In this document: positions 1 to 48,156 of the stretch, in pieces | How positions within the stretch are numbered: position 1 is the stretch's first letter | Layout of the letters: the number at the start of each line of letters is the position of its first letter | Source: Candidatus Poribacteria bacterium | GTDB taxonomy: Bacteria > Poribacteria > WGA-4E > B28-G17 | DNA length: 48,156 nucleotides | Direction: 5' to 3' | Assembly (NCBI GenBank): GCA_021162805.1 | Contig: JAGGXZ010000063.1 | Span: forward strand, 1-48,156 | Made by a program: the position numbers and the translations under genes | Notes under the pieces: generated by a model | Seen by the model: only the letters and a program-made list of their open reading frames with translations | Databases searched by the model: none | Told to the model about the DNA's origin: nothing

Positions 1-1
1 A

Positions 2-91
2 AGCGACGAGGAGATAAAGTTCAAGATCAACATGGTCATAAGGGCTTACGATCCCTGCATCTCATGCTCAGTTCATCTTGTCAGGATATGA
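2..91 (+). CDS. [NiFe]-hydrogenase large subunit, C-terminal end only
   Basis: The first 29 sense codons of the window are open and end at TGA 89-91. The peptide ends in RAYDPCISCSVHLVRI. DPCxxCxxH is the C-terminal L2 motif of [NiFe]-hydrogenase large subunits; its two cysteines bind the Ni-Fe site. In this family a maturation protease cuts just after the His, which here would release the short tail LVRI. The MVIRAYDPC context resembles cytoplasmic group 3 enzymes, but the subgroup cannot be fixed from 29 residues. The rest of the gene lies to the left of the window. Confidence 0.85.
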   Translation, partial: SDEEIKFKINMVIRAYDPCISCSVHLVRI

Positions 92-100
92 CCCTCCCAC

Positions 101-124
101 GGGGGCGCGGAGCCCCGCGCCCCC
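101..124 (+). terminator. GC-rich hairpin after the hydrogenase gene
   Basis: GGGGGCGCGG, a 4-base loop, and its exact complement CCGCGCCCCC form a 10-bp stem starting 9 bases after the hydrogenase stop codon. No T-run follows, so it may be a processing or stability structure rather than a classical intrinsic terminator. Confidence 0.5.
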
Positions 125-277
125 GCCGAACTGATCCGCCCTCCGGAGAACCTGCCGCCGCAATCCAACAGCTTCCCCGAAATTTTTGAGAAGCTCTGTG
201 TTCACCTTGATTTTCCTCCCCTTTTGAGTTATGCTAACAGCGTCAACTCCGGATATGATATCGAGGAGGGTCAACCC

Positions 278-1336
278 ATGGCAGCGAATAAGGTGAGAGT
301 TGGAATAGTCGGGATGGGAATAGGTCGAGTCAACGGCCGCGCCATATCGAGAAATCCCCGCGGCGAGGTGGTCGCCCTATGTGATCTGATCGAGGAGAGG
401 ATGAGAGACTTCGCCAAAGAGTTGCCAGGCGAGGTCAAGTTCTATACCGACTACAGGGAGATGTGTAAGGACCCCGAGGTCGACGCCGTATTCGTCGGAA
501 CGCCGAACCAATTGCACGTCCCCGTCGCCCTCGAGGCGGTTCGAAACGGCAAACACGTGCTTGTGACCAAACCTCTCGCCGATTCCGAGAAGGCCGCCGC
601 CACCCTTGTCGAGGAGGCTGAAAAGGCGGGTGTTGTCAACATGATGTCTCTGTCCACTCGGTTCAGTCGGACGTGCCTTTACCTGGGAGATCTGGCTCGA
701 AAGGGCTTTTTCGGGGAACTCTACTATGCCAGGGCTCGAAGCGTCCGTCGCAGCGGAATCCCCGCCTGGAACCTGGGATTCATCAAGAAGGGAGGAGGAG
801 CCTTCCGCGATATGGGCGTTCACGTGCTTGACGCCGTTTGGTGGATCCTAGGAATGCCCAAACCCATCTGCGTGATGGGCGTCGCCGGAGCCAAATTTGG
901 GCCGAAAGGGCTGGGTTATTGGGATTTCTCAACCCCTCCCAGGGAGATCTACGAGCAGTTTGAGGCCGATGACTACGCCGGGGGGTTCATCAGGTTCGAA
1001 AACGGCATAGGGCTTCAGGTCGAAAGCTTCTGGGCATCACATCAGCCGGGTGAGTTTCAGATCGAACTTTTCGGCACGGAAGCCGGAGCGAGGATGAACC
1101 CGCTGACGCTCTATCGGACGGAGAACGGCGCTCCTCAGGATATCACCGTCAACCTGCCCAGAGGTCCTGAGGCGTGGGACAACATCGCCAACCATTTCAT
1201 CGAATGCATCCTTGACGGCAAGGAGTGTATGGCGCCGCTGAGACACGGCCTGATCGTTCAGCAGATGATGGAGGCGCTTCTTAAAAGCGCCCGCACCGGC
1301 AAAACGGTCTATATTCGCGACAAAGTAGGGGGATGA
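278..1336 (+). CDS. Gfo/Idh/MocA family NAD(P)-dependent oxidoreductase
   Basis: Predicted cytoplasmic sugar or inositol dehydrogenase-type enzyme of 352 residues. The N-terminal Rossmann fold shows GIVGMGIG near residues 9-16, then VTKPLA near residue 95, matching the family's EKP motif region. The C-terminal alpha/beta domain contains GGGAFRDMGVHVLDAVWW, matching the family's GGGxxxDxGxHxxD signature with the catalytic-region His and Asp. ATG 278 is chosen because GAGGAGGG ends 8 bases upstream; an in-frame TTG at 224 would add 18 unconserved residues and lacks such a site. It faces a second family member across a shared terminator. The substrate cannot be predicted. Confidence 0.9.
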   Translation: MAANKVRVGIVGMGIGRVNGRAISRNPRGEVVALCDLIEERMRDFAKELPGEVKFYTDYREMCKDPEVDAVFVGTPNQLHVPVALEAVRNGKHVLVTKPLADSEKAAATLVEEAEKAGVVNMMSLSTRFSRTCLYLGDLARKGFFGELYYARARSVRRSGIPAWNLGFIKKGGGAFRDMGVHVLDAVWWILGMPKPICVMGVAGAKFGPKGLGYWDFSTPPREIYEQFEADDYAGGFIRFENGIGLQVESFWASHQPGEFQIELFGTEAGARMNPLTLYRTENGAPQDITVNLPRGPEAWDNIANHFIECILDGKECMAPLRHGLIVQQMMEALLKSARTGKTVYIRDKVGG

Positions 1337-1356
1337 AAGCCCCGGGCTTTCATCCC
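1330..1356. terminator. Bidirectional palindromic terminator containing both stop codons
   Basis: GGGATGAAAGCCC at 1330-1342, one C, then the exact complement at 1344-1356. The plus-strand stop TGA (1334-1336) and the minus-strand stop TGA (1350-1352) of the convergent oxidoreductases sit symmetrically in the two arms. The hairpin can form in either transcript. No long T-run follows on either side. Confidence 0.7.
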
Positions 1357-2390
1357 TCCACCTTAACCGTTTGTCCCGTCTCAGCGGATTCCATGGCGGC
1401 ATCGAAGACGACCATACATTTACGGCACTCCTCCGGTTTGACGGCGAGCTCAGCGCCCTTGTTGAGCACGTCCGAGATGTTCTGATAGTAGGATTTCCAA
1501 CTTCCCCTGACCGGCTCGACGACGATCTCTTTCCACTCGCCGTCCACCTTCGTCCAGACCCGAGCGTGATGTTCGGGCGGCTCCTCGGCCGCGTCTATGT
1601 TCCCCTGCACCATCGGCCTCTCCTGGGGATCGAGGCCGAATTTGATTATCGAGCCCTCATCGCCCAGCACGAACCATCTGGGCTTTTGGGTTTTGGCGAG
1701 GTTGCTGATCTGGACCTCATAGATCAACCCGTCCTTGAACCTCATCACTAGTCTTCCAAAGTTTCCGATATCAACTCCTTCCCACTTGTGTAGATCCTGA
1801 ATCTCACAATAGACCGAATCTATCTGATATCTCCCGAAGATCATCGCCTGATCGACCAGGTGCGCGCCCCAGTCGTACAGTATCCCGCCGCTCATCTCCT
1901 TTATCCCGCGCCATCCCCTCGGCGGGCCGTAGCCCATGATGGCCGTCTCGAAGCGATAGGGCTTCCCTATCATCCCGTCCTCTATGATCTTCCTGACCGT
2001 GAGGTAATCCCAATCCCATCTGCGGTTATGGAAGACGCTCAGCATGACGTTATTCCTGCGCGCCGCCTCGATCATGGCGTCGGCCTCAGCGGCGTTCATG
2101 CACATGACCTTATCGGTGACGACGTGTTTGCCGGCGTCCATCGCCTTGATCGAAAGCTCAGCGTGGGTATAGTGCGGAGTGGCGATGATGACCAGGTCCA
2201 CGTTATCATCGGCTATCAGTTGATCTATGGTCTCATAGGTCTTGACGCCGTAATCCCTCTCGGCCTGGGCACGCCTTTCAGGCGAACGAGATGAGACGGC
2301 ATAAAGGTTCAATCCCTCGGTGAGGCTCACGAGATATGCGTGGAAACATCTCCCCGCATATCCATAACCGACTATTCCCACGTTTACCAT
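1350..2390 (-). CDS. Gfo/Idh/MocA family oxidoreductase
   Basis: Second family member, 346 residues, only distantly similar to the one at 278. The nucleotide-binding motif is GIVGYGYAG at residues 5-13. The usual EKP position reads TDKVMC, and the second-domain signature is SGGILYDWGAHLVDQ. ATG 2390 has a strong GAGGAGG site 8-9 bases upstream. It lies 75 bp downstream of the PorV-like gene on the same strand and may be read through from it or from an extended -10 box at 2457. Cytoplasmic dehydrogenase of unknown sugar-like substrate. Confidence 0.9.
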   Translation of the reverse strand: MVNVGIVGYGYAGRCFHAYLVSLTEGLNLYAVSSRSPERRAQAERDYGVKTYETIDQLIADDNVDLVIIATPHYTHAELSIKAMDAGKHVVTDKVMCMNAAEADAMIEAARRNNVMLSVFHNRRWDWDYLTVRKIIEDGMIGKPYRFETAIMGYGPPRGWRGIKEMSGGILYDWGAHLVDQAMIFGRYQIDSVYCEIQDLHKWEGVDIGNFGRLVMRFKDGLIYEVQISNLAKTQKPRWFVLGDEGSIIKFGLDPQERPMVQGNIDAAEEPPEHHARVWTKVDGEWKEIVVEPVRGSWKSYYQNISDVLNKGAELAVKPEECRKCMVVFDAAMESAETGQTVKVEG

Positions 2391-2456
2391 CTTTCAAACC
2401 TCCTCGTTAATCTCTAACTCATTACCCCTCAACCACCGTTCCCCTAACCATCCTAA

Positions 2457-2465
2457 ATTATATCA
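2457..2465 (-). promoter_or_regulatory. Possible extended -10 promoter for the oxidoreductase at 1350-2390
   Basis: Reading the minus strand, TGATATAAT is an exact extended -10 (TGnTATAAT), about 65 bases before ATG 2390. The -35 position 17 bases upstream (TGGGAT) is poor. It lies just after the stop of the PorV-like gene. Confidence 0.4.
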
Positions 2466-3428
2466 TTATTCGACCCCATATCCCACGCTCACGAAGTGTC
2501 TCATGCCTGTGGGCTCAAATCTGAGTGCGTAATCGAAAAGCAGCGCTCCACCTCCCGAAAGCTTCCATCTGAAACCGAATCCCATCGCCGGTTTGATGTT
2601 GAGCTTTGTGAGCTCCCCCGGCGACAGGCCCGTCTTTCCCCCTTCGATGTATACGTCGGCCATTCCGCCCCTTATGAAGAAGGCGTTTCCCTCCTCCTCG
2701 CCGGCCATCTCAGCTCCGATGGACAGCTTTAATGGTTCACCTTTAACTTGGATCAAATCCGCCTCCACCTTAAAGGTGGAATTGTAGCTCTTGAACGAGT
2801 AAAGCAGACCTATCCTCGCTGAAGGAGAGATCTCCTCCTCAACCTCGTCGCTCCATTTCAGTTTGGCCTTGCTTCGGAACGCAATGCCGAGGCGCAGGGA
2901 TTCATCCGGTTGATAGATCGCCCCAAGCGTGATACCGTATCCGTTTCCGCTTTCATTTATCCCCTCGCCTCGCATCCCCTGCCACAGATAAAATCCATTT
3001 CCCCCGATATAGAGAAGCCCCGATTTGTATCCCATCCCAATTGTAAGCGCCATCCTTTTATCGGAGAAGGTTCCGAGCCTCACTCCGGATTCGGAGTACG
3101 AATCGGCGGGACCGGAGTCGTAATAGAGCCCGCTAAGTCCTATCGTGCCCTGACCTTCCACCGGATATGCGCCGCTGAGCGTTATCAGATTTGTGCCTAA
3201 GGTTTTAAGCCTTCCCTCCAGTTTCACCTCAGGGTTTTTCATCGCCCCCATCCCGGCCGGGTTCCAGAAAACGGCGGTGGGGTCATCCGCCATGGAGACG
3301 AAGGCTCCGCCGAGCGAGATCTGCTTTATGCCGCTCCCTATCTCAAAGGGTGATGGAGCTCCTGCCTCGGCCGATATCGCATGGCCCAGCATCATAAGGC
3401 AAAGCGAAATCACGATGGTACGCGACAT
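2466..3428 (-). CDS. PorV/UPF0164-like outer-membrane beta-barrel protein
   Basis: A 320-residue protein with a signal peptide (hydrophobic residues about 5-18, then AEAGAP). It continues with ISLGGAFVSMADDPTAVFWNPAGM, the N-terminal signature of the UPF0164/PorV-PorQ/FadL-like barrel group. Alternating strands follow up to a C-terminal aromatic strand (FVSVGYGVE). In Bacteroidetes, PorV shuttles type IX secretion substrates. That role here is only inferred, from the adjacent secreted protein with a FlgD-Ig C-terminus. ATG 3428 is preferred because GAGGTG precedes it; an in-frame GTG at 3434 is possible. It is 9 bp after the upstream stop, so almost certainly cotranscribed. Confidence 0.8.
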   Translation of the reverse strand: MSRTIVISLCLMMLGHAISAEAGAPSPFEIGSGIKQISLGGAFVSMADDPTAVFWNPAGMGAMKNPEVKLEGRLKTLGTNLITLSGAYPVEGQGTIGLSGLYYDSGPADSYSESGVRLGTFSDKRMALTIGMGYKSGLLYIGGNGFYLWQGMRGEGINESGNGYGITLGAIYQPDESLRLGIAFRSKAKLKWSDEVEEEISPSARIGLLYSFKSYNSTFKVEADLIQVKGEPLKLSIGAEMAGEEEGNAFFIRGGMADVYIEGGKTGLSPGELTKLNIKPAMGFGFRWKLSGGGALLFDYALRFEPTGMRHFVSVGYGVE

Positions 3429-3437
3429 CCTCACACC

Positions 3438-6400
3438 TCATTTGATGCCTATCTTAAATGTTCCCTCCTCCTTGCCGACCACAACTCTGCAGAAGTAGAT
3501 ACCGCGGGGGAGAAGATCACCCTGGAGATCTCTACCGTCCCACTCCACCAGATGTTCGCCCTCTTCCCCACTCATTTTCCTCCTGAAGACCAGTTTGCCC
3601 GCCGGGTCATAAATCATCAGCTCAGCCTCTTCCACGGGTGCCCCTAGGATAAGAACGATCCGCGTCGTGCTACCGGCGGAAAACGGGTTGGGATAGTTAA
3701 AAAACGAAAGGATCGGTCTGACTGATGCTGTAACGGTATAGGAGACGGTTTTAACTGACTCATTGCCGGCCTTATCGAGGACGTGTATCTGAATCGATCT
3801 GTGGCCCGGAGAAAGGGTCAGCGGAGATGGTGTGATATATCTGCCCTCCTCACTTTGTCTGAGATCAACACGGCTTTCCGGATCGGAATCGATCAGTAGA
3901 TACACCTTGGATATCCCATTTTCATCTTCGCATCCGGCGCTCAGTGAAATCGATCCGGGGATGCGGCTACCGCTTATCGGTTGAACGGAAGTTACGCGAG
4001 GTGGGATAGTGTCCACAATGAATTTGAGGGGTTCAGGATTGAGCTTCACCTCTCCTTCCCCTTTTATCAGGAAGAGATTCAATGAATACTTCCCATCGGC
4101 GAGAGGAGCTCCATCCACCTTCGCGTCCCATTTCTCCTCGTATTTCACGCCTGCCAGGCGAGTCGTAAATTTCGTTTCAAAGACAGTTTCTCCCTTCTCG
4201 TTGAGAACCCTTAGGACCACGTCACCCGATTCAGCCAGGATGTAGGAGAAATCAAGTGTATCATTGACGCCATTTCCGTTCGGGCTGATGAAACTCGTAA
4301 ACAGCTCGACCTTCGACAAAGCTATCGGGTTGACAAGATCGAGCTCGTACTTCTCTATCTTCGTCTGAGGATTGGGATTACCTGCCCTGTCCTGAACGCT
4401 GCCCGGGGAGAGATCGAGGTTGAGTATCATGTTTCTGCCCGATATGGCCCCTACTCCTCTGAGCTTATCCACTAGCTCTGAAGGTAGATCGAGATACACC
4501 CTGTTTTCATCTGTGGAGAGCTTCACCGATGAACCGGTTATCAGAGCAGATTTGGTCGGATCGACGGTTGAAGAGAGCGATAGCGAGAAGAGGGTGGGGT
4601 TTACCTTGGAGATATCCTCGCTGAAGAACAAGGTCATCGTCCCTCCCCCATCTTCCTTGATCGTCAACGTTCCGAAGTTGAGGAGCGCCGGAGGAGTAGT
4701 CTCGAGGGTTATAGATGTCGAGGCTTGGCTTTCGCTTAGCGATGCATCTCTATACCTGACCGTTATCGTCTTGAGCCCATCCCCTTTGGTAAGCGTCACC
4801 AATAAGCTCTGTTTATAAGGTATCCATTTGAAGGTGTTAACATCGTCAACTACATCCCCTGAGATAAACATCTCTGCCGCACCTTCCGCTTGGAGGGCAA
4901 GCATCACATCCCTACTCGTCGTGAACTGAGCGGCGTTGAGGATCGCCACTTTCGGATTGGATGGCCCGGTGCCTTTAAGCGTGATCTTGTAATCTGAATT
5001 CTTGGTCGATCTGCTCAGGGTATCGGTTAAAGTCACAGTGACCGTATATTCCCCATCTGGCACCCCGCCGCTTTCCCAGAGATATGTATAGCTGCCATCC
5101 CCCTCATCCTTCATCGGCTGATCGCCAGTGTCATATCCCTTCCCCGATATTCTGATCAGCCCCTTCAGTCCTTTCTCTCCCTCCTTTGTCTTAGCGATTA
5201 TCAGAATTTTCTGTCCAGGACGGTAAATTCCATCAGCATCGGTTGGGTTATCCACATCATGGGAGCTAACCGATTCGATCTGTGGAGGCATCTCATCCAG
5301 CTGAACCTGTATCTCAAGCTCATTGCTCTCGTTTGACGCGCCGTCCATGAATTTGACTTTGATGCTTTTCATCCCATCCCCCGGCGAGAGAGTTGCGGGA
5401 ACGGTCTGGACATACGGGATCCATCTCATAACGGTATCGGTGGGGGATAGATCTCCTGAGATGAAAGCCCACGTGGCGTCCCTCGCGGAAAGGGTGAGCG
5501 TGATATCCCTTTTGGTAACCAGCTTTGCTCCGGCGTTTACGGAGACGGAGATCGCCACCGGAGGAGTAGCATCGAGCTGAATGGTGAGGGAGCTATTTAT
5601 GCTCTCGCGCTTGGAAGTTGGATCGACGAGCCTCGCTGTCACCTGATATCTTCCCTCTCCCAGTCCGTCGGTACCCCACACATACTCATAGGTTCCGTTC
5701 CCTTTATCTTCAAGCAGTCTCTCTCCCGTGTCATATCCCCCTGGCATCCCCGGGATAATTCCGACGGACTGTATCCTCACGGTCCCTACGAGCCCCGTCT
5801 GTTTGTTATGTGAGGAGATGGAAATGACGATGGATTGGCCGGGGTGGTATACCCCGTCGTTATCGGCAGCATTTGCCTCATCATAGGAGGAGATGGATTC
5901 GATCAGCTCAGGAGGCATATGGGTGATGACAAGCTTCGGCCGGTTGAGCTGTGCGGTGTCCTCTGAGGAGGCAAAGCTCTTGAGCGAAAAGGCTTTCACC
6001 TCGCCTATGAGCACGATACCATAGTTCTTCCACGTTCCGTCATACCAGTTTCTCACCGCCTCGGTGAGGTCCCAGGCATACCATCTGCCTGTTCCGGCGT
6101 CGATGGATGAAGAGGATATAGGAGTGGCGGCCCTGTCGGCCTTGCCGTCCTCAGCAGTTTTATCGTCCGCCTCCGAGAGTCCCTCTCCGTTCCAGTTTTC
6201 ACCATCATCGAACTGGGTCCATCCTTTAACCCCTGCCTTTTCGAGGAATCCCTCATTCCAATTCTGCAAGACTCTGTAGGCGAAGATCTTCTCCGGCGTT
6301 GATGTCTGTTCCTCTTTGAGGAAGAGCCTTAGCTCAGCATGCAGTATCCGCGTCTCGCCAAGGGCCTCTCTGATACCATCAAATCTGATCAACACGAGAT

Positions 6401-6602
6401 TTGGAAATCCGAACTGATCCGCGCCTCCCACGCTCAGGTCTACGATGTTGCCGGCGTGATTGGCATCGGGGAAGATATGTGCATCATAACACCCCTCATA
6501 TCCATCGAGCCCCTGTTGTAATTCAACCACAACGGGAGCCGCCATCGTGAGGAAAGGGGAAAACACAAGGAAAATCGAAAAGATCATCTCTTTTATCCTC
6601 AT
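3438..6602 (-). CDS. Large secreted multi-Ig protein with DNRLRE-like N-terminus and FlgD-Ig C-terminus
   Basis: A 1054-residue exported protein. A signal peptide (about 1-20) is followed by a DNRLRE/CBM96-like beta-sandwich (about 22-225). Two tandem copies of a ~200-residue Ig-like pair follow (about 231-435 and 439-636), sharing GxYxPGQ, YDTG, YxW, GxYxVT, FISGD, WIPY and GDGxK landmarks. Next come a SwmB-like segment, an SPNGNGVND-containing FlgD/CHU_C-like segment, another Ig-like unit, and a final ~85-residue FlgD-Ig domain starting NYPNPF and ending GTFKIGIK. Such C-terminal domains are widespread sorting or anchoring modules in T9SS-type bacteria. No catalytic site is visible. ATG 6602 has GGGGTGG upstream; an ATG at 6614 is possible. 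It sits between TPR genes and the barrel gene. Confidence 0.85.
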   Translation of the reverse strand: MRIKEMIFSIFLVFSPFLTMAAPVVVELQQGLDGYEGCYDAHIFPDANHAGNIVDLSVGGADQFGFPNLVLIRFDGIREALGETRILHAELRLFLKEEQTSTPEKIFAYRVLQNWNEGFLEKAGVKGWTQFDDGENWNGEGLSEADDKTAEDGKADRAATPISSSSIDAGTGRWYAWDLTEAVRNWYDGTWKNYGIVLIGEVKAFSLKSFASSEDTAQLNRPKLVITHMPPELIESISSYDEANAADNDGVYHPGQSIVISISSHNKQTGLVGTVRIQSVGIIPGMPGGYDTGERLLEDKGNGTYEYVWGTDGLGEGRYQVTARLVDPTSKRESINSSLTIQLDATPPVAISVSVNAGAKLVTKRDITLTLSARDATWAFISGDLSPTDTVMRWIPYVQTVPATLSPGDGMKSIKVKFMDGASNESNELEIQVQLDEMPPQIESVSSHDVDNPTDADGIYRPGQKILIIAKTKEGEKGLKGLIRISGKGYDTGDQPMKDEGDGSYTYLWESGGVPDGEYTVTVTLTDTLSRSTKNSDYKITLKGTGPSNPKVAILNAAQFTTSRDVMLALQAEGAAEMFISGDVVDDVNTFKWIPYKQSLLVTLTKGDGLKTITVRYRDASLSESQASTSITLETTPPALLNFGTLTIKEDGGGTMTLFFSEDISKVNPTLFSLSLSSTVDPTKSALITGSSVKLSTDENRVYLDLPSELVDKLRGVGAISGRNMILNLDLSPGSVQDRAGNPNPQTKIEKYELDLVNPIALSKVELFTSFISPNGNGVNDTLDFSYILAESGDVVLRVLNEKGETVFETKFTTRLAGVKYEEKWDAKVDGAPLADGKYSLNLFLIKGEGEVKLNPEPLKFIVDTIPPRVTSVQPISGSRIPGSISLSAGCEDENGISKVYLLIDSDPESRVDLRQSEEGRYITPSPLTLSPGHRSIQIHVLDKAGNESVKTVSYTVTASVRPILSFFNYPNPFSAGSTTRIVLILGAPVEEAELMIYDPAGKLVFRRKMSGEEGEHLVEWDGRDLQGDLLPRGIYFCRVVVGKEEGTFKIGIK
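4695..5912 (-). repeat. Tandem ~200-residue Ig-like repeat pair inside the secreted protein
   Basis: Two head-to-tail copies, encoded at about 5298-5912 and 4695-5288. Each has an A unit (PGQ, YDTG, YxW, GxYxVTxxL) and a B unit (TxRDxxLxL, FISGD, WIPYxQ, GDGxKxI). They are clearly homologous in protein but diverged in DNA. Confidence 0.75.
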
Positions 6603-6623
6603 AGACCACCCCATAAAGCGAAC

Positions 6624-7241
6624 TCATCTCATCGCCAGAAAGCCGATTATGGCCGCTGAGACGGCGATCCAGATAAGACCTTTTGAACTGATCGCTGACT
6701 CTCCAGGTTCGATCTTTATTCTGTAGACCCCACCCGGCCGAAGGGCATAGACCGGTTGGGATGTAGTAGAGTAGAGCGGATCAGGCTTTATAAGGGTATC
6801 TCCTTTGAACACCGAAACCTTACATCCCGGCGGAAATTTGATAAGAGCCGGGTTGAGCGATGTTATGCGGGATTCACCTTTCCCTCTCCCGCCCCGAAGC
6901 GGGGTACCAGCCAGTGACCGCCATAAGGACTTCGACTTGCTCGACGTTGTGTTTTGTTGCGAGGATAGCTTCTCATGAGCGAGTTTCAGATTGGCTTTCG
7001 CTTTATCATCCTCGCCGAGCTCATAAAGCGATAGGGCCAGGAGAAAAAGGGCTTCCACGTCATCGGGATTTACCTTGAGTGCCTCTTTGAGCAGTGAGGC
7101 AGCATCGGCGTAATCCCCCGCTAGATAAAGCATCTCCCCTCTGTGCGTTGTCCCTTCCTCTCCTAAGGCGGATGCTATTATCAGGCACCATATGGCGCAA
7201 TGAATACCTAAAGCGATAATGACTCCTCTACCTCGACTCAT
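6624..7241 (-). CDS. TPR protein with N-terminal signal and C-terminal membrane segment
   Basis: A 205-residue protein. The N-terminal hydrophobic segment (about 8-26) is a signal peptide or anchor. TPR-like helices follow at about 33-95 (YLAGDYADAASLLKEALKVNPDDVEALFLLALSLYELG), then a linker, a beta-rich stretch with PxYALRPGGVYRIKIEPGE, and a terminal hydrophobic helix ending the protein at FLAMR. The neighbouring gene has the same plan, and both use a VYRIKIE/KYRVEIE motif before the last helix. It probably sits in the envelope with its TPRs in the periplasm. The partners are unknown; cotranscribed kinase and export genes suggest an assembly or scaffold role. Confidence 0.75.
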   Translation of the reverse strand: MSRGRGVIIALGIHCAIWCLIIASALGEEGTTHRGEMLYLAGDYADAASLLKEALKVNPDDVEALFLLALSLYELGEDDKAKANLKLAHEKLSSQQNTTSSKSKSLWRSLAGTPLRGGRGKGESRITSLNPALIKFPPGCKVSVFKGDTLIKPDPLYSTTSQPVYALRPGGVYRIKIEPGESAISSKGLIWIAVSAAIIGFLAMR

Positions 7242-7251
7242 GCAAGAGCAC

Positions 7252-7896
7252 CTACCTCATCGTCAGCCACAGCGCTCCGGCAGCTGCGGCGACAGGGATA
7301 AGGAATCTGATATATGATCGGGACTTGAATTCCCTCTCGATCTCCACCCGATACTTCACACCCGACTCGATCTGTATCGCGTCTCCCGGCCTACATATCC
7401 GACTCCTGGTATATCCCTCCTCATCCGGGCTCAACAGCTTAATTCTTCCCAGATACAAGGGCATCTCAAAGACGGCTATGGCGGTCTCCTTCGGACCTCC
7501 CCTTTCGGATTCCACGCCCTTCCAGAAGCTTGTCCTTTTTGAGGCCGATTTACGCACCCTTTGGCCGTGGAGGAGATCAGGGTGAAACCTATTATAGATG
7601 ATTCCCTCCAAATCAGCCAAGTTGAGAAGTCTCTCCGAATCCCTCAGCTTTTCCCTGGGAAGTTCACCTTTGACAACTCTGTCGAATATGATCTTCCCGA
7701 GTAGGAAGGCTGCCTCAGGATTTCGGGGATCGAGTTTCAGAGCGGCGGTGAACTCTTCCTGTGCCTTTGCCAGATCGCCCTCGACCATCATATAATACGT
7801 TCCTTCGATTATATGCCTTTTAAGCGGGTCGATCCGACAGATCGCCGTCGACGGAATGAGTATTATTATGAGTGCGAGAATCACCTTAGCTTTCAT
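7252..7896 (-). CDS. TPR protein with C-terminal membrane segment, paralogue of its neighbour
   Basis: A 214-residue protein with a signal-like helix (about 3-19). One to two TPR units follow (about 30-75: GDLAKAQEEFTAALKLDPRNPEAAFLLGKI), then a basic central region, a KYRVEIEREFKSRSYIRF segment, and a C-terminal hydrophobic helix ending LWLTMR. It shares this architecture with the protein encoded at 6624. A Cys at residue 20 (STAIC) is not a clean lipobox because Ile precedes it. The start overlaps the end of the BY-kinase gene by 11 bp, indicating coupled translation. No enzymatic motif is seen. Confidence 0.75.
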   Translation of the reverse strand: MKAKVILALIIILIPSTAICRIDPLKRHIIEGTYYMMVEGDLAKAQEEFTAALKLDPRNPEAAFLLGKIIFDRVVKGELPREKLRDSERLLNLADLEGIIYNRFHPDLLHGQRVRKSASKRTSFWKGVESERGGPKETAIAVFEMPLYLGRIKLLSPDEEGYTRSRICRPGDAIQIESGVKYRVEIEREFKSRSYIRFLIPVAAAAGALWLTMR

Positions 7897-8539
7897 ATCC
7901 GTAATATCCTCTGACTTCGATATCGTTTGCTATCAAACCGAAGATCTTGATCCCCGACGATCTCAGCAGCTCCAGGGCTTTTTTCGCCTCCCCTCTCTGG
8001 GTTTTATATGCCCGCACCACCAAGGCTACGCCATCAAGATGTGTTCCCACCAATATGGCATCGTTAGCCGGCAACACAGGAGGTGAATCGCACACGATGA
8101 AATCGAAATACGTTCTGCATGCCCTCACAAGGTCGGAGACTCTAGGCGATGAGAGCAGCTGTTCGGGCGATTTGGCCTCACCGCCTGAGGGGATCAGCCA
8201 TAGATTTTCCATCTCCGTCTCTCTACATGCCTCATCCATATCGGTCATCTCCACCAAAAGCTCGCTCAAACCGGGTCTACGGGATATATTGAAGAGCAGA
8301 TGCTGGGACGGTTTTCTCATGTCACAATCGATTATAAGAACATGCCTTTCGGGATTATCCCTTGCGAGGGTCAGCGCCAGAAGGGAGGTTATAAGGCTTT
8401 TACCGTCGCCGCGGGCGGGGCTCGTGATCAGAATCGATCTGATTCCATTAACGGCCATCTTTATGTTCCTTATTGCCCTACGCATCTGGCTGGCGGCGGG
8501 CGAATCCTCTTTGAACTTCGATATAACGCTTCCCCTCAT
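7886..8539 (-). CDS. BY-kinase (CpsD/CapB-type tyrosine autokinase)
   Basis: A 217-residue cytoplasmic P-loop ATPase of the bacterial tyrosine kinase family. Walker A SPARGDGKSL is near residue 40, Walker A' LIIDCDMRKP near 70, and Walker B IVCDSPP near 150. The C-terminus RGYYGYES supplies a small tyrosine cluster, the usual autophosphorylation site. The protein has no membrane segment. The activating chain-length partner is the separate Wzz-type gene 3 bp upstream, the split arrangement familiar from Gram-positive CapA/CapB. It probably cycles phosphorylation to control polysaccharide length or export. Confidence 0.9.
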   Translation of the reverse strand: MRGSVISKFKEDSPAASQMRRAIRNIKMAVNGIRSILITSPARGDGKSLITSLLALTLARDNPERHVLIIDCDMRKPSQHLLFNISRRPGLSELLVEMTDMDEACRETEMENLWLIPSGGEAKSPEQLLSSPRVSDLVRACRTYFDFIVCDSPPVLPANDAILVGTHLDGVALVVRAYKTQRGEAKKALELLRSSGIKIFGLIANDIEVRGYYGYES

Positions 8540-8542
8540 CTC

Positions 8543-9901
8543 TCACTCCAATTCGGACAACCTTGGCAGCGAGGCCAGGATCGGAAGCCTCAGAAACTCG
8601 CTCATCTCCTCTTCATCCCTGAAGGATCTATCCGAATATTCCAGCAACAGCGCAGAACCGAACCCTATGCCTAATCCCAAAATGGTGGCCATTATGACCA
8701 TCCTCACCCTTCGAGGCTTGATCGGTTTGGTGGGCGGAACCGCTGGATCGAGTAATTTCGCTGAGGTGCCCAGCTTCTCCAGCTCCGCCGCTTTAGCCAG
8801 CATAGCATTGTTGAGCCTGTCATAGAGAAGCGAGTAACTCCTCTCGTAGAGTTCCTTCTCCCTAGCTAATCTGTTCAACTCCATCTCGATCTGAGGTAGT
8901 TTTCTCAACGTTTTCTCCCACTTTGATATCTCGGTTCTGAGCCATTCCTTCTTGAGAACTAAGGACGAGATCTTATCCTGCAGCTCAAGAATCCTCTTGT
9001 TTCGCTCGGTCGAATCGATCGGAAGGGAGACGGAACTTGATCTTACTTCGCCCTCGAGCTTGGATATCTCCTCCTTCAACCTTTTGATCTCGGGCCACTC
9101 GTCGCTGTATTTCGTCCTGAGCTCAGCCAGCCTCTTTTTCATAACGGCTAACTGTTCGGCCGCCATCTCACCACCTCCGCCCTGATTCGATGTGAGCCTA
9201 TCGAGCTCGCGTCTGGCAGATTCGAGTTGAACCTCGACATCTAACAGGTCGTTTTTAAGCTTCTCCAGCTTGGTTTCGAGGGAGGTTTCACCTTTGGAAG
9301 TCAATATGGGGTTTTTCTCCCTGAGCTTCTGCAGTTTATCCTCCGTTTCCTGAAGCTTTTTTCTGTAATATTCAACCTGTTGTTTCAAGAATTCGTAGGA
9401 TTGACTGGCAGCGGTCTGTCTGGCGGAGGAGGTGTTTTTGATGTAGACCTCTGCAATGGAATTAGCGAGATTCGCCGCCTGATTCGGGTCTGGCATCTCG
9501 ACATATATCTCCATCAGATCGCCGTTTACCCTGACGGATACGGCGTTTCTGAAGAACTCCATCAGATCATCGTCCCTTACGTTTTTGCCCTTCTCTCTGG
9601 CCAGTAGCCCACGTAGATTCACCCTATCAGCTGCCTGAAGGACGTAACTTCGCGAGAAGATCCTCTCTCGCACCGATGCCTCGCTTTCATATCTAGGCAC
9701 CTCAACCTGGCCCACGCTCTGCAGCATCCTCGCCGTCTCCGTTCCGAGCTCCACCACCGCCCTAGCGCTGTAGACCTTTGGCATCAGCAACGCCGCCGGT
9801 ATCACAGCTAGCCAAGCTACCAGCACCGGTATTATGATAGCCTTACGCCTTCTGACGATCAGGCCCAGATAATCCTGAAAGGTCATCTCTTTAAGCTTCA
9901 T
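8543..9901 (-). CDS. Wzz/GNVR-type polysaccharide chain-length and co-polymerase protein
   Basis: A 452-residue inner-membrane protein. Cytoplasmic N-terminus, TM1 at about 18-38, a Wzz domain (YSARAVVELG and following), a long periplasmic coiled coil at about 165-375 with a GNVR-like region near the end (PQIEMELNRLAREKELYERSY), a proline-rich PAVPPTKPIKPRR segment, and TM2 at about 402-424. A short cytoplasmic tail can contact the kinase. ATG overlaps the wza stop by 4 bp (ATGA). The family sets polysaccharide chain length and couples synthesis to export. No glycosyltransferase or polymerase lies next to it in the window. Confidence 0.9.
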   Translation of the reverse strand: MKLKEMTFQDYLGLIVRRRKAIIIPVLVAWLAVIPAALLMPKVYSARAVVELGTETARMLQSVGQVEVPRYESEASVRERIFSRSYVLQAADRVNLRGLLAREKGKNVRDDDLMEFFRNAVSVRVNGDLMEIYVEMPDPNQAANLANSIAEVYIKNTSSARQTAASQSYEFLKQQVEYYRKKLQETEDKLQKLREKNPILTSKGETSLETKLEKLKNDLLDVEVQLESARRELDRLTSNQGGGGEMAAEQLAVMKKRLAELRTKYSDEWPEIKRLKEEISKLEGEVRSSSVSLPIDSTERNKRILELQDKISSLVLKKEWLRTEISKWEKTLRKLPQIEMELNRLAREKELYERSYSLLYDRLNNAMLAKAAELEKLGTSAKLLDPAVPPTKPIKPRRVRMVIMATILGLGIGFGSALLLEYSDRSFRDEEEMSEFLRLPILASLPRLSELE

Positions 9902-11091
9902 CTTGTCGCCAGTTGATATACCCCGTAGACAGCTATCAGATCAACTACAAAAGCTATAACTGCTCTCAAAGTCCCAGCCGCGCTCCAAAAGGAGAACCTC
10001 CTGACCGGCACGATGATCAGGTCACCAGGAATGACTGTGGGCGGTGGATTTCCTGAGCTCGATCTGCCATTGATCCAAGGGGTCACATCTACGTTGCTCC
10101 AAACGTAATTTCCCCCTTTTTTCCGCCCTATCTTAACGGCTCTGGGATCGCTTTTTTCGGAGAGCCCACCGGCCATTCCTATCGCTTCGAGGATTGTAAT
10201 CTGTCCTATGATGGGATAAGTGCCAGGGTTGTTCACCCCACCCAAGATGGTGATCTCCTCTTTTGAAGTGGGAACCAGAACCAGATCTCCCGATTCGAGG
10301 GCTGGTAACAGGGAGGGATCTCCTTTCTCGAGGAACTCCCTCACATTTACGCTCACCGACTCGCTTCGACCAGCGATCGTTCTGATCACCTTTACCTTTT
10401 CGAGCGAGCTTTCCGAGTTGACCCATCCCGCTTTTGAGATGGCCTCGACCAAGGTAGGCGTTTTGGGGAACTCGTATGTTCCTGGAGACCGGACGCCGCC
10501 TAGGATGGTTATCCGGACGATTTTTCCAGCATCTTTCCGCGAAAGCGGCCTCCTGGAGGAAGGGATGAAAAGCGCATCACCCGCCTTTAGCTTCGGCAGC
10601 CCGCCGCCCGACAGAATCGCCTTTGATAGATCCACCGTGGTGCTGATGCCATCAGAGGAAACGATCCTCGCTGAGGAAGGATCTGCGTTCTGAGTCATGC
10701 CGCCCGCCTTGGCGATGAGCTCCAGCGGCGTGGGCGGTTCGACAAAGGTATAACTTCCAGGATTGACGACAGCTCCAAAAACGCTAACTTTTAGGCTGTT
10801 GAACTGAGTGACGGTAACGGTGACGATCGGCTCCCCCCTCAGATATCGTCTCAGGACAGTCGAGATCTCCCTCTGGAGCTCGGCGGGGGTATAGCCTGCC
10901 GCCTGAACGTCGCCCACCACAGGCAGGGAGATCTTCCCATCAGGTCTGACACGGACAGCAGAGATGCTCATCTCAGGGTGATTCCACACGGATATGGACA
11001 GGACATCGTCCACCCCAATCCTGTATTCCCCCGCGCAGAGGTTTACAAACAAGAAGGTAAAGATGATATTCAAGGACAGCTTGAGCTTCAT
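9898..11091 (-). CDS. wza: Wza-like polysaccharide export protein with SLBB domains
   Basis: A 397-residue protein. A signal peptide (about 1-20) precedes the poly-export domain (YRIGVDDVLSISVW through VTVTQF, about 22-110). Three SLBB-type beta-grasp units follow at about 112-190, 200-275 and 285-360, recognisable by repeated VxxPGxYxF/Y and LxxAIxxAGG motifs. A C-terminal hydrophobic helix ends at YQLATR. Wza forms the periplasmic and outer-membrane channel for capsule or exopolysaccharide. No lipobox Cys is evident near the signal cleavage site, whereas E. coli Wza is a lipoprotein. First gene of the putative seven-gene operon. Confidence 0.88.
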   Translation of the reverse strand: MKLKLSLNIIFTFLFVNLCAGEYRIGVDDVLSISVWNHPEMSISAVRVRPDGKISLPVVGDVQAAGYTPAELQREISTVLRRYLRGEPIVTVTVTQFNSLKVSVFGAVVNPGSYTFVEPPTPLELIAKAGGMTQNADPSSARIVSSDGISTTVDLSKAILSGGGLPKLKAGDALFIPSSRRPLSRKDAGKIVRITILGGVRSPGTYEFPKTPTLVEAISKAGWVNSESSLEKVKVIRTIAGRSESVSVNVREFLEKGDPSLLPALESGDLVLVPTSKEEITILGGVNNPGTYPIIGQITILEAIGMAGGLSEKSDPRAVKIGRKKGGNYVWSNVDVTPWINGRSSSGNPPPTVIPGDLIIVPVRRFSFWSAAGTLRAVIAFVVDLIAVYGVYQLATR

Positions 11092-11188
11092 CTCATCATT
11101 AGAATAAACTAAATCGAGTATGATTGCAAGGGTTATCTAAAGATGATCGGGCAGGACCATATAAATGCGTTCATAAGCATGGCGGGTT

Positions 11189-11437
11189 CTATCTTTCATT
11201 GCCTCTTCCCAGTTTTTGGAACATCATACTTAGCCTGCTGAGGCCGGATTCCTTCACCCTGGCGGCGGATTCGTTTTCACGCTTTATCGCCTCGTATATC
11301 TCCTTCCTGTGGACGCTTATATGTCTAGGAGCATTTATGCCGAGCTTGACACAATCACCGCTTATATCGGTGACCATTATCTCTATATCGTCGCCGATCA
11401 TTATGCTCTGGTTCTTCTTACGGGCCAGAATGAGCAT
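11189..11437 (-). CDS. csrA: Carbon storage regulator CsrA
   Basis: An 82-residue RNA-binding translational regulator. It starts [20 protein letters not shown] and contains [22 protein letters not shown], the near-universal CsrA core including the RNA-contacting Arg of HRKE. A ~25-residue C-terminal extension beyond the core is typical of CsrA proteins that bind FliW. It overlaps fliW by 20 bp. Its usual role in this pairing is to repress flagellin translation until FliW is free to titrate it. Confidence 0.97.
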
Positions 11438-11885
11438 AGCTCTCTCCTTCCACCTGTTCCTCCGAGCGGAGGACGGGATATCGAACGTCGTAATCCCCGT
11501 TCATCAAGATAAGCTGTTTGGCCAATCTCGTCCTCTTAGATATAAGTATAGGAGCCTGAAGGTTCGCCGTCGTCTTTGAGGGGTCGTCATCCACCGTCAA
11601 TATGACGTATACGATGGCGTCAGATGCATCTCTCATTCCGAGCTGTTTGGCGCAATCCTCCGGCACGTCGAACTCGTAGTTTCGTTTAAAGATGAACGGA
11701 TCGACGATCACGAACGCCAGCCAGCCCTCATCAACCGATTGAAGCCACTTCAACGGCGCTATCTCTCTGGGTTCCAAGATAACATATCTCTTATGCCCGG
11801 CAAATCCGAGCAGACCTTCGGGGAAGGTTATGATCTCCCCTTCATCTACTTCAATTTCACCAAACCTTAAAGTTTTAACCCTCAT
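11418..11885 (-). CDS. fliW: Flagellar assembly factor FliW
   Basis: A 155-residue beta-barrel-type protein with family landmarks [38 protein letters not shown] and NLQAPILIS near residues 22-130. FliW is an allosteric inhibitor of CsrA; flagellin competes for FliW, so the pair senses flagellin levels. The C-terminal codons overlap csrA by 20 bp. It lies 18 bp downstream of flgL, in the late flagellar operon. Confidence 0.95.
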
Positions 11886-11903
11886 ATCGCTCGCTCCCTC
11901 GCC

Positions 11904-12791
11904 TCATCCCAGGAAATCCAGCAGCGACGATTGAAGTAGTCTTGCCGCTGCCAGCAATGATGCCTTGTATGCGTTATCATTTCTGGCCAATTGGATCGAG
12001 GCCTCAGCAAGATCGACATCCTCGATCTGCGAGATCATCTTCTCCAACTGCTCCTTCAATCCCTCGATCGAGCTTTTGGCGAACTGGACCCTCTGTGAGT
12101 ATCCTCCTATCTTCGCCCTCGCGGAAAGGATGGTCTCGTGGTTCACTTTCAACTCATCTGCCGCATCCCTTATCCCCCCGATATCGTTTGAGGTGAGGGC
12201 TCTCTCCAGATCTGATAGCGTCTTAAACAGCCCCACCTCGCCGTTGCCGAATATCTCATGGCCCGGCACATTTACCCGGATCGTCTCATCTGATCCTATC
12301 TGACGCAGGATTACGTCTGAGTTACCTCTATAGACCACCTTGCCATCGGAAGCCTCATACGGTGGCTCGGTCGTTTTCGTTCCACCGAATATATATTGTC
12401 CTGCCACCGATGTGTTGGCTATCTGGATCAGCTGTCCTTTGATCTGTCTTATCTCATCGGCGGCCTGGATCCTATCCTGGGCGTTAACCGTGTCGGACGC
12501 CATTTCGATAGCTATCTCACGGGCCCTCGATACGAGGTTCTCAGCGTCAGCAAGAACCGAGTCGGCCGTGTTTAGGAAAACCAAGGCGTTATCTATGTCC
12601 TTCAGGATCTGATCAGATCGGCTCAGATCCACCTTATATCCGATCAGCCGCCCAACTGCAGAAGGATCATCAGAAGGGCTGAGGATGCGCTTGCCGGAGG
12701 AGATCATCTCCTGACTCTCCTGCAGTCTCTTCAGGTTTCTTTGTATGTCGGATTTAAGCATCTCCGCCATGACACTCTGAGTGACCCTCAC
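11904..12791 (-). CDS. flgL: Flagellar hook-filament junction protein FlgL (HAP3)
   Basis: A 295-residue flagellin-like protein. The N-terminal helix contains LKRLQESQEMISSGKRILSPSDDPSAVGRL and the C-terminal helix contains IEDVDLAEASIQLARNDNAYKASLLAAARLLQSSLLDFLG, the conserved D0/D1 halves. FlgL joins FlgK to the filament outside the cell and is secreted by the flagellar export apparatus. The start is GTG 12791, with GGAGGGG spaced 7 bases. It is 14 bp after flgK. Confidence 0.95.
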   Translation of the reverse strand: MRVTQSVMAEMLKSDIQRNLKRLQESQEMISSGKRILSPSDDPSAVGRLIGYKVDLSRSDQILKDIDNALVFLNTADSVLADAENLVSRAREIAIEMASDTVNAQDRIQAADEIRQIKGQLIQIANTSVAGQYIFGGTKTTEPPYEASDGKVVYRGNSDVILRQIGSDETIRVNVPGHEIFGNGEVGLFKTLSDLERALTSNDIGGIRDAADELKVNHETILSARAKIGGYSQRVQFAKSSIEGLKEQLEKMISQIEDVDLAEASIQLARNDNAYKASLLAAARLLQSSLLDFLG

Positions 12792-12805
12792 CCTTTATCC
12801 CCTCC

Positions 12806-14122
12806 TTATTTCATGTTTATCAGGCTCTGAAGCAGCTCATCGATCGAGGCGACGAACTTCGCCGCCGCCTGATAGGCTCTCTGGAACCTTATGAGGTTTG
12901 TCAGCTCTTCATCCAGAGAGACGCCGAATTCGCCCTGCCGATACGTTTCTATCTGTCGGAGCAGTATCTCGTTGTTCTCCGCCTCCCTCTCAGCCTGCGC
13001 CGTTTGGGAACCGATCAGTGCCACAGTCGATGCGTGGTATTTATCGAACTGATCTCGCAGTCGGGCGATCGCCAGAGCGATGGAATTATCACCAGGGGAG
13101 TCCGGCTGACCGGCCGCCGCCACCTTTTCAGGGGCATCGACAAGGTCAGGGTTTACGGTTATGTCTGAAGCATTCTCACCCGAGAAAAACGGGATCCCGC
13201 TTGACCCGTCAAGCCCATATCCGGAGGAATGAAGCTCGTTGACCCTCCGGACAAGCGAGCCGGCCATCTCATTTATCCTCCCGATCATCCCATCGAGTTT
13301 ATCTCTAAATTCGATCAGTCCTCCGATCTCACCGGAGCTTATCTGAAGGGAGTTGCCAGCGAGAGTGGGGATGAGATTTCCGTTCGAGCCTTTCTGCAGC
13401 TCGATGGCGGAGCTATTGGCTCCCTCGACGAGCGTCACGCCTCCGATCCTCACGCTTACCGTCCCATCGCCCTTCTCCAAGTAACCGATCGATGCGAGCC
13501 TGGAAAGCTCGTCCAGAGCCATCTCCCTCCTATCCTGCAGATCAGACGGATTTCCACCGCCTCGAATCAACGAGGCGATCTTCACGTTTAACTCGGCGAC
13601 CTCCTCGAGCAGATCGTTGACTCTGGAGACCTTATCCTCAATCGTATCGTTCAGGACCGATCGAATGGAACTCAGCGAGGAGCTGATCTCATTTAGCTTG
13701 TCGGTCAGAGCGAGGGCGGACTGGACAAGCGATATTCTCGTCGCGTTCGACTCAGATGAATTGGCCAGATCGTGCCAACTGTTCCAGAACCTGTTCATCA
13801 GATCGGTCAAGCTCCCCTCTCCATCGGCCCCTACGATTCCCTCCACCTGTTCCAGATATCCGGTTTGGACATCCCACTTCCCAAGGAGAGCCGCCTGTTC
13901 CCTGTATTTCAGGTCGGCGAATCTATCTCTCTGACGGGATACCGTCTCCAGATCGACGCCTGAAGGTATACCGGACCGGGGCATGGAGGGTTTCAGATCG
14001 GGTTTCTGGCGCGTGTAGTTGGGGTTCTCGACGTTGGAGATGTTATGGCCCGTGATGGTGATAGCCGATTTATAGGCGTTAAGCGAACGCCTTCCTATTT
14101 CCAGTCCACTTATGAGCGACAT
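12806..14122 (-). CDS. flgK: Flagellar hook-associated protein FlgK (HAP1)
   Basis: A 438-residue secreted junction protein. The N-terminal rod-family motif NISNVENPNYTRQKP is at about 27-41. The long helical D1 region and the C-terminus (LTNLIRFQRAYQAAAKFVASIDELLQSLINMK) match FlgK. The protein is on the short side because D2/D3 insertions are reduced compared with the ~550-residue enterobacterial form. It is 2 bp after flgN, its secretion chaperone. Confidence 0.95.
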   Translation of the reverse strand: MSLISGLEIGRRSLNAYKSAITITGHNISNVENPNYTRQKPDLKPSMPRSGIPSGVDLETVSRQRDRFADLKYREQAALLGKWDVQTGYLEQVEGIVGADGEGSLTDLMNRFWNSWHDLANSSESNATRISLVQSALALTDKLNEISSSLSSIRSVLNDTIEDKVSRVNDLLEEVAELNVKIASLIRGGGNPSDLQDRREMALDELSRLASIGYLEKGDGTVSVRIGGVTLVEGANSSAIELQKGSNGNLIPTLAGNSLQISSGEIGGLIEFRDKLDGMIGRINEMAGSLVRRVNELHSSGYGLDGSSGIPFFSGENASDITVNPDLVDAPEKVAAAGQPDSPGDNSIALAIARLRDQFDKYHASTVALIGSQTAQAEREAENNEILLRQIETYRQGEFGVSLDEELTNLIRFQRAYQAAAKFVASIDELLQSLINMK

Positions 14123-14124
14123 GG

Positions 14125-14586
14125 CTAAGCTACGTCACATATCAGGTTGCCCTGACCTGGTATGGCGCCCGCTGAGATAAAGATCTGAAGGGCGCCGGTT
14201 ATATACTCGATGGACTTATCTATGAGATAGGAGTTATCATCGTTTAACCTCTTTATCTCGGCCACCAGTTCATCTATCCGATCTCCATATCCGGCCAGCA
14301 TCGTCGCGTATGGCTCCTCGACCACGTCGATCAGCTTCCTCAGGGTGACCCCTTCAAAGGGCAGGCCCAGGAGCTCGGCAAGTTTCCTGATCAGAACCTT
14401 TCTCGCCTCCTCCAGCGCTTTGAGCTCGAGGATGATCGTGTTCTGATGCTTCAATACCTCGTCCAACTGATCGACGTTGTTGGAGGCGATATGCCCTCGT
14501 TCCTCCCGCATGAGCTCCACCAACCCCGAATAACGGTCGACCTCTCTGGAAAGTATCTCGATGAGTTTACCTAACAGCCGGTGCAT
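14125..14586 (-). CDS. flgN: FlgN-like chaperone for FlgK/FlgL
   Basis: A 153-residue helical protein (LVELMREERGHIASNNVDQLDEVLKHQNTIILELKALEEARKVLIRKLAELLG), the FlgN family pattern. It is placed between flgM and flgK exactly as in many flagellar clusters. FlgN keeps FlgK and FlgL secretion-competent in the cytoplasm. ATG 14586 is preferred, with AAGGGTGA 4-5 bases upstream; an in-frame TTG at 14601 overlaps the flgM stop. Confidence 0.85.
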   Translation of the reverse strand: MHRLLGKLIEILSREVDRYSGLVELMREERGHIASNNVDQLDEVLKHQNTIILELKALEEARKVLIRKLAELLGLPFEGVTLRKLIDVVEEPYATMLAGYGDRIDELVAEIKRLNDDNSYLIDKSIEYITGALQIFISAGAIPGQGNLICDVA

Positions 14587-14597
14587 CCCATCACCCT

Positions 14598-14897
14598 TCA
14601 AGCCAGGATGTCGATGGCATGTTCTATCATCTTCTGGGCGATCTTTTCGGGCTGAATCCTGTAAAGCCCGTTTTCAATCTGATTTCTTATCTGCTCCACC
14701 TTCTCGGCCCTCTCCTCGGGCATGGTCTGAGCCATCTCCTTCGCCCGATCTACCTCTTTAACGGCCGGAGACAGCTCCACCACATCGGTTTTACGATCGG
14801 AAGGCGATCTCTGGGTCTGACCGGTTACCTCCTCCTGTCTTACCGGTCGGGTCTTTCTCATGTAGATGTTGAGTATGTTGCCGTTGACTATTTTCAT
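14598..14897 (-). CDS. flgM: Anti-sigma-28 factor FlgM
   Basis: A 99-residue protein with a polar N-terminal half and a C-terminal sigma-binding half (VVELSPAVKEVDRAKEMAQ ... AEKVEQIRNQIENGLYRIQPEKIAQKMIEHAI), diagnostic of FlgM. It holds sigma-28 (FliA) inactive until exported through the completed hook-basal body. It is first gene of the flgM-N-K-L-fliW-csrA run and is preceded by a sigma-28-like promoter, the classic feedback layout. Confidence 0.93.
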   Translation of the reverse strand: MKIVNGNILNIYMRKTRPVRQEEVTGQTQRSPSDRKTDVVELSPAVKEVDRAKEMAQTMPEERAEKVEQIRNQIENGLYRIQPEKIAQKMIEHAIDILA

Positions 14898-14956
14898 ACC
14901 GCTGACCTCTCCTGGAAGTGCTATTTCGATGATCGAGAGTTGCCCTCCTGCACTTT

Positions 14957-14984
14957 TTATCGGAATAATTGTATCATATCTTTA
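14957..14984 (-). promoter_or_regulatory. Sigma-28-like promoter of the flgM operon
   Basis: On the minus strand, TAAA, 16 bases, then TCCGATAA. The flagellar sigma-28 consensus is TAAA-N15-GCCGATAA, so the -10 matches 7 of 8 with one extra spacer base. It lies in the 89-bp gap between the mcp stop and the flgM start, about 60 bases before ATG. Confidence 0.6.
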
Positions 14985-14986
14985 GG

Positions 14987-16804
14987 TTAAATTCCCGTCA
15001 GATGTGTATCTATGGCTTCCCTCAGATCCTCGGCCAGTTCGTTCAAACTTTGAACGGCGGATTCTATCTGTCTGGTCTTATCCAAATTCGCTTTTGTAGT
15101 CTCGTTAATGTGCTGGATGGCGGAGGTAGCCTGTTCGATACCGATCCTCTGCTGAGATATGGCGTTTGCTATGTTTTCGGCGGAGCTCGCCGATTCATCT
15201 ATTATCTCCGCCAGATCCCTTATAACCTCTCCGGCTCTATTGGCGAGTTTTATGCTTGCTTCAGCCCCTCTGGTTCCCTCCTCGGTTATCATCACCGCTG
15301 AGTTGGCTGCTCGCTGGATATCGGAAAGGATCTGTTTGATCTGCGTCGTAGCGCTCTGCGATTGCTCGGCTAAGCTCCTTATCTCCGAGGCGATCACCGA
15401 AAACCCCCTTCCGTACTCCCCCGCCTTTGTCGCTTCTATGGCGGCGTTGAAGGCCAGCAGTCTGGACTGCTCGGCTATATCGCTCACGGACGTCGTTATC
15501 TCCGCTATCGACTGGGTCTGCTCGCTGAGGGAGAGTATGCTTTGCGCTATCGATTCTATCCTCTCCTTCATACTGTATGTGTTCTCTATCATCTCCTGAA
15601 CCACCTCTCTGCCGGAGGAGGAGATATCCACGGCCTTCCTGGCCACTTCAAGCACTCCTTGAGCTTGCTCGCTTATGCTCTGTGAGGTCTGATGTATCTC
15701 CTCCATGGTTGCCGTCACCTCGTTTATGGCGGCATACTGCTCAGCGGTATTGGAGGAGTGCTGGGAGGCGGCCTTCAAAACCTCCCCACTCATCTCCGAC
15801 ACCTTATCCGCCGCCTCCTTCAGTTTGGATATCATCCCTCTGATGGATGAGGCCATCCCGTTGAACGTCTTGCATAGCATCGCCAGCTCATCCTTCCCCT
15901 TGACCTCCACCTCAACGTCTATCCTGCCCTGGGCCAGCTTTTCGGCCGCCTCGGTCAGCCTGCGGATAGGAAAGGCGATTCTAATGACCATCGGCAAGAC
16001 GGTGAGTATCGAGAGGAGAAGCAAAGCAGCGCAGCTTGACACGATCCCGAGTTTGAGCCTCCTCAGCACCGAATACACCTCATCGCTCTCTATCTCGCTG
16101 ACGATGCCGAGGTCATACCGCGGAAGCCATCTCCCGCTCAGGATCACCTTTTTGCCGGAGGGAGAGCGCCTTTCATCCCATTTTATTTTCCCTTCAACCT
16201 TCAACCTTTCGATAAATCGACCTTCAGGTTTCGCCGTACCTTGAGGTGAGACCACTCCTTCCTCTGAGATGATATGGATATTACCGCTCCTGCTGAACTT
16301 AAAGCCCTTCATGAACTCCTCCACCACCTCCCTACCGAGTTTGGCGATCAAGACCCCTTTGGAAGCGGAGGCTGAGAGGAAGAGATCGTTCCGAACGATA
16401 TATGGCCCCTCCCTCCCATCGATCTGCCGTGCGAGATTTGTGGGGATTTCATTTGTTCGGATGCCCGCCAGTATCGTTCCATTTCTGTCCACCACCGCTA
16501 AGGCGGTGAACTGGTTCCCCCCGATCGAAAGTATCTCTTCAACCTCCGATGGTCTAGCTTCACCGGATAGCAGCTTTTCCACCTTGGGGTCAGAGGCGAG
16601 TTTTCTCAGCAGATTAAGCTCGCTGTCTATCCACGCGTTGAAGGTGGTTTTCCCACCCTCGACAGCTTGATCTATGATATACTCCATCTCCTCGAGAACG
16701 ACCCTTCGCGAATATTCATAGATAACGAATCCCAGAACAGTTACCAGGATGAGGGGAAAGAGCACTGAGCGAGCAATGGCCTTCTGATATAGGTTCTTAA
16801 ACAT
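14987..16804 (-). CDS. Methyl-accepting chemotaxis protein
   Basis: A 605-residue receptor. TM1 at about 12-29, a periplasmic sensor domain (about 32-245, Cache-like: [30 protein letters not shown]), TM2 at about 248-275, HAMP (about 276-330, [31 protein letters not shown]), then a long cytoplasmic coiled coil. The conserved signalling tip is [40 protein letters not shown]. No C-terminal CheR-binding pentapeptide is seen (ends DTHLTGI). ATG 16804 has GGAGAGGTGAG upstream and is 4 bp after the preceding stop. It is last gene of the long flagellar/chemotaxis run. The ligand is unknown. Confidence 0.93.
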
Positions 16805-16808
16805 GTTC

Positions 16809-17462
16809 TCACCTCTCCAGATCGAGCATTTTAGTATCACCCAGATACGGTTTAGTCACCACATCCTTCAGGTTGGCTGCTTTTTGAATCACCTTGCTGA
16901 TCCTACCCGCCATGTCCATTATGGACCGGACCCTCTCTTTTATCTCGGGATCGAGTGAGTCGCCCTTTGTGAGAATAATCTGGCAGTTTCCTATAATACC
17001 GGTCAGAGGGTTGTTTATCTCGTGGCTCATGGTTACCACAAGGGCCCCCACAGCAGCCAACCTCTCAGCCTTGATGACTCTATCCTGCAGTTTCTTCATC
17101 CTCAACGATGCCTTCACCCTCGCTGAAAGCTCACGGTCGTTGAACGGCTTGCTGATGTAATCATCAGCACCCAGCTCCAAGGCCTTCGCGAGGCTATCCA
17201 CATCTCCATATGCGGTCAGCATGATCACCTGCATGCTGGCGAGTTCATCCCTATTTCTGATTTCCTTGAGCAGATCAAATCCATTTTTCATCGGCAGATT
17301 TATATCAAGCAGAACCACGTCCGGTTTCCAGTTCAATATCCTCTCCCAGCCCTCCTCTCCGTCGAAGGCGGTTTCCACCTCATATCCCTCTCTCTGAAGC
17401 AGGAGCTGCGTTTTAAGGGCCTGAGTCCTGCTGTCCTCGATTACAAGTATCCTATCCATCAT
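16809..17462 (-). CDS. Receiver-HisKA protein without an ATPase domain
   Basis: A 217-residue cytoplasmic protein. A complete receiver domain (about 1-120) carries the acidic pair ED, phospho-acceptor [14 protein letters not shown] and the SKPF lysine. It is followed by a HisKA dimerisation/phosphotransfer helix pair (about 130-195) with H-box [15 protein letters not shown]. The protein then ends at [14 protein letters not shown] with no HATPase_c domain. The next gene begins 4 bp on, so no lost 3' part is visible. ATG overlaps the cheA stop (ATGA). It may be a phosphorelay intermediate or CheY-like output fed by CheA. Confidence 0.85.
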
Positions 17463-19549
17463 ATCAACCTCTCTATCATTTCAAGCAGTTCCTCCTGGTT
17501 GAAGCCGCTTTTGATGAAGTATGCGTCGGCACCGACCTCCAATCCCCTGCGCCTGTCCTCCTCCGATTCCATGGAGGTGACCAATATCACAGGTATATCT
17601 TTGAGGTCGGAATGGTTCTTTATCCAGGAGGTCAGCTGAAACCCGTCCATGTTTGGCATTCTGACGTCCGAGACGACCAGATCGCAACTTGCTCTGCGCA
17701 ATATCTCCTTTGCTTCTACGCCGTCCTTGGCCGTTACGACGTTATATCCGGCCGATTCGAGTATGTTCCTCTCAAGCGTCCTGGTGGTGATCGAATCCTC
17801 CACCACCAGAATCGTCTTGGGTTTAGCCTTTTGAAGCAGGGGTGAGATCGAGGTGCTTCCCAATTTGCAGGCGGTTCTTACCAGGTCCATCGGGTTGAGC
17901 ACGATCAGCACTCTACCATCCGATGAGATCGCTGCCCCCGAAACGTTTCTGATCCTCACCAGCGGTCTGGAGAACCCCTGAACCACGATGTCCTGTTCAA
18001 CGACCAGATCATCCACCATGATACCCACAGCTCTGCCCCCAAATCTCAGTATCAGAACCCTGATCTCCTCCCCGATATCTCCCCCTTCCAGTTCAAGTAG
18101 AGCGGAGAGCGGTATCAAGCTCACCAGCGACTCGTTATGTCTTATGAATGATCTATCCCCTATCTCCACCATTTCGCTCCGTTTTATCCTAAGCGTTCTG
18201 TCGATGTAGGAGGCCGGGATAGCATATCTGTCACCGTTCACCTCAACTATCAGTACCTTTGTGATCATCAAGGTAAGCGGCAGACTGAGCGTAAACCTGC
18301 ATCCTTTCCCCAACTCGGTATGGACGGTTATTGTCCCTTTAAGTGATTCCACCTTACGCCATACGACGTTTAGACCGATACCACGTCCGGATATCTCCGT
18401 GACCTCACTTGAAGTGGAAAGGCCCTGCTTGAAGATGAGGTTCAATATCTCCTCCTCGCTCATCTCCTCCGTTTCCTCTATTAAGCCGGATTTCAAGGCC
18501 GTCTCCTTGATCCGTTCCAGGTCTATGCCCCGACCGTCATCTTCCACCTCGATTATGACTCTATCGCCATGTCCCCTCGCCGAGATCCGGATCGTTCCAT
18601 ACTCCTCCTTCCCGGCTTTAACCCGTTCCTGAGGCCTTTCTATGCCGTGATCGATAGCATTTCTCAGAAGATGCATCAGGGGTTCCCGTAACTCCTCCAG
18701 TATTCGTCTATCTATTTCGGTATTTCCGCCGATTTTCTCCAGCCTGACTTTCTTACCTTCCTGTTTGGAGATATCCCTGACCATCCTGTCAAAGGAATCG
18801 AAGAGAATGGAAAGCGGTTGTAGCCTGAGCGATTTGACGTCCTCGTTGAGTTCATCCGACAGCCTGGAGATATTTCGGCAGATGGACTCCATATCATCGA
18901 GAAAATCCCTGTAGGTTCCTATAATTCTCTCCAGTCTTTCAACCCCATCGCGCCTCTCCTCCTGAAATTTTCTGTGGATTCTCTCTATCTCCTTTAAGAT
19001 ATGATACCCCGATCTGAGATATTCCTCCCCGCTGATCTTGGCCGCTATTATCTCGCCCACCCTTTCCATGAGGCGATCGAGTTTGGAGATATCGACGTAC
19101 ATCATGCTTCTGCCGGCCTTATGTGAAGGTGTAAGTTCCGTGCTGAAACGATCGTCGGGCTTTATCTTTTCTCCACTCTTGGCCTTTTCGTTTACGCTCA
19201 GAAATGAGTCGACTTTATGGGCAAACTCGTTCGCGTTGAACTCCTCATCGCCGAGCATAGCTGAGATCCCATCCAACCCCTCGTAGATCAGATCGGCAAG
19301 GTCGTCGGAGAAGGGGATATCGCCTGATTTAAGCGCTGAAAGGAGAGCCTCAATCTTATGTGCCACGGCCGATATATCGTTAAGCTCGACAGCCCTGGCC
19401 GCTCCTTTCAAGCTATGCGCCTCCCTGAACAGCTCCTCCAACATCTCCTGATTCACCTCGCCGCGTTCAAGGGCGAGGATCATCTGGGTTATCCGCCGGA
19501 TATGTTCCTCCGCTTCGGCCTTAAATGTCTCCATCAGCTGCTGCATCAT
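17459..19549 (-). CDS. cheA: Chemotaxis histidine kinase CheA with fused C-terminal receiver
   Basis: A hybrid CheA of 696 residues. Hpt domain P1 with EAHSLKGAARAVEL (phosphorylated His), a reduced P2 region, dimerisation P3, HATPase P4 (LLRNAIDHGIERP, EVEDDGRGID, SGRGIGLNVV), CheW-like P5 (LTLMITKVLIVEVNGDRYAIP), and a receiver domain (TILVVEDSITTRTLERNIL, VVSDVRMPNMDGF, FIKSG). CheA-receiver fusions are typical of non-canonical or gliding-type chemosensory systems. The start at 19549 has GGAGG five bases upstream; ATG 19567 has GAGAGG directly abutting it. It is located between cheW and the REC-HisKA gene. Confidence 0.95.
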   Translation of the reverse strand: MMQQLMETFKAEAEEHIRRITQMILALERGEVNQEMLEELFREAHSLKGAARAVELNDISAVAHKIEALLSALKSGDIPFSDDLADLIYEGLDGISAMLGDEEFNANEFAHKVDSFLSVNEKAKSGEKIKPDDRFSTELTPSHKAGRSMMYVDISKLDRLMERVGEIIAAKISGEEYLRSGYHILKEIERIHRKFQEERRDGVERLERIIGTYRDFLDDMESICRNISRLSDELNEDVKSLRLQPLSILFDSFDRMVRDISKQEGKKVRLEKIGGNTEIDRRILEELREPLMHLLRNAIDHGIERPQERVKAGKEEYGTIRISARGHGDRVIIEVEDDGRGIDLERIKETALKSGLIEETEEMSEEEILNLIFKQGLSTSSEVTEISGRGIGLNVVWRKVESLKGTITVHTELGKGCRFTLSLPLTLMITKVLIVEVNGDRYAIPASYIDRTLRIKRSEMVEIGDRSFIRHNESLVSLIPLSALLELEGGDIGEEIRVLILRFGGRAVGIMVDDLVVEQDIVVQGFSRPLVRIRNVSGAAISSDGRVLIVLNPMDLVRTACKLGSTSISPLLQKAKPKTILVVEDSITTRTLERNILESAGYNVVTAKDGVEAKEILRRASCDLVVSDVRMPNMDGFQLTSWIKNHSDLKDIPVILVTSMESEEDRRRGLEVGADAYFIKSGFNQEELLEMIERLI

Positions 19550-19571
19550 TTGATCCTCCGATAACATCCTC

Positions 19572-20078
19572 TCATACCTCCTCCATGACGATCAGCCTAT
19601 TGCCTTTGAGGAGTTCTTCCAGATTCAGGATAAGTACACCATCCTGGGTGATACCGTCGATGAACTCCTCGTTCGATCTGATCGATCCGGCTTCGGGTTT
19701 TGAAAGCTTTTCGGGCGCTCCCTCCACGCCGAGTATATCGGCGGCCGGGATTCCAATCTCTATCCCGTCCGATCTGATCATAACGACGACCCTATAATCC
19801 TCCTCCGCGCTTTCACCCATCAGGGCCGATATATCGATCAGAGGGCACACCCTGCCGTTGACGTTGATCGCTCCCAGAATGAAGGGAGGGGTGCATGGGA
19901 TCGGGGTTATGGTGCCGAGCCGGTATATCCCGTCTATGAACTTCACATCGAAACCCAGTCGCATCCTCCCTATCTGGAAGACAGCTATCAGGTCCCTGTC
20001 GATCGGTTCAGGTTCTTCGGGAGGCCTGGCATACAGATGTGCTCTCTGCTTGAGTATCAGTTCGGCGTTTTCTCGCAT
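19572..20078 (-). CDS. cheW: CheW coupling protein (copy a)
   Basis: A 168-residue CheW with a ~30-residue N-terminal extension. Landmarks are LIAVFQIGRMRLGFDVKFIDGIYRLGTITPIPCTPPFILGAINVNGRVCPLIDI and GIPAADILGVE. It couples the receptor to CheA. ATG 20078 has GGAGG six bases upstream; the reading frame extends to 20093. Its 5' end overlaps cheR by 22 bp, so translation is probably coupled. Confidence 0.93.
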   Translation of the reverse strand: MRENAELILKQRAHLYARPPEEPEPIDRDLIAVFQIGRMRLGFDVKFIDGIYRLGTITPIPCTPPFILGAINVNGRVCPLIDISALMGESAEEDYRVVVMIRSDGIEIGIPAADILGVEGAPEKLSKPEAGSIRSNEEFIDGITQDGVLILNLEELLKGNRLIVMEEV

Positions 20079-21292
20079 TTGATGCCTCCACATGAGCTCA
20101 GCAGTTTCCTCTGCATCCTAACCGCCGCCAGGAGCTCGCCGCATCTCAATTCGCCCTCTCCCGGAACGGGTTCATCTTCATCTCTCATCCGCAGTAATCT
20201 TTCGGCCAACGAGAGGTGTTTCATCGCCTTTTTAACCTCCCCCCTGCATCGGTAGAGGTTGGCGATGTGGAAGTGGGCGGCGGCGAAGTCCATATCCAGA
20301 TATAAAGCCCGTCTGAACATCTCCACCGCATCACAGTTGAAGCCTTTCTCCTGGAATATCAACCCCAAAAGGTAATACGCATAGGGGTCCATCTGGTTTT
20401 GTCTGATGTATCTCCTTAACAGCATCTCAGCCCTGGCGAGGTCGTTCCCCCTTAAAGCGATAACGGCATCCTTCAGCTCCACGCTTGAAGGATCGGTCGT
20501 CTCTGCCCTCTTCGGCAGACGAATGACCTTACCACCACGTGAGGAGAAAGGCTTGCGATAGACGAGGGCGTTTTCGAAGAAGACCGGTTTGAATCTCCTG
20601 AACCAGACCCCGTTGAACTCCCCGGGCCCTACAAACAGCCATCCACCCTCCCTTAAGCTCCTGTGAAAGCCGTTGATGATCCCTCCGATCACATCTCGAT
20701 CGAGGTAGATGAGCACGTTTCGACAGAATATGATGTCCAACCCTGTGGGATATGCGAAGGTGTCCATCAGATTCATCACTCCGAAGGATACCCTTCCTTT
20801 GATCTCGTCACGTATTCTGTATCCGTTTTCGCCCAGTTGAACGAAGTATCGATCTATAATCCCACCCGGCGTGTTTCTAAAAGACCACTCGGTGTAGATC
20901 CCTTCTCTCGCCCTTTTGATGGCCTTCCGGCTGAGATCTGTGCCGAGGATGCTCACCTTCCATCCCTTCTGATAGAGGCCGTATCTGTCGATTGTCATGG
21001 CGATCGAGTAGGGTTCCTCCCCTGTTGAGCAGCCAGCGCTCCATATCGAAAGCCTCTTATCCTTCTTGGATCGCTCGAGGATCGGCAGAACCTCTTTGAA
21101 GAACGCGTCAAACTGGCCTTGATCCCTGAAGAAATAGGATTCCCCGACAAGCACCTCATCCAGTAGCCTTGAGCTATCGAGCTCTCCTATCCTTTCGATC
21201 TTCGATCTTATCGCGCCCCGTTTGAGCCTTTGCATGTCAAGCCCATACTTATCCCTCAGCATCCGTATGATCCTATCCACATTATACCTCAT
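20057..21292 (-). CDS. cheR: CheR methyltransferase with C-terminal TPR domain
   Basis: A 411-residue protein. An N-terminal helical CheR_N domain (about 1-60) precedes the SAM-dependent methyltransferase fold (GESYFFRD near 66, IWSAGCSTGEEPYSIAM near 103, DIIFCRNVLIYLD near 185). A TPR-like C-terminus follows (about 275-390: DPYAYYLLGLIFQEKGFNCDAVEMFRRALYLDMDFAAAHFHIANLYRCRGEVKKAMKHL). It methylates receptor glutamates with S-adenosylmethionine. The TPR extension, as in FrzF-like CheRs, probably governs partner choice. No CheB methylesterase is in the window. It overlaps cheW copy b by 11 bp. Confidence 0.95.
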   Translation of the reverse strand: MRYNVDRIIRMLRDKYGLDMQRLKRGAIRSKIERIGELDSSRLLDEVLVGESYFFRDQGQFDAFFKEVLPILERSKKDKRLSIWSAGCSTGEEPYSIAMTIDRYGLYQKGWKVSILGTDLSRKAIKRAREGIYTEWSFRNTPGGIIDRYFVQLGENGYRIRDEIKGRVSFGVMNLMDTFAYPTGLDIIFCRNVLIYLDRDVIGGIINGFHRSLREGGWLFVGPGEFNGVWFRRFKPVFFENALVYRKPFSSRGGKVIRLPKRAETTDPSSVELKDAVIALRGNDLARAEMLLRRYIRQNQMDPYAYYLLGLIFQEKGFNCDAVEMFRRALYLDMDFAAAHFHIANLYRCRGEVKKAMKHLSLAERLLRMRDEDEPVPGEGELRCGELLAAVRMQRKLLSSCGGIKCEKTPN

Positions 21293-21713
21293 CTTTCACC
21301 ATCTCCGTTATCGCCTTGGGATTGAGGATCGGTATCATCTCGTCCTCGACCCTCGCCATAGCCGATATGAGCTCGGGGGATACCCCCTCGACGACGTTCG
21401 CCCCTTCAACCCTGATAATCTCCTTGAGATCATCCACAATCACCCCCACGAGTGGGCCTCCGTCCTCGATGAAGATGATCATCTTTTGTGGATCTACCCC
21501 TCTGGGCGGTAGATTAAGCCTTGGCGAGATATCCAGCAGATGAGCCGGTCTGCCGTGTAGCACGACCATACCCAGACAACTCTCCGACTTCGATTCAAGA
21601 GGGGAAAAGGCCATCATCGGCGTTATCTTGACGACAGAACGGACGGGGATGGCGAAGCAACTCCGTTCTATCGTAAAACAGAGAAACTCTCTCTCCTCAT
21701 GCTTTCCCCTCAT
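21282..21713 (-). CDS. cheW: CheW coupling protein (copy b)
   Basis: A 143-residue CheW-like protein (FLCFTIERSCFAIPVRSVVKI, MVVLHGRPAHLLDIS, VGVIVDDLKEIIRVEG). Copies a and b are clearly different sequences, so they may serve different receptors or array positions. ATG 21713 has GGGGAGGG about 7 bases upstream. It overlaps the flgJ-like gene by 17 bp, tying the chemotaxis genes to the flagellar transcript. Confidence 0.92.
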   Translation of the reverse strand: MRGKHEEREFLCFTIERSCFAIPVRSVVKITPMMAFSPLESKSESCLGMVVLHGRPAHLLDISPRLNLPPRGVDPQKMIIFIEDGGPLVGVIVDDLKEIIRVEGANVVEGVSPELISAMARVEDEMIPILNPKAITEMVKDEV

Positions 21714-22047
21714 AGCTTTTCCCTCCCCTTATTCTCCCGATCATGTTTCTGTATATCATCTCCCCGAGTCCTATTCCCCTGCGGGCAAGCAACCTTGAGA
21801 GTTCCCTATCGGCCATGGAGGTGTAGAGTTCTCCTATAAATCCCGAATCGAGCAGCCCACCTTTGGGGATTGTCCTTCGCATCTCCCTGAGCAGCAGGTT
21901 GATGAATATGGACTCGAACTCATGGGCGAGGCGTCTCAACTGCTGAGGTGTGGGTTTTTGGGAGCTTGCGGCCCGGAGGAGCCGCATATCGGCATCTAAA
22001 AGTTCGGTGTTTATAAGCTTGCTTTTAAGGGTAAGATCCATCTCCAT
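21697..22047 (-). CDS. flgJ: FlgJ-type rod-binding protein, without muramidase domain
   Basis: A 116-residue protein equal to the N-terminal half of FlgJ: LAHEFESIFINLLLREMRRTIPKGGLLDSGFIGELYTSMADRELSRLLARRGIGLGEMIY. It acts as rod cap or scaffold in the periplasm. The peptidoglycan hydrolase half of the enterobacterial protein is absent, as in many phyla, so a separate enzyme must open the wall. ATG 22047 has GAGGTGAG 4 bases upstream; GTG 22056 overlaps the flgI stop. Confidence 0.88.
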   Translation of the reverse strand: MEMDLTLKSKLINTELLDADMRLLRAASSQKPTPQQLRRLAHEFESIFINLLLREMRRTIPKGGLLDSGFIGELYTSMADRELSRLLARRGIGLGEMIYRNMIGRIRGGKSYEGKA

Positions 22048-22052
22048 CTTAC

Positions 22053-23165
22053 TCACCTCACAATGAGCTTCGCCTGTAAAGCCCCCGCCTTCTCGATATT
22101 CTGTAGGATCGCTATCATGTCTTGAGGGCTGGCACCTATGGCGTTGAGAAGTTGAACGAGCTGCCCTATGGTGGCGGTCTCCTTTAAAAGAGCGACGGAG
22201 CCGGGCTCTTCAGTGACGTTCATGCTTGTCTGGGGAACTACCACCGTCTGTCCCTGGCTTTCAGGATAAGGCTGTGAGACCTTGAAAGCGGTGGATATCT
22301 CCACCCTGATATTGCCGTGAGCGACCGCGACGGTGGATATCTTAACATCCTTGCCGATCACCACAGTTCCCGTCCTCTCGTCTATCACCACCCTGGCGAC
22401 CGTGTCCGGCTCAACCTCGACGTTTTCGACCTGGGAAATGAACTGAACCACCTTGTCCTTGTATTCATCCGGCAGAGTCAGCCTGACCGTAGCGCTATCT
22501 ATCGGCGTCGAGATATGCGAGCCGAATTTGGAATCTATCGCCTGAGCCACCCTTGTGGCCGTGGTGAAATCGGGATTGTCGAGCACCAGAACCAGATACC
22601 TGTCATCTTCCAGGAGGGAGACCTTCATCTGAGCCTGAACTATGGCGCCTCCGGGGATATGTCCGACCGTGGGATGGTTCTTCTGAGCCTTAGCGCCGAT
22701 GGCCGAGAAGGAGTATCCGCCGACGGTTATCTCGCCCTGGGCGACGGCATAGACCGTATCGGGGTCATAGAGATTCCTCATAGGGGTGGGTAGAAGCGTC
22801 CCGCCGAGGAGGCTTTTGGCATCCCCTATCGACGAAACGGTCACGTCGATCCGACTTCCGGGCTTGGCAAAGGGCGGAAGCTTCGCCGTCACCATCACCG
22901 CAGCGACGTTCCTCGATCGGATCTGATCGGCCGATATGCTCAGTCCCAGCCTCTGAAGCATGTTGCTCATCGACTGAACCGTCACCTGACTGCTGGAGTC
23001 GCCTGTCCCGTTTAAGCCGACCACCAATCCGTAGCCGAAGAGATGACCCTCGCTTACGCCCTGTATCTCCGATATATCCTTGAGTCTGACGGTCTCAGCC
23101 ACCGCCGCCATGGGGATCAGGATCACAAGTAGAAGCGAGAAAACCCTCGTCTTGCGCACCGCCAT
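22053..23165 (-). CDS. flgI: Flagellar P-ring protein FlgI
   Basis: A 370-residue periplasmic ring protein. A signal peptide (about 1-24) is followed by RLKDISEIQGVSEGHLFGYGLVVGLNGTGDSS, FAKPGSRIDVTVSSIGDAKSLLGGTLL, RVVIDERTGTVVIG and GASPQDMIAILQNIEKAGALQAKLIV, all hallmark FlgI blocks. Together with FlgH it shows that the flagellum crosses peptidoglycan and an outer membrane. ATG 23165 follows GAGGAGGTG; GTG 23168 is the alternative. Confidence 0.97.
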   Translation of the reverse strand: MAVRKTRVFSLLLVILIPMAAVAETVRLKDISEIQGVSEGHLFGYGLVVGLNGTGDSSSQVTVQSMSNMLQRLGLSISADQIRSRNVAAVMVTAKLPPFAKPGSRIDVTVSSIGDAKSLLGGTLLPTPMRNLYDPDTVYAVAQGEITVGGYSFSAIGAKAQKNHPTVGHIPGGAIVQAQMKVSLLEDDRYLVLVLDNPDFTTATRVAQAIDSKFGSHISTPIDSATVRLTLPDEYKDKVVQFISQVENVEVEPDTVARVVIDERTGTVVIGKDVKISTVAVAHGNIRVEISTAFKVSQPYPESQGQTVVVPQTSMNVTEEPGSVALLKETATIGQLVQLLNAIGASPQDMIAILQNIEKAGALQAKLIVR

Positions 23166-23172
23166 CACCTCC

Positions 23173-23772
23173 TCAGAATATCCACAGCCAATCCAGCAGC
23201 CTGCTCAGCAAGCCGGGTTTTTGTTGTCGCGAGATCATCCCTTTCCCCTCATATCTTATCTCGCCCTCAGCAAGGTTTATGGAGAGAACGGTGTTCTGCG
23301 GTGTGATGTCCACGGGGCGGACAATCCCTTTGACGGAGATTATCTGCTTTTCCCCGTTTATCACGATCTCTCTCGTCCCCTCGATGACCAGATTGCCGTT
23401 CGGCAGGACCTCCTTGACGACGGCGGCCACCTCGGCTTTCAACTCTCCTTCGGTCGAGATGGAGCCGCTGCCGGAGAAGGTGTTCTCGGATGAGAGGTCC
23501 ACCCCCTTGGCTAAGGGATTATATTTCAGCCACGGGAAGGTGCTGACAGCTCCTTTCTTGCCGGAGGTTCTGGAGGTTTTTGCAGATGAGGTTTTTTTGG
23601 CGGAGGCCGATTCGACGACCATCACTCTCACGATATCGCCCACCTGATACGCCTTGTTATCGGTGAAGAGCGATATCTCACTCAATTTGCCGGGCTTTCC
23701 AAAGGCCAATCCCGTCAGGATCAGGAGGCAAAGCAAGATACATTTAACGCTCCAACGTTTTACGTTCAACAT
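23173..23772 (-). CDS. flgH: Flagellar L-ring protein FlgH
   Basis: A 199-residue outer-membrane ring protein: AYQVGDIVRVMVVESASAKKTSSAKTSR, LKAEVAAVVKEVLPNGNLVIEGTREIVINGEKQIISVKGIVRPVDITPQNTVLS. The signal sequence (KCILLCLLILTGLAFGKPG) has cysteines inside the hydrophobic core but no clear lipobox, whereas enterobacterial FlgH is a lipoprotein. Its first codons overlap flgA by 29 bp. Confidence 0.95.
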   Translation of the reverse strand: MLNVKRWSVKCILLCLLILTGLAFGKPGKLSEISLFTDNKAYQVGDIVRVMVVESASAKKTSSAKTSRTSGKKGAVSTFPWLKYNPLAKGVDLSSENTFSGSGSISTEGELKAEVAAVVKEVLPNGNLVIEGTREIVINGEKQIISVKGIVRPVDITPQNTVLSINLAEGEIRYEGKGMISRQQKPGLLSRLLDWLWIF

Positions 23773-24739
23773 TTCCTTCCCCTCCCAGACGGACCATCAC
23801 CACGCCTGGGCTTATCACCTCGGCGCGGATATGTCTTTTTGAGCTGAGATTCTCAACCTCTATTACGTCGCCGAGCTTCCCGTTTTCGACGGCCTTTCCT
23901 CTGGCCGTGATCCTTATCATCCCATATCTGGCCACGATCATCACCACATCGCCCCGTCTGACGATCACCGGCAGACGGAGATCGGACCGTTTGATGAACT
24001 CTCCCTTTCCGATCGATCGGGAAGGTATCTTACCTAGAACATCCCTTACCTTTTCAAAGGCATCCTTTCCCTCAAGCCCTATCATCATCCTCTCCACCTT
24101 GACCATATCCGCTGAGATCCTCTGACCGGCCCTGATGGGTTTAACGGCCACCACCACATCCCTCTCCACCCTGACGCGGGCGAAGATCGACGTCTCCTCG
24201 GCCGTCTTCCCGTCCACCATCACTTTGATCCTGAACCATCCCCAAAGCGGATCATCAGAGATGGAACGGACGAAGATGGATACCTTTCCCTCCGGCACGA
24301 GCAAATCCCTCACGGGCGTCGTCGGAATAATGCTCACCCTTGCAGGCGATCCCGTCTCTCTCTTCAGGAATTCCTCGAGGGCCTTCATCAGCCGTTCGGC
24401 CTTCACCCTCTGATAGCTCCTTTTGACTAGGACCGATCCTCCCTCTATCTTAACCGATCTGAGATCGATCCCCTCCCTTTCCAACATCGTCTCGACATGT
24501 GCTCTGCTGATCCTATAGCTCTCTCCGGGACGCGGGGCGGAGATCAGAGTCACGGCTTTAAGCCTTTCCGCCTCGGCTTTGGTATCCGCCTCGATATGGG
24601 CGATCTCACCCAGGGTGATCTCCCCGCCCTTCACCTCCGCCTCATTCATCAGCTTGACGAGGGCGTTGGCAGGGGTGAGGGAGGGGAGGAGGAGAAGGAG
24701 TGAGAAGATGATCGGCGCTATTATCCTTAGGGTTCTCAC
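23744..24739 (-). CDS. flgA: P-ring assembly chaperone FlgA
   Basis: A 331-residue periplasmic protein. Signal peptide (about 1-26), N-terminal domain (GGEITLGEIAHIEADTKAEAERLKAV), then the SAF/FlgA C-terminal domain (VVVAVKPIRAGQRISADMVKVERMMIG, SRSIGKGEFIKRSDLRLPVIVRRGDVVMIVARYGMIRITARGKAVENGKLGDVIEVEN). It helps FlgI assemble into the P ring. It begins at GTG 24739, 6 bp after flgG. Confidence 0.93.
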   Translation of the reverse strand: MRTLRIIAPIIFSLLLLLPSLTPANALVKLMNEAEVKGGEITLGEIAHIEADTKAEAERLKAVTLISAPRPGESYRISRAHVETMLEREGIDLRSVKIEGGSVLVKRSYQRVKAERLMKALEEFLKRETGSPARVSIIPTTPVRDLLVPEGKVSIFVRSISDDPLWGWFRIKVMVDGKTAEETSIFARVRVERDVVVAVKPIRAGQRISADMVKVERMMIGLEGKDAFEKVRDVLGKIPSRSIGKGEFIKRSDLRLPVIVRRGDVVMIVARYGMIRITARGKAVENGKLGDVIEVENLSSKRHIRAEVISPGVVMVRLGGEGNVERKTLER

Positions 24740-24745
24740 GGCTCA

Positions 24746-25531
24746 TCACCTTCTGAGGTTATTTGCTATGTTCAACATCTCGTCGGCCGCCTGGATCGCC
24801 TTTGAGTTAACCTCATAGGCGCGCTGTGATATGATCAGGTTGACCATCTCATCCACGATCTTCACATTGGACATCTCCAACATCCCCTGTTCGATATATC
24901 CGAATCCGTTCTCGCCGGGCTTTCCGGAGATCGGCTGTCCTGAGGCCGCTGTCTCCTCGTATAGTCCTCTGCCTATGTGATGTAATCCCGCCGGGTTGAT
25001 GAACTTCACCAGTTCTATCCTGCCGATGACCATTCCGTCCGGTTGATCCGGCAATTTGACCTGAACGGTGCCGTCCTCGGAGATGAAGACATCTGTGGCG
25101 TCTTTGGGAATGATTATCTCCGGTTCAAGCGGCAGGCCGTGCGCCGTAACTATTCTGCCTTGTGCGTCCTTCTTGAAGGCACCGTTTCGCGTGTAGACGG
25201 TAGCATTGCCGAGCTTGATCTTGAAAAACCCGTCGCCTTGAATGGCGAGATCGAGCTTATTTCCCGTCTCCTGAAGGTCACCGACGGTGAATATGCTCTG
25301 TGTGGAGGTCAGCTTCGTTCCATGGCCCAGCTCTATTCCCGTCGGAATCTGGGCGTTTGAGATGTTCATGGCCCCGGCCGGCTTTACGACCTGATAGATC
25401 AGATCCTCGAAATCCGGACGTAGCCTTTTGAAGGCTATTGTATTGACGTTTGAGATGTTGTTGGCTATGACGTCCATATTGGTCTGCTGTGCCTTCATTC
25501 CTGAAGCGGCGGACCAAAGCGCTCTCAGCAT
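24746..25531 (-). CDS. flgG: Distal rod protein FlgG
   Basis: A 261-residue rod protein. N-terminal LWSAASGMKAQQTNMDVIANNISNVNTIAFKRLRPDFEDLIYQ, central LDLAIQGDGFFKI and TRNGAFKKDAQGRIVTAHGLPL, C-terminal MVNLIISQRAYEVNSKAIQAADEMLNIANNLRR. Length and blocks are canonical for FlgG. Secreted through the flagellar export gate. Confidence 0.96.
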   Translation of the reverse strand: MLRALWSAASGMKAQQTNMDVIANNISNVNTIAFKRLRPDFEDLIYQVVKPAGAMNISNAQIPTGIELGHGTKLTSTQSIFTVGDLQETGNKLDLAIQGDGFFKIKLGNATVYTRNGAFKKDAQGRIVTAHGLPLEPEIIIPKDATDVFISEDGTVQVKLPDQPDGMVIGRIELVKFINPAGLHHIGRGLYEETAASGQPISGKPGENGFGYIEQGMLEMSNVKIVDEMVNLIISQRAYEVNSKAIQAADEMLNIANNLRR

Positions 25532-25543
25532 TTTCGATCCCTC

Positions 25544-26305
25544 CTATGCTTTGACAAATTCGCTGAGCTGTTGAACTGTCGAGTCGATGGCCTGGATCGC
25601 CTTTTGATAGCTCTCGTAATTCCTGAGAGCCTCTATCATCTGAACCATCTCTTTGACGATATCGACGTTTGAGTCCTCCAGGTAACCCTGCAGCACCTCG
25701 ACGTTGGGCGGTAGAGGTTGGAGGTTCGATGGGGCGACCAGCAGCCCACCTCCTTCCTTGCTCAACCCGCCACCGCCTCTGGTCGGGGGGAAATCGACGA
25801 TCAGGAATCTATCCACAACGCGACCGTTAACCCTGATCGTTCCATCCTTACTCACCTGGATCTGCGATCCTACCCCCAGGTTTATCGGCCCGTTCTGCCC
25901 CAACACCTTATACCCGTTCCTCGTGACCAGATAGCCGTTGGCGTCGATCGAAAAACGCCCATCGCGCGTGTATCTGACACCACTCGGCGTTTGAATCGAG
26001 AAGTATCCCTCGCCGTTTATGGCGAAATCCAGCGGATTTCCGGTTTGTCTGAGACTCCCTTCCGAGAGATCCACGCTGTATCTCGTCAACATCATCCACG
26101 GCATCTCGCCGGCATTTCGCAGGGGTCTGGAGGCGAGGATGATCCTCTGAGGTGGGACGTAGTTCGTCGGCAGAGCGAGATTGAACCCTATCCTTCCTTT
26201 CTTATACCCGATCGAGTCGGCGTTCGCAAGGTTATTGGCTATGACGTCGAGGCGCATCTGCTCGTAAAGCATACCTTGAGCGGCCTCATAAAGCCCCCTC
26301 ACCAT
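25544..26305 (-). CDS. flgF: Rod protein FlgF
   Basis: A 253-residue rod protein. N-terminal AAQGMLYEQMRLDVIANNLANADSIGYKK, central PLDFAINGEGYFSIQTPSGVRYTRDGRFSIDANGYLVTRNGYKVLG, C-terminal MVQMIEALRNYESYQKAIQAIDSTVQQLSEFV. It is closer to FlgF than FlgG by size and position, but the two are easily confused. It is first gene of the rod/ring/chemotaxis run and lies about 50 bases downstream of a sigma-54 promoter. Confidence 0.9.
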   Translation of the reverse strand: MVRGLYEAAQGMLYEQMRLDVIANNLANADSIGYKKGRIGFNLALPTNYVPPQRIILASRPLRNAGEMPWMMLTRYSVDLSEGSLRQTGNPLDFAINGEGYFSIQTPSGVRYTRDGRFSIDANGYLVTRNGYKVLGQNGPINLGVGSQIQVSKDGTIRVNGRVVDRFLIVDFPPTRGGGGLSKEGGGLLVAPSNLQPLPPNVEVLQGYLEDSNVDIVKEMVQMIEALRNYESYQKAIQAIDSTVQQLSEFVKA

Positions 26306-26355
26306 CTGACAACCCTCCTATAGAAGGCGATCAGCCGTCAGCGCTCAACCTGATA

Positions 26356-26371
26356 TGCAATTAGCATGCCA
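26356..26371 (-). promoter_or_regulatory. Sigma-54 (-24/-12) promoter of the flgF operon
   Basis: On the minus strand, TGGCATGCTAATTGCA matches the RpoN consensus TGGCAC-N5-TTGCA with one mismatch and the required GG-N10-GC spacing. Transcription should begin about 12 bases on, leaving a ~40-base leader to ATG 26305. A perfect palindrome, TATCAACTGATA (26412-26423), about 40 bp upstream is a possible activator site. Confidence 0.8.
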
Positions 26372-26500
26372 GCAGGGGAGGATGGTTGGACTCAATGAGG
26401 GTTAGACACAATATCAGTTGATAGGGTGAGATTTCACGGAAAGGGGGGATCGGGCTTGGGAAATTTTTTCCGTCTGAATGGAGGCTTGTAGGATGCCTCT

Positions 26501-27238
26501 TTACTCCTCAACGGTGCCTACCACTATATCCATTTCATCTCTGTTCTTGATCTGCTCGATCAAGCCATCTCTGATGAAGATTATCCTGTCGGAGACGTCG
26601 ATCATCTTCAGATCGTGGGTGGCCGAGATCACGGTGACCCCTCTCTCCTCGTTCAGCCGTTTCATAAGGGTGATGATCTCGCGGCCGGTCTTGAGGTCCA
26701 GGTTAGCGGTTGGCTCATCGGCCAGGAGTATGGCCGGATCGTTGGCTAAAGCTCTGGCTATGGCGACCCGCTGCTGCTGCCCTCCCGAAAGCTCATAGGG
26801 TTTATGATGAACCCTATGTCCCAGCCCGACCATCTCCAGTAGCATCTTCCCTTTCTCCTCACGCTCTTTGCGCGGTATGCCGGCGAATATCATGGGCAGG
26901 GTGACATTCTCCAGAGCGGTCATAACGGGGATCAAATTAAAGGTCTGGAAGATATAGCCGATCTTGTGGCATCTGAGCCAGGCCAGCTCATGCGTATCCA
27001 GCTCGGACATATCCTGCCCTTCGATATAGACCTTACCGTCGGTGGGTTTATCCAGCGCGCCGATCATATTGAAGAGGGTGGATTTCCCTGAACCTGATGG
27101 GCCCATGATGGAGATATATTCACCACGTTTGACCTCGACGGATATTCCCCTTAGCGCCCTGACAATGGTGTTTCCCATTTTATATTCTTTGACTACGTTT
27201 TCCGTCTTGATGACCACATCGTCGGCGACCGTTGCCAT
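26501..27238 (-). CDS. ABC transporter ATP-binding protein (LolD/MacB type)
   Basis: A 245-residue ATPase. Walker A GPSGSGKST is near residue 46, the signature YELSGGQQQRVAIARALANDPAILLADEPTANLD spans about 140-175 with Walker B, and ATHD is the H-loop. Family landmarks (VEVKRGEYISIMGPSGSGKSTLFNMIGALDKPTDGKVYIEGQDM, YIFQTFNLIPVMTALENVTLP) place it with LolD/MacB/FtsE mechanotransmission exporters. It is 1 bp after the permease gene. No periplasmic adaptor gene is next to it. Confidence 0.93.
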   Translation of the reverse strand: MATVADDVVIKTENVVKEYKMGNTIVRALRGISVEVKRGEYISIMGPSGSGKSTLFNMIGALDKPTDGKVYIEGQDMSELDTHELAWLRCHKIGYIFQTFNLIPVMTALENVTLPMIFAGIPRKEREEKGKMLLEMVGLGHRVHHKPYELSGGQQQRVAIARALANDPAILLADEPTANLDLKTGREIITLMKRLNEERGVTVISATHDLKMIDVSDRIIFIRDGLIEQIKNRDEMDIVVGTVEE

Positions 27239-27239
27239 A

Positions 27240-27896
27240 TTACACCTCCACTCTCATCGCCTCGGCCGGTGGCAGTTTTGCAGCCTTATAGGAAGGACCC
27301 GCCGCGCCGATGACAGAGAGGATCATACCCACGATGGAGGCAATGCCTATTATCGCCAGCACCTTCAATCCGGGGAAGTACCAGAAGGTATCAAGGCCGT
27401 AATCCTTCAGGTTCATCAACACGGCGGCCAGCAGGCCGATTATCGCCCCTATGATTGCCCCGGCCAGACCTTGGAAGCCGGATTCTAACAGGAAAAGCTC
27501 CACGATGAATCTATCCAGGGCACCGAGACATTTCATGGTGCCGATCTCCCTGAACCTCTCGGTGACGGCCATGAGCATCGAGTTAGCTATGCCGACTACG
27601 CAGACGATCAGCGACATCGTGATAAGCCATATCTGCTGGGGCGATATCTCCCCTTTGCTTTGGGCCTGCTCTTCCATCGAAAAGGCATCCACAGCCTCCT
27701 TGCCTCTATTGGCCTCGACGCTTGAGGATATCGCCGCTCCGGCTAAGACCGAAACCAGGAAAGCGATTCCCAAAAACACGCCTGCGGTGGTGATGATCGA
27801 ACGCCAAAACCTTATCCTGAGGCTTTCGAAGCTGATTTTAACCGCCTCGCTCAGCGGAAGTTGAATTTGTCTTCTTATTCCCCTCTCCTGAGCCAA
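27240..27896 (-). CDS. Compact FtsX/MacB-type ABC permease lacking the periplasmic core
   Basis: A 218-residue permease with about four membrane helices: TM1 near 30-55, then TM2-TM4 in the FtsX domain from residue 90 to 210, with FREIGTMKCLGAL as the coupling segment and KAAKLPPAEAMRVEV at the C-terminus. MacB-type permeases carry ~200 periplasmic residues between TM1 and TM2; here only ~35 are present. TTG 27896 has GGAGG 8 bases upstream. A GTG at 27905 would abut the same GGAGG. Partner of the downstream ATPase; the substrate is unknown. Confidence 0.85.
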   Translation of the reverse strand: MAQERGIRRQIQLPLSEAVKISFESLRIRFWRSIITTAGVFLGIAFLVSVLAGAAISSSVEANRGKEAVDAFSMEEQAQSKGEISPQQIWLITMSLIVCVVGIANSMLMAVTERFREIGTMKCLGALDRFIVELFLLESGFQGLAGAIIGAIIGLLAAVLMNLKDYGLDTFWYFPGLKVLAIIGIASIVGMILSVIGAAGPSYKAAKLPPAEAMRVEV

Positions 27897-27929
27897 AGGG
27901 CACACCTCCGATGGGAAGGTTTATTGGCA

Positions 27930-28322
27930 CCGGAGCAGGTCTATAAGCCGAATTCTGTTCCCCGCGTCGGTCGCCCGGCGCGGGGCGGCGATCATTCATC
28001 TGGGACCAGCGTTGCCGCTGGCCTCAAGCGGCCATACCCGGGAGCTTCGGGCGGGCCATCCCATGCTCCCCTATTTGGCCTTGCTCCGGGTGGGGTTTGC
28101 CTAGCCGACCGTGTCTCCACGGCCGCTGGTGGTCTCTTACACCACCGTTTCACCCTTGCCTGGCCCCTTTCGGGGCCTTCGGCGGTCTGTTCTCTGTGGC
28201 ACTTTCCGTCGGGTTACCCCGCCTGGGCGTTACCCAGCACCCTGGCCCGAGGAGTTCGGACTTTCCTCACCCGCCCCTCATTTAGCTTGAGAGACGGGCG
28301 CGATCGCCCGACCTGCTCCGGA
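27930..28322 (-). ncRNA. rnpB: RNase P RNA, bacterial class A
   Basis: On the minus strand the RNA opens with GGAGCAGGTCGGGCG. It then shows GAGGAAAGTCCGAACTC, the universal CR-I block, and GCCCAGGCGGGGTAACCC. CCACAGAGAACAGACCGCC follows, then GGTAAGGGTGAAA-like CAAGGGTGAAACGGTG. ACCCGGAGCAAGGCCAAATA and CCCAGATGAATGATCGCC come next. It ends ACAGAATTCGGCTTATAGACC, the CR-V/P4 strand. The 5' and 3' ends pair (GGAGCAGGTC with GACCTGCTCC) to form P1. Length is about 390 nt. It is the catalytic RNA that trims tRNA 5' leaders; the protein gene rnpA is not in this window. Confidence 0.97.
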
Positions 28323-28332
28323 TGCCGACATA

Positions 28333-28361
28333 AATATAGCATTATATCAAACTTGAGTCAA
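28333..28361 (-). promoter_or_regulatory. Sigma-70 promoter of rnpB
   Basis: On the minus strand, TTGACT, exactly 17 bases, then TATATT, about 10 bases before the RNA 5' end. An 11-bp direct repeat GATATAATGCT (28338-28348 and 28361-28371) brackets the -35 box and supplies extra TATAAT elements. Confidence 0.75.
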
Positions 28362-28370
28362 GCATTATAT

Positions 28371-28490
28371 CGGACATCCCTCGAATCGGAACCGCCTCAG
28401 GGGGCAAGATGGATGAGGGTCATCCTCCGCTCGGAGGATAACGGAGGCGCCGTCTGGTTCGACGACGTGGAGCTCTTAAGAATCCGCTAG
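28371..28490 (+). pseudogene. 3' remnant of a carbohydrate-binding-type secreted protein gene
   Basis: From about 28371 to TAG 28488-28490 the plus strand reads EPPQGARWMRVILRSEDN followed by GGAVWFDDVELLRIR. The end WFDDVEL is the usual last strand of CBM/galactose-binding-like beta-sandwich domains of secreted hydrolases. Upstream, the frame runs directly into the rnpB promoter and antisense rnpB, so only the tail of a gene is left. It ends 6 bp from the convergent rlmN stop. Similarity is recognised by eye only. Confidence 0.5.
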
Positions 28491-28496
28491 ATCCCA

Positions 28497-29546
28497 TCAA
28501 CCTGTCTGATATCTGGCCCTGAGCTGTCCGCAGGCGGCGGATATATCCGCTCCTCGGCTGAACCTGACTGAGGCGACGAAATGCCCTTCTTTAGCCAGTA
28601 TCGACCTGAACTGCTCCACCGTTTCGATATCGGGCGGCTGGAACTCCACTCCCTCGGCCGGGTTGAACGGGATCAGGTTAAACTTGGCGGGTTTGCCACG
28701 GAAGAGCTTCACAAGCCTGCGGGCATCCTCATCGCTGTCGTTAACCCCCTTAAGCAGGACATACTCTATCGTGAAGAGCCTTCTGACCCTGCCGTGCCAT
28801 TCCATAGCTGCATCGAGCACCTCTCGGATCGGATATCTCCGGTTTACGGGCATCAACCGGTTTCTGGTCTCGTCATCGGAGGCGTTCAGCGAGATCGCCA
28901 ATCCCACCTTCATACCCTCCCGCGTGAAACTCCTCATCTGGGGGACAAGCCCACATGTCGAGAGCGTTATCTTACGTGCGGGGAACATCAATCCCTCGGG
29001 CGCCGTCATAAGCCTGAGGGATTTCATCGTCTCGTCGTAATTGGCCAACGGCTCACCCATCCCCATCAGGACGAGGTTCGTCACGAACCTGATCCTCCCG
29101 ATATCCCTCTCAACCTCCATCAGTTGGGCTATGATCTCCCAAGCTTTGAGGTTTCGGATGAGGCCGATCCTACCGGTCTGGCAGAACCTGCATCCCATCC
29201 CGCATCCGACCTGGCTCGAGACGCACAGGGTCACGCGGTTTCGGTCGAACATCAACACGCTCTCTATGCGGTTTCCGTCTTCAAGCTCAAACAGATATTT
29301 GGTCGTCCCGTCTATGGAGGATCGTTCTTTGGCGATGATCTCGAGATGAGGCACATAGGCCCGATCTCTGAGCAAGGCCCTGAACTTCTTGGACAGGTCG
29401 GTCATGGCGTCGAAGTCATCGATTCGCTTGTGGTAAAGCCACACCATGATCTGTCTGGCGCGATACCTGGGTTCGCCCCAGCTTTCAACCAGAGATTCGA
29501 GCTCCTCCCTGGAGAGCCCCATCAGGTTGACCTTATCCGTCATCAT
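28497..29546 (-). CDS. rlmN: 23S rRNA (adenine-2503-C2)/tRNA methyltransferase RlmN
   Basis: A 349-residue radical SAM enzyme. An N-terminal helical domain (YRARQIMVWLYHKRIDDFDAMTDLSKKFRALL) precedes the CxxxCxxC cluster VGCGMGCRFCQTG (about residues 115-127). GMGEPLANYDE follows, and the second catalytic Cys lies in ADISAACGQL near the C-terminus. It methylates A2503 of 23S rRNA using two SAM molecules and a methyl-cysteine intermediate. ATG 29546 is used; upstream Shine-Dalgarno is weak. Confidence 0.96.
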   Translation of the reverse strand: MMTDKVNLMGLSREELESLVESWGEPRYRARQIMVWLYHKRIDDFDAMTDLSKKFRALLRDRAYVPHLEIIAKERSSIDGTTKYLFELEDGNRIESVLMFDRNRVTLCVSSQVGCGMGCRFCQTGRIGLIRNLKAWEIIAQLMEVERDIGRIRFVTNLVLMGMGEPLANYDETMKSLRLMTAPEGLMFPARKITLSTCGLVPQMRSFTREGMKVGLAISLNASDDETRNRLMPVNRRYPIREVLDAAMEWHGRVRRLFTIEYVLLKGVNDSDEDARRLVKLFRGKPAKFNLIPFNPAEGVEFQPPDIETVEQFRSILAKEGHFVASVRFSRGADISAACGQLRARYQTG

Positions 29547-29569
29547 CGTTGCTATGCTTTGCGATCGCC

Positions 29570-30799
29570 CTACATCATTCTGGCCGAAAGCCTTTTGATG
29601 TAATCAACGATATCGGCCGGATCGGATCTGGATCGGACCATGGATTTCAGTTCCAGTGCCGCCTCCACCAGTTCATCCGCCCACTCGGCGTATTTGCTCT
29701 CCTCGATCAATCCCCTTAGTACTTCTCTTTCGATCTCCTCTCTGCCGGAAATCCCCGGAATCTGTGATGGTCCGGAGATCAGGTTGGCGTTATTGATCAC
29801 CTCAACCGCCAGGCAATCTTTGTTCCGCGTGATCCCCGCCTTGATCTCCTCCGAATCTATATCCATAGCGTTAAATTTCACCCGCCCAACGATCACCAGT
29901 TGAACTATAGGCCTGTCCATCGAGGAGAGCCTTGCCCAATCTATCTTTTTCATCACCATTTCGACCGTGGAGTCGGGATCGGGGGCGTTTGTAACGTCTA
30001 TTTCATCCAGGTAGATATCCCTTCTCCGGGAGGGGACGAAATCGGCCTGAAATCCATTTTCGCTCACCCTCACGTGATAAAATCCCTTTTCATAGATCGC
30101 CTCGTCTACGTCGACGCACTCCGGAGCGCCGGGATTGAAGATCCAGCCGTCGATCTCATATCTTCTGTGTAGATGGCCGAGGGCGAGGTAATCCACTTTC
30201 CCGCGCAACGCATCCATCTCCTCCTCATCCAACGCGCCGATCTCCGATCCCATCATGCTTCTGACACCTGCATGGAGCATGACGAGTGTGAAGTGATCCC
30301 TCTTATCAGGGAGAATTTGAGCCAGTTCTACTAACCTCCTCCCCGTCAGAGCGCCCAGATAACCGAGCCCATATATCCTTACCCCGCCGATCTCCACCAC
30401 GGCGCCGGTCCTGGAACTTTCGTCCCATGGCTTGAGATCGAGCCTTCCCTCCTCGTATTGCGGTTTCAACAGGATGATCAAATCCTCCTCGGCCAGGTAT
30501 CTCATCCACGAGACCCTATCGCGCCGGAAGGCCCTGTCGTGATTGCCCTCTATAGCGATGACAGGGATGGAGCTGTCTTTGAGCCTTTTCATGTGATATG
30601 TGGTTTGGATGAGCGTCTGGGCGTTGATGTTACGTCTATCGAAGAGATCACCACATATCAGCAGGAAATCGACCTCGTTTTCAACGGCGTAATCGGTTAT
30701 CTGACCGAACGCCCTGCCGAAATCCTCAAACCGTTCCTCGCTGTTGAACTGCATTCGGCCCAGATGCAGATCGGCACAGTGGAGGAAGCTGACTTTCAT
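29570..30799 (-). CDS. SbcD/Mre11-like DNA repair exonuclease
   Basis: A 409-residue metallophosphoesterase with the five dinuclear-metal motifs in order: ADLHLGR (about 9), CGDLFDRR (about 49), EGNHD (about 84), LHAGV (about 178) and GHLH (about 212). YRISDEN-type capping-domain sequence follows. In this family the nuclease works with an SbcC/Rad50 ATPase on DNA ends and hairpins; no such partner lies beside it here. It is 3 bp downstream of the degenerate receiver gene, so it may be cotranscribed with it. Confidence 0.88.
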   Translation of the reverse strand: MKVSFLHCADLHLGRMQFNSEERFEDFGRAFGQITDYAVENEVDFLLICGDLFDRRNINAQTLIQTTYHMKRLKDSSIPVIAIEGNHDRAFRRDRVSWMRYLAEEDLIILLKPQYEEGRLDLKPWDESSRTGAVVEIGGVRIYGLGYLGALTGRRLVELAQILPDKRDHFTLVMLHAGVRSMMGSEIGALDEEEMDALRGKVDYLALGHLHRRYEIDGWIFNPGAPECVDVDEAIYEKGFYHVRVSENGFQADFVPSRRRDIYLDEIDVTNAPDPDSTVEMVMKKIDWARLSSMDRPIVQLVIVGRVKFNAMDIDSEEIKAGITRNKDCLAVEVINNANLISGPSQIPGISGREEIEREVLRGLIEESKYAEWADELVEAALELKSMVRSRSDPADIVDYIKRLSARMM

Positions 30800-30802
30800 G
30801 TG

Positions 30803-31501
30803 CTACCTCGGACTCGACGTGAATTCCCTTCCAAACCTCTGGAGATCCGTCCCTTCCGGGACGCAAGATCGATCACATGCAATTCCCGTTTGTTCCACGG
30901 GACAGACCTCCCTTCGGGTATACAGGATATTGCGCATGCAGGTGATAAGCTTCGACATATCGAGAGGCTTATAGAGATAGCTGAAACAACCCATCTGTAT
31001 GGCTGTTCTGATCCAATCGGGACGCTGCGGGCCGACGATGATGAGCTTGACCGTGGGAAAGCGCCTCCGAATCCATCCTATCAACCGCCATCCTGGAAAT
31101 CCGGGCATCTCCATATCTATGACCGCCCCCCGGAACTTGGTCATCTGCATGTGCCCGAGCACGGACATGGGTGAGTTGGCAGCTATCGCCCTGAACCCCT
31201 CGGCCCTGACGGCGTTCACCGCCTGGCGTCTGATCCATCCCTCTGATATGGCGATCAGCATGTCGGCGGTGACCAGCTTGCCGCTCAGAACCTCGCCCTT
31301 ATACCAGAGCCTGACGGGTTCCGTGTGATACTCCACCTGTAGATTTAACCTCCTCCTGACCGGCTCTATCACCCGTCTACGCGCCTGCTCGATCCTTCTC
31401 TCAAGCTCTCTCCACCTCTCCGAGGAGTGGCCGTAAAAGGGAGGCTTAGATCTAGGCGGTCGCAGCGGCGGAAATATGTCCCTGTTATCCCTTATTCTCA
31501 T
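30803..31501 (-). CDS. Protein with degenerate receiver domain and novel N-terminus
   Basis: A 232-residue protein. Residues 1-70 are Arg/Pro-rich with no family I recognise. Residues about 75-195 fold like a response-regulator receiver. The phospho-acceptor region GAVIDMEMPGFPGW and the Lys of YLYKPLD are present, but the N-terminal acidic pair is replaced (MLIAISEG) and the Thr/Ser position is Val (IIVG). Phosphorylation by the normal Mg-dependent route is therefore doubtful. The C-terminal tail holds three closely spaced Cys (CPVEQTGIACDRSC). It may act as a phosphorylation-independent interaction module. It sits between a small helical protein gene and the sbcD-like gene. Confidence 0.7.
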   Translation of the reverse strand: MRIRDNRDIFPPLRPPRSKPPFYGHSSERWRELERRIEQARRRVIEPVRRRLNLQVEYHTEPVRLWYKGEVLSGKLVTADMLIAISEGWIRRQAVNAVRAEGFRAIAANSPMSVLGHMQMTKFRGAVIDMEMPGFPGWRLIGWIRRRFPTVKLIIVGPQRPDWIRTAIQMGCFSYLYKPLDMSKLITCMRNILYTRREVCPVEQTGIACDRSCVPEGTDLQRFGREFTSSPR

Positions 31502-31524
31502 CGGATCTACCTGATCTCCTCGAT

Positions 31525-31836
31525 CTATTTCGGCGACACCGGTCCTTTGCCTTTAAGGGCTGAGTTTATCTCCTCTGCCGTTTCAACCAGACCTATAATT
31601 CCATCCTTGATCGATTTCCTCATCATATGTGCGGTCATCCTCGTGAGTGAATCCATCGATTGAAGGGTATCACGCAGGGCGTTAAGTCCGAAATCCCTTA
31701 ATCTCCCTTTCACCTCTTCGGCGGAGTTGATTCCCACGATCGCCGTGTTTTTCCCCGTCTCTATAGCCGCCACCGTTATCTCCTGTAGATCCTTCAGAAT
31801 CTGAAGGGTCTCGTTTTTCAGGTCCAGGTTTATCAT
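31525..31836 (-). CDS. Small helical hypothetical protein
   Basis: A 103-residue protein, wholly polar and helical by inspection, with no signal sequence and no family I recognise. It has two amphipathic stretches (LQILKDLQEITVAAIETG; AHMMRKSIKDGIIGLVETAEEINSALKG) and looks like a coiled-coil or phasin-like protein. ATG 31836 has GGGGTGAG 7 bases upstream, and an extended -10 TATAAT lies ~45 bases further up, supporting a real first gene of a short operon. Confidence 0.6.
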   Translation of the reverse strand: MINLDLKNETLQILKDLQEITVAAIETGKNTAIVGINSAEEVKGRLRDFGLNALRDTLQSMDSLTRMTAHMMRKSIKDGIIGLVETAEEINSALKGKGPVSPK

Positions 31837-31881
31837 CTCGTCTCACCCCGGCTTATAATGGTGCATACTCAACTTTAAAAT

Positions 31882-31890
31882 ATTATACCA
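31882..31890 (-). promoter_or_regulatory. Extended -10 promoter for the small helical protein operon
   Basis: On the minus strand TGGTATAAT is a perfect extended -10 (TGnTATAAT). The -35 region (TTTATC, 17 bases upstream) is poor, as expected for extended -10 promoters. Confidence 0.55.
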
Positions 31891-31941
31891 AAGAGCTGGC
31901 CAAAGATAAAGTGTAAACGGGTGTGCCATTACCACAAGGGC

Positions 31942-31970
31942 TTGACAAGATCGTGATATGAGCTTATTAT
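31942..31970 (+). promoter_or_regulatory. Strong sigma-70 promoter of the amidase gene
   Basis: TTGACA, exactly 17 bases, TATTAT: a consensus -35 and 5 of 6 at -10. The predicted start is near 31977, giving a ~40-base leader with GGAG ahead of ATG 32017. Confidence 0.85.
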
Positions 31971-32016
31971 TTTACCGTCATCCCTCATTCGCTAACGTGA
32001 GCCACGGAGTGGAAGG

Positions 32017-32760
32017 ATGAAATTAACTCTGTCGCTTTCGGCCTTCATTCTCTGTCTCTGTCTCATCGCCTTCGCTGGTGAAAACGGTCTGTTCGAACTT
32101 GGATATGTCGTGATCGATCCCGGCCACGGCGGAAAGGATCCGGGCTGTGTCAACAGATGGGGCGTGATGGAGAAGGAGATCAACCTGAAAGTTGCCCTGC
32201 TTTTGAAAGAGGTGATCCGGAAGGCGGGGATATACCGGGTGTATCTGACCCGTGAGGATGACAGGAAACTTTCATTGAGCGAGCGAGCGGAGATAGCAAA
32301 TAGATTTCCTGCCAATCGAACGCTGTTTATAAGCCTCCATTGCAACTCCTCACCAAATGGCAAGGGCGAGGGGATCGAAACCTATGTGTTCGACCTGGAA
32401 GCCAGCGATAAGTTCGCCGAACAGGTGGCGGCGAGGGAAAACGCCGAGGAGAAGGTTGATCCGCTTAAGTTCATACTCAACGATCTGCGTCACCGATCAT
32501 GCGCCCCATATAACGATCTTGCCGCCAGATCCGTGCAGAGCGCCTTGGTTCGGATTCTCAAGGCAGGCGACAGAAAGGTGAGGAAGGCACCCTTAAAGGT
32601 GCTGGCCGACGTCAAGATGCCCGCTATCCTAGTTGAGATGGGTTTTCTATCGAATCGAAACGAGCAGAGAAAGCTTAGATCACGATCATATCAGAGGTTG
32701 ATCGCCGAAGCGATATATGCCGGGATTAAGGCGTTTGCCCAGGAAGCAGGGACCCTTTAG
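32017..32760 (+). CDS. N-acetylmuramoyl-L-alanine amidase (Amidase_3)
   Basis: A 247-residue secreted zinc hydrolase. Signal peptide MKLTLSLSAFILCLCLIAFAG. Catalytic-domain motifs: VIDPGHGGKDPG (Zn His, about 31), EKEINL (Zn Glu, about 49), LFISLHCNS (Zn His, about 107), and PAILVEMGFLSN (catalytic Glu, about 208). It cleaves the bond between muramic acid and the stem peptide. It has no AMIN or LysM domain, so it is a minimal catalytic form. It could serve cell division or open the wall for the flagellar rod, since FlgJ here lacks a muramidase half. Its stop codon overlaps that of the convergent DUF6785 gene. Confidence 0.93.
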   Translation: MKLTLSLSAFILCLCLIAFAGENGLFELGYVVIDPGHGGKDPGCVNRWGVMEKEINLKVALLLKEVIRKAGIYRVYLTREDDRKLSLSERAEIANRFPANRTLFISLHCNSSPNGKGEGIETYVFDLEASDKFAEQVAARENAEEKVDPLKFILNDLRHRSCAPYNDLAARSVQSALVRILKAGDRKVRKAPLKVLADVKMPAILVEMGFLSNRNEQRKLRSRSYQRLIAEAIYAGIKAFAQEAGTL

Positions 32761-34721
32761 GGCCACGGGAAGAATGGAGCTGGTGCTCCGGTCAGCCAGC
32801 TTATACCGGTCCATAAAACGGCCATGCTGAACTCGCCGAAGATCATCCCCAAGAAGAAAGGTTTCAGCTTCAGATATTGCCTCATTCCGCCGTATCTCAT
32901 AACGGGATATTTGATCAGCCATGCGACGAAAACGGGAAACCAGAAGACGATCATCGTCCAGGAGGCCGAGAGGGCGTATCCGAGAGGATGAAAGGGCCAC
33001 CACCAATACAGCGTCCTCATGATCGCCAGAAAGGCCGTCACGGCGACGCCGGCGAAAAAGGGGATCAGATACTTCGGGTTGGCGCCCGTGTGTATCCCGG
33101 CGGCAGCGGATGCGTAATCCCGAAACGCCCAGATCGGATTCCCCCTATAGACGTAGCTGTACATGTAGTTGGCACCGTGCCGATATGGAAGGTATAGGTG
33201 TATCGTCGCGGATGCTACAAGCGCGACCAAAATGGCCACGCCGAAGACGGGCAGTAACGCCCTGCGCTTTATCTTCACACCATCGGCGAACTTCAGGCTG
33301 TCGAGGAATCCCGTCAATATCAGTCCCCTCTGATCGCGGGTGAAGATCGCATCGAAGAAGGAGAGGAATGTCACGCTGTCCCCCCCGAGGCTCGCCTTGT
33401 CGCGAAACATGACATAGAGATCAATGGGCCTGAACGACGTTTCGGTCATCAACATCCCTCCCTCAGCTACGCTCCGAGCCATGACGATGGCGACGAGGAA
33501 CATGTAGATCGCCAGTTCGAAAAGGGCAAACCACATCGTCAGCCCGGCCCACCAGCACCATATGACCGCCAGCCCAAAAGAGAGGATCAATCCCCATACC
33601 GCCATCCTATAAGGCAGTAGTTCGTTCGAATCCTCCTCACCGTTACCCCCTGCGAAAGCGCTCTTCAAAACCGCCCTGAGATGGGGAAGGCTGACGTAGA
33701 TCAGATATGCTATCAGGACGAAGTAAGCCCCCGCCACTTGATATCCTATGTAGCTGCGCGTCGGGTAAAGCGGCATGTTGCTTATCCTCTGTCCCATCGC
33801 AGCGGCGACGATGTCCTGAACCCTGGTCATAACGAAGAAAAACCACAGGCTGAAAAGCAGTTGGACCGGCAGAAGATAAAAGAAGCCTATGGCGGCGAAG
33901 GATATGAACGCCGGCGTGTAGAACATGGCGTTGAAGGGCTTCTCGGTAAAATACCGGTTCAGATATATGTTCAGGTTCAGGTGAGGCACAACCGGGCGGA
34001 TGTTGTGTAACCCGTTCAGCGAGAAGATGAGAACCGGTATGGCGACCCCGATCCACATCAACCTGTTGCTGAAAAATCCGTGTGTCTCGGAATCTCTGAC
34101 GAACTCAAGGGGAAGCTGCACAAGCGGGAAGGTCAGCTTCTCATTATCCACCCATTGTCTCCTCAGTATGGAGGCCAGGCATAGAAAGCCGAAGAAGATC
34201 AGAACCACCATCACCCCCCACGTCAGAAGAGGCGGGATCCACTCCCTCCAGGGGATGGGCTGATTGGGATCTATGTTCTCGTAGAATGAGACCGCTATCG
34301 GCTGTGATCCGCCCTTTGTCACGTCAAAGGGGACGAGCTGCGGCCTCATGTTCTTGAAGAAGATCTCAGCCCACTCGTTGGATTCATTCGCATAGTAATT
34401 AACGGCGATCAGTGCGGGGATGAGCTTCTCCATCAGCCCCCTTGAGGAGATCATCGAGGCGAGAAGCATCATGCAGTATATGACCATCAGCTCCTGTTGG
34501 GATAAACTCAACCTACGGTTGAGCTTGCCTGCCAGGCGATTCAGGACGATTATGAAGAAGAAGAGGCCGATCACGGCGGGCGGAAGCTGGAGAAATCCGA
34601 TCTGGATATAGGCGATCACCAGTTCGGCGTAGGAGACCACAAAACAGGTCAGGACAGCGAACAAAATTCCTAAGACCAAAGCACGAAGCGACATCTGGCT
34701 CCTCACAGCCGACAGCCTCAC
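32757..34721 (-). CDS. DUF6785-family polytopic membrane protein
   Basis: A 654-residue integral membrane protein with about a dozen hydrophobic helices. Segments such as ELMVIYCMMLLASMISSRGLMEKLIP, a TFPLVQLPLEFV motif, SVAEGGMLMTETSFRPIDLY and FHPLGYALSASWTM are typical of the DUF6784/DUF6785 family, distantly OPT-transporter-like. The function is unknown. GTG 34721 overlaps the upstream stop (GTGA); ATG 34694 is possible. Last gene of the dapB operon; its TAA overlaps the amidase TAG. Confidence 0.8.
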   Translation of the reverse strand: MRLSAVRSQMSLRALVLGILFAVLTCFVVSYAELVIAYIQIGFLQLPPAVIGLFFFIIVLNRLAGKLNRRLSLSQQELMVIYCMMLLASMISSRGLMEKLIPALIAVNYYANESNEWAEIFFKNMRPQLVPFDVTKGGSQPIAVSFYENIDPNQPIPWREWIPPLLTWGVMVVLIFFGFLCLASILRRQWVDNEKLTFPLVQLPLEFVRDSETHGFFSNRLMWIGVAIPVLIFSLNGLHNIRPVVPHLNLNIYLNRYFTEKPFNAMFYTPAFISFAAIGFFYLLPVQLLFSLWFFFVMTRVQDIVAAAMGQRISNMPLYPTRSYIGYQVAGAYFVLIAYLIYVSLPHLRAVLKSAFAGGNGEEDSNELLPYRMAVWGLILSFGLAVIWCWWAGLTMWFALFELAIYMFLVAIVMARSVAEGGMLMTETSFRPIDLYVMFRDKASLGGDSVTFLSFFDAIFTRDQRGLILTGFLDSLKFADGVKIKRRALLPVFGVAILVALVASATIHLYLPYRHGANYMYSYVYRGNPIWAFRDYASAAAGIHTGANPKYLIPFFAGVAVTAFLAIMRTLYWWWPFHPLGYALSASWTMIVFWFPVFVAWLIKYPVMRYGGMRQYLKLKPFFLGMIFGEFSMAVLWTGISWLTGAPAPFFPWP

Positions 34722-35524
34722 TGAGGCCTCGATTTCGATCGAGCTTCCGCCAGAACCTCATCCCATAGGGAAACCACCCCATCTCTCAACATCACGACCT
34801 TTTGCCTTCTCACCTCCGCTTCGGCCTCCATCGTTATCCTCTCCCCAGCCACAACCGGAACAGAGGTATAACCCGCCTTTTTTAACAGTTCGGCCCGTCT
34901 CTTCGCCCTTATTACATCTCTCTCATCGACGACCGATGAGACCTCCACGACAAGCCAGATCATCTCCTCTCCTTCCACGTCGCGGGGTTGACCGCTTACC
35001 ACCATATCGGTGAACAATACATCTCTGAGCTCCTCAACGGGCAGTTTACCCTCAAGCGTATTCGCCAGATCCTCACGGGATATCACCCTGGTCTTTCGCA
35101 TGACATGACCGAAGTATGCGGGCGCTTTTTCACGGTATTCCAGTTCCAAAGTTCGGCCGTCAACCTTGCTGAGCTTATCCCATATTCGCCCCTGATCCTC
35201 AGCCAGATACCGTATCTGCTCCTCTGTTCTGCGCTGGGCTTCGGTCAATTTCTCAATCGTTTCCTCAAGCCGACCTAACCTCTCCTCCGTTCTACGCTGA
35301 GCCTCGGCCAGTTTCTCGACCGTCTCCTCAAGCCGTCTCAGACGTTCCTCCGAGCTCTGCTGAGCCTTCGTCAATTGTTCGATCGATCTGGATAGTTGCC
35401 GAACGGTTTCGGGCAAGCTTAACAACTCCTCCGTTAGAAGCAACCGCCTGAGTTCGGCTTTCCATTCAGGGTGTTCATCCAATAGTTTTACAAGGCCCAT
35501 ATAATCCTGTGCCGTGAAAGTCAT
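34718..35524 (-). CDS. Coiled-coil protein with DUF3782/PD-(D/E)XK-like domain
   Basis: A 268-residue protein. Residues about 1-48 are helical (MGLVKLLDEHPEWKAELRRLLLTEELLSLP). Residues about 50-112 form three 21-residue heptad repeats. The C-terminal half (about 125-260) resembles DUF3782 nuclease-like proteins, with EEMIWLVVEVSSVVDERDVIRAKRRAELLKKAGYTSVPVVAGERIT. The usual E-x-K catalytic lysine reads VEVSS, so activity is uncertain. ATG 35524 has GGAGG six bases upstream. It sits 13 bp after dnaJ and overlaps the DUF6785 gene by 4 bp. Confidence 0.75.
   Translation of the reverse strand: MTFTAQDYMGLVKLLDEHPEWKAELRRLLLTEELLSLPETVRQLSRSIEQLTKAQQSSEERLRRLEETVEKLAEAQRRTEERLGRLEETIEKLTEAQRRTEEQIRYLAEDQGRIWDKLSKVDGRTLELEYREKAPAYFGHVMRKTRVISREDLANTLEGKLPVEELRDVLFTDMVVSGQPRDVEGEEMIWLVVEVSSVVDERDVIRAKRRAELLKKAGYTSVPVVAGERITMEAEAEVRRQKVVMLRDGVVSLWDEVLAEARSKSRPQ
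35189..35377 (-). repeat. Three tandem 63-bp repeats encoding 21-residue heptad units
   Basis: Three consecutive units of 21 residues (63 bp). The second and third read KLAEAQRRTEERLGRLEETI... and KLTEAQRRTEEQIRYLAEDQ.... The first (QLTKAQQSSEERLRRLEET...) is more diverged. DNA identity between copies is high enough for slippage or recombination to change copy number in frame. Confidence 0.8.
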
Positions 35525-35537
35525 CTTCAACCTCCCT

Positions 35538-36644
35538 CTAGTTCAGGGAGCGAAATCGCTCCAGAAGCCTTCTCTGTTCGGGCGTGAGGTTTTCGGGTAT
35601 GACGACGTTGATCCTGACGTATTGATCCCCACGAGAGCCATCCGGTTTCGGGAAACCCCGTCCCCGCATTCTGAGGATCGATCCGGATTGGGTTCCGGGC
35701 GGTATCCTGAGCCTTGCCCTTCCGTCCAGCGTTTTAACCTCCACCGTCGCCCCCAAAGCGGCATCGACGAAGCTCACGTCGAGTTCACAGTAGATATCAT
35801 CTCCCTCCCTGCGAAGAGGTTCATCCTCCTTAATCCTTATAACCGCGTAGAGATCCCCCCTTCTCCCCCTGGGATCGAGCCTGCCCTGTCCTTTTATCCT
35901 TATCCTGGTTTTATCCCTGACGCCCGGCGGTATTTTAACCGATAACCTCTGAGGCGTCTCGATCGTCCCCAGTCCACGACAGGTAGGGCATGGATGGGTG
36001 AGAATGAAACCCGTCCCGTCACATACAGGACATGGGCTGCTCTCCACCGAATTTCCCTTCTTCATGAACACATTTCCGGTGCCCCCACATCTGGTACAGG
36101 GTTCCAGTGTGCTATCCGCTCCCCTGCCGGAACCGCCACATGAGGGACATATCTCCTCCCTGCGTATCTCGATCACCTTCTTGGTCCCTCTGGATGCCTC
36201 TCTCATAGTGATGGTGAGCTCGACCGTTATATCGCCTATGTTCCACTGGCCTTTGGGCGCTTTTCCCTTCATAGTGTTAAGGAATGAGAGAAATAGCCTC
36301 CCCAACACCGACGAGCTTGTTCTGGGAACACGTATGGTGATTCCACCCAGCAGATCCCTGAGGGGTCTATGGTGATGCGGTCGTTGTGGACGTTCCGTCC
36401 TTCGCCTGCTCCCCCTTCGTCCCGAACGCTCCGAACGTTTTCTATCGTACTCCGCCCTTTTATGGGGGTCCCCGAGCACGCTATACGCTTCGCTTATCAG
36501 GCGAAACCTCTCCTCGGCCGATCTATCACCGGGATTTTTATCCGGATGATATCTGAGCGCCAGCCGCCTGAAGGCGGCTTTTATCTCCTCATCAGTCGCC
36601 TTGGGTGAGAGTCCTAGGATTTCATAGTAATCCTTTATGCTCAC
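35538..36644 (-). CDS. dnaJ: Chaperone DnaJ, variant linker
   Basis: A 368-residue Hsp40. J domain (about 4-68) with YHPDKN. An Arg/His-rich linker (about 70-100) and an unusual segment replace the standard Gly/Phe-rich region. The zinc-finger domain has four CxxCxGxG-type repeats (CPSCGGSG, CTRCGGTG, CPVCDGTG, CPTCRGLG), followed by C-terminal substrate domains (IPPGVRDKTRIRIKGQG). It delivers clients to DnaK and stimulates its ATPase. dnaK and grpE are not adjacent. ATG overlaps the dapB stop (ATGA). Confidence 0.93.
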   Translation of the reverse strand: MSIKDYYEILGLSPKATDEEIKAAFRRLALRYHPDKNPGDRSAEERFRLISEAYSVLGDPHKRAEYDRKRSERSGRRGSRRRTERPQRPHHHRPLRDLLGGITIRVPRTSSSVLGRLFLSFLNTMKGKAPKGQWNIGDITVELTITMREASRGTKKVIEIRREEICPSCGGSGRGADSTLEPCTRCGGTGNVFMKKGNSVESSPCPVCDGTGFILTHPCPTCRGLGTIETPQRLSVKIPPGVRDKTRIRIKGQGRLDPRGRRGDLYAVIRIKEDEPLRREGDDIYCELDVSFVDAALGATVEVKTLDGRARLRIPPGTQSGSILRMRGRGFPKPDGSRGDQYVRINVVIPENLTPEQRRLLERFRSLN

Positions 36645-37447
36645 CCGAAGAGAACCTCCTGTATATCGTGAATACCTTTAGATGCGTTGACAACCCATTT
36701 AGCGGCTCTGAGCGCCCCTTTCGCGAAGGCCTCGCGGCTATGAGCGCGATGTATGATCTCGATCCGTTCGCCCTCCCCGGCGAACAGCACCGTGTGATCA
36801 CCGACCACATCCCCGCCTCTGACGGCGTGTATCCCTATCTCGCGTCTGCTTCTTTCGCCGACGAGTCCTCTCCTGCCGTAGACGGCAACCTCATCCAGAT
36901 CCCTCGCCAGCGCCTTGGCTATCACCTCAGCCAATCTGAGAGCGGTGCCGCTGGGGGAATCCTTCTTTCTGTTGTGATGGATCTCCACTATCTCGACGTC
37001 ATAATCATCTCCCAATATCCTGGCAACTTCGGAGACCATCCTCAAAAGCACGTTAACGCCGACGCTCATGTTCGGGGCTATGACGCAGGGGATCTGCGAT
37101 GCGAGCTCCTCAAGCCTTTCGCGCTGTTGTGGGGTATATCCCGTAGTGGCTATGACCATCGGCTTTCCGGCGCGAACCGCCTCCTCGAGATGTTTGAGCG
37201 TGGCCTCAGGGGTGGTGAACTCTATCGCCACGTCAGCCTCTTCAAATAGCTTCGCCAACTCCGTATCAGGCGATATCTTCACTCCCAAGCTCCCGACCCC
37301 GGCCACCTCCCCGGCATCCCTACCGACTTCAGGGTGTCCCGGATATTCGGTCGCGCCTACAAGTTCCATCTCAGGATCACGGTACACGCCGGAGACGATC
37401 ATCCGACCCATCCTTCCGGCCGCGCCGTTGGCGATCACCTTTACCAT
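36641..37447 (-). CDS. dapB: 4-hydroxy-tetrahydrodipicolinate reductase DapB
   Basis: A 268-residue NAD(P)H-dependent enzyme of lysine/diaminopimelate synthesis. Cofactor motif VIANGAAGRMGR (about 4-15), FTTPEA (about 86), ATTGYTPQQ (about 111), APNMSVGVN (about 136), and the catalytic EIHHNRKKDSPSGTA (about 164), with the His-His-Lys set. ATG 37447 has GAGAGGG 8 bases upstream; an ORF extension to 37486 is not needed. First gene of dapB-dnaJ-nuclease-like-DUF6785. Confidence 0.96.
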   Translation of the reverse strand: MVKVIANGAAGRMGRMIVSGVYRDPEMELVGATEYPGHPEVGRDAGEVAGVGSLGVKISPDTELAKLFEEADVAIEFTTPEATLKHLEEAVRAGKPMVIATTGYTPQQRERLEELASQIPCVIAPNMSVGVNVLLRMVSEVARILGDDYDVEIVEIHHNRKKDSPSGTALRLAEVIAKALARDLDEVAVYGRRGLVGERSRREIGIHAVRGGDVVGDHTVLFAGEGERIEIIHRAHSREAFAKGALRAAKWVVNASKGIHDIQEVLFG

Positions 37448-37492
37448 TTTGAGTTCCCTCTCAAGCCGTTGGAGGTTGATTCTCAATTCTTA

Positions 37493-37522
37493 ATAATACC
37501 ACAAAATCTCAGCTATGGTCAA
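37493..37522 (-). promoter_or_regulatory. Promoter of the dapB operon
   Basis: On the minus strand TTGACC, 18 bases, TATTAT, with an extended TGG before the -10 box. The predicted leader to ATG 37447 is ~40 bases. Confidence 0.7.
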
Positions 37523-37553
37523 CGCCGATCCCTGGATTTCCTTAGTATTGACC

Positions 37554-37582
37554 TTGATTATCAACATCTGCTATACTATAAT
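37554..37582 (+). promoter_or_regulatory. Promoter of the PflX-like gene
   Basis: TTGATT, 17 bases, TATAAT. An overlapping pair TTGACC (37548), 18 bases, TATACT gives a second choice. The leader to ATG 37740 is about 150 bases. I saw no recognised riboswitch in it. Confidence 0.65.
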
Positions 37583-37739
37583 CCGAGATTACTCCTTAGA
37601 AAGTTTCCGATATGTTCAGATATGCCTTCGATCGGCTTGGGGAGCTGGCGATTTTATAAGGCTGATAGAGATCTTAGCCGATCAGCTGCGGCCTAGGGAC
37701 AGATCGCTCGATCGGAACGAGGGGGTAGAGGTGAAAGAC

Positions 37740-38654
37740 ATGAGGTTTATTCCCGCCTATCGAAAACTCAGCGATAAGGAGTTCAGGGATAAGGTTGAGA
37801 CGGCCAGGGAGATGCTCGCTGAATGCAGGCTTTGCCCGCGGGAATGCAGGGTGAACCGGCTGGAAGGCGAGGTGGGAGTTTGTCGTTCCGGCCTTCAGGT
37901 CAAGGTCTCAAGCGCCGGCCCGCATTTTGGTGAGGAACCGGAACTGGTCGGTATAGGTGGATCGGGAACCATATTCCTCACCAACTGCAACTTAAAATGC
38001 ATCTTCTGCCAGAACTATGAGATAAGCTGGCTCGGAGAGGGATATGGATGCTCTATCGAATCGATCGCTCAGATGATGTTATCCCTTCAGAGACGAGGAT
38101 GTCACAACATAAACCTCGTCACTCCGACCCACTTCATGCCTCAGCTGTTGGAAGCGATATATCTCGCCTCCAAGGAGGGATTGGAGCTGCCGATCGTCTA
38201 CAACTGTGGGGGATATGAGAGCGTTGAGGCGCTGAAGATACTAGATGGGGTGGTGGACATCTATATGCCGGATCTAAAATACGGCGATAACGCCTCCGGA
38301 GCGAGATATTCCGGCGTTAAAGATTACTTCGACAGGGCGAAAGAGGCCATCAAGGAAATGTACAGACAGGTGGGGAACCTACAGGTGGATGGGTTCGGGA
38401 TAGCCAGGAGAGGGTTGATAATCAGACATCTCGTCATGCCCAATAACGTCGCTCGGACAGACAAGGTTCTCAAGTTCATCGCCTCCGAGATCTCCCCTCA
38501 TTCCTATGTTAACGTTATGGATCAATACCGTCCAACCTTCAGGGCCAACTTATATCCGGAGATAAACAGAAGGATAACGAGATCGGAGTATCTTGAAGCC
38601 CTCAGCCTCGCCAGGAGTTTGCTCGATTGGCAACCGGAGCGAGAGAAGAAATAA
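37740..38654 (+). CDS. PflX-like radical SAM protein
   Basis: A 304-residue radical SAM enzyme of the PflX (pyruvate formate-lyase activase-like) group. An N-terminal Cys pair region (CRLCPRECRVNRLEGEVGVCRSG, about 28-50) precedes the radical SAM cluster NCNLKCIFCQNY (CxxxCxxC, about 82-93). MPDLKYG, YRQVGNLQ and RHLVMPNN follow in family order. The exact substrate of PflX proteins is not established. ATG 37740 has AGAGGTG 6 bases upstream; GTG 37731 is in frame. It is monocistronic, facing the GGDEF gene with only a 1-bp gap. Confidence 0.88.
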   Translation: MRFIPAYRKLSDKEFRDKVETAREMLAECRLCPRECRVNRLEGEVGVCRSGLQVKVSSAGPHFGEEPELVGIGGSGTIFLTNCNLKCIFCQNYEISWLGEGYGCSIESIAQMMLSLQRRGCHNINLVTPTHFMPQLLEAIYLASKEGLELPIVYNCGGYESVEALKILDGVVDIYMPDLKYGDNASGARYSGVKDYFDRAKEAIKEMYRQVGNLQVDGFGIARRGLIIRHLVMPNNVARTDKVLKFIASEISPHSYVNVMDQYRPTFRANLYPEINRRITRSEYLEALSLARSLLDWQPEREKK

Positions 38655-38655
38655 C

Positions 38656-40668
38656 CTATACGATGGCGATCGATTCGCTAAGTGTCCGAACCAAGAGGGG
38701 ATCAAACCTGCCCCCTGCCTCCTGATGCAGCAGTTTCAGAGCTTCATTCGGTCTCATGGCCGGCCGATATCCCCTTGGAGATGTCATTGCAGCGTATGCT
38801 TCAGCCACGGCGATTATCCTGGACTCAAGCGACATGCCGTTTGAGTCGAATCTGTTATGATGATGTGATACCGGCTCAGCATAGGGCCTTAGGAACCTCA
38901 CCCCGTTGAAAATCCTGGTGATGGTCTTCGCCCTCTCCTCCACGATTTTGCGATCTGATTCATCGAGCGGCCCCGGCTTGGATACGATCTCATCCATACC
39001 TATCTCGCCAAGCTCTCGGATCATACCCAGTTCCGTTAAGTAGTCGATCTTCTCGGAGGGCAGGCTCAACCTCTCGGCGATCTTACGAGCGTATTCTGAG
39101 ACCTTCTTGGAATAGCCGTTTAGGAATGCAGATCGTTTCTCCAGAACTTCGCATAATTTCCCCACACCTTCCACATATCTGACCCGCATATCTGTCATTA
39201 CCTCAGCGATGGCGGCGGCGAACTCCTCCACGATTTCTTCCTCATGTTCGCTAAACGGCTGAGCATCTGATCTATCGGTGAGATTTATAACTCCGATCTT
39301 AAGATCCCCCTTGAGGATCGGAGCGCAGATGAAGGAGTTGGACCGATATCCTCTTCCGTTTCCAGTGGAGATCCCCTTCTTCAGAGCGTCATCAGCCCAT
39401 ATAACTTTCCCTTCCATCAATGCCTTCCCCGCTATACCTTCACCTATCTTGACCTTCACCTTTCTTCTCACCGACTCATTAAGGTTCTTCGTCACCTCGA
39501 ACTTAAGGACCTCCTCCTTAGGATCGAGGATCATCAGAGATGCCCTCTCCACATGTAGGGCTTGAGTCAACATCGTCAGAGCAAGCCAGAGGAACTCGTC
39601 CGTTAGTGAGTCCCAGGCATTCGTTCGGCTGTAGCCTAGAGGCGGTTTGACGTTGAAGAGATCAACCAACTCCTTCAGGTCAGTTTCGGAGGGGATTTGG
39701 ATCGCATTGCCTCCCATTTCTTTCCCCCTTCCCATCGCCCTTTGAGCGAGGTTCACCAGCGCTTCCGGGTGATCCACATCATCGGGACAGGTTGCCACTC
39801 CAATCGTGAGGGAAGGGTGGTCGTTATCATCTCCGATTCTATCCATGATCCTCTGAGCGACTCTGATTGCTCCTTCTCTATCGGCCTTCGTCAGCAGAAC
39901 CAGGAACTCATCGCCTCCATATCTGCATATCGAATCTTCCGCCCTTATGCTCTCCTTGATCTTCGAGGCGATCTCACGAAGGATCCGATCGCCGATCCTA
40001 TAACCGTAACGTCTGTTGAAGTCATCGAATTCATCTAGATCGATGTAGATAAGAGAGGTGGGGATCTTATTTCGGCGCGAGAAGTTTATCTCCTTGCGGA
40101 GATGATCCAGGAAGACAGGATATCTATAGGTTCTGGTCACAGGATCGAAATAATCAGACGGAGCGGGAATCTGACGGAGATGAAGTATGGAATGGGCGGC
40201 CTTAATCCCGAATATCCTCGCCAGCTCCAGGTCCTCTTTGGAATAGGCGTTCGGTCGTTTCGATCCTATCTGGATCACGCCGACCGGATATCCATAGGAG
40301 CGCATCGATATGGCTAAGAGAGACCTCATATCCTTATCAAACGGATACAGATCTCCCTTATATTCCGTCAAATCCGGTATGTAAACGGGTTCTGTAGAAC
40401 GAAGCGTTGAGGCGGCAATTGTATTTGAGAGCGGTCTTGCCGGCCAAATGCCTTTCTCCCCTTCGATTGTCTTCAGGCTTAATTCCCCCTCATCGGAGTC
40501 CCAACTGAACACTGCACATAGGTCATAATTAAGTATCTCTCTCATAAGGTGAGGTAAAATCAGATATGCACCCTCCTCATCTCTGCTAAGCAAAATCGGT
40601 TCGATCTCAAACAGGAAGTTTATCTCCTCCGGCCTTTTGGACATCAATTCTTCCCTCAACAGTCCCAT
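38656..40668 (-). CDS. GAF-GGDEF-GAF protein with degenerate HD-GYP domain
   Basis: A 670-residue cytoplasmic regulator with no membrane helix. GAF-like domain (about 20-170), then GGDEF (about 185-330) with an intact RYGGDEF active site and an inhibitory RxxD exactly five residues before it (RAED). A second GAF domain follows (about 360-500), then an HD-GYP-like C-terminus (about 500-665). In the latter, the metal HD reads RE (GMIRELGEIGM), GHS is GYS, and GYP is altered (SPRGYRPAM), so phosphodiesterase activity looks lost. Predicted product-inhibited diguanylate cyclase. ATG 40668 has GGGGGA upstream; an upstream in-frame start at 40710 exists. Confidence 0.9.
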   Translation of the reverse strand: MGLLREELMSKRPEEINFLFEIEPILLSRDEEGAYLILPHLMREILNYDLCAVFSWDSDEGELSLKTIEGEKGIWPARPLSNTIAASTLRSTEPVYIPDLTEYKGDLYPFDKDMRSLLAISMRSYGYPVGVIQIGSKRPNAYSKEDLELARIFGIKAAHSILHLRQIPAPSDYFDPVTRTYRYPVFLDHLRKEINFSRRNKIPTSLIYIDLDEFDDFNRRYGYRIGDRILREIASKIKESIRAEDSICRYGGDEFLVLLTKADREGAIRVAQRIMDRIGDDNDHPSLTIGVATCPDDVDHPEALVNLAQRAMGRGKEMGGNAIQIPSETDLKELVDLFNVKPPLGYSRTNAWDSLTDEFLWLALTMLTQALHVERASLMILDPKEEVLKFEVTKNLNESVRRKVKVKIGEGIAGKALMEGKVIWADDALKKGISTGNGRGYRSNSFICAPILKGDLKIGVINLTDRSDAQPFSEHEEEIVEEFAAAIAEVMTDMRVRYVEGVGKLCEVLEKRSAFLNGYSKKVSEYARKIAERLSLPSEKIDYLTELGMIRELGEIGMDEIVSKPGPLDESDRKIVEERAKTITRIFNGVRFLRPYAEPVSHHHNRFDSNGMSLESRIIAVAEAYAAMTSPRGYRPAMRPNEALKLLHQEAGGRFDPLLVRTLSESIAIV

Positions 40669-40848
40669 CTTTTCCCCCGGCAGGTGAGATGATCGCCCCT
40701 GGCCTTTCATCAGAGGAAATGGCTCAGGGGAAGCTTACCCTAAATTTAGCAAAAACCATTCCAGGAATGATAAGCTGAATTTACCGAGTTTGACAAACCT
40801 TCCTCCCAATCCCAGTATGTAGATAGTTTACCAAAGAGGGCAATTATG

Positions 40849-40877
40849 AGCATACATGAAATCGGTGGGAAAGTCAA
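40849..40877 (-). promoter_or_regulatory. Promoter of the GGDEF gene with long leader
   Basis: On the minus strand TTGACT, 17 bases, TATGCT. The leader to ATG 40668 is about 170 bases and contains a GGA-rich stretch (GGGATTGGGAGGAAGG, about 40798-40813). No c-di-GMP riboswitch was recognised. Confidence 0.6.
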
Positions 40878-40893
40878 TATTCTATGGTAGGAG

Positions 40894-40919
40894 GAAGGGT
40901 GAGCGAAGGCTCACCCTTC
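40894..40919 (-). terminator. Hairpin after the secreted hypothetical gene
   Basis: GAAGGGTGAGC, a 4-base loop, and its exact 11-bp complement, 8 bases after the stop at 40928. In the minus direction it is not followed by a T-run. Confidence 0.65.
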
Positions 40920-40927
40920 AGATTTAT

Positions 40928-41524
40928 CTACTTTGTTTTTATCTTACCCCAGGTTGTGGGAAGCTTTCCGTGGGATTCGACGGGAGCTCCACCCTTGCTC
41001 GGAAGCAGGACAACTACGTAGTTGCTTCCATGCCCGGCGGCGGGTGCGTCCTCATTTCCGCCGATTTTTATCTCCCCTTTGGGAAAATCAGCCTTCCAGA
41101 CGTTAAACCATCCCATACCGGCGTCTGTCACTTCAACTTTCCAACCCTCTACCTTCTTAAAGTTCTTGGAAAGCCATTCCGGTGGAGTTCCTCCTTTCTC
41201 CTCTTCACCTCTGCTATCATGGAGTATATAGACCGTGACGGGTTGGGTAACTTCAAACGTCAGGAAGTCCTCACCTTTGGAATGCTTATCGTCGTTTGCG
41301 GTCATTATCCACGTTCCACCTTTAAGCTCATCGGGCATTGAAACTATCGTGTACTGCCTATCGATATAGTAAACATCTCCCACATCAAGGGATTTCTCGG
41401 CGACCTTATAGGGTTTCCCACTTTTCGCCTTGAGGTTCTTGACCTCAATAAGGTCCCCTGCTATAGCGATACTGAAGGCGACCACCAGGGCTGTGAGAAT
41501 TAAAACCCATTCTACTCTTTTCAT
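40928..41524 (-). CDS. Secreted beta-sandwich hypothetical protein
   Basis: A 198-residue exported protein. The signal peptide MKRVEWVLILTALVVAFSIAIAG is clear. The mature part is beta-rich: DVYYIDRQYTIVSMPDELKGGTWIMTANDD, LTFEVTQPVTVYILHD, PPEWLSKNFKKVEGWKVEVT, YVVVLLP. The VTVYILHD...PPEWL pattern occurs in accessory domains of secreted carbohydrate-active proteins. The role is unknown, with no catalytic residues recognisable. ATG 41524 has GGAGG 8 bases upstream. It has its own promoter and hairpin terminator, so it is a single-gene unit. Confidence 0.75.
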   Translation of the reverse strand: MKRVEWVLILTALVVAFSIAIAGDLIEVKNLKAKSGKPYKVAEKSLDVGDVYYIDRQYTIVSMPDELKGGTWIMTANDDKHSKGEDFLTFEVTQPVTVYILHDSRGEEEKGGTPPEWLSKNFKKVEGWKVEVTDAGMGWFNVWKADFPKGEIKIGGNEDAPAAGHGSNYVVVLLPSKGGAPVESHGKLPTTWGKIKTK

Positions 41525-41568
41525 ATGGGCATCCTCCTTTGTTACCATTGGGTATGTTTCTACATCTA

Positions 41569-41597
41569 ATTCTATCATGAGCTTATCTCGAAATCAA
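41569..41597 (-). promoter_or_regulatory. Promoter of the secreted hypothetical gene
   Basis: On the minus strand TTGATT, exactly 17 bases, TAGAAT. Predicted start near 41562, ~38 bases before ATG 41524. Confidence 0.65.
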
Positions 41598-41669
41598 GTT
41601 CGCTTCCATGGGCAGGATATATGGATTTCACAGGGGAGCTTTACCAGGCAAATCCAATGACATGAAAGA

Positions 41670-41695
41670 AAAAGGGCGGCTTCAGCCGCCCTTTT
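41670..41695 (-). terminator. Intrinsic terminator of hsp20
   Basis: AAAAGGGCGGC, loop of four, GCCGCCCTTTT: an 11-bp stem with GC-rich core followed on the minus strand by TTTCTTTC. It lies 25 bases after the hsp20 stop and looks symmetric, so it could also act on plus-strand transcripts. Confidence 0.85.
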
Positions 41696-41720
41696 CGCGT
41701 GCGCCGTTTTTCCCGCGTTA

Positions 41721-42179
41721 TCAGCTCTCACCCTCGCCGACCTCTATCTTTATCTCCTTCGGTTTAGCCTCTTCGGCCTTCGGTATCACCACCCTCAGCA
41801 CACCGTCCTTGAAGGTAGCTTTGGCCTTATCGGCCTGAACGACGGTCGGCAGGGTGAAGCTTCTCTGGAACGCTCCGTAGCTTCGCTCTATTCTGTGGTA
41901 CTGCTCCTCTTTAACCTCTTTCTCCTGCTTCTTTTCGCCCTTTATGGTCAGCACATTGTCGGTTATAGACACGCTTACATCATCCTGCTTGATCCCCGGA
42001 AGTTCGGCTTCAACGATTATATCGTCTTTGGTTTCCCTTATATCCACGCTCGGAGTCCACCCCGTCTCGAAGACATCCAACCTGGACGGGAACCTGCCGA
42101 AGAACTCATCGAAAAGCCTGTTAACCTCCTCCTGAATGGAGAGAAGATCCCTCATCGGCCTCCATCTCATCAGGGCCAT
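41721..42179 (-). CDS. Small heat-shock protein Hsp20
   Basis: A 152-residue alpha-crystallin family holdase. The N-terminal arm has MRDLLSIQEEVNRLFDEFFGRFPSR. The crystallin domain (about 43-140) shows WTPSVDIRETKDDIIVEAELPGIKQDDVSVSITDNVLTIKGEKKQE and FQRSFTLPTVVQADKAKATFKDGVLRVVIPK. The C-terminal tail lacks an obvious IxI motif beyond IKIEV. It binds unfolding proteins in the cytoplasm. ATG 42179 follows a perfect AAGGAGGTGA that is partly paired in a leader hairpin. Transcribed from an apparent sigma-54 promoter. Confidence 0.95.
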   Translation of the reverse strand: MALMRWRPMRDLLSIQEEVNRLFDEFFGRFPSRLDVFETGWTPSVDIRETKDDIIVEAELPGIKQDDVSVSITDNVLTIKGEKKQEKEVKEEQYHRIERSYGAFQRSFTLPTVVQADKAKATFKDGVLRVVIPKAEEAKPKEIKIEVGEGES

Positions 42180-42186
42180 GTCAATC

Positions 42187-42203
42187 ACCTCCTTAGCTGA
42201 GGT
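42187..42203 (-). promoter_or_regulatory. Hairpin sequestering the hsp20 ribosome binding site
   Basis: In the hsp20 leader, ACCTC (42199-42203), a 7-base loop, and GAGGT (42187-42191) can pair, burying most of the AAGGAGGTGA Shine-Dalgarno. The stem has only 5 bp, so it would melt readily on warming. This is the general logic of RNA thermometers upstream of small heat-shock genes. No named class (ROSE, fourU) is recognised. Confidence 0.5.
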
Positions 42204-42235
42204 TTTTTCGGGCCAATCCGCTCGCTATATTACAG

Positions 42236-42251
42236 AGCAATTTGCGTGCCA
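42236..42251 (-). promoter_or_regulatory. Sigma-54 (-24/-12) promoter of hsp20
   Basis: On the minus strand TGGCACGCAAATTGCT matches TGGCACG-N4-TTGCW at every defined position, with GG-N10-GC spacing. Predicted start ~42225, leader ~45 bases. It lies in the 197-bp gap after hisD. Confidence 0.82.
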
Positions 42252-42303
42252 TCTCCTCGATGCTGAGAGAACCGGTCTCGTTCGCTTTCCCCTGTGGATC
42301 AGC

Positions 42304-42316
42304 TGTCATTATGACA
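42304..42316. promoter_or_regulatory. Palindrome upstream of the hsp20 sigma-54 promoter
   Basis: TGTCATTATGACA is a perfect 6-1-6 inverted repeat 53 bp upstream of the -24 element, a suitable place for an enhancer-binding activator dimer. The protein that binds it is unknown. Confidence 0.5.
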
Positions 42317-42376
42317 AACCCTGTCCGGGTTCAGTTTGCCATTTTGACCGCTTCACTCCGTATATTATCGCTATCT

Positions 42377-43672
42377 TCAGCTTAATCTTTCCCTTATCGC
42401 CTCGGCGTGCATCGGCAACCCCTCGGCCTCGGCGAGGGTGATGACGGTTTCGCTCAGCCCTTCAAGCCCCTCCCTCGTCAGATACTGGAAGGTGGGCTTT
42501 TTGATGAAATCGTCCACCGACAGCCCACTGAACATCCTCGCGCACCGACCTGTCGGCAGGACGTGATTCGTGCCCGACGCGTAATCGCCGACGGGAACAG
42601 GAGCGTACCTACCCAAGAAAATCGATCCAGCATGCTTTATCCTGGGGAGTAACCCCAACGGATCCTCGGTGAGTATCTCCAGATGTTCGGCCGCATACTG
42701 GTTGGTGAAACGGATCGCCTCATCCATATCGTCCGCTATCAACACGGCCGAGTTTCTCCTCAGCGCCTCCAGGATTATCTCCCCTCTGGCGGCCGAGCGG
42801 AGCCTTTCGTCTATGATTCGACACACCTCTCCGGCCAGATCCTCGGAGGTTGTGATCAACACAGCGGCGGCATCGGCGTCGTGCTCCGCCTGAGAGAGCA
42901 TGTCCACGGCGACCAGGTTCGGATCGGCGGCCTGATCGGCCAGGATAAGCACCTCGCTCGGTCCGGCGGGCGAATCTATATCGACCAAGCCGAACACAGC
43001 CATCTTGGCCGCGGTGACGTATTTGCCGCCCGGGCCGACGATCTTATCCACCTTTGGGACGGTCTCCGTGCCGTGTGCCATGCTCCCTATGGCCCACGGC
43101 CCGCCTATCTTGAAAACATGGTCTGCCCCGACGATATCCGCCGCTACAAGTATGGCGGGATTGACGGACATCCCCTCCCCCGGAGGGGTACAGATGACGA
43201 TCCTCTCAACTCCGGCGACCTTAGCAGGGATGAGGTTCATAAGCACGCTCGATGGATATGCGGCCTGTCTTCCAGGGACATATGCCCCGACGGCCTCGAG
43301 TGCCCGATACAGCCTGCCCGCTATTACCCCTTTTGAAACCTCCACCGCCCACATCTCACGCTCAAGCTGAGATCTATGGAACCTCTCGATGTTGACGGCG
43401 GCCCTTTTGAGGTGATCCACCACCTTGGGGCTGATCCTCTCATATCCCCTCTCGATCTCATCTCGAGTGACGATCAGATCTGAGGGTGTTATGTCCTGTT
43501 TATACTTTCTGTAACGCTCAAGCGTAGGGACATCCCCTTCATCCCGAATTCGATCGACGATCTCTTTGACCTCGGCGAATATATCGGAGATATCCTCCAT
43601 GGATCTCTGAAGTATCGATCGCATTCTATCCTGGGATATCTCGCTGAGCCGTTCGGGTTTCAGTATCATCAT
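42377..43672 (-). CDS. hisD: Histidinol dehydrogenase HisD
   Basis: A 431-residue zinc enzyme that oxidises L-histidinol to histidine in two NAD-dependent steps. Motifs: [25 protein letters not shown] (about 131-155), [11 protein letters not shown] (about 215), [14 protein letters not shown] (about 236), the catalytic-region [16 protein letters not shown] (about 260), and YAAEHLEI with [23 protein letters not shown] near the end. The start overlaps the capD-like stop (ATGA). No other his gene is in the window, so the histidine genes are scattered. Confidence 0.96.
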
Positions 43673-45543
43673 CTCTCTCCTCTGGCGGGCTGATATGATG
43701 GAACGAGCTGCATCAGATATCCTATGACCTCATCATCGTTATCGGTCTGGGAGGCCTTGCGGAGCTTCTCGAGCGTTCTGAAGAAGGTATCCGGATCGAA
43801 ATCTGAGTTCATCCTGGCGACGAATATCCTCTCATGCCTGGTCATGCAGCTTCCCTCCTCGGCCGTGACCAGCTCCTCATGCAGTTTCTCGCCCGGCCTG
43901 ATCCCCGTGAAGATGATCGGGATATCCTTTTCGGGCTCGTATCCGGAGAGTCTTATCATCTCGCGGGCCAGATCCAGTATCCTCATCGGCGAGCCCATAT
44001 CGAGGATGAAGATCTCGCCGCCCTGTCCCATCGCACCTGCCTGGAGGATGAGCGATACGGCCTCAGGGATGGTCATGAAGTATCTGGTCATATCCGGATG
44101 TGTGACGGTCACGGGACCACCCCTGCGGATCTGCTCCTCGAATATCGGTATGACGCTCCCCCTGCTTCCCAGGACGTTTCCGAACCGGACGGCGATGAAC
44201 TTGGTGTTTCCCTTGCCGTGATTGTAGAGGTTAAGGAGCATCTCGGCCACTCGTTTCGTCGCTCCCATGACGCTTGAGGGTTTAACCGCCTTATCCGTCG
44301 AGATGAGCACGAACTTTCCCACGCCGGCTTCCAGGGCAGCCTGAGCGACGTTCATGGTGCCGAAGATGTTGGTCTTGACCGCCTCAGAGGGGTTTTCCTC
44401 CATGATGGGGACGTGTTTATAGGCTGCGGCGTGGAAGGTAATGTCCGGCCTCCAACGCTTCATAACGTAACGCATCTTCTCCTCGTCCCTGATATCCCCG
44501 ACGATCGCCTGAAGGGCGAGGTTCGGATGTTTGGCGCCCAAGTTCTCTCTGAGCGCATAAAGCTCGGTCTCATCCTGTTCCAATAGGATGAGCACCTTGG
44601 GATCGAACTGGGAGAGCTGTTCACATAGCTCCGATCCTATAGACCCCGCCGAGCCGGTCACCATGATGGATTTCCCCTTAACGAACCTCTCTATAAGCGC
44701 CATATCGACCTCGGCCGGTTCCCTGCCCAACAGATCCTCGACCCGGATATCCCTTATCTCGGATGGAATGAGCTTGCCGGAAGTTATATACCTGAGGCCG
44801 GGCAGGATCTTTATCCTCTTGAGTCCTACGCTTCTGGCCCTCTCTATGACATCGTGTATCACCTCCGGACCGACGTTCGGGTTGGTTATCAATATCTCAT
44901 CTACCTCATACTCCTTTATAATGCGTTCCATCCTCTCACGCGTTCCCAGGACTCTGATCCCATGAAGATAGGTGCCGCGTTTGGAGGGATCATCCTCTAT
45001 TATCCCCACCGGCACATAATGGTTCAATACTCCGTTAGCGATCTTACGCGCCACCACCTCCGCCAGTTCTCCTCCTCCTACGAGCAGCACCCTGGTGGAG
45101 CTGGAGAAATCCTGATTTCTGAAGATATGCAGATAAAACCGCTTCAGCATCCTGACCATCATGACGCCGGACATGGTCAACAGGTAATCGGCGAAGATCA
45201 TCCGAGGCGGCGGGAAGGATTTAAGGGTGAAGGATAGAACCGCAAGAGCGAGCGAACCGATCGTCGTCGCTTTGATCGTTCCTATTGCTTCCCCTATACT
45301 CACGAACCTCCAGTACACGTTATAGAGCCTGAAGATATGGTTGAAGAGGATTTTGATGGGCAAGCTGGAGGCGAAGAACAGAGCCACCCCGTATCGATTC
45401 GGCCTCCAGCCCGTTACAAGCGTGGAGAGATAAAAGCTGACGGCAAATACGATGAGATCTCCCATCAGGAAGAGGAAGACCCTCTTCGCCCCGTTGGGCT
45501 TTAAGAGCTTATCCAGAAGAGCTTTGATCGGGCGATGTGTCAT
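43669..45543 (-). CDS. CapD/WbpM-like membrane nucleotide-sugar 4,6-dehydratase
   Basis: A 624-residue protein. About four N-terminal membrane helices (residues about 20-140), a Rossmann CoA-binding-like domain (RVLLVGGGELAEVVARKI, about 148), then an SDR dehydratase domain with nucleotide motif VTGSAGSIGSELCEQL (about 293). Active region STDKAVKPSSVMGATKR (about 427) has Met in place of the usual SDR Tyr, as in the WbpM/PglF group. It probably converts UDP-GlcNAc-type substrates to 4-keto-6-deoxy sugars for surface glycans or glycoproteins. It could feed the polysaccharide exported by the Wza/Wzz locus, though it is 33 kb away. Confidence 0.92.
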   Translation of the reverse strand: MTHRPIKALLDKLLKPNGAKRVFLFLMGDLIVFAVSFYLSTLVTGWRPNRYGVALFFASSLPIKILFNHIFRLYNVYWRFVSIGEAIGTIKATTIGSLALAVLSFTLKSFPPPRMIFADYLLTMSGVMMVRMLKRFYLHIFRNQDFSSSTRVLLVGGGELAEVVARKIANGVLNHYVPVGIIEDDPSKRGTYLHGIRVLGTRERMERIIKEYEVDEILITNPNVGPEVIHDVIERARSVGLKRIKILPGLRYITSGKLIPSEIRDIRVEDLLGREPAEVDMALIERFVKGKSIMVTGSAGSIGSELCEQLSQFDPKVLILLEQDETELYALRENLGAKHPNLALQAIVGDIRDEEKMRYVMKRWRPDITFHAAAYKHVPIMEENPSEAVKTNIFGTMNVAQAALEAGVGKFVLISTDKAVKPSSVMGATKRVAEMLLNLYNHGKGNTKFIAVRFGNVLGSRGSVIPIFEEQIRRGGPVTVTHPDMTRYFMTIPEAVSLILQAGAMGQGGEIFILDMGSPMRILDLAREMIRLSGYEPEKDIPIIFTGIRPGEKLHEELVTAEEGSCMTRHERIFVARMNSDFDPDTFFRTLEKLRKASQTDNDDEVIGYLMQLVPSYQPARGER

Positions 45544-45620
45544 CTTCTACCCTTTCGGGTACATCTGCGGATTTGACCCGGACATAGACATATTTTACAC
45601 CATAACGAGCCTATAATCTA

Positions 45621-45638
45621 GGGGAAAATGATTTCCCC
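45621..45638 (-). terminator. Hairpin after the TauE/SafE gene
   Basis: GGGGAAA, 4-base loop, TTTCCCC, starting 4 bases after the stop at 45643. It lies between the exporter gene and the capD-like gene; no T-run follows. Confidence 0.5.
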
Positions 45639-45642
45639 TCAC

Positions 45643-46377
45643 TCACGTCCTTAAAATTAGGATCACCCCGAGGACGAGAAGCAGAGTGAAGGTGATCCTT
45701 CGCATCCCTTCCCTGTTTATCCTTTCAAAGATCGGGAACCCGAGCCCTGTTCCGAGGAACATAATAGGGATAAGTATGAGCGAAAGCTTTAGTATCTCCC
45801 TGGAGATCATCCTCGCCGCCACAAACAGACCTATTTTGTAGGTTGAAAGCACACAGAAGTAGAAAACCATGGTTGCCTTAACAACCCTTTTATCCCATCC
45901 CTTATGATAGGTATAGATGATCACCGGCGGCCCGCCCATGTTGATGATACCGTTAAGCACCCCACTGCATATCCCCATGGGCACGGCCCAGATCTCACCT
46001 ATTCTGAATTTCGGATCACCTCTCCTGGCCAGTGAATACCCTGAGAAGACCACAAGGACCGTCCCAAGTATCCTCTTTATGAGAGCTGCATCCAGCGTTT
46101 TAAGCAGATAAACTCCTATAGGTATACCCATCGCCCCACCCAGAAATATAAACAGGACGTTTCTCAGGTTCACCGATCTTCTGACGCTCCAGAGAACCAG
46201 GAAATTGTTCACCGTAGAAAGCAGGGCTATAAGTATGCTGGCGAACTTGACATCGACCAGAAGCGGCATCAGGCTCATGGCGACCATCCCAAAGCCGAAC
46301 CCTGTCAACCCCTGGATGAACCCCGCCACGAGCAGTATCAAACCGATAGGAAGCATCATCGAAGCCGACAACGTCAT
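45643..46377 (-). CDS. TauE/SafE-family membrane exporter
   Basis: A 244-residue protein with seven to eight hydrophobic helices. GFIQGLTGFGFGMVAMSLMPLL near the N-terminus and PMGICSGVLNGIINMGGPPVIIY in the middle are the paired Gly-rich signatures of the TauE/SafE (DUF81) family. These export small anions such as sulfite or organosulfonates; the substrate here is unknown. It is cotranscribed with the oxidoreductase upstream (43-bp gap), which could point to a sulfonated or sugar substrate, but that is speculation. Confidence 0.9.
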   Translation of the reverse strand: MTLSASMMLPIGLILLVAGFIQGLTGFGFGMVAMSLMPLLVDVKFASILIALLSTVNNFLVLWSVRRSVNLRNVLFIFLGGAMGIPIGVYLLKTLDAALIKRILGTVLVVFSGYSLARRGDPKFRIGEIWAVPMGICSGVLNGIINMGGPPVIIYTYHKGWDKRVVKATMVFYFCVLSTYKIGLFVAARMISREILKLSLILIPIMFLGTGLGFPIFERINREGMRRITFTLLLVLGVILILRT

Positions 46378-46420
46378 CTCCCTGCTGGGATGATGAATGA
46401 TTATACATTCTGAGGGTGGT

Positions 46421-47479
46421 TCAAAGCAACCATTCCCTGTATACCTCCTCGCAAAGCCTTACATCGTTCAAAGCGTCCTGGCCGGGCGAACGGAAGGGTT
46501 CATCCTTCAGCAGGCACCGGATGAAATGTTCGGCCTCGCGTTTATAAGACCACGACCATCTCTCCTGAGGGAGGGGCCGTCGATACTCGTGTCGATCTCC
46601 CCCGATATAAACCTCCACCTCAGCGGGCTGATTGCGATGCAGAAGCGGCGGCGACCAGGTATGAACCCATCCACGTTCGAAATAAACCTGAGTGTGTTCG
46701 TCCCATCTATGGTGAGCGATGCCGCCTGTCTCCAACACCACTCGCACGCCGGCCACCCTTAACACGATGAGCCCTGTATAGCCGTCATCGTCCAGATCTA
46801 CCTTCACCACCTTCGCATTATCGCCGGCGTCCAGAAACCATCGCATGAAATTGAAGGCATGGACATACTGTTGGAGGAAGGAAACAAACTGTCCGGTCCT
46901 CTCCTCAGGAAGCCATGATGGTTTGAAGGATGGTGGAGGTGGCGGCGGTTCATCCGTCGAGATGAAAGGCGTATCCAGACCGCATGTCCAATCGCCCCCG
47001 AAGTAATGTATACGCATGAAGGTGATCCGTCCCAGCTCTCCGCTTTCCCGGAACCTCCCTACGAGCTCCTTCGCCAGCTCGTAACCGGCATCATAGCGTT
47101 TCATGTAGGCCACCATGAGAGGCGCGCCCGATTCACGCTGCGCCGCCAGGATGCGCTCGGCCTGTTCCGTGCTAACGGCCATCGGCTTTTCCATAAAGAC
47201 CGGTTTGCCGGCCAGCAGGGCGTCGCGTGCGATCTCCCCCTGAGCGGCAAAGTGCGCCGAGACGGCTATGGCATCCACGTCGGGGTCCTTCAGCAGATCG
47301 GTATGATGGCGGTAAACCTTAGGGATACCGAACCTCTCTGCCACTTTCTCCGCCAGCCGACCTCTCATCTCAGCGAGGGCGATGACCTGACATTCCGGGA
47401 TGCTCGTGAAATTCGGCAGGTGCACCTTCTGCGCCATAAACCCGGCCCCAACATAGCCCAGGCGAATTATCCTTCCCAT
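46421..47479 (-). CDS. Gfo/Idh/MocA family oxidoreductase
   Basis: Third family member, 352 residues. LGYVGAGFMAQKVHLPNF (about 6-23) is the Rossmann nucleotide site and VFMEKPMAV (about 90) is the canonical EKP motif. The second domain (about 125-340) lacks the standard GGGxxxDxGxH signature; the matching region reads FLQQYVHAFNFMRWFLDAG, so the active site may differ. ATG 47479 has AGGAGAGG just upstream; an in-frame TTG at 47497 is less likely. Followed by the TauE/SafE exporter gene. Confidence 0.88.
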   Translation of the reverse strand: MGRIIRLGYVGAGFMAQKVHLPNFTSIPECQVIALAEMRGRLAEKVAERFGIPKVYRHHTDLLKDPDVDAIAVSAHFAAQGEIARDALLAGKPVFMEKPMAVSTEQAERILAAQRESGAPLMVAYMKRYDAGYELAKELVGRFRESGELGRITFMRIHYFGGDWTCGLDTPFISTDEPPPPPPSFKPSWLPEERTGQFVSFLQQYVHAFNFMRWFLDAGDNAKVVKVDLDDDGYTGLIVLRVAGVRVVLETGGIAHHRWDEHTQVYFERGWVHTWSPPLLHRNQPAEVEVYIGGDRHEYRRPLPQERWSWSYKREAEHFIRCLLKDEPFRSPGQDALNDVRLCEEVYREWLL

Positions 47480-47634
47480 CCTCTCCTGGTTCCTCAAACT
47501 GTGTCAAACTGACCTATCTGCCGGTTGAGGAACCTCCCTCCTTTCTATCCCATTGCGGCAGATAGACCAGGGCTCCCGGCCGCTCTATGAGCCGAAGCCT
47601 ATCAATTGTGTTCGCTCCTATTTCCCTTGAGGTA

Positions 47635-47656
47635 CGGGCGAAAGATCTTTCGCCCG
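47635..47656. repeat. Perfect 22-bp palindrome
   Basis: CGGGCGAAAGA followed by its exact complement, with no spacer, centred on an AGATCT core. It is similar in style to the palindromes at 1330 and 40894 and could be a terminator or a dispersed REP-like element. Confidence 0.75.
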
Positions 47657-47791
47657 CACTTTGGCATTCCTGCCTCTCCCTTTCGGGGTTAAGGTGCACC
47701 TCGGCAATGCGACGGTTTTGCCAGACAGGGCTGGTGCGACACCCTGTCATGCTTACTCGCCAAGCGAGAATCGTTCACGTAGGCGGCCACC

Positions 47792-47857
47792 AACAGAGGT
47801 TAAGGCTAAGGTTAAGGTTGAGATTCTTCTTAACCTCAACCTAAACCTTAACCTGTT
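47792..47857. repeat. Inverted arrays of a TTAAGG-like telomeric-style motif
   Basis: The left arm has GGTTAAGGCTAAGGTTAAGG units and the right arm has AACCTCAACCTAAACCTTAACC, the imperfect complement. Both ends share AACAG/CTGTT. The hexamer is degenerate (TTAAGG, CTAAGG, TTGAGG, TTTAGG). The loop is about 8-10 bases. Confidence 0.7.
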
Positions 47858-47882
47858 CTTAAGAAGCCCTGTGTGCGGAGGA

Positions 47883-47938
47883 GGAACGAGGAGAAAGGAA
47901 CCGGGAACGAGGAGATAAAAATCCTAGTTCCTCGTTCC
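47883..47938. repeat. Direct and inverted copies of GGAACGAGGA
   Basis: GGAACGAGGA occurs at 47883-47892 and 47904-47913 (21-bp offset) and, inverted, at 47929-47938. The second and inverted copies can form a 10-bp stem with a 15-base loop. Confidence 0.8.
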
Positions 47939-48061
47939 TTCTTCGACACACTTTCGGTCAACTGCTGAGGGCTCCTTGCCTCATCTAACTATCCCTGCAA
48001 TTATATCGAGAATCAGCTTTTTTTTCAACATCCTTGAACAGAACCATACAATTGCACGCCG

Positions 48062-48156
48062 TGTCAAGTCAAATGATAATGTTACCGAAAGGAGAATGCA
48101 GATCAAATGATAATGTTACCAAAAGGTTTTTTCAACGCTTTGCATAGCTTTCCTGC
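48062..48156. mobile_element. Possible insertion-sequence end running off the window
   Basis: Starting TGTCAAG at 48062, a 24-bp sequence TCAAATGATAATGTTACC plus (G/A)AAAGG occurs twice in direct orientation (48069-48092 and 48103-48126), 34 bp apart, with one mismatch. Elements of the IS21 type start with TGT and carry several direct transposase-binding repeats near their ends. No transposase is visible because the window stops. Confidence 0.4.

Follow-up and report, generated by a model that had tools for sequence, protein, structure and literature searches.

The hsp20 gene of the window (the whole stretch of DNA analysed, 48,156 nucleotides of a Candidatus Poribacteria bacterium, contig JAGGXZ010000063.1) very probably belongs to a phylum-wide chaperone regulon, predicted to be run by sigma-54 together with an enhancer-binding protein at paired sites. 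Bacterial heat-shock control usually relies on sigma-32-type factors, on the repressors HrcA (at CIRCE), HspR or CtsR, or on RNA thermometers. The sequences suggest that, in this phylum, an ATP-dependent activator switch governs a whole protein-folding stress response in place of these regulators. The heat-shock character of the regulon was judged from its gene content (hsp20, dnaK, groESL, clpB and dnaJ).

The hsp20 locus and its upstream elements

The features of the locus, in window coordinates, are as follows.

42377..43672, minus strand: hisD (histidinol dehydrogenase; Pfam Histidinol_dh, 4e-160), the upstream neighbour, outside the hsp20 unit
42337..42349, no strand assigned: distal palindrome GGTCAAAATGGCA with one mismatch, 33 nt away from the proximal palindrome; second putative enhancer
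42304..42316, no strand assigned: proximal palindrome TGTCATAATGACA, 52 nt from the -24 element on its upstream side; putative enhancer to which an activator would bind
42236..42251, minus strand: sigma-54 -24/-12 promoter element TGGCACGCAAATTGCT, assigned by consensus match and GG-N10-GC spacing
41721..42179, minus strand: hsp20, small heat-shock protein of 152 aa (Pfam HSP20, 7e-25, and translation)
41669..41696, minus strand: terminator-like hairpin directly 3' of hsp20, with a 12-pair stem and a T tail

The better start of hsp20 is the ATG at 42179, with a GGAGG ribosome-binding site at 42192-42188; the first in-frame GTG is at 42188. The gap upstream of the gene, described in an earlier note on this DNA as a real intergenic one, is bounded by the end of hisD at 42377 and the hsp20 start at 42179/42188, both on the minus strand. 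Since the terminator-like hairpin directly follows it, hsp20 looks like a single-gene unit. Two genes downstream, a 684-aa protein with GGDEF, GAF and HD domains is encoded at 38656-40710 (minus strand).

The earlier note had claimed a full match to the RpoN consensus 45-60 bases before hsp20. Indeed, TGGCACGCAAATTGCT agrees at every defined position, with the GG-N10-GC spacing intact, and sits 56 nt ahead of the ATG at 42179; from the standard distance to the -12 block, transcription is predicted to start near 42225. A one-mismatch search of the whole window returned two matches against 0.84 expected, which is not significant by itself. The only other near-match, TGGCATGCTAATTGCA (26356-26371, minus strand), is likely a sigma-54 promoter; the genes that follow it after about 50 nt (25544-26305 and 24746-25531, both minus strand) are of flagellar rod type, and flagellar rod genes are a textbook class of sigma-54 targets. 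The exact 16-mer TGGCACGCAAATTGCT occurs again elsewhere in the genome (G000:C168:52062-52077, L178), near the start of an open frame and without palindromes.

In 200,000 dinucleotide shuffles of the hisD-hsp20 gap, the element TGGCAY-N5-TTGC occurred 46 times, the upstream palindrome 21 times and the two together 0 times. Genome-wide matches to TGGCA-N-N5-TTGCW carry T (26), C (11), A (4) or G (4) at the free position, and this excess of T and C after TGGCA is the pyrimidine preference of real sigma-54 promoters. In the window's genome (G000), the gene for RpoN (PF00309, 8e-13) is on contig C144, where its neighbours are lptB-like and hpf-like genes, and more than 20 encoded activators carry the AAA+ domain that interacts with sigma-54.

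Conservation of the -24/-12 element upstream of orthologous hsp20 genes had been named beforehand as a point on which a sigma-54 reading could fail, and the element held up in the sister genus, where the hsp20 ortholog (G001:C54) has TGGCACGCAAATTGCA in the equivalent position. The second hsp20 operons of the window's genome and of the sister genus carry TGGCATACGGTTTGCA and TGGCACGTGTATTGCT, so that the element is conserved at four hsp20 loci in two genera. Four sequence features by which a sigma-54 promoter is recognized were found: -24/-12 blocks, an rpoN gene, activators with enhancer-like sites, and conservation before orthologous genes.

Transcription with sigma-54 depends on an ATP-driven activator bound at an enhancer, and the link to such an activator foreseen in the earlier note gains support, at the level of sequence, from the paired palindromes upstream of the element. 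In an alignment of eight promoters from the two genera, both palindromes and both promoter blocks are in register, with a degenerate distal palindrome at a sigma-70-family gene. In the sister genus, too, palindromes accompany the element before hsp20. Throughout the phylum, the proximal palindrome lies about 50-77 nt from the -24 block in nearly all promoters found, and 43 of 47 promoters have a further palindrome (at most two mismatches) no more than 60 nt upstream of the proximal one, compared with 6.5% in shuffles.

An RNA thermometer at the ribosome-binding site would offer a different main control, with the promoter secondary. A short stem, ACCTC...GAGGT, can be drawn over the hsp20 ribosome-binding site in the window; however, this stem was not seen in the sister genus, the accessibility predicted for the window barely responds to temperature (0.42 at 25 C and 0.45 at 60 C), and the Rfam thermometer families gave no match. 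We therefore rejected the thermometer, which we regard as extremely improbable, and retain the sigma-54 promoter as the probable point of control.

A probable chaperone regulon in the genome and the phylum

Pattern searches, from which all regulon counts given here come, located the element with palindromes at six loci of the window's genome.

Window, minus strand: hsp20; exact TGYCAWWWTGRCA and sigma-54 element
Contig C185: hsp20-hsp20 operon; exact TGYCAWWWTGRCA and sigma-54 element
Contig C81: clpB; exact TGYCAWWWTGRCA and sigma-54 element
Contig C3: operon of a receiver protein and dnaK; exact TGYCAWWWTGRCA and sigma-54 element
Contig C213: sigma-70-family factor; exact TGYCAWWWTGRCA and sigma-54 element
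Contig C199: groES-groEL; three one-mismatch palindrome copies and sigma-54 element

The 4.35 Mb genome contains six exact TGYCAWWWTGRCA sites, five of which stand before sigma-54 elements of chaperone or sigma-factor genes. The product of the C213 gene (L174 3823-5136, minus strand) is an RpoD-like member of the sigma-70 family that scores below the RpoH cut-off (119 versus 323 bits); its placement under a palindrome and a sigma-54 element makes a sigma cascade possible. A further sigma-54-like element, TGGCATGCTTCTTGCC, was noted at L198 1005-1020 (minus strand; G000:C166), between an activator gene and an apparent second sigma-70-family gene.

Searches of 85 genomes of the phylum extended the regulon beyond the two genera. 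The first pattern (TGTCA-N3-TGRCA, 50-80 nt, TGGCAY-N5-TTGC) gave 13 matches in 11 of the 85 genomes, with none for the reversed-pattern control, and each of the 13 stands ahead of dnaK (in many cases with a receiver-only gene in between), clpB, hsp20, dnaJ or a lone receiver gene, apart from a single one at a sigma-factor gene. A second pattern starting with TGCCA, which had not been used in the first search, gave 32 matches in 31 genomes, again with none in the control. Almost all of the 30 second-pattern loci inspected begin with clpB, a receiver gene and dnaK, groES-groEL or hsp20, the exceptions being two TIR-like genes and one locus broken by Ns right after the ATG. Pfam analysis of 55 downstream proteins, many of whose genes are covered only in part, identified 17 Clp_N, 12 HSP70, 13 receiver, 3 HSP20, 2 Cpn60 (GroEL), 2 Cpn10 (GroES), 1 DnaJ and 1 full sigma-70. 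The arrangement was found in seven families (f1, f3, f4, f6, f7, f8 and f10). These matches are not independent events, because related genomes, above all those of family f8, supply many of them, and many of the 85 genomes gave no match to the strict patterns. The guess that sigma-54 at small heat-shock genes may be a broader theme thus holds on a larger scale, also covering groESL, dnaK, clpB and dnaJ.

In the two TIR-like cases (L342 and L357, in G033 and G076, at about 1740-3020), the gene behind the palindrome and sigma-54 element encodes a ThsB-type TIR-like domain; it may be a defence gene that has come under the control used for the chaperones.

The palindromes might also be the site of an unrelated regulator or a nucleoid protein next to a genuine sigma-54 promoter. 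Short palindromes are bound by many transcription factors, and the activator role of those seen here is predicted; against this, the sites are paired upstream of the -24 block, which is the usual place of enhancers and far for simple repression, and palindromes with the element occur almost only before chaperone genes. We consider such an unrelated factor improbable, and the palindromes are treated below as candidate enhancers.

Ordinary heat-shock control of hsp20, by HrcA/CIRCE or from a sigma-32 or sigma-70 promoter, would make the RpoN match incidental. It has in its favor that the window's genome has HrcA and a CIRCE element at its hrcA-grpE-dnaK operon. However, neither CIRCE nor a sigma-70-type promoter was detected in the hsp20 gap, and among the loci of this genome that were examined, CIRCE was found only at hrcA. 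Moreover, the element and palindromes are conserved across the phylum, including families without HrcA: no HrcA was detected in the 64 genomes that make up families f7-f10, some of which have the sigma-54 arrangement in front of dnaK, groESL and clpB. Ordinary control is therefore very improbable, and sigma-54 with paired enhancers is the reading that we carry forward. Since HrcA and CIRCE stand at hrcA-grpE-dnaK, the two dnaK loci of the window's organism differ in their control elements; the presence of HrcA and CIRCE also rules out HrcA loss as the cause in this particular genome.

Signs of the arrangement were seen in other phyla. A sigma-54 element is present in 6 of 77 upstream regions of named hsp20 relatives, compared with 5 of 1560 random stretches. 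Two Zixibacteria have it complete: in one, two palindromes and the element precede an hsp20 gene followed by dnaK (L092/L300), and in the other the full arrangement precedes a tandem hsp20 pair (L097). Representatives of Gemmatimonadota, Krumholzibacteriota, Calescamantes, Coatesbacteria and BMS3Bbin03 have the element before hsp20 with at most one palindrome. The strict pattern matched nothing in 20 genomes of other phyla beyond the Zixibacteria hsp20-dnaK operon (L092/L300), and spread beyond the phylum is therefore suggested rather than established.

Candidate activator and proposed circuit

In the proposed mechanism, RNA polymerase with sigma-54 would transcribe hsp20 and the other chaperone genes. 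A hexameric AAA+ enhancer-binding protein would sit on the paired TGTCA-N3-TGACA palindromes that lie upstream of -24 and, once active, would use ATP to open the promoter. We infer from the shared sites that the palindromes would bind the activator, that one activator may serve all the promoters, and that the trigger would be protein-folding stress.

Candidates were compared in a tree, for which the bootstrap had not settled, of 99 activator sequences from six genomes that show the arrangement or traces of it. Of the small clades with support, just one (nine sequences, 99/81) draws on all six genomes. It has two branches in the window's phylum, and the window's genome has one paralogue of each. 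The first branch includes the NtrC-like protein G000:C183:16937-18322, which has matches at 51-78% identity in most families outside f8; the activator gene of this branch follows secF and a histidine kinase gene in several families, and the G030 counterpart is without a receiver. The second branch, which includes G000:C45:7590-8987, has lost the phosphoacceptor Asp. The gene of the clade member from Gemmatimonadota is followed by one for an HtrA/DegP-type protease. Outside this clade, one of the six G030 activators has its best-conserved full-length match in G000:C64:34013-35362, a two-component activator. The clade of the C183 and C45 proteins would be the likeliest source of the activator, ahead of the C64 protein, a tentative choice that is evenly poised at best and settles on neither branch.

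Other routes to the activator proved less useful. The hsp20 neighbourhoods of the named relatives contained a single activator near an hsp20 (L137), no activator gene had palindromes in the full arrangement upstream, and reciprocal best hits alone gave conflicting candidates, for which the 99-sequence tree was the more informative guide. NtrC-like activators whose receiver lacks the phosphoacceptor Asp were also observed at L211 2082-3509, L245 952-2484 and L263 1058-2422.

A gene for a receiver-only response regulator lies directly before dnaK at L171, L183, L186, L188 and L333-L341, with no such gene before dnaK in G027 (family f8). The phosphoacceptor Asp is kept in the four dnaK-linked receiver-only proteins that are covered in full. 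In three of four cases, the receiver that resembles them most, if weakly, belongs to the C183 protein. At a guess, the dnaK-linked protein may compete for the activator's phosphate and so provide negative feedback.

A more complete circuit can be sketched, although we think it rather unlikely to hold in every part. A histidine kinase and an NtrC-type activator, encoded next to the protein-export genes secDF, would sense folding or export stress and, by way of sigma-54 and the paired enhancers, induce the major chaperones; the dnaK-linked receiver-only protein would draw off phosphate. This circuit would be the main heat-shock control in the families without HrcA, with related versions in Zixibacteria and neighbouring phyla.

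If the regulon is real, a chaperone set under sigma-54 would represent another solution, one that leaks little when switched off and is tied directly to a signalling protein, and its control logic would be closer to that of the eukaryotic heat-shock factor. With the motif defined (two TGTCA-N3-TGACA sites, then about 50-77 nt, then TGGCAY-N5-TTGC), the regulon and its activator can be sought in uncultured phyla, and the regulon can be tested in a reporter strain.

Comparison with known systems

Among small heat-shock genes, ibpB of Escherichia coli is reportedly transcribed from a sigma-54 promoter; that case is one gene inside a sigma-32 regulon, whereas here a whole chaperone set appears to be involved. 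The HrcA/CIRCE regulon differs in that HrcA represses at CIRCE, which in the window's genome is present at another dnaK operon and absent from the hsp20 gap. In Myxococcus, the orphan response regulator MXAN_4468 is encoded upstream of groEL2 and works with HrcA in a sigma-32 system (PMC9040617). Both cases place a response regulator gene beside a chaperone gene that is duplicated; here, in contrast, the receiver gene lies with dnaK behind a sigma-54 element. The literature on Stigmatella hspA, Myxococcus HsfA and sigma-54 in Poribacteria yielded nothing usable on sigma-54 control of chaperones.

The Chlamydia hrcA-grpE operon is likewise a chaperone operon with a sigma-54 promoter, placed in tandem with an HrcA-repressed sigma-66 promoter, and rpoN goes down on heat shock (PMC8762339). 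The present case differs from these tandem promoters, as the hsp20 gap showed no sigma-70-type promoter and HrcA went undetected in many genomes.

The closest precedent is a survey in which a position matrix predicted genes for GroEL, GroES, GrpE, DnaJ, DnaK and IbpA-type proteins as sigma-54 targets in Bacteroidota and Planctomycetota (Carrera-Reyna et al. 2025, PMC12316311). Like the present work, it places sigma-54 at chaperone genes; it is statistical and concerns other phyla, and the accessible portion names no enhancer site or activator for these genes. In that portion, the sigma-54 dependence of GrpE and GroES is attributed to reference 80, which is a Blattabacterium genome paper, and we therefore treat this dependence as a prediction. 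The regulon of the Poribacteria phylum is defined instead by paired palindromes in register. Thus, sigma-54 control of chaperones has already been described or predicted elsewhere, whereas a dedicated paired enhancer across the chaperone set appears to be new, because these precedents, to the extent that they are available, describe none common to such a set.
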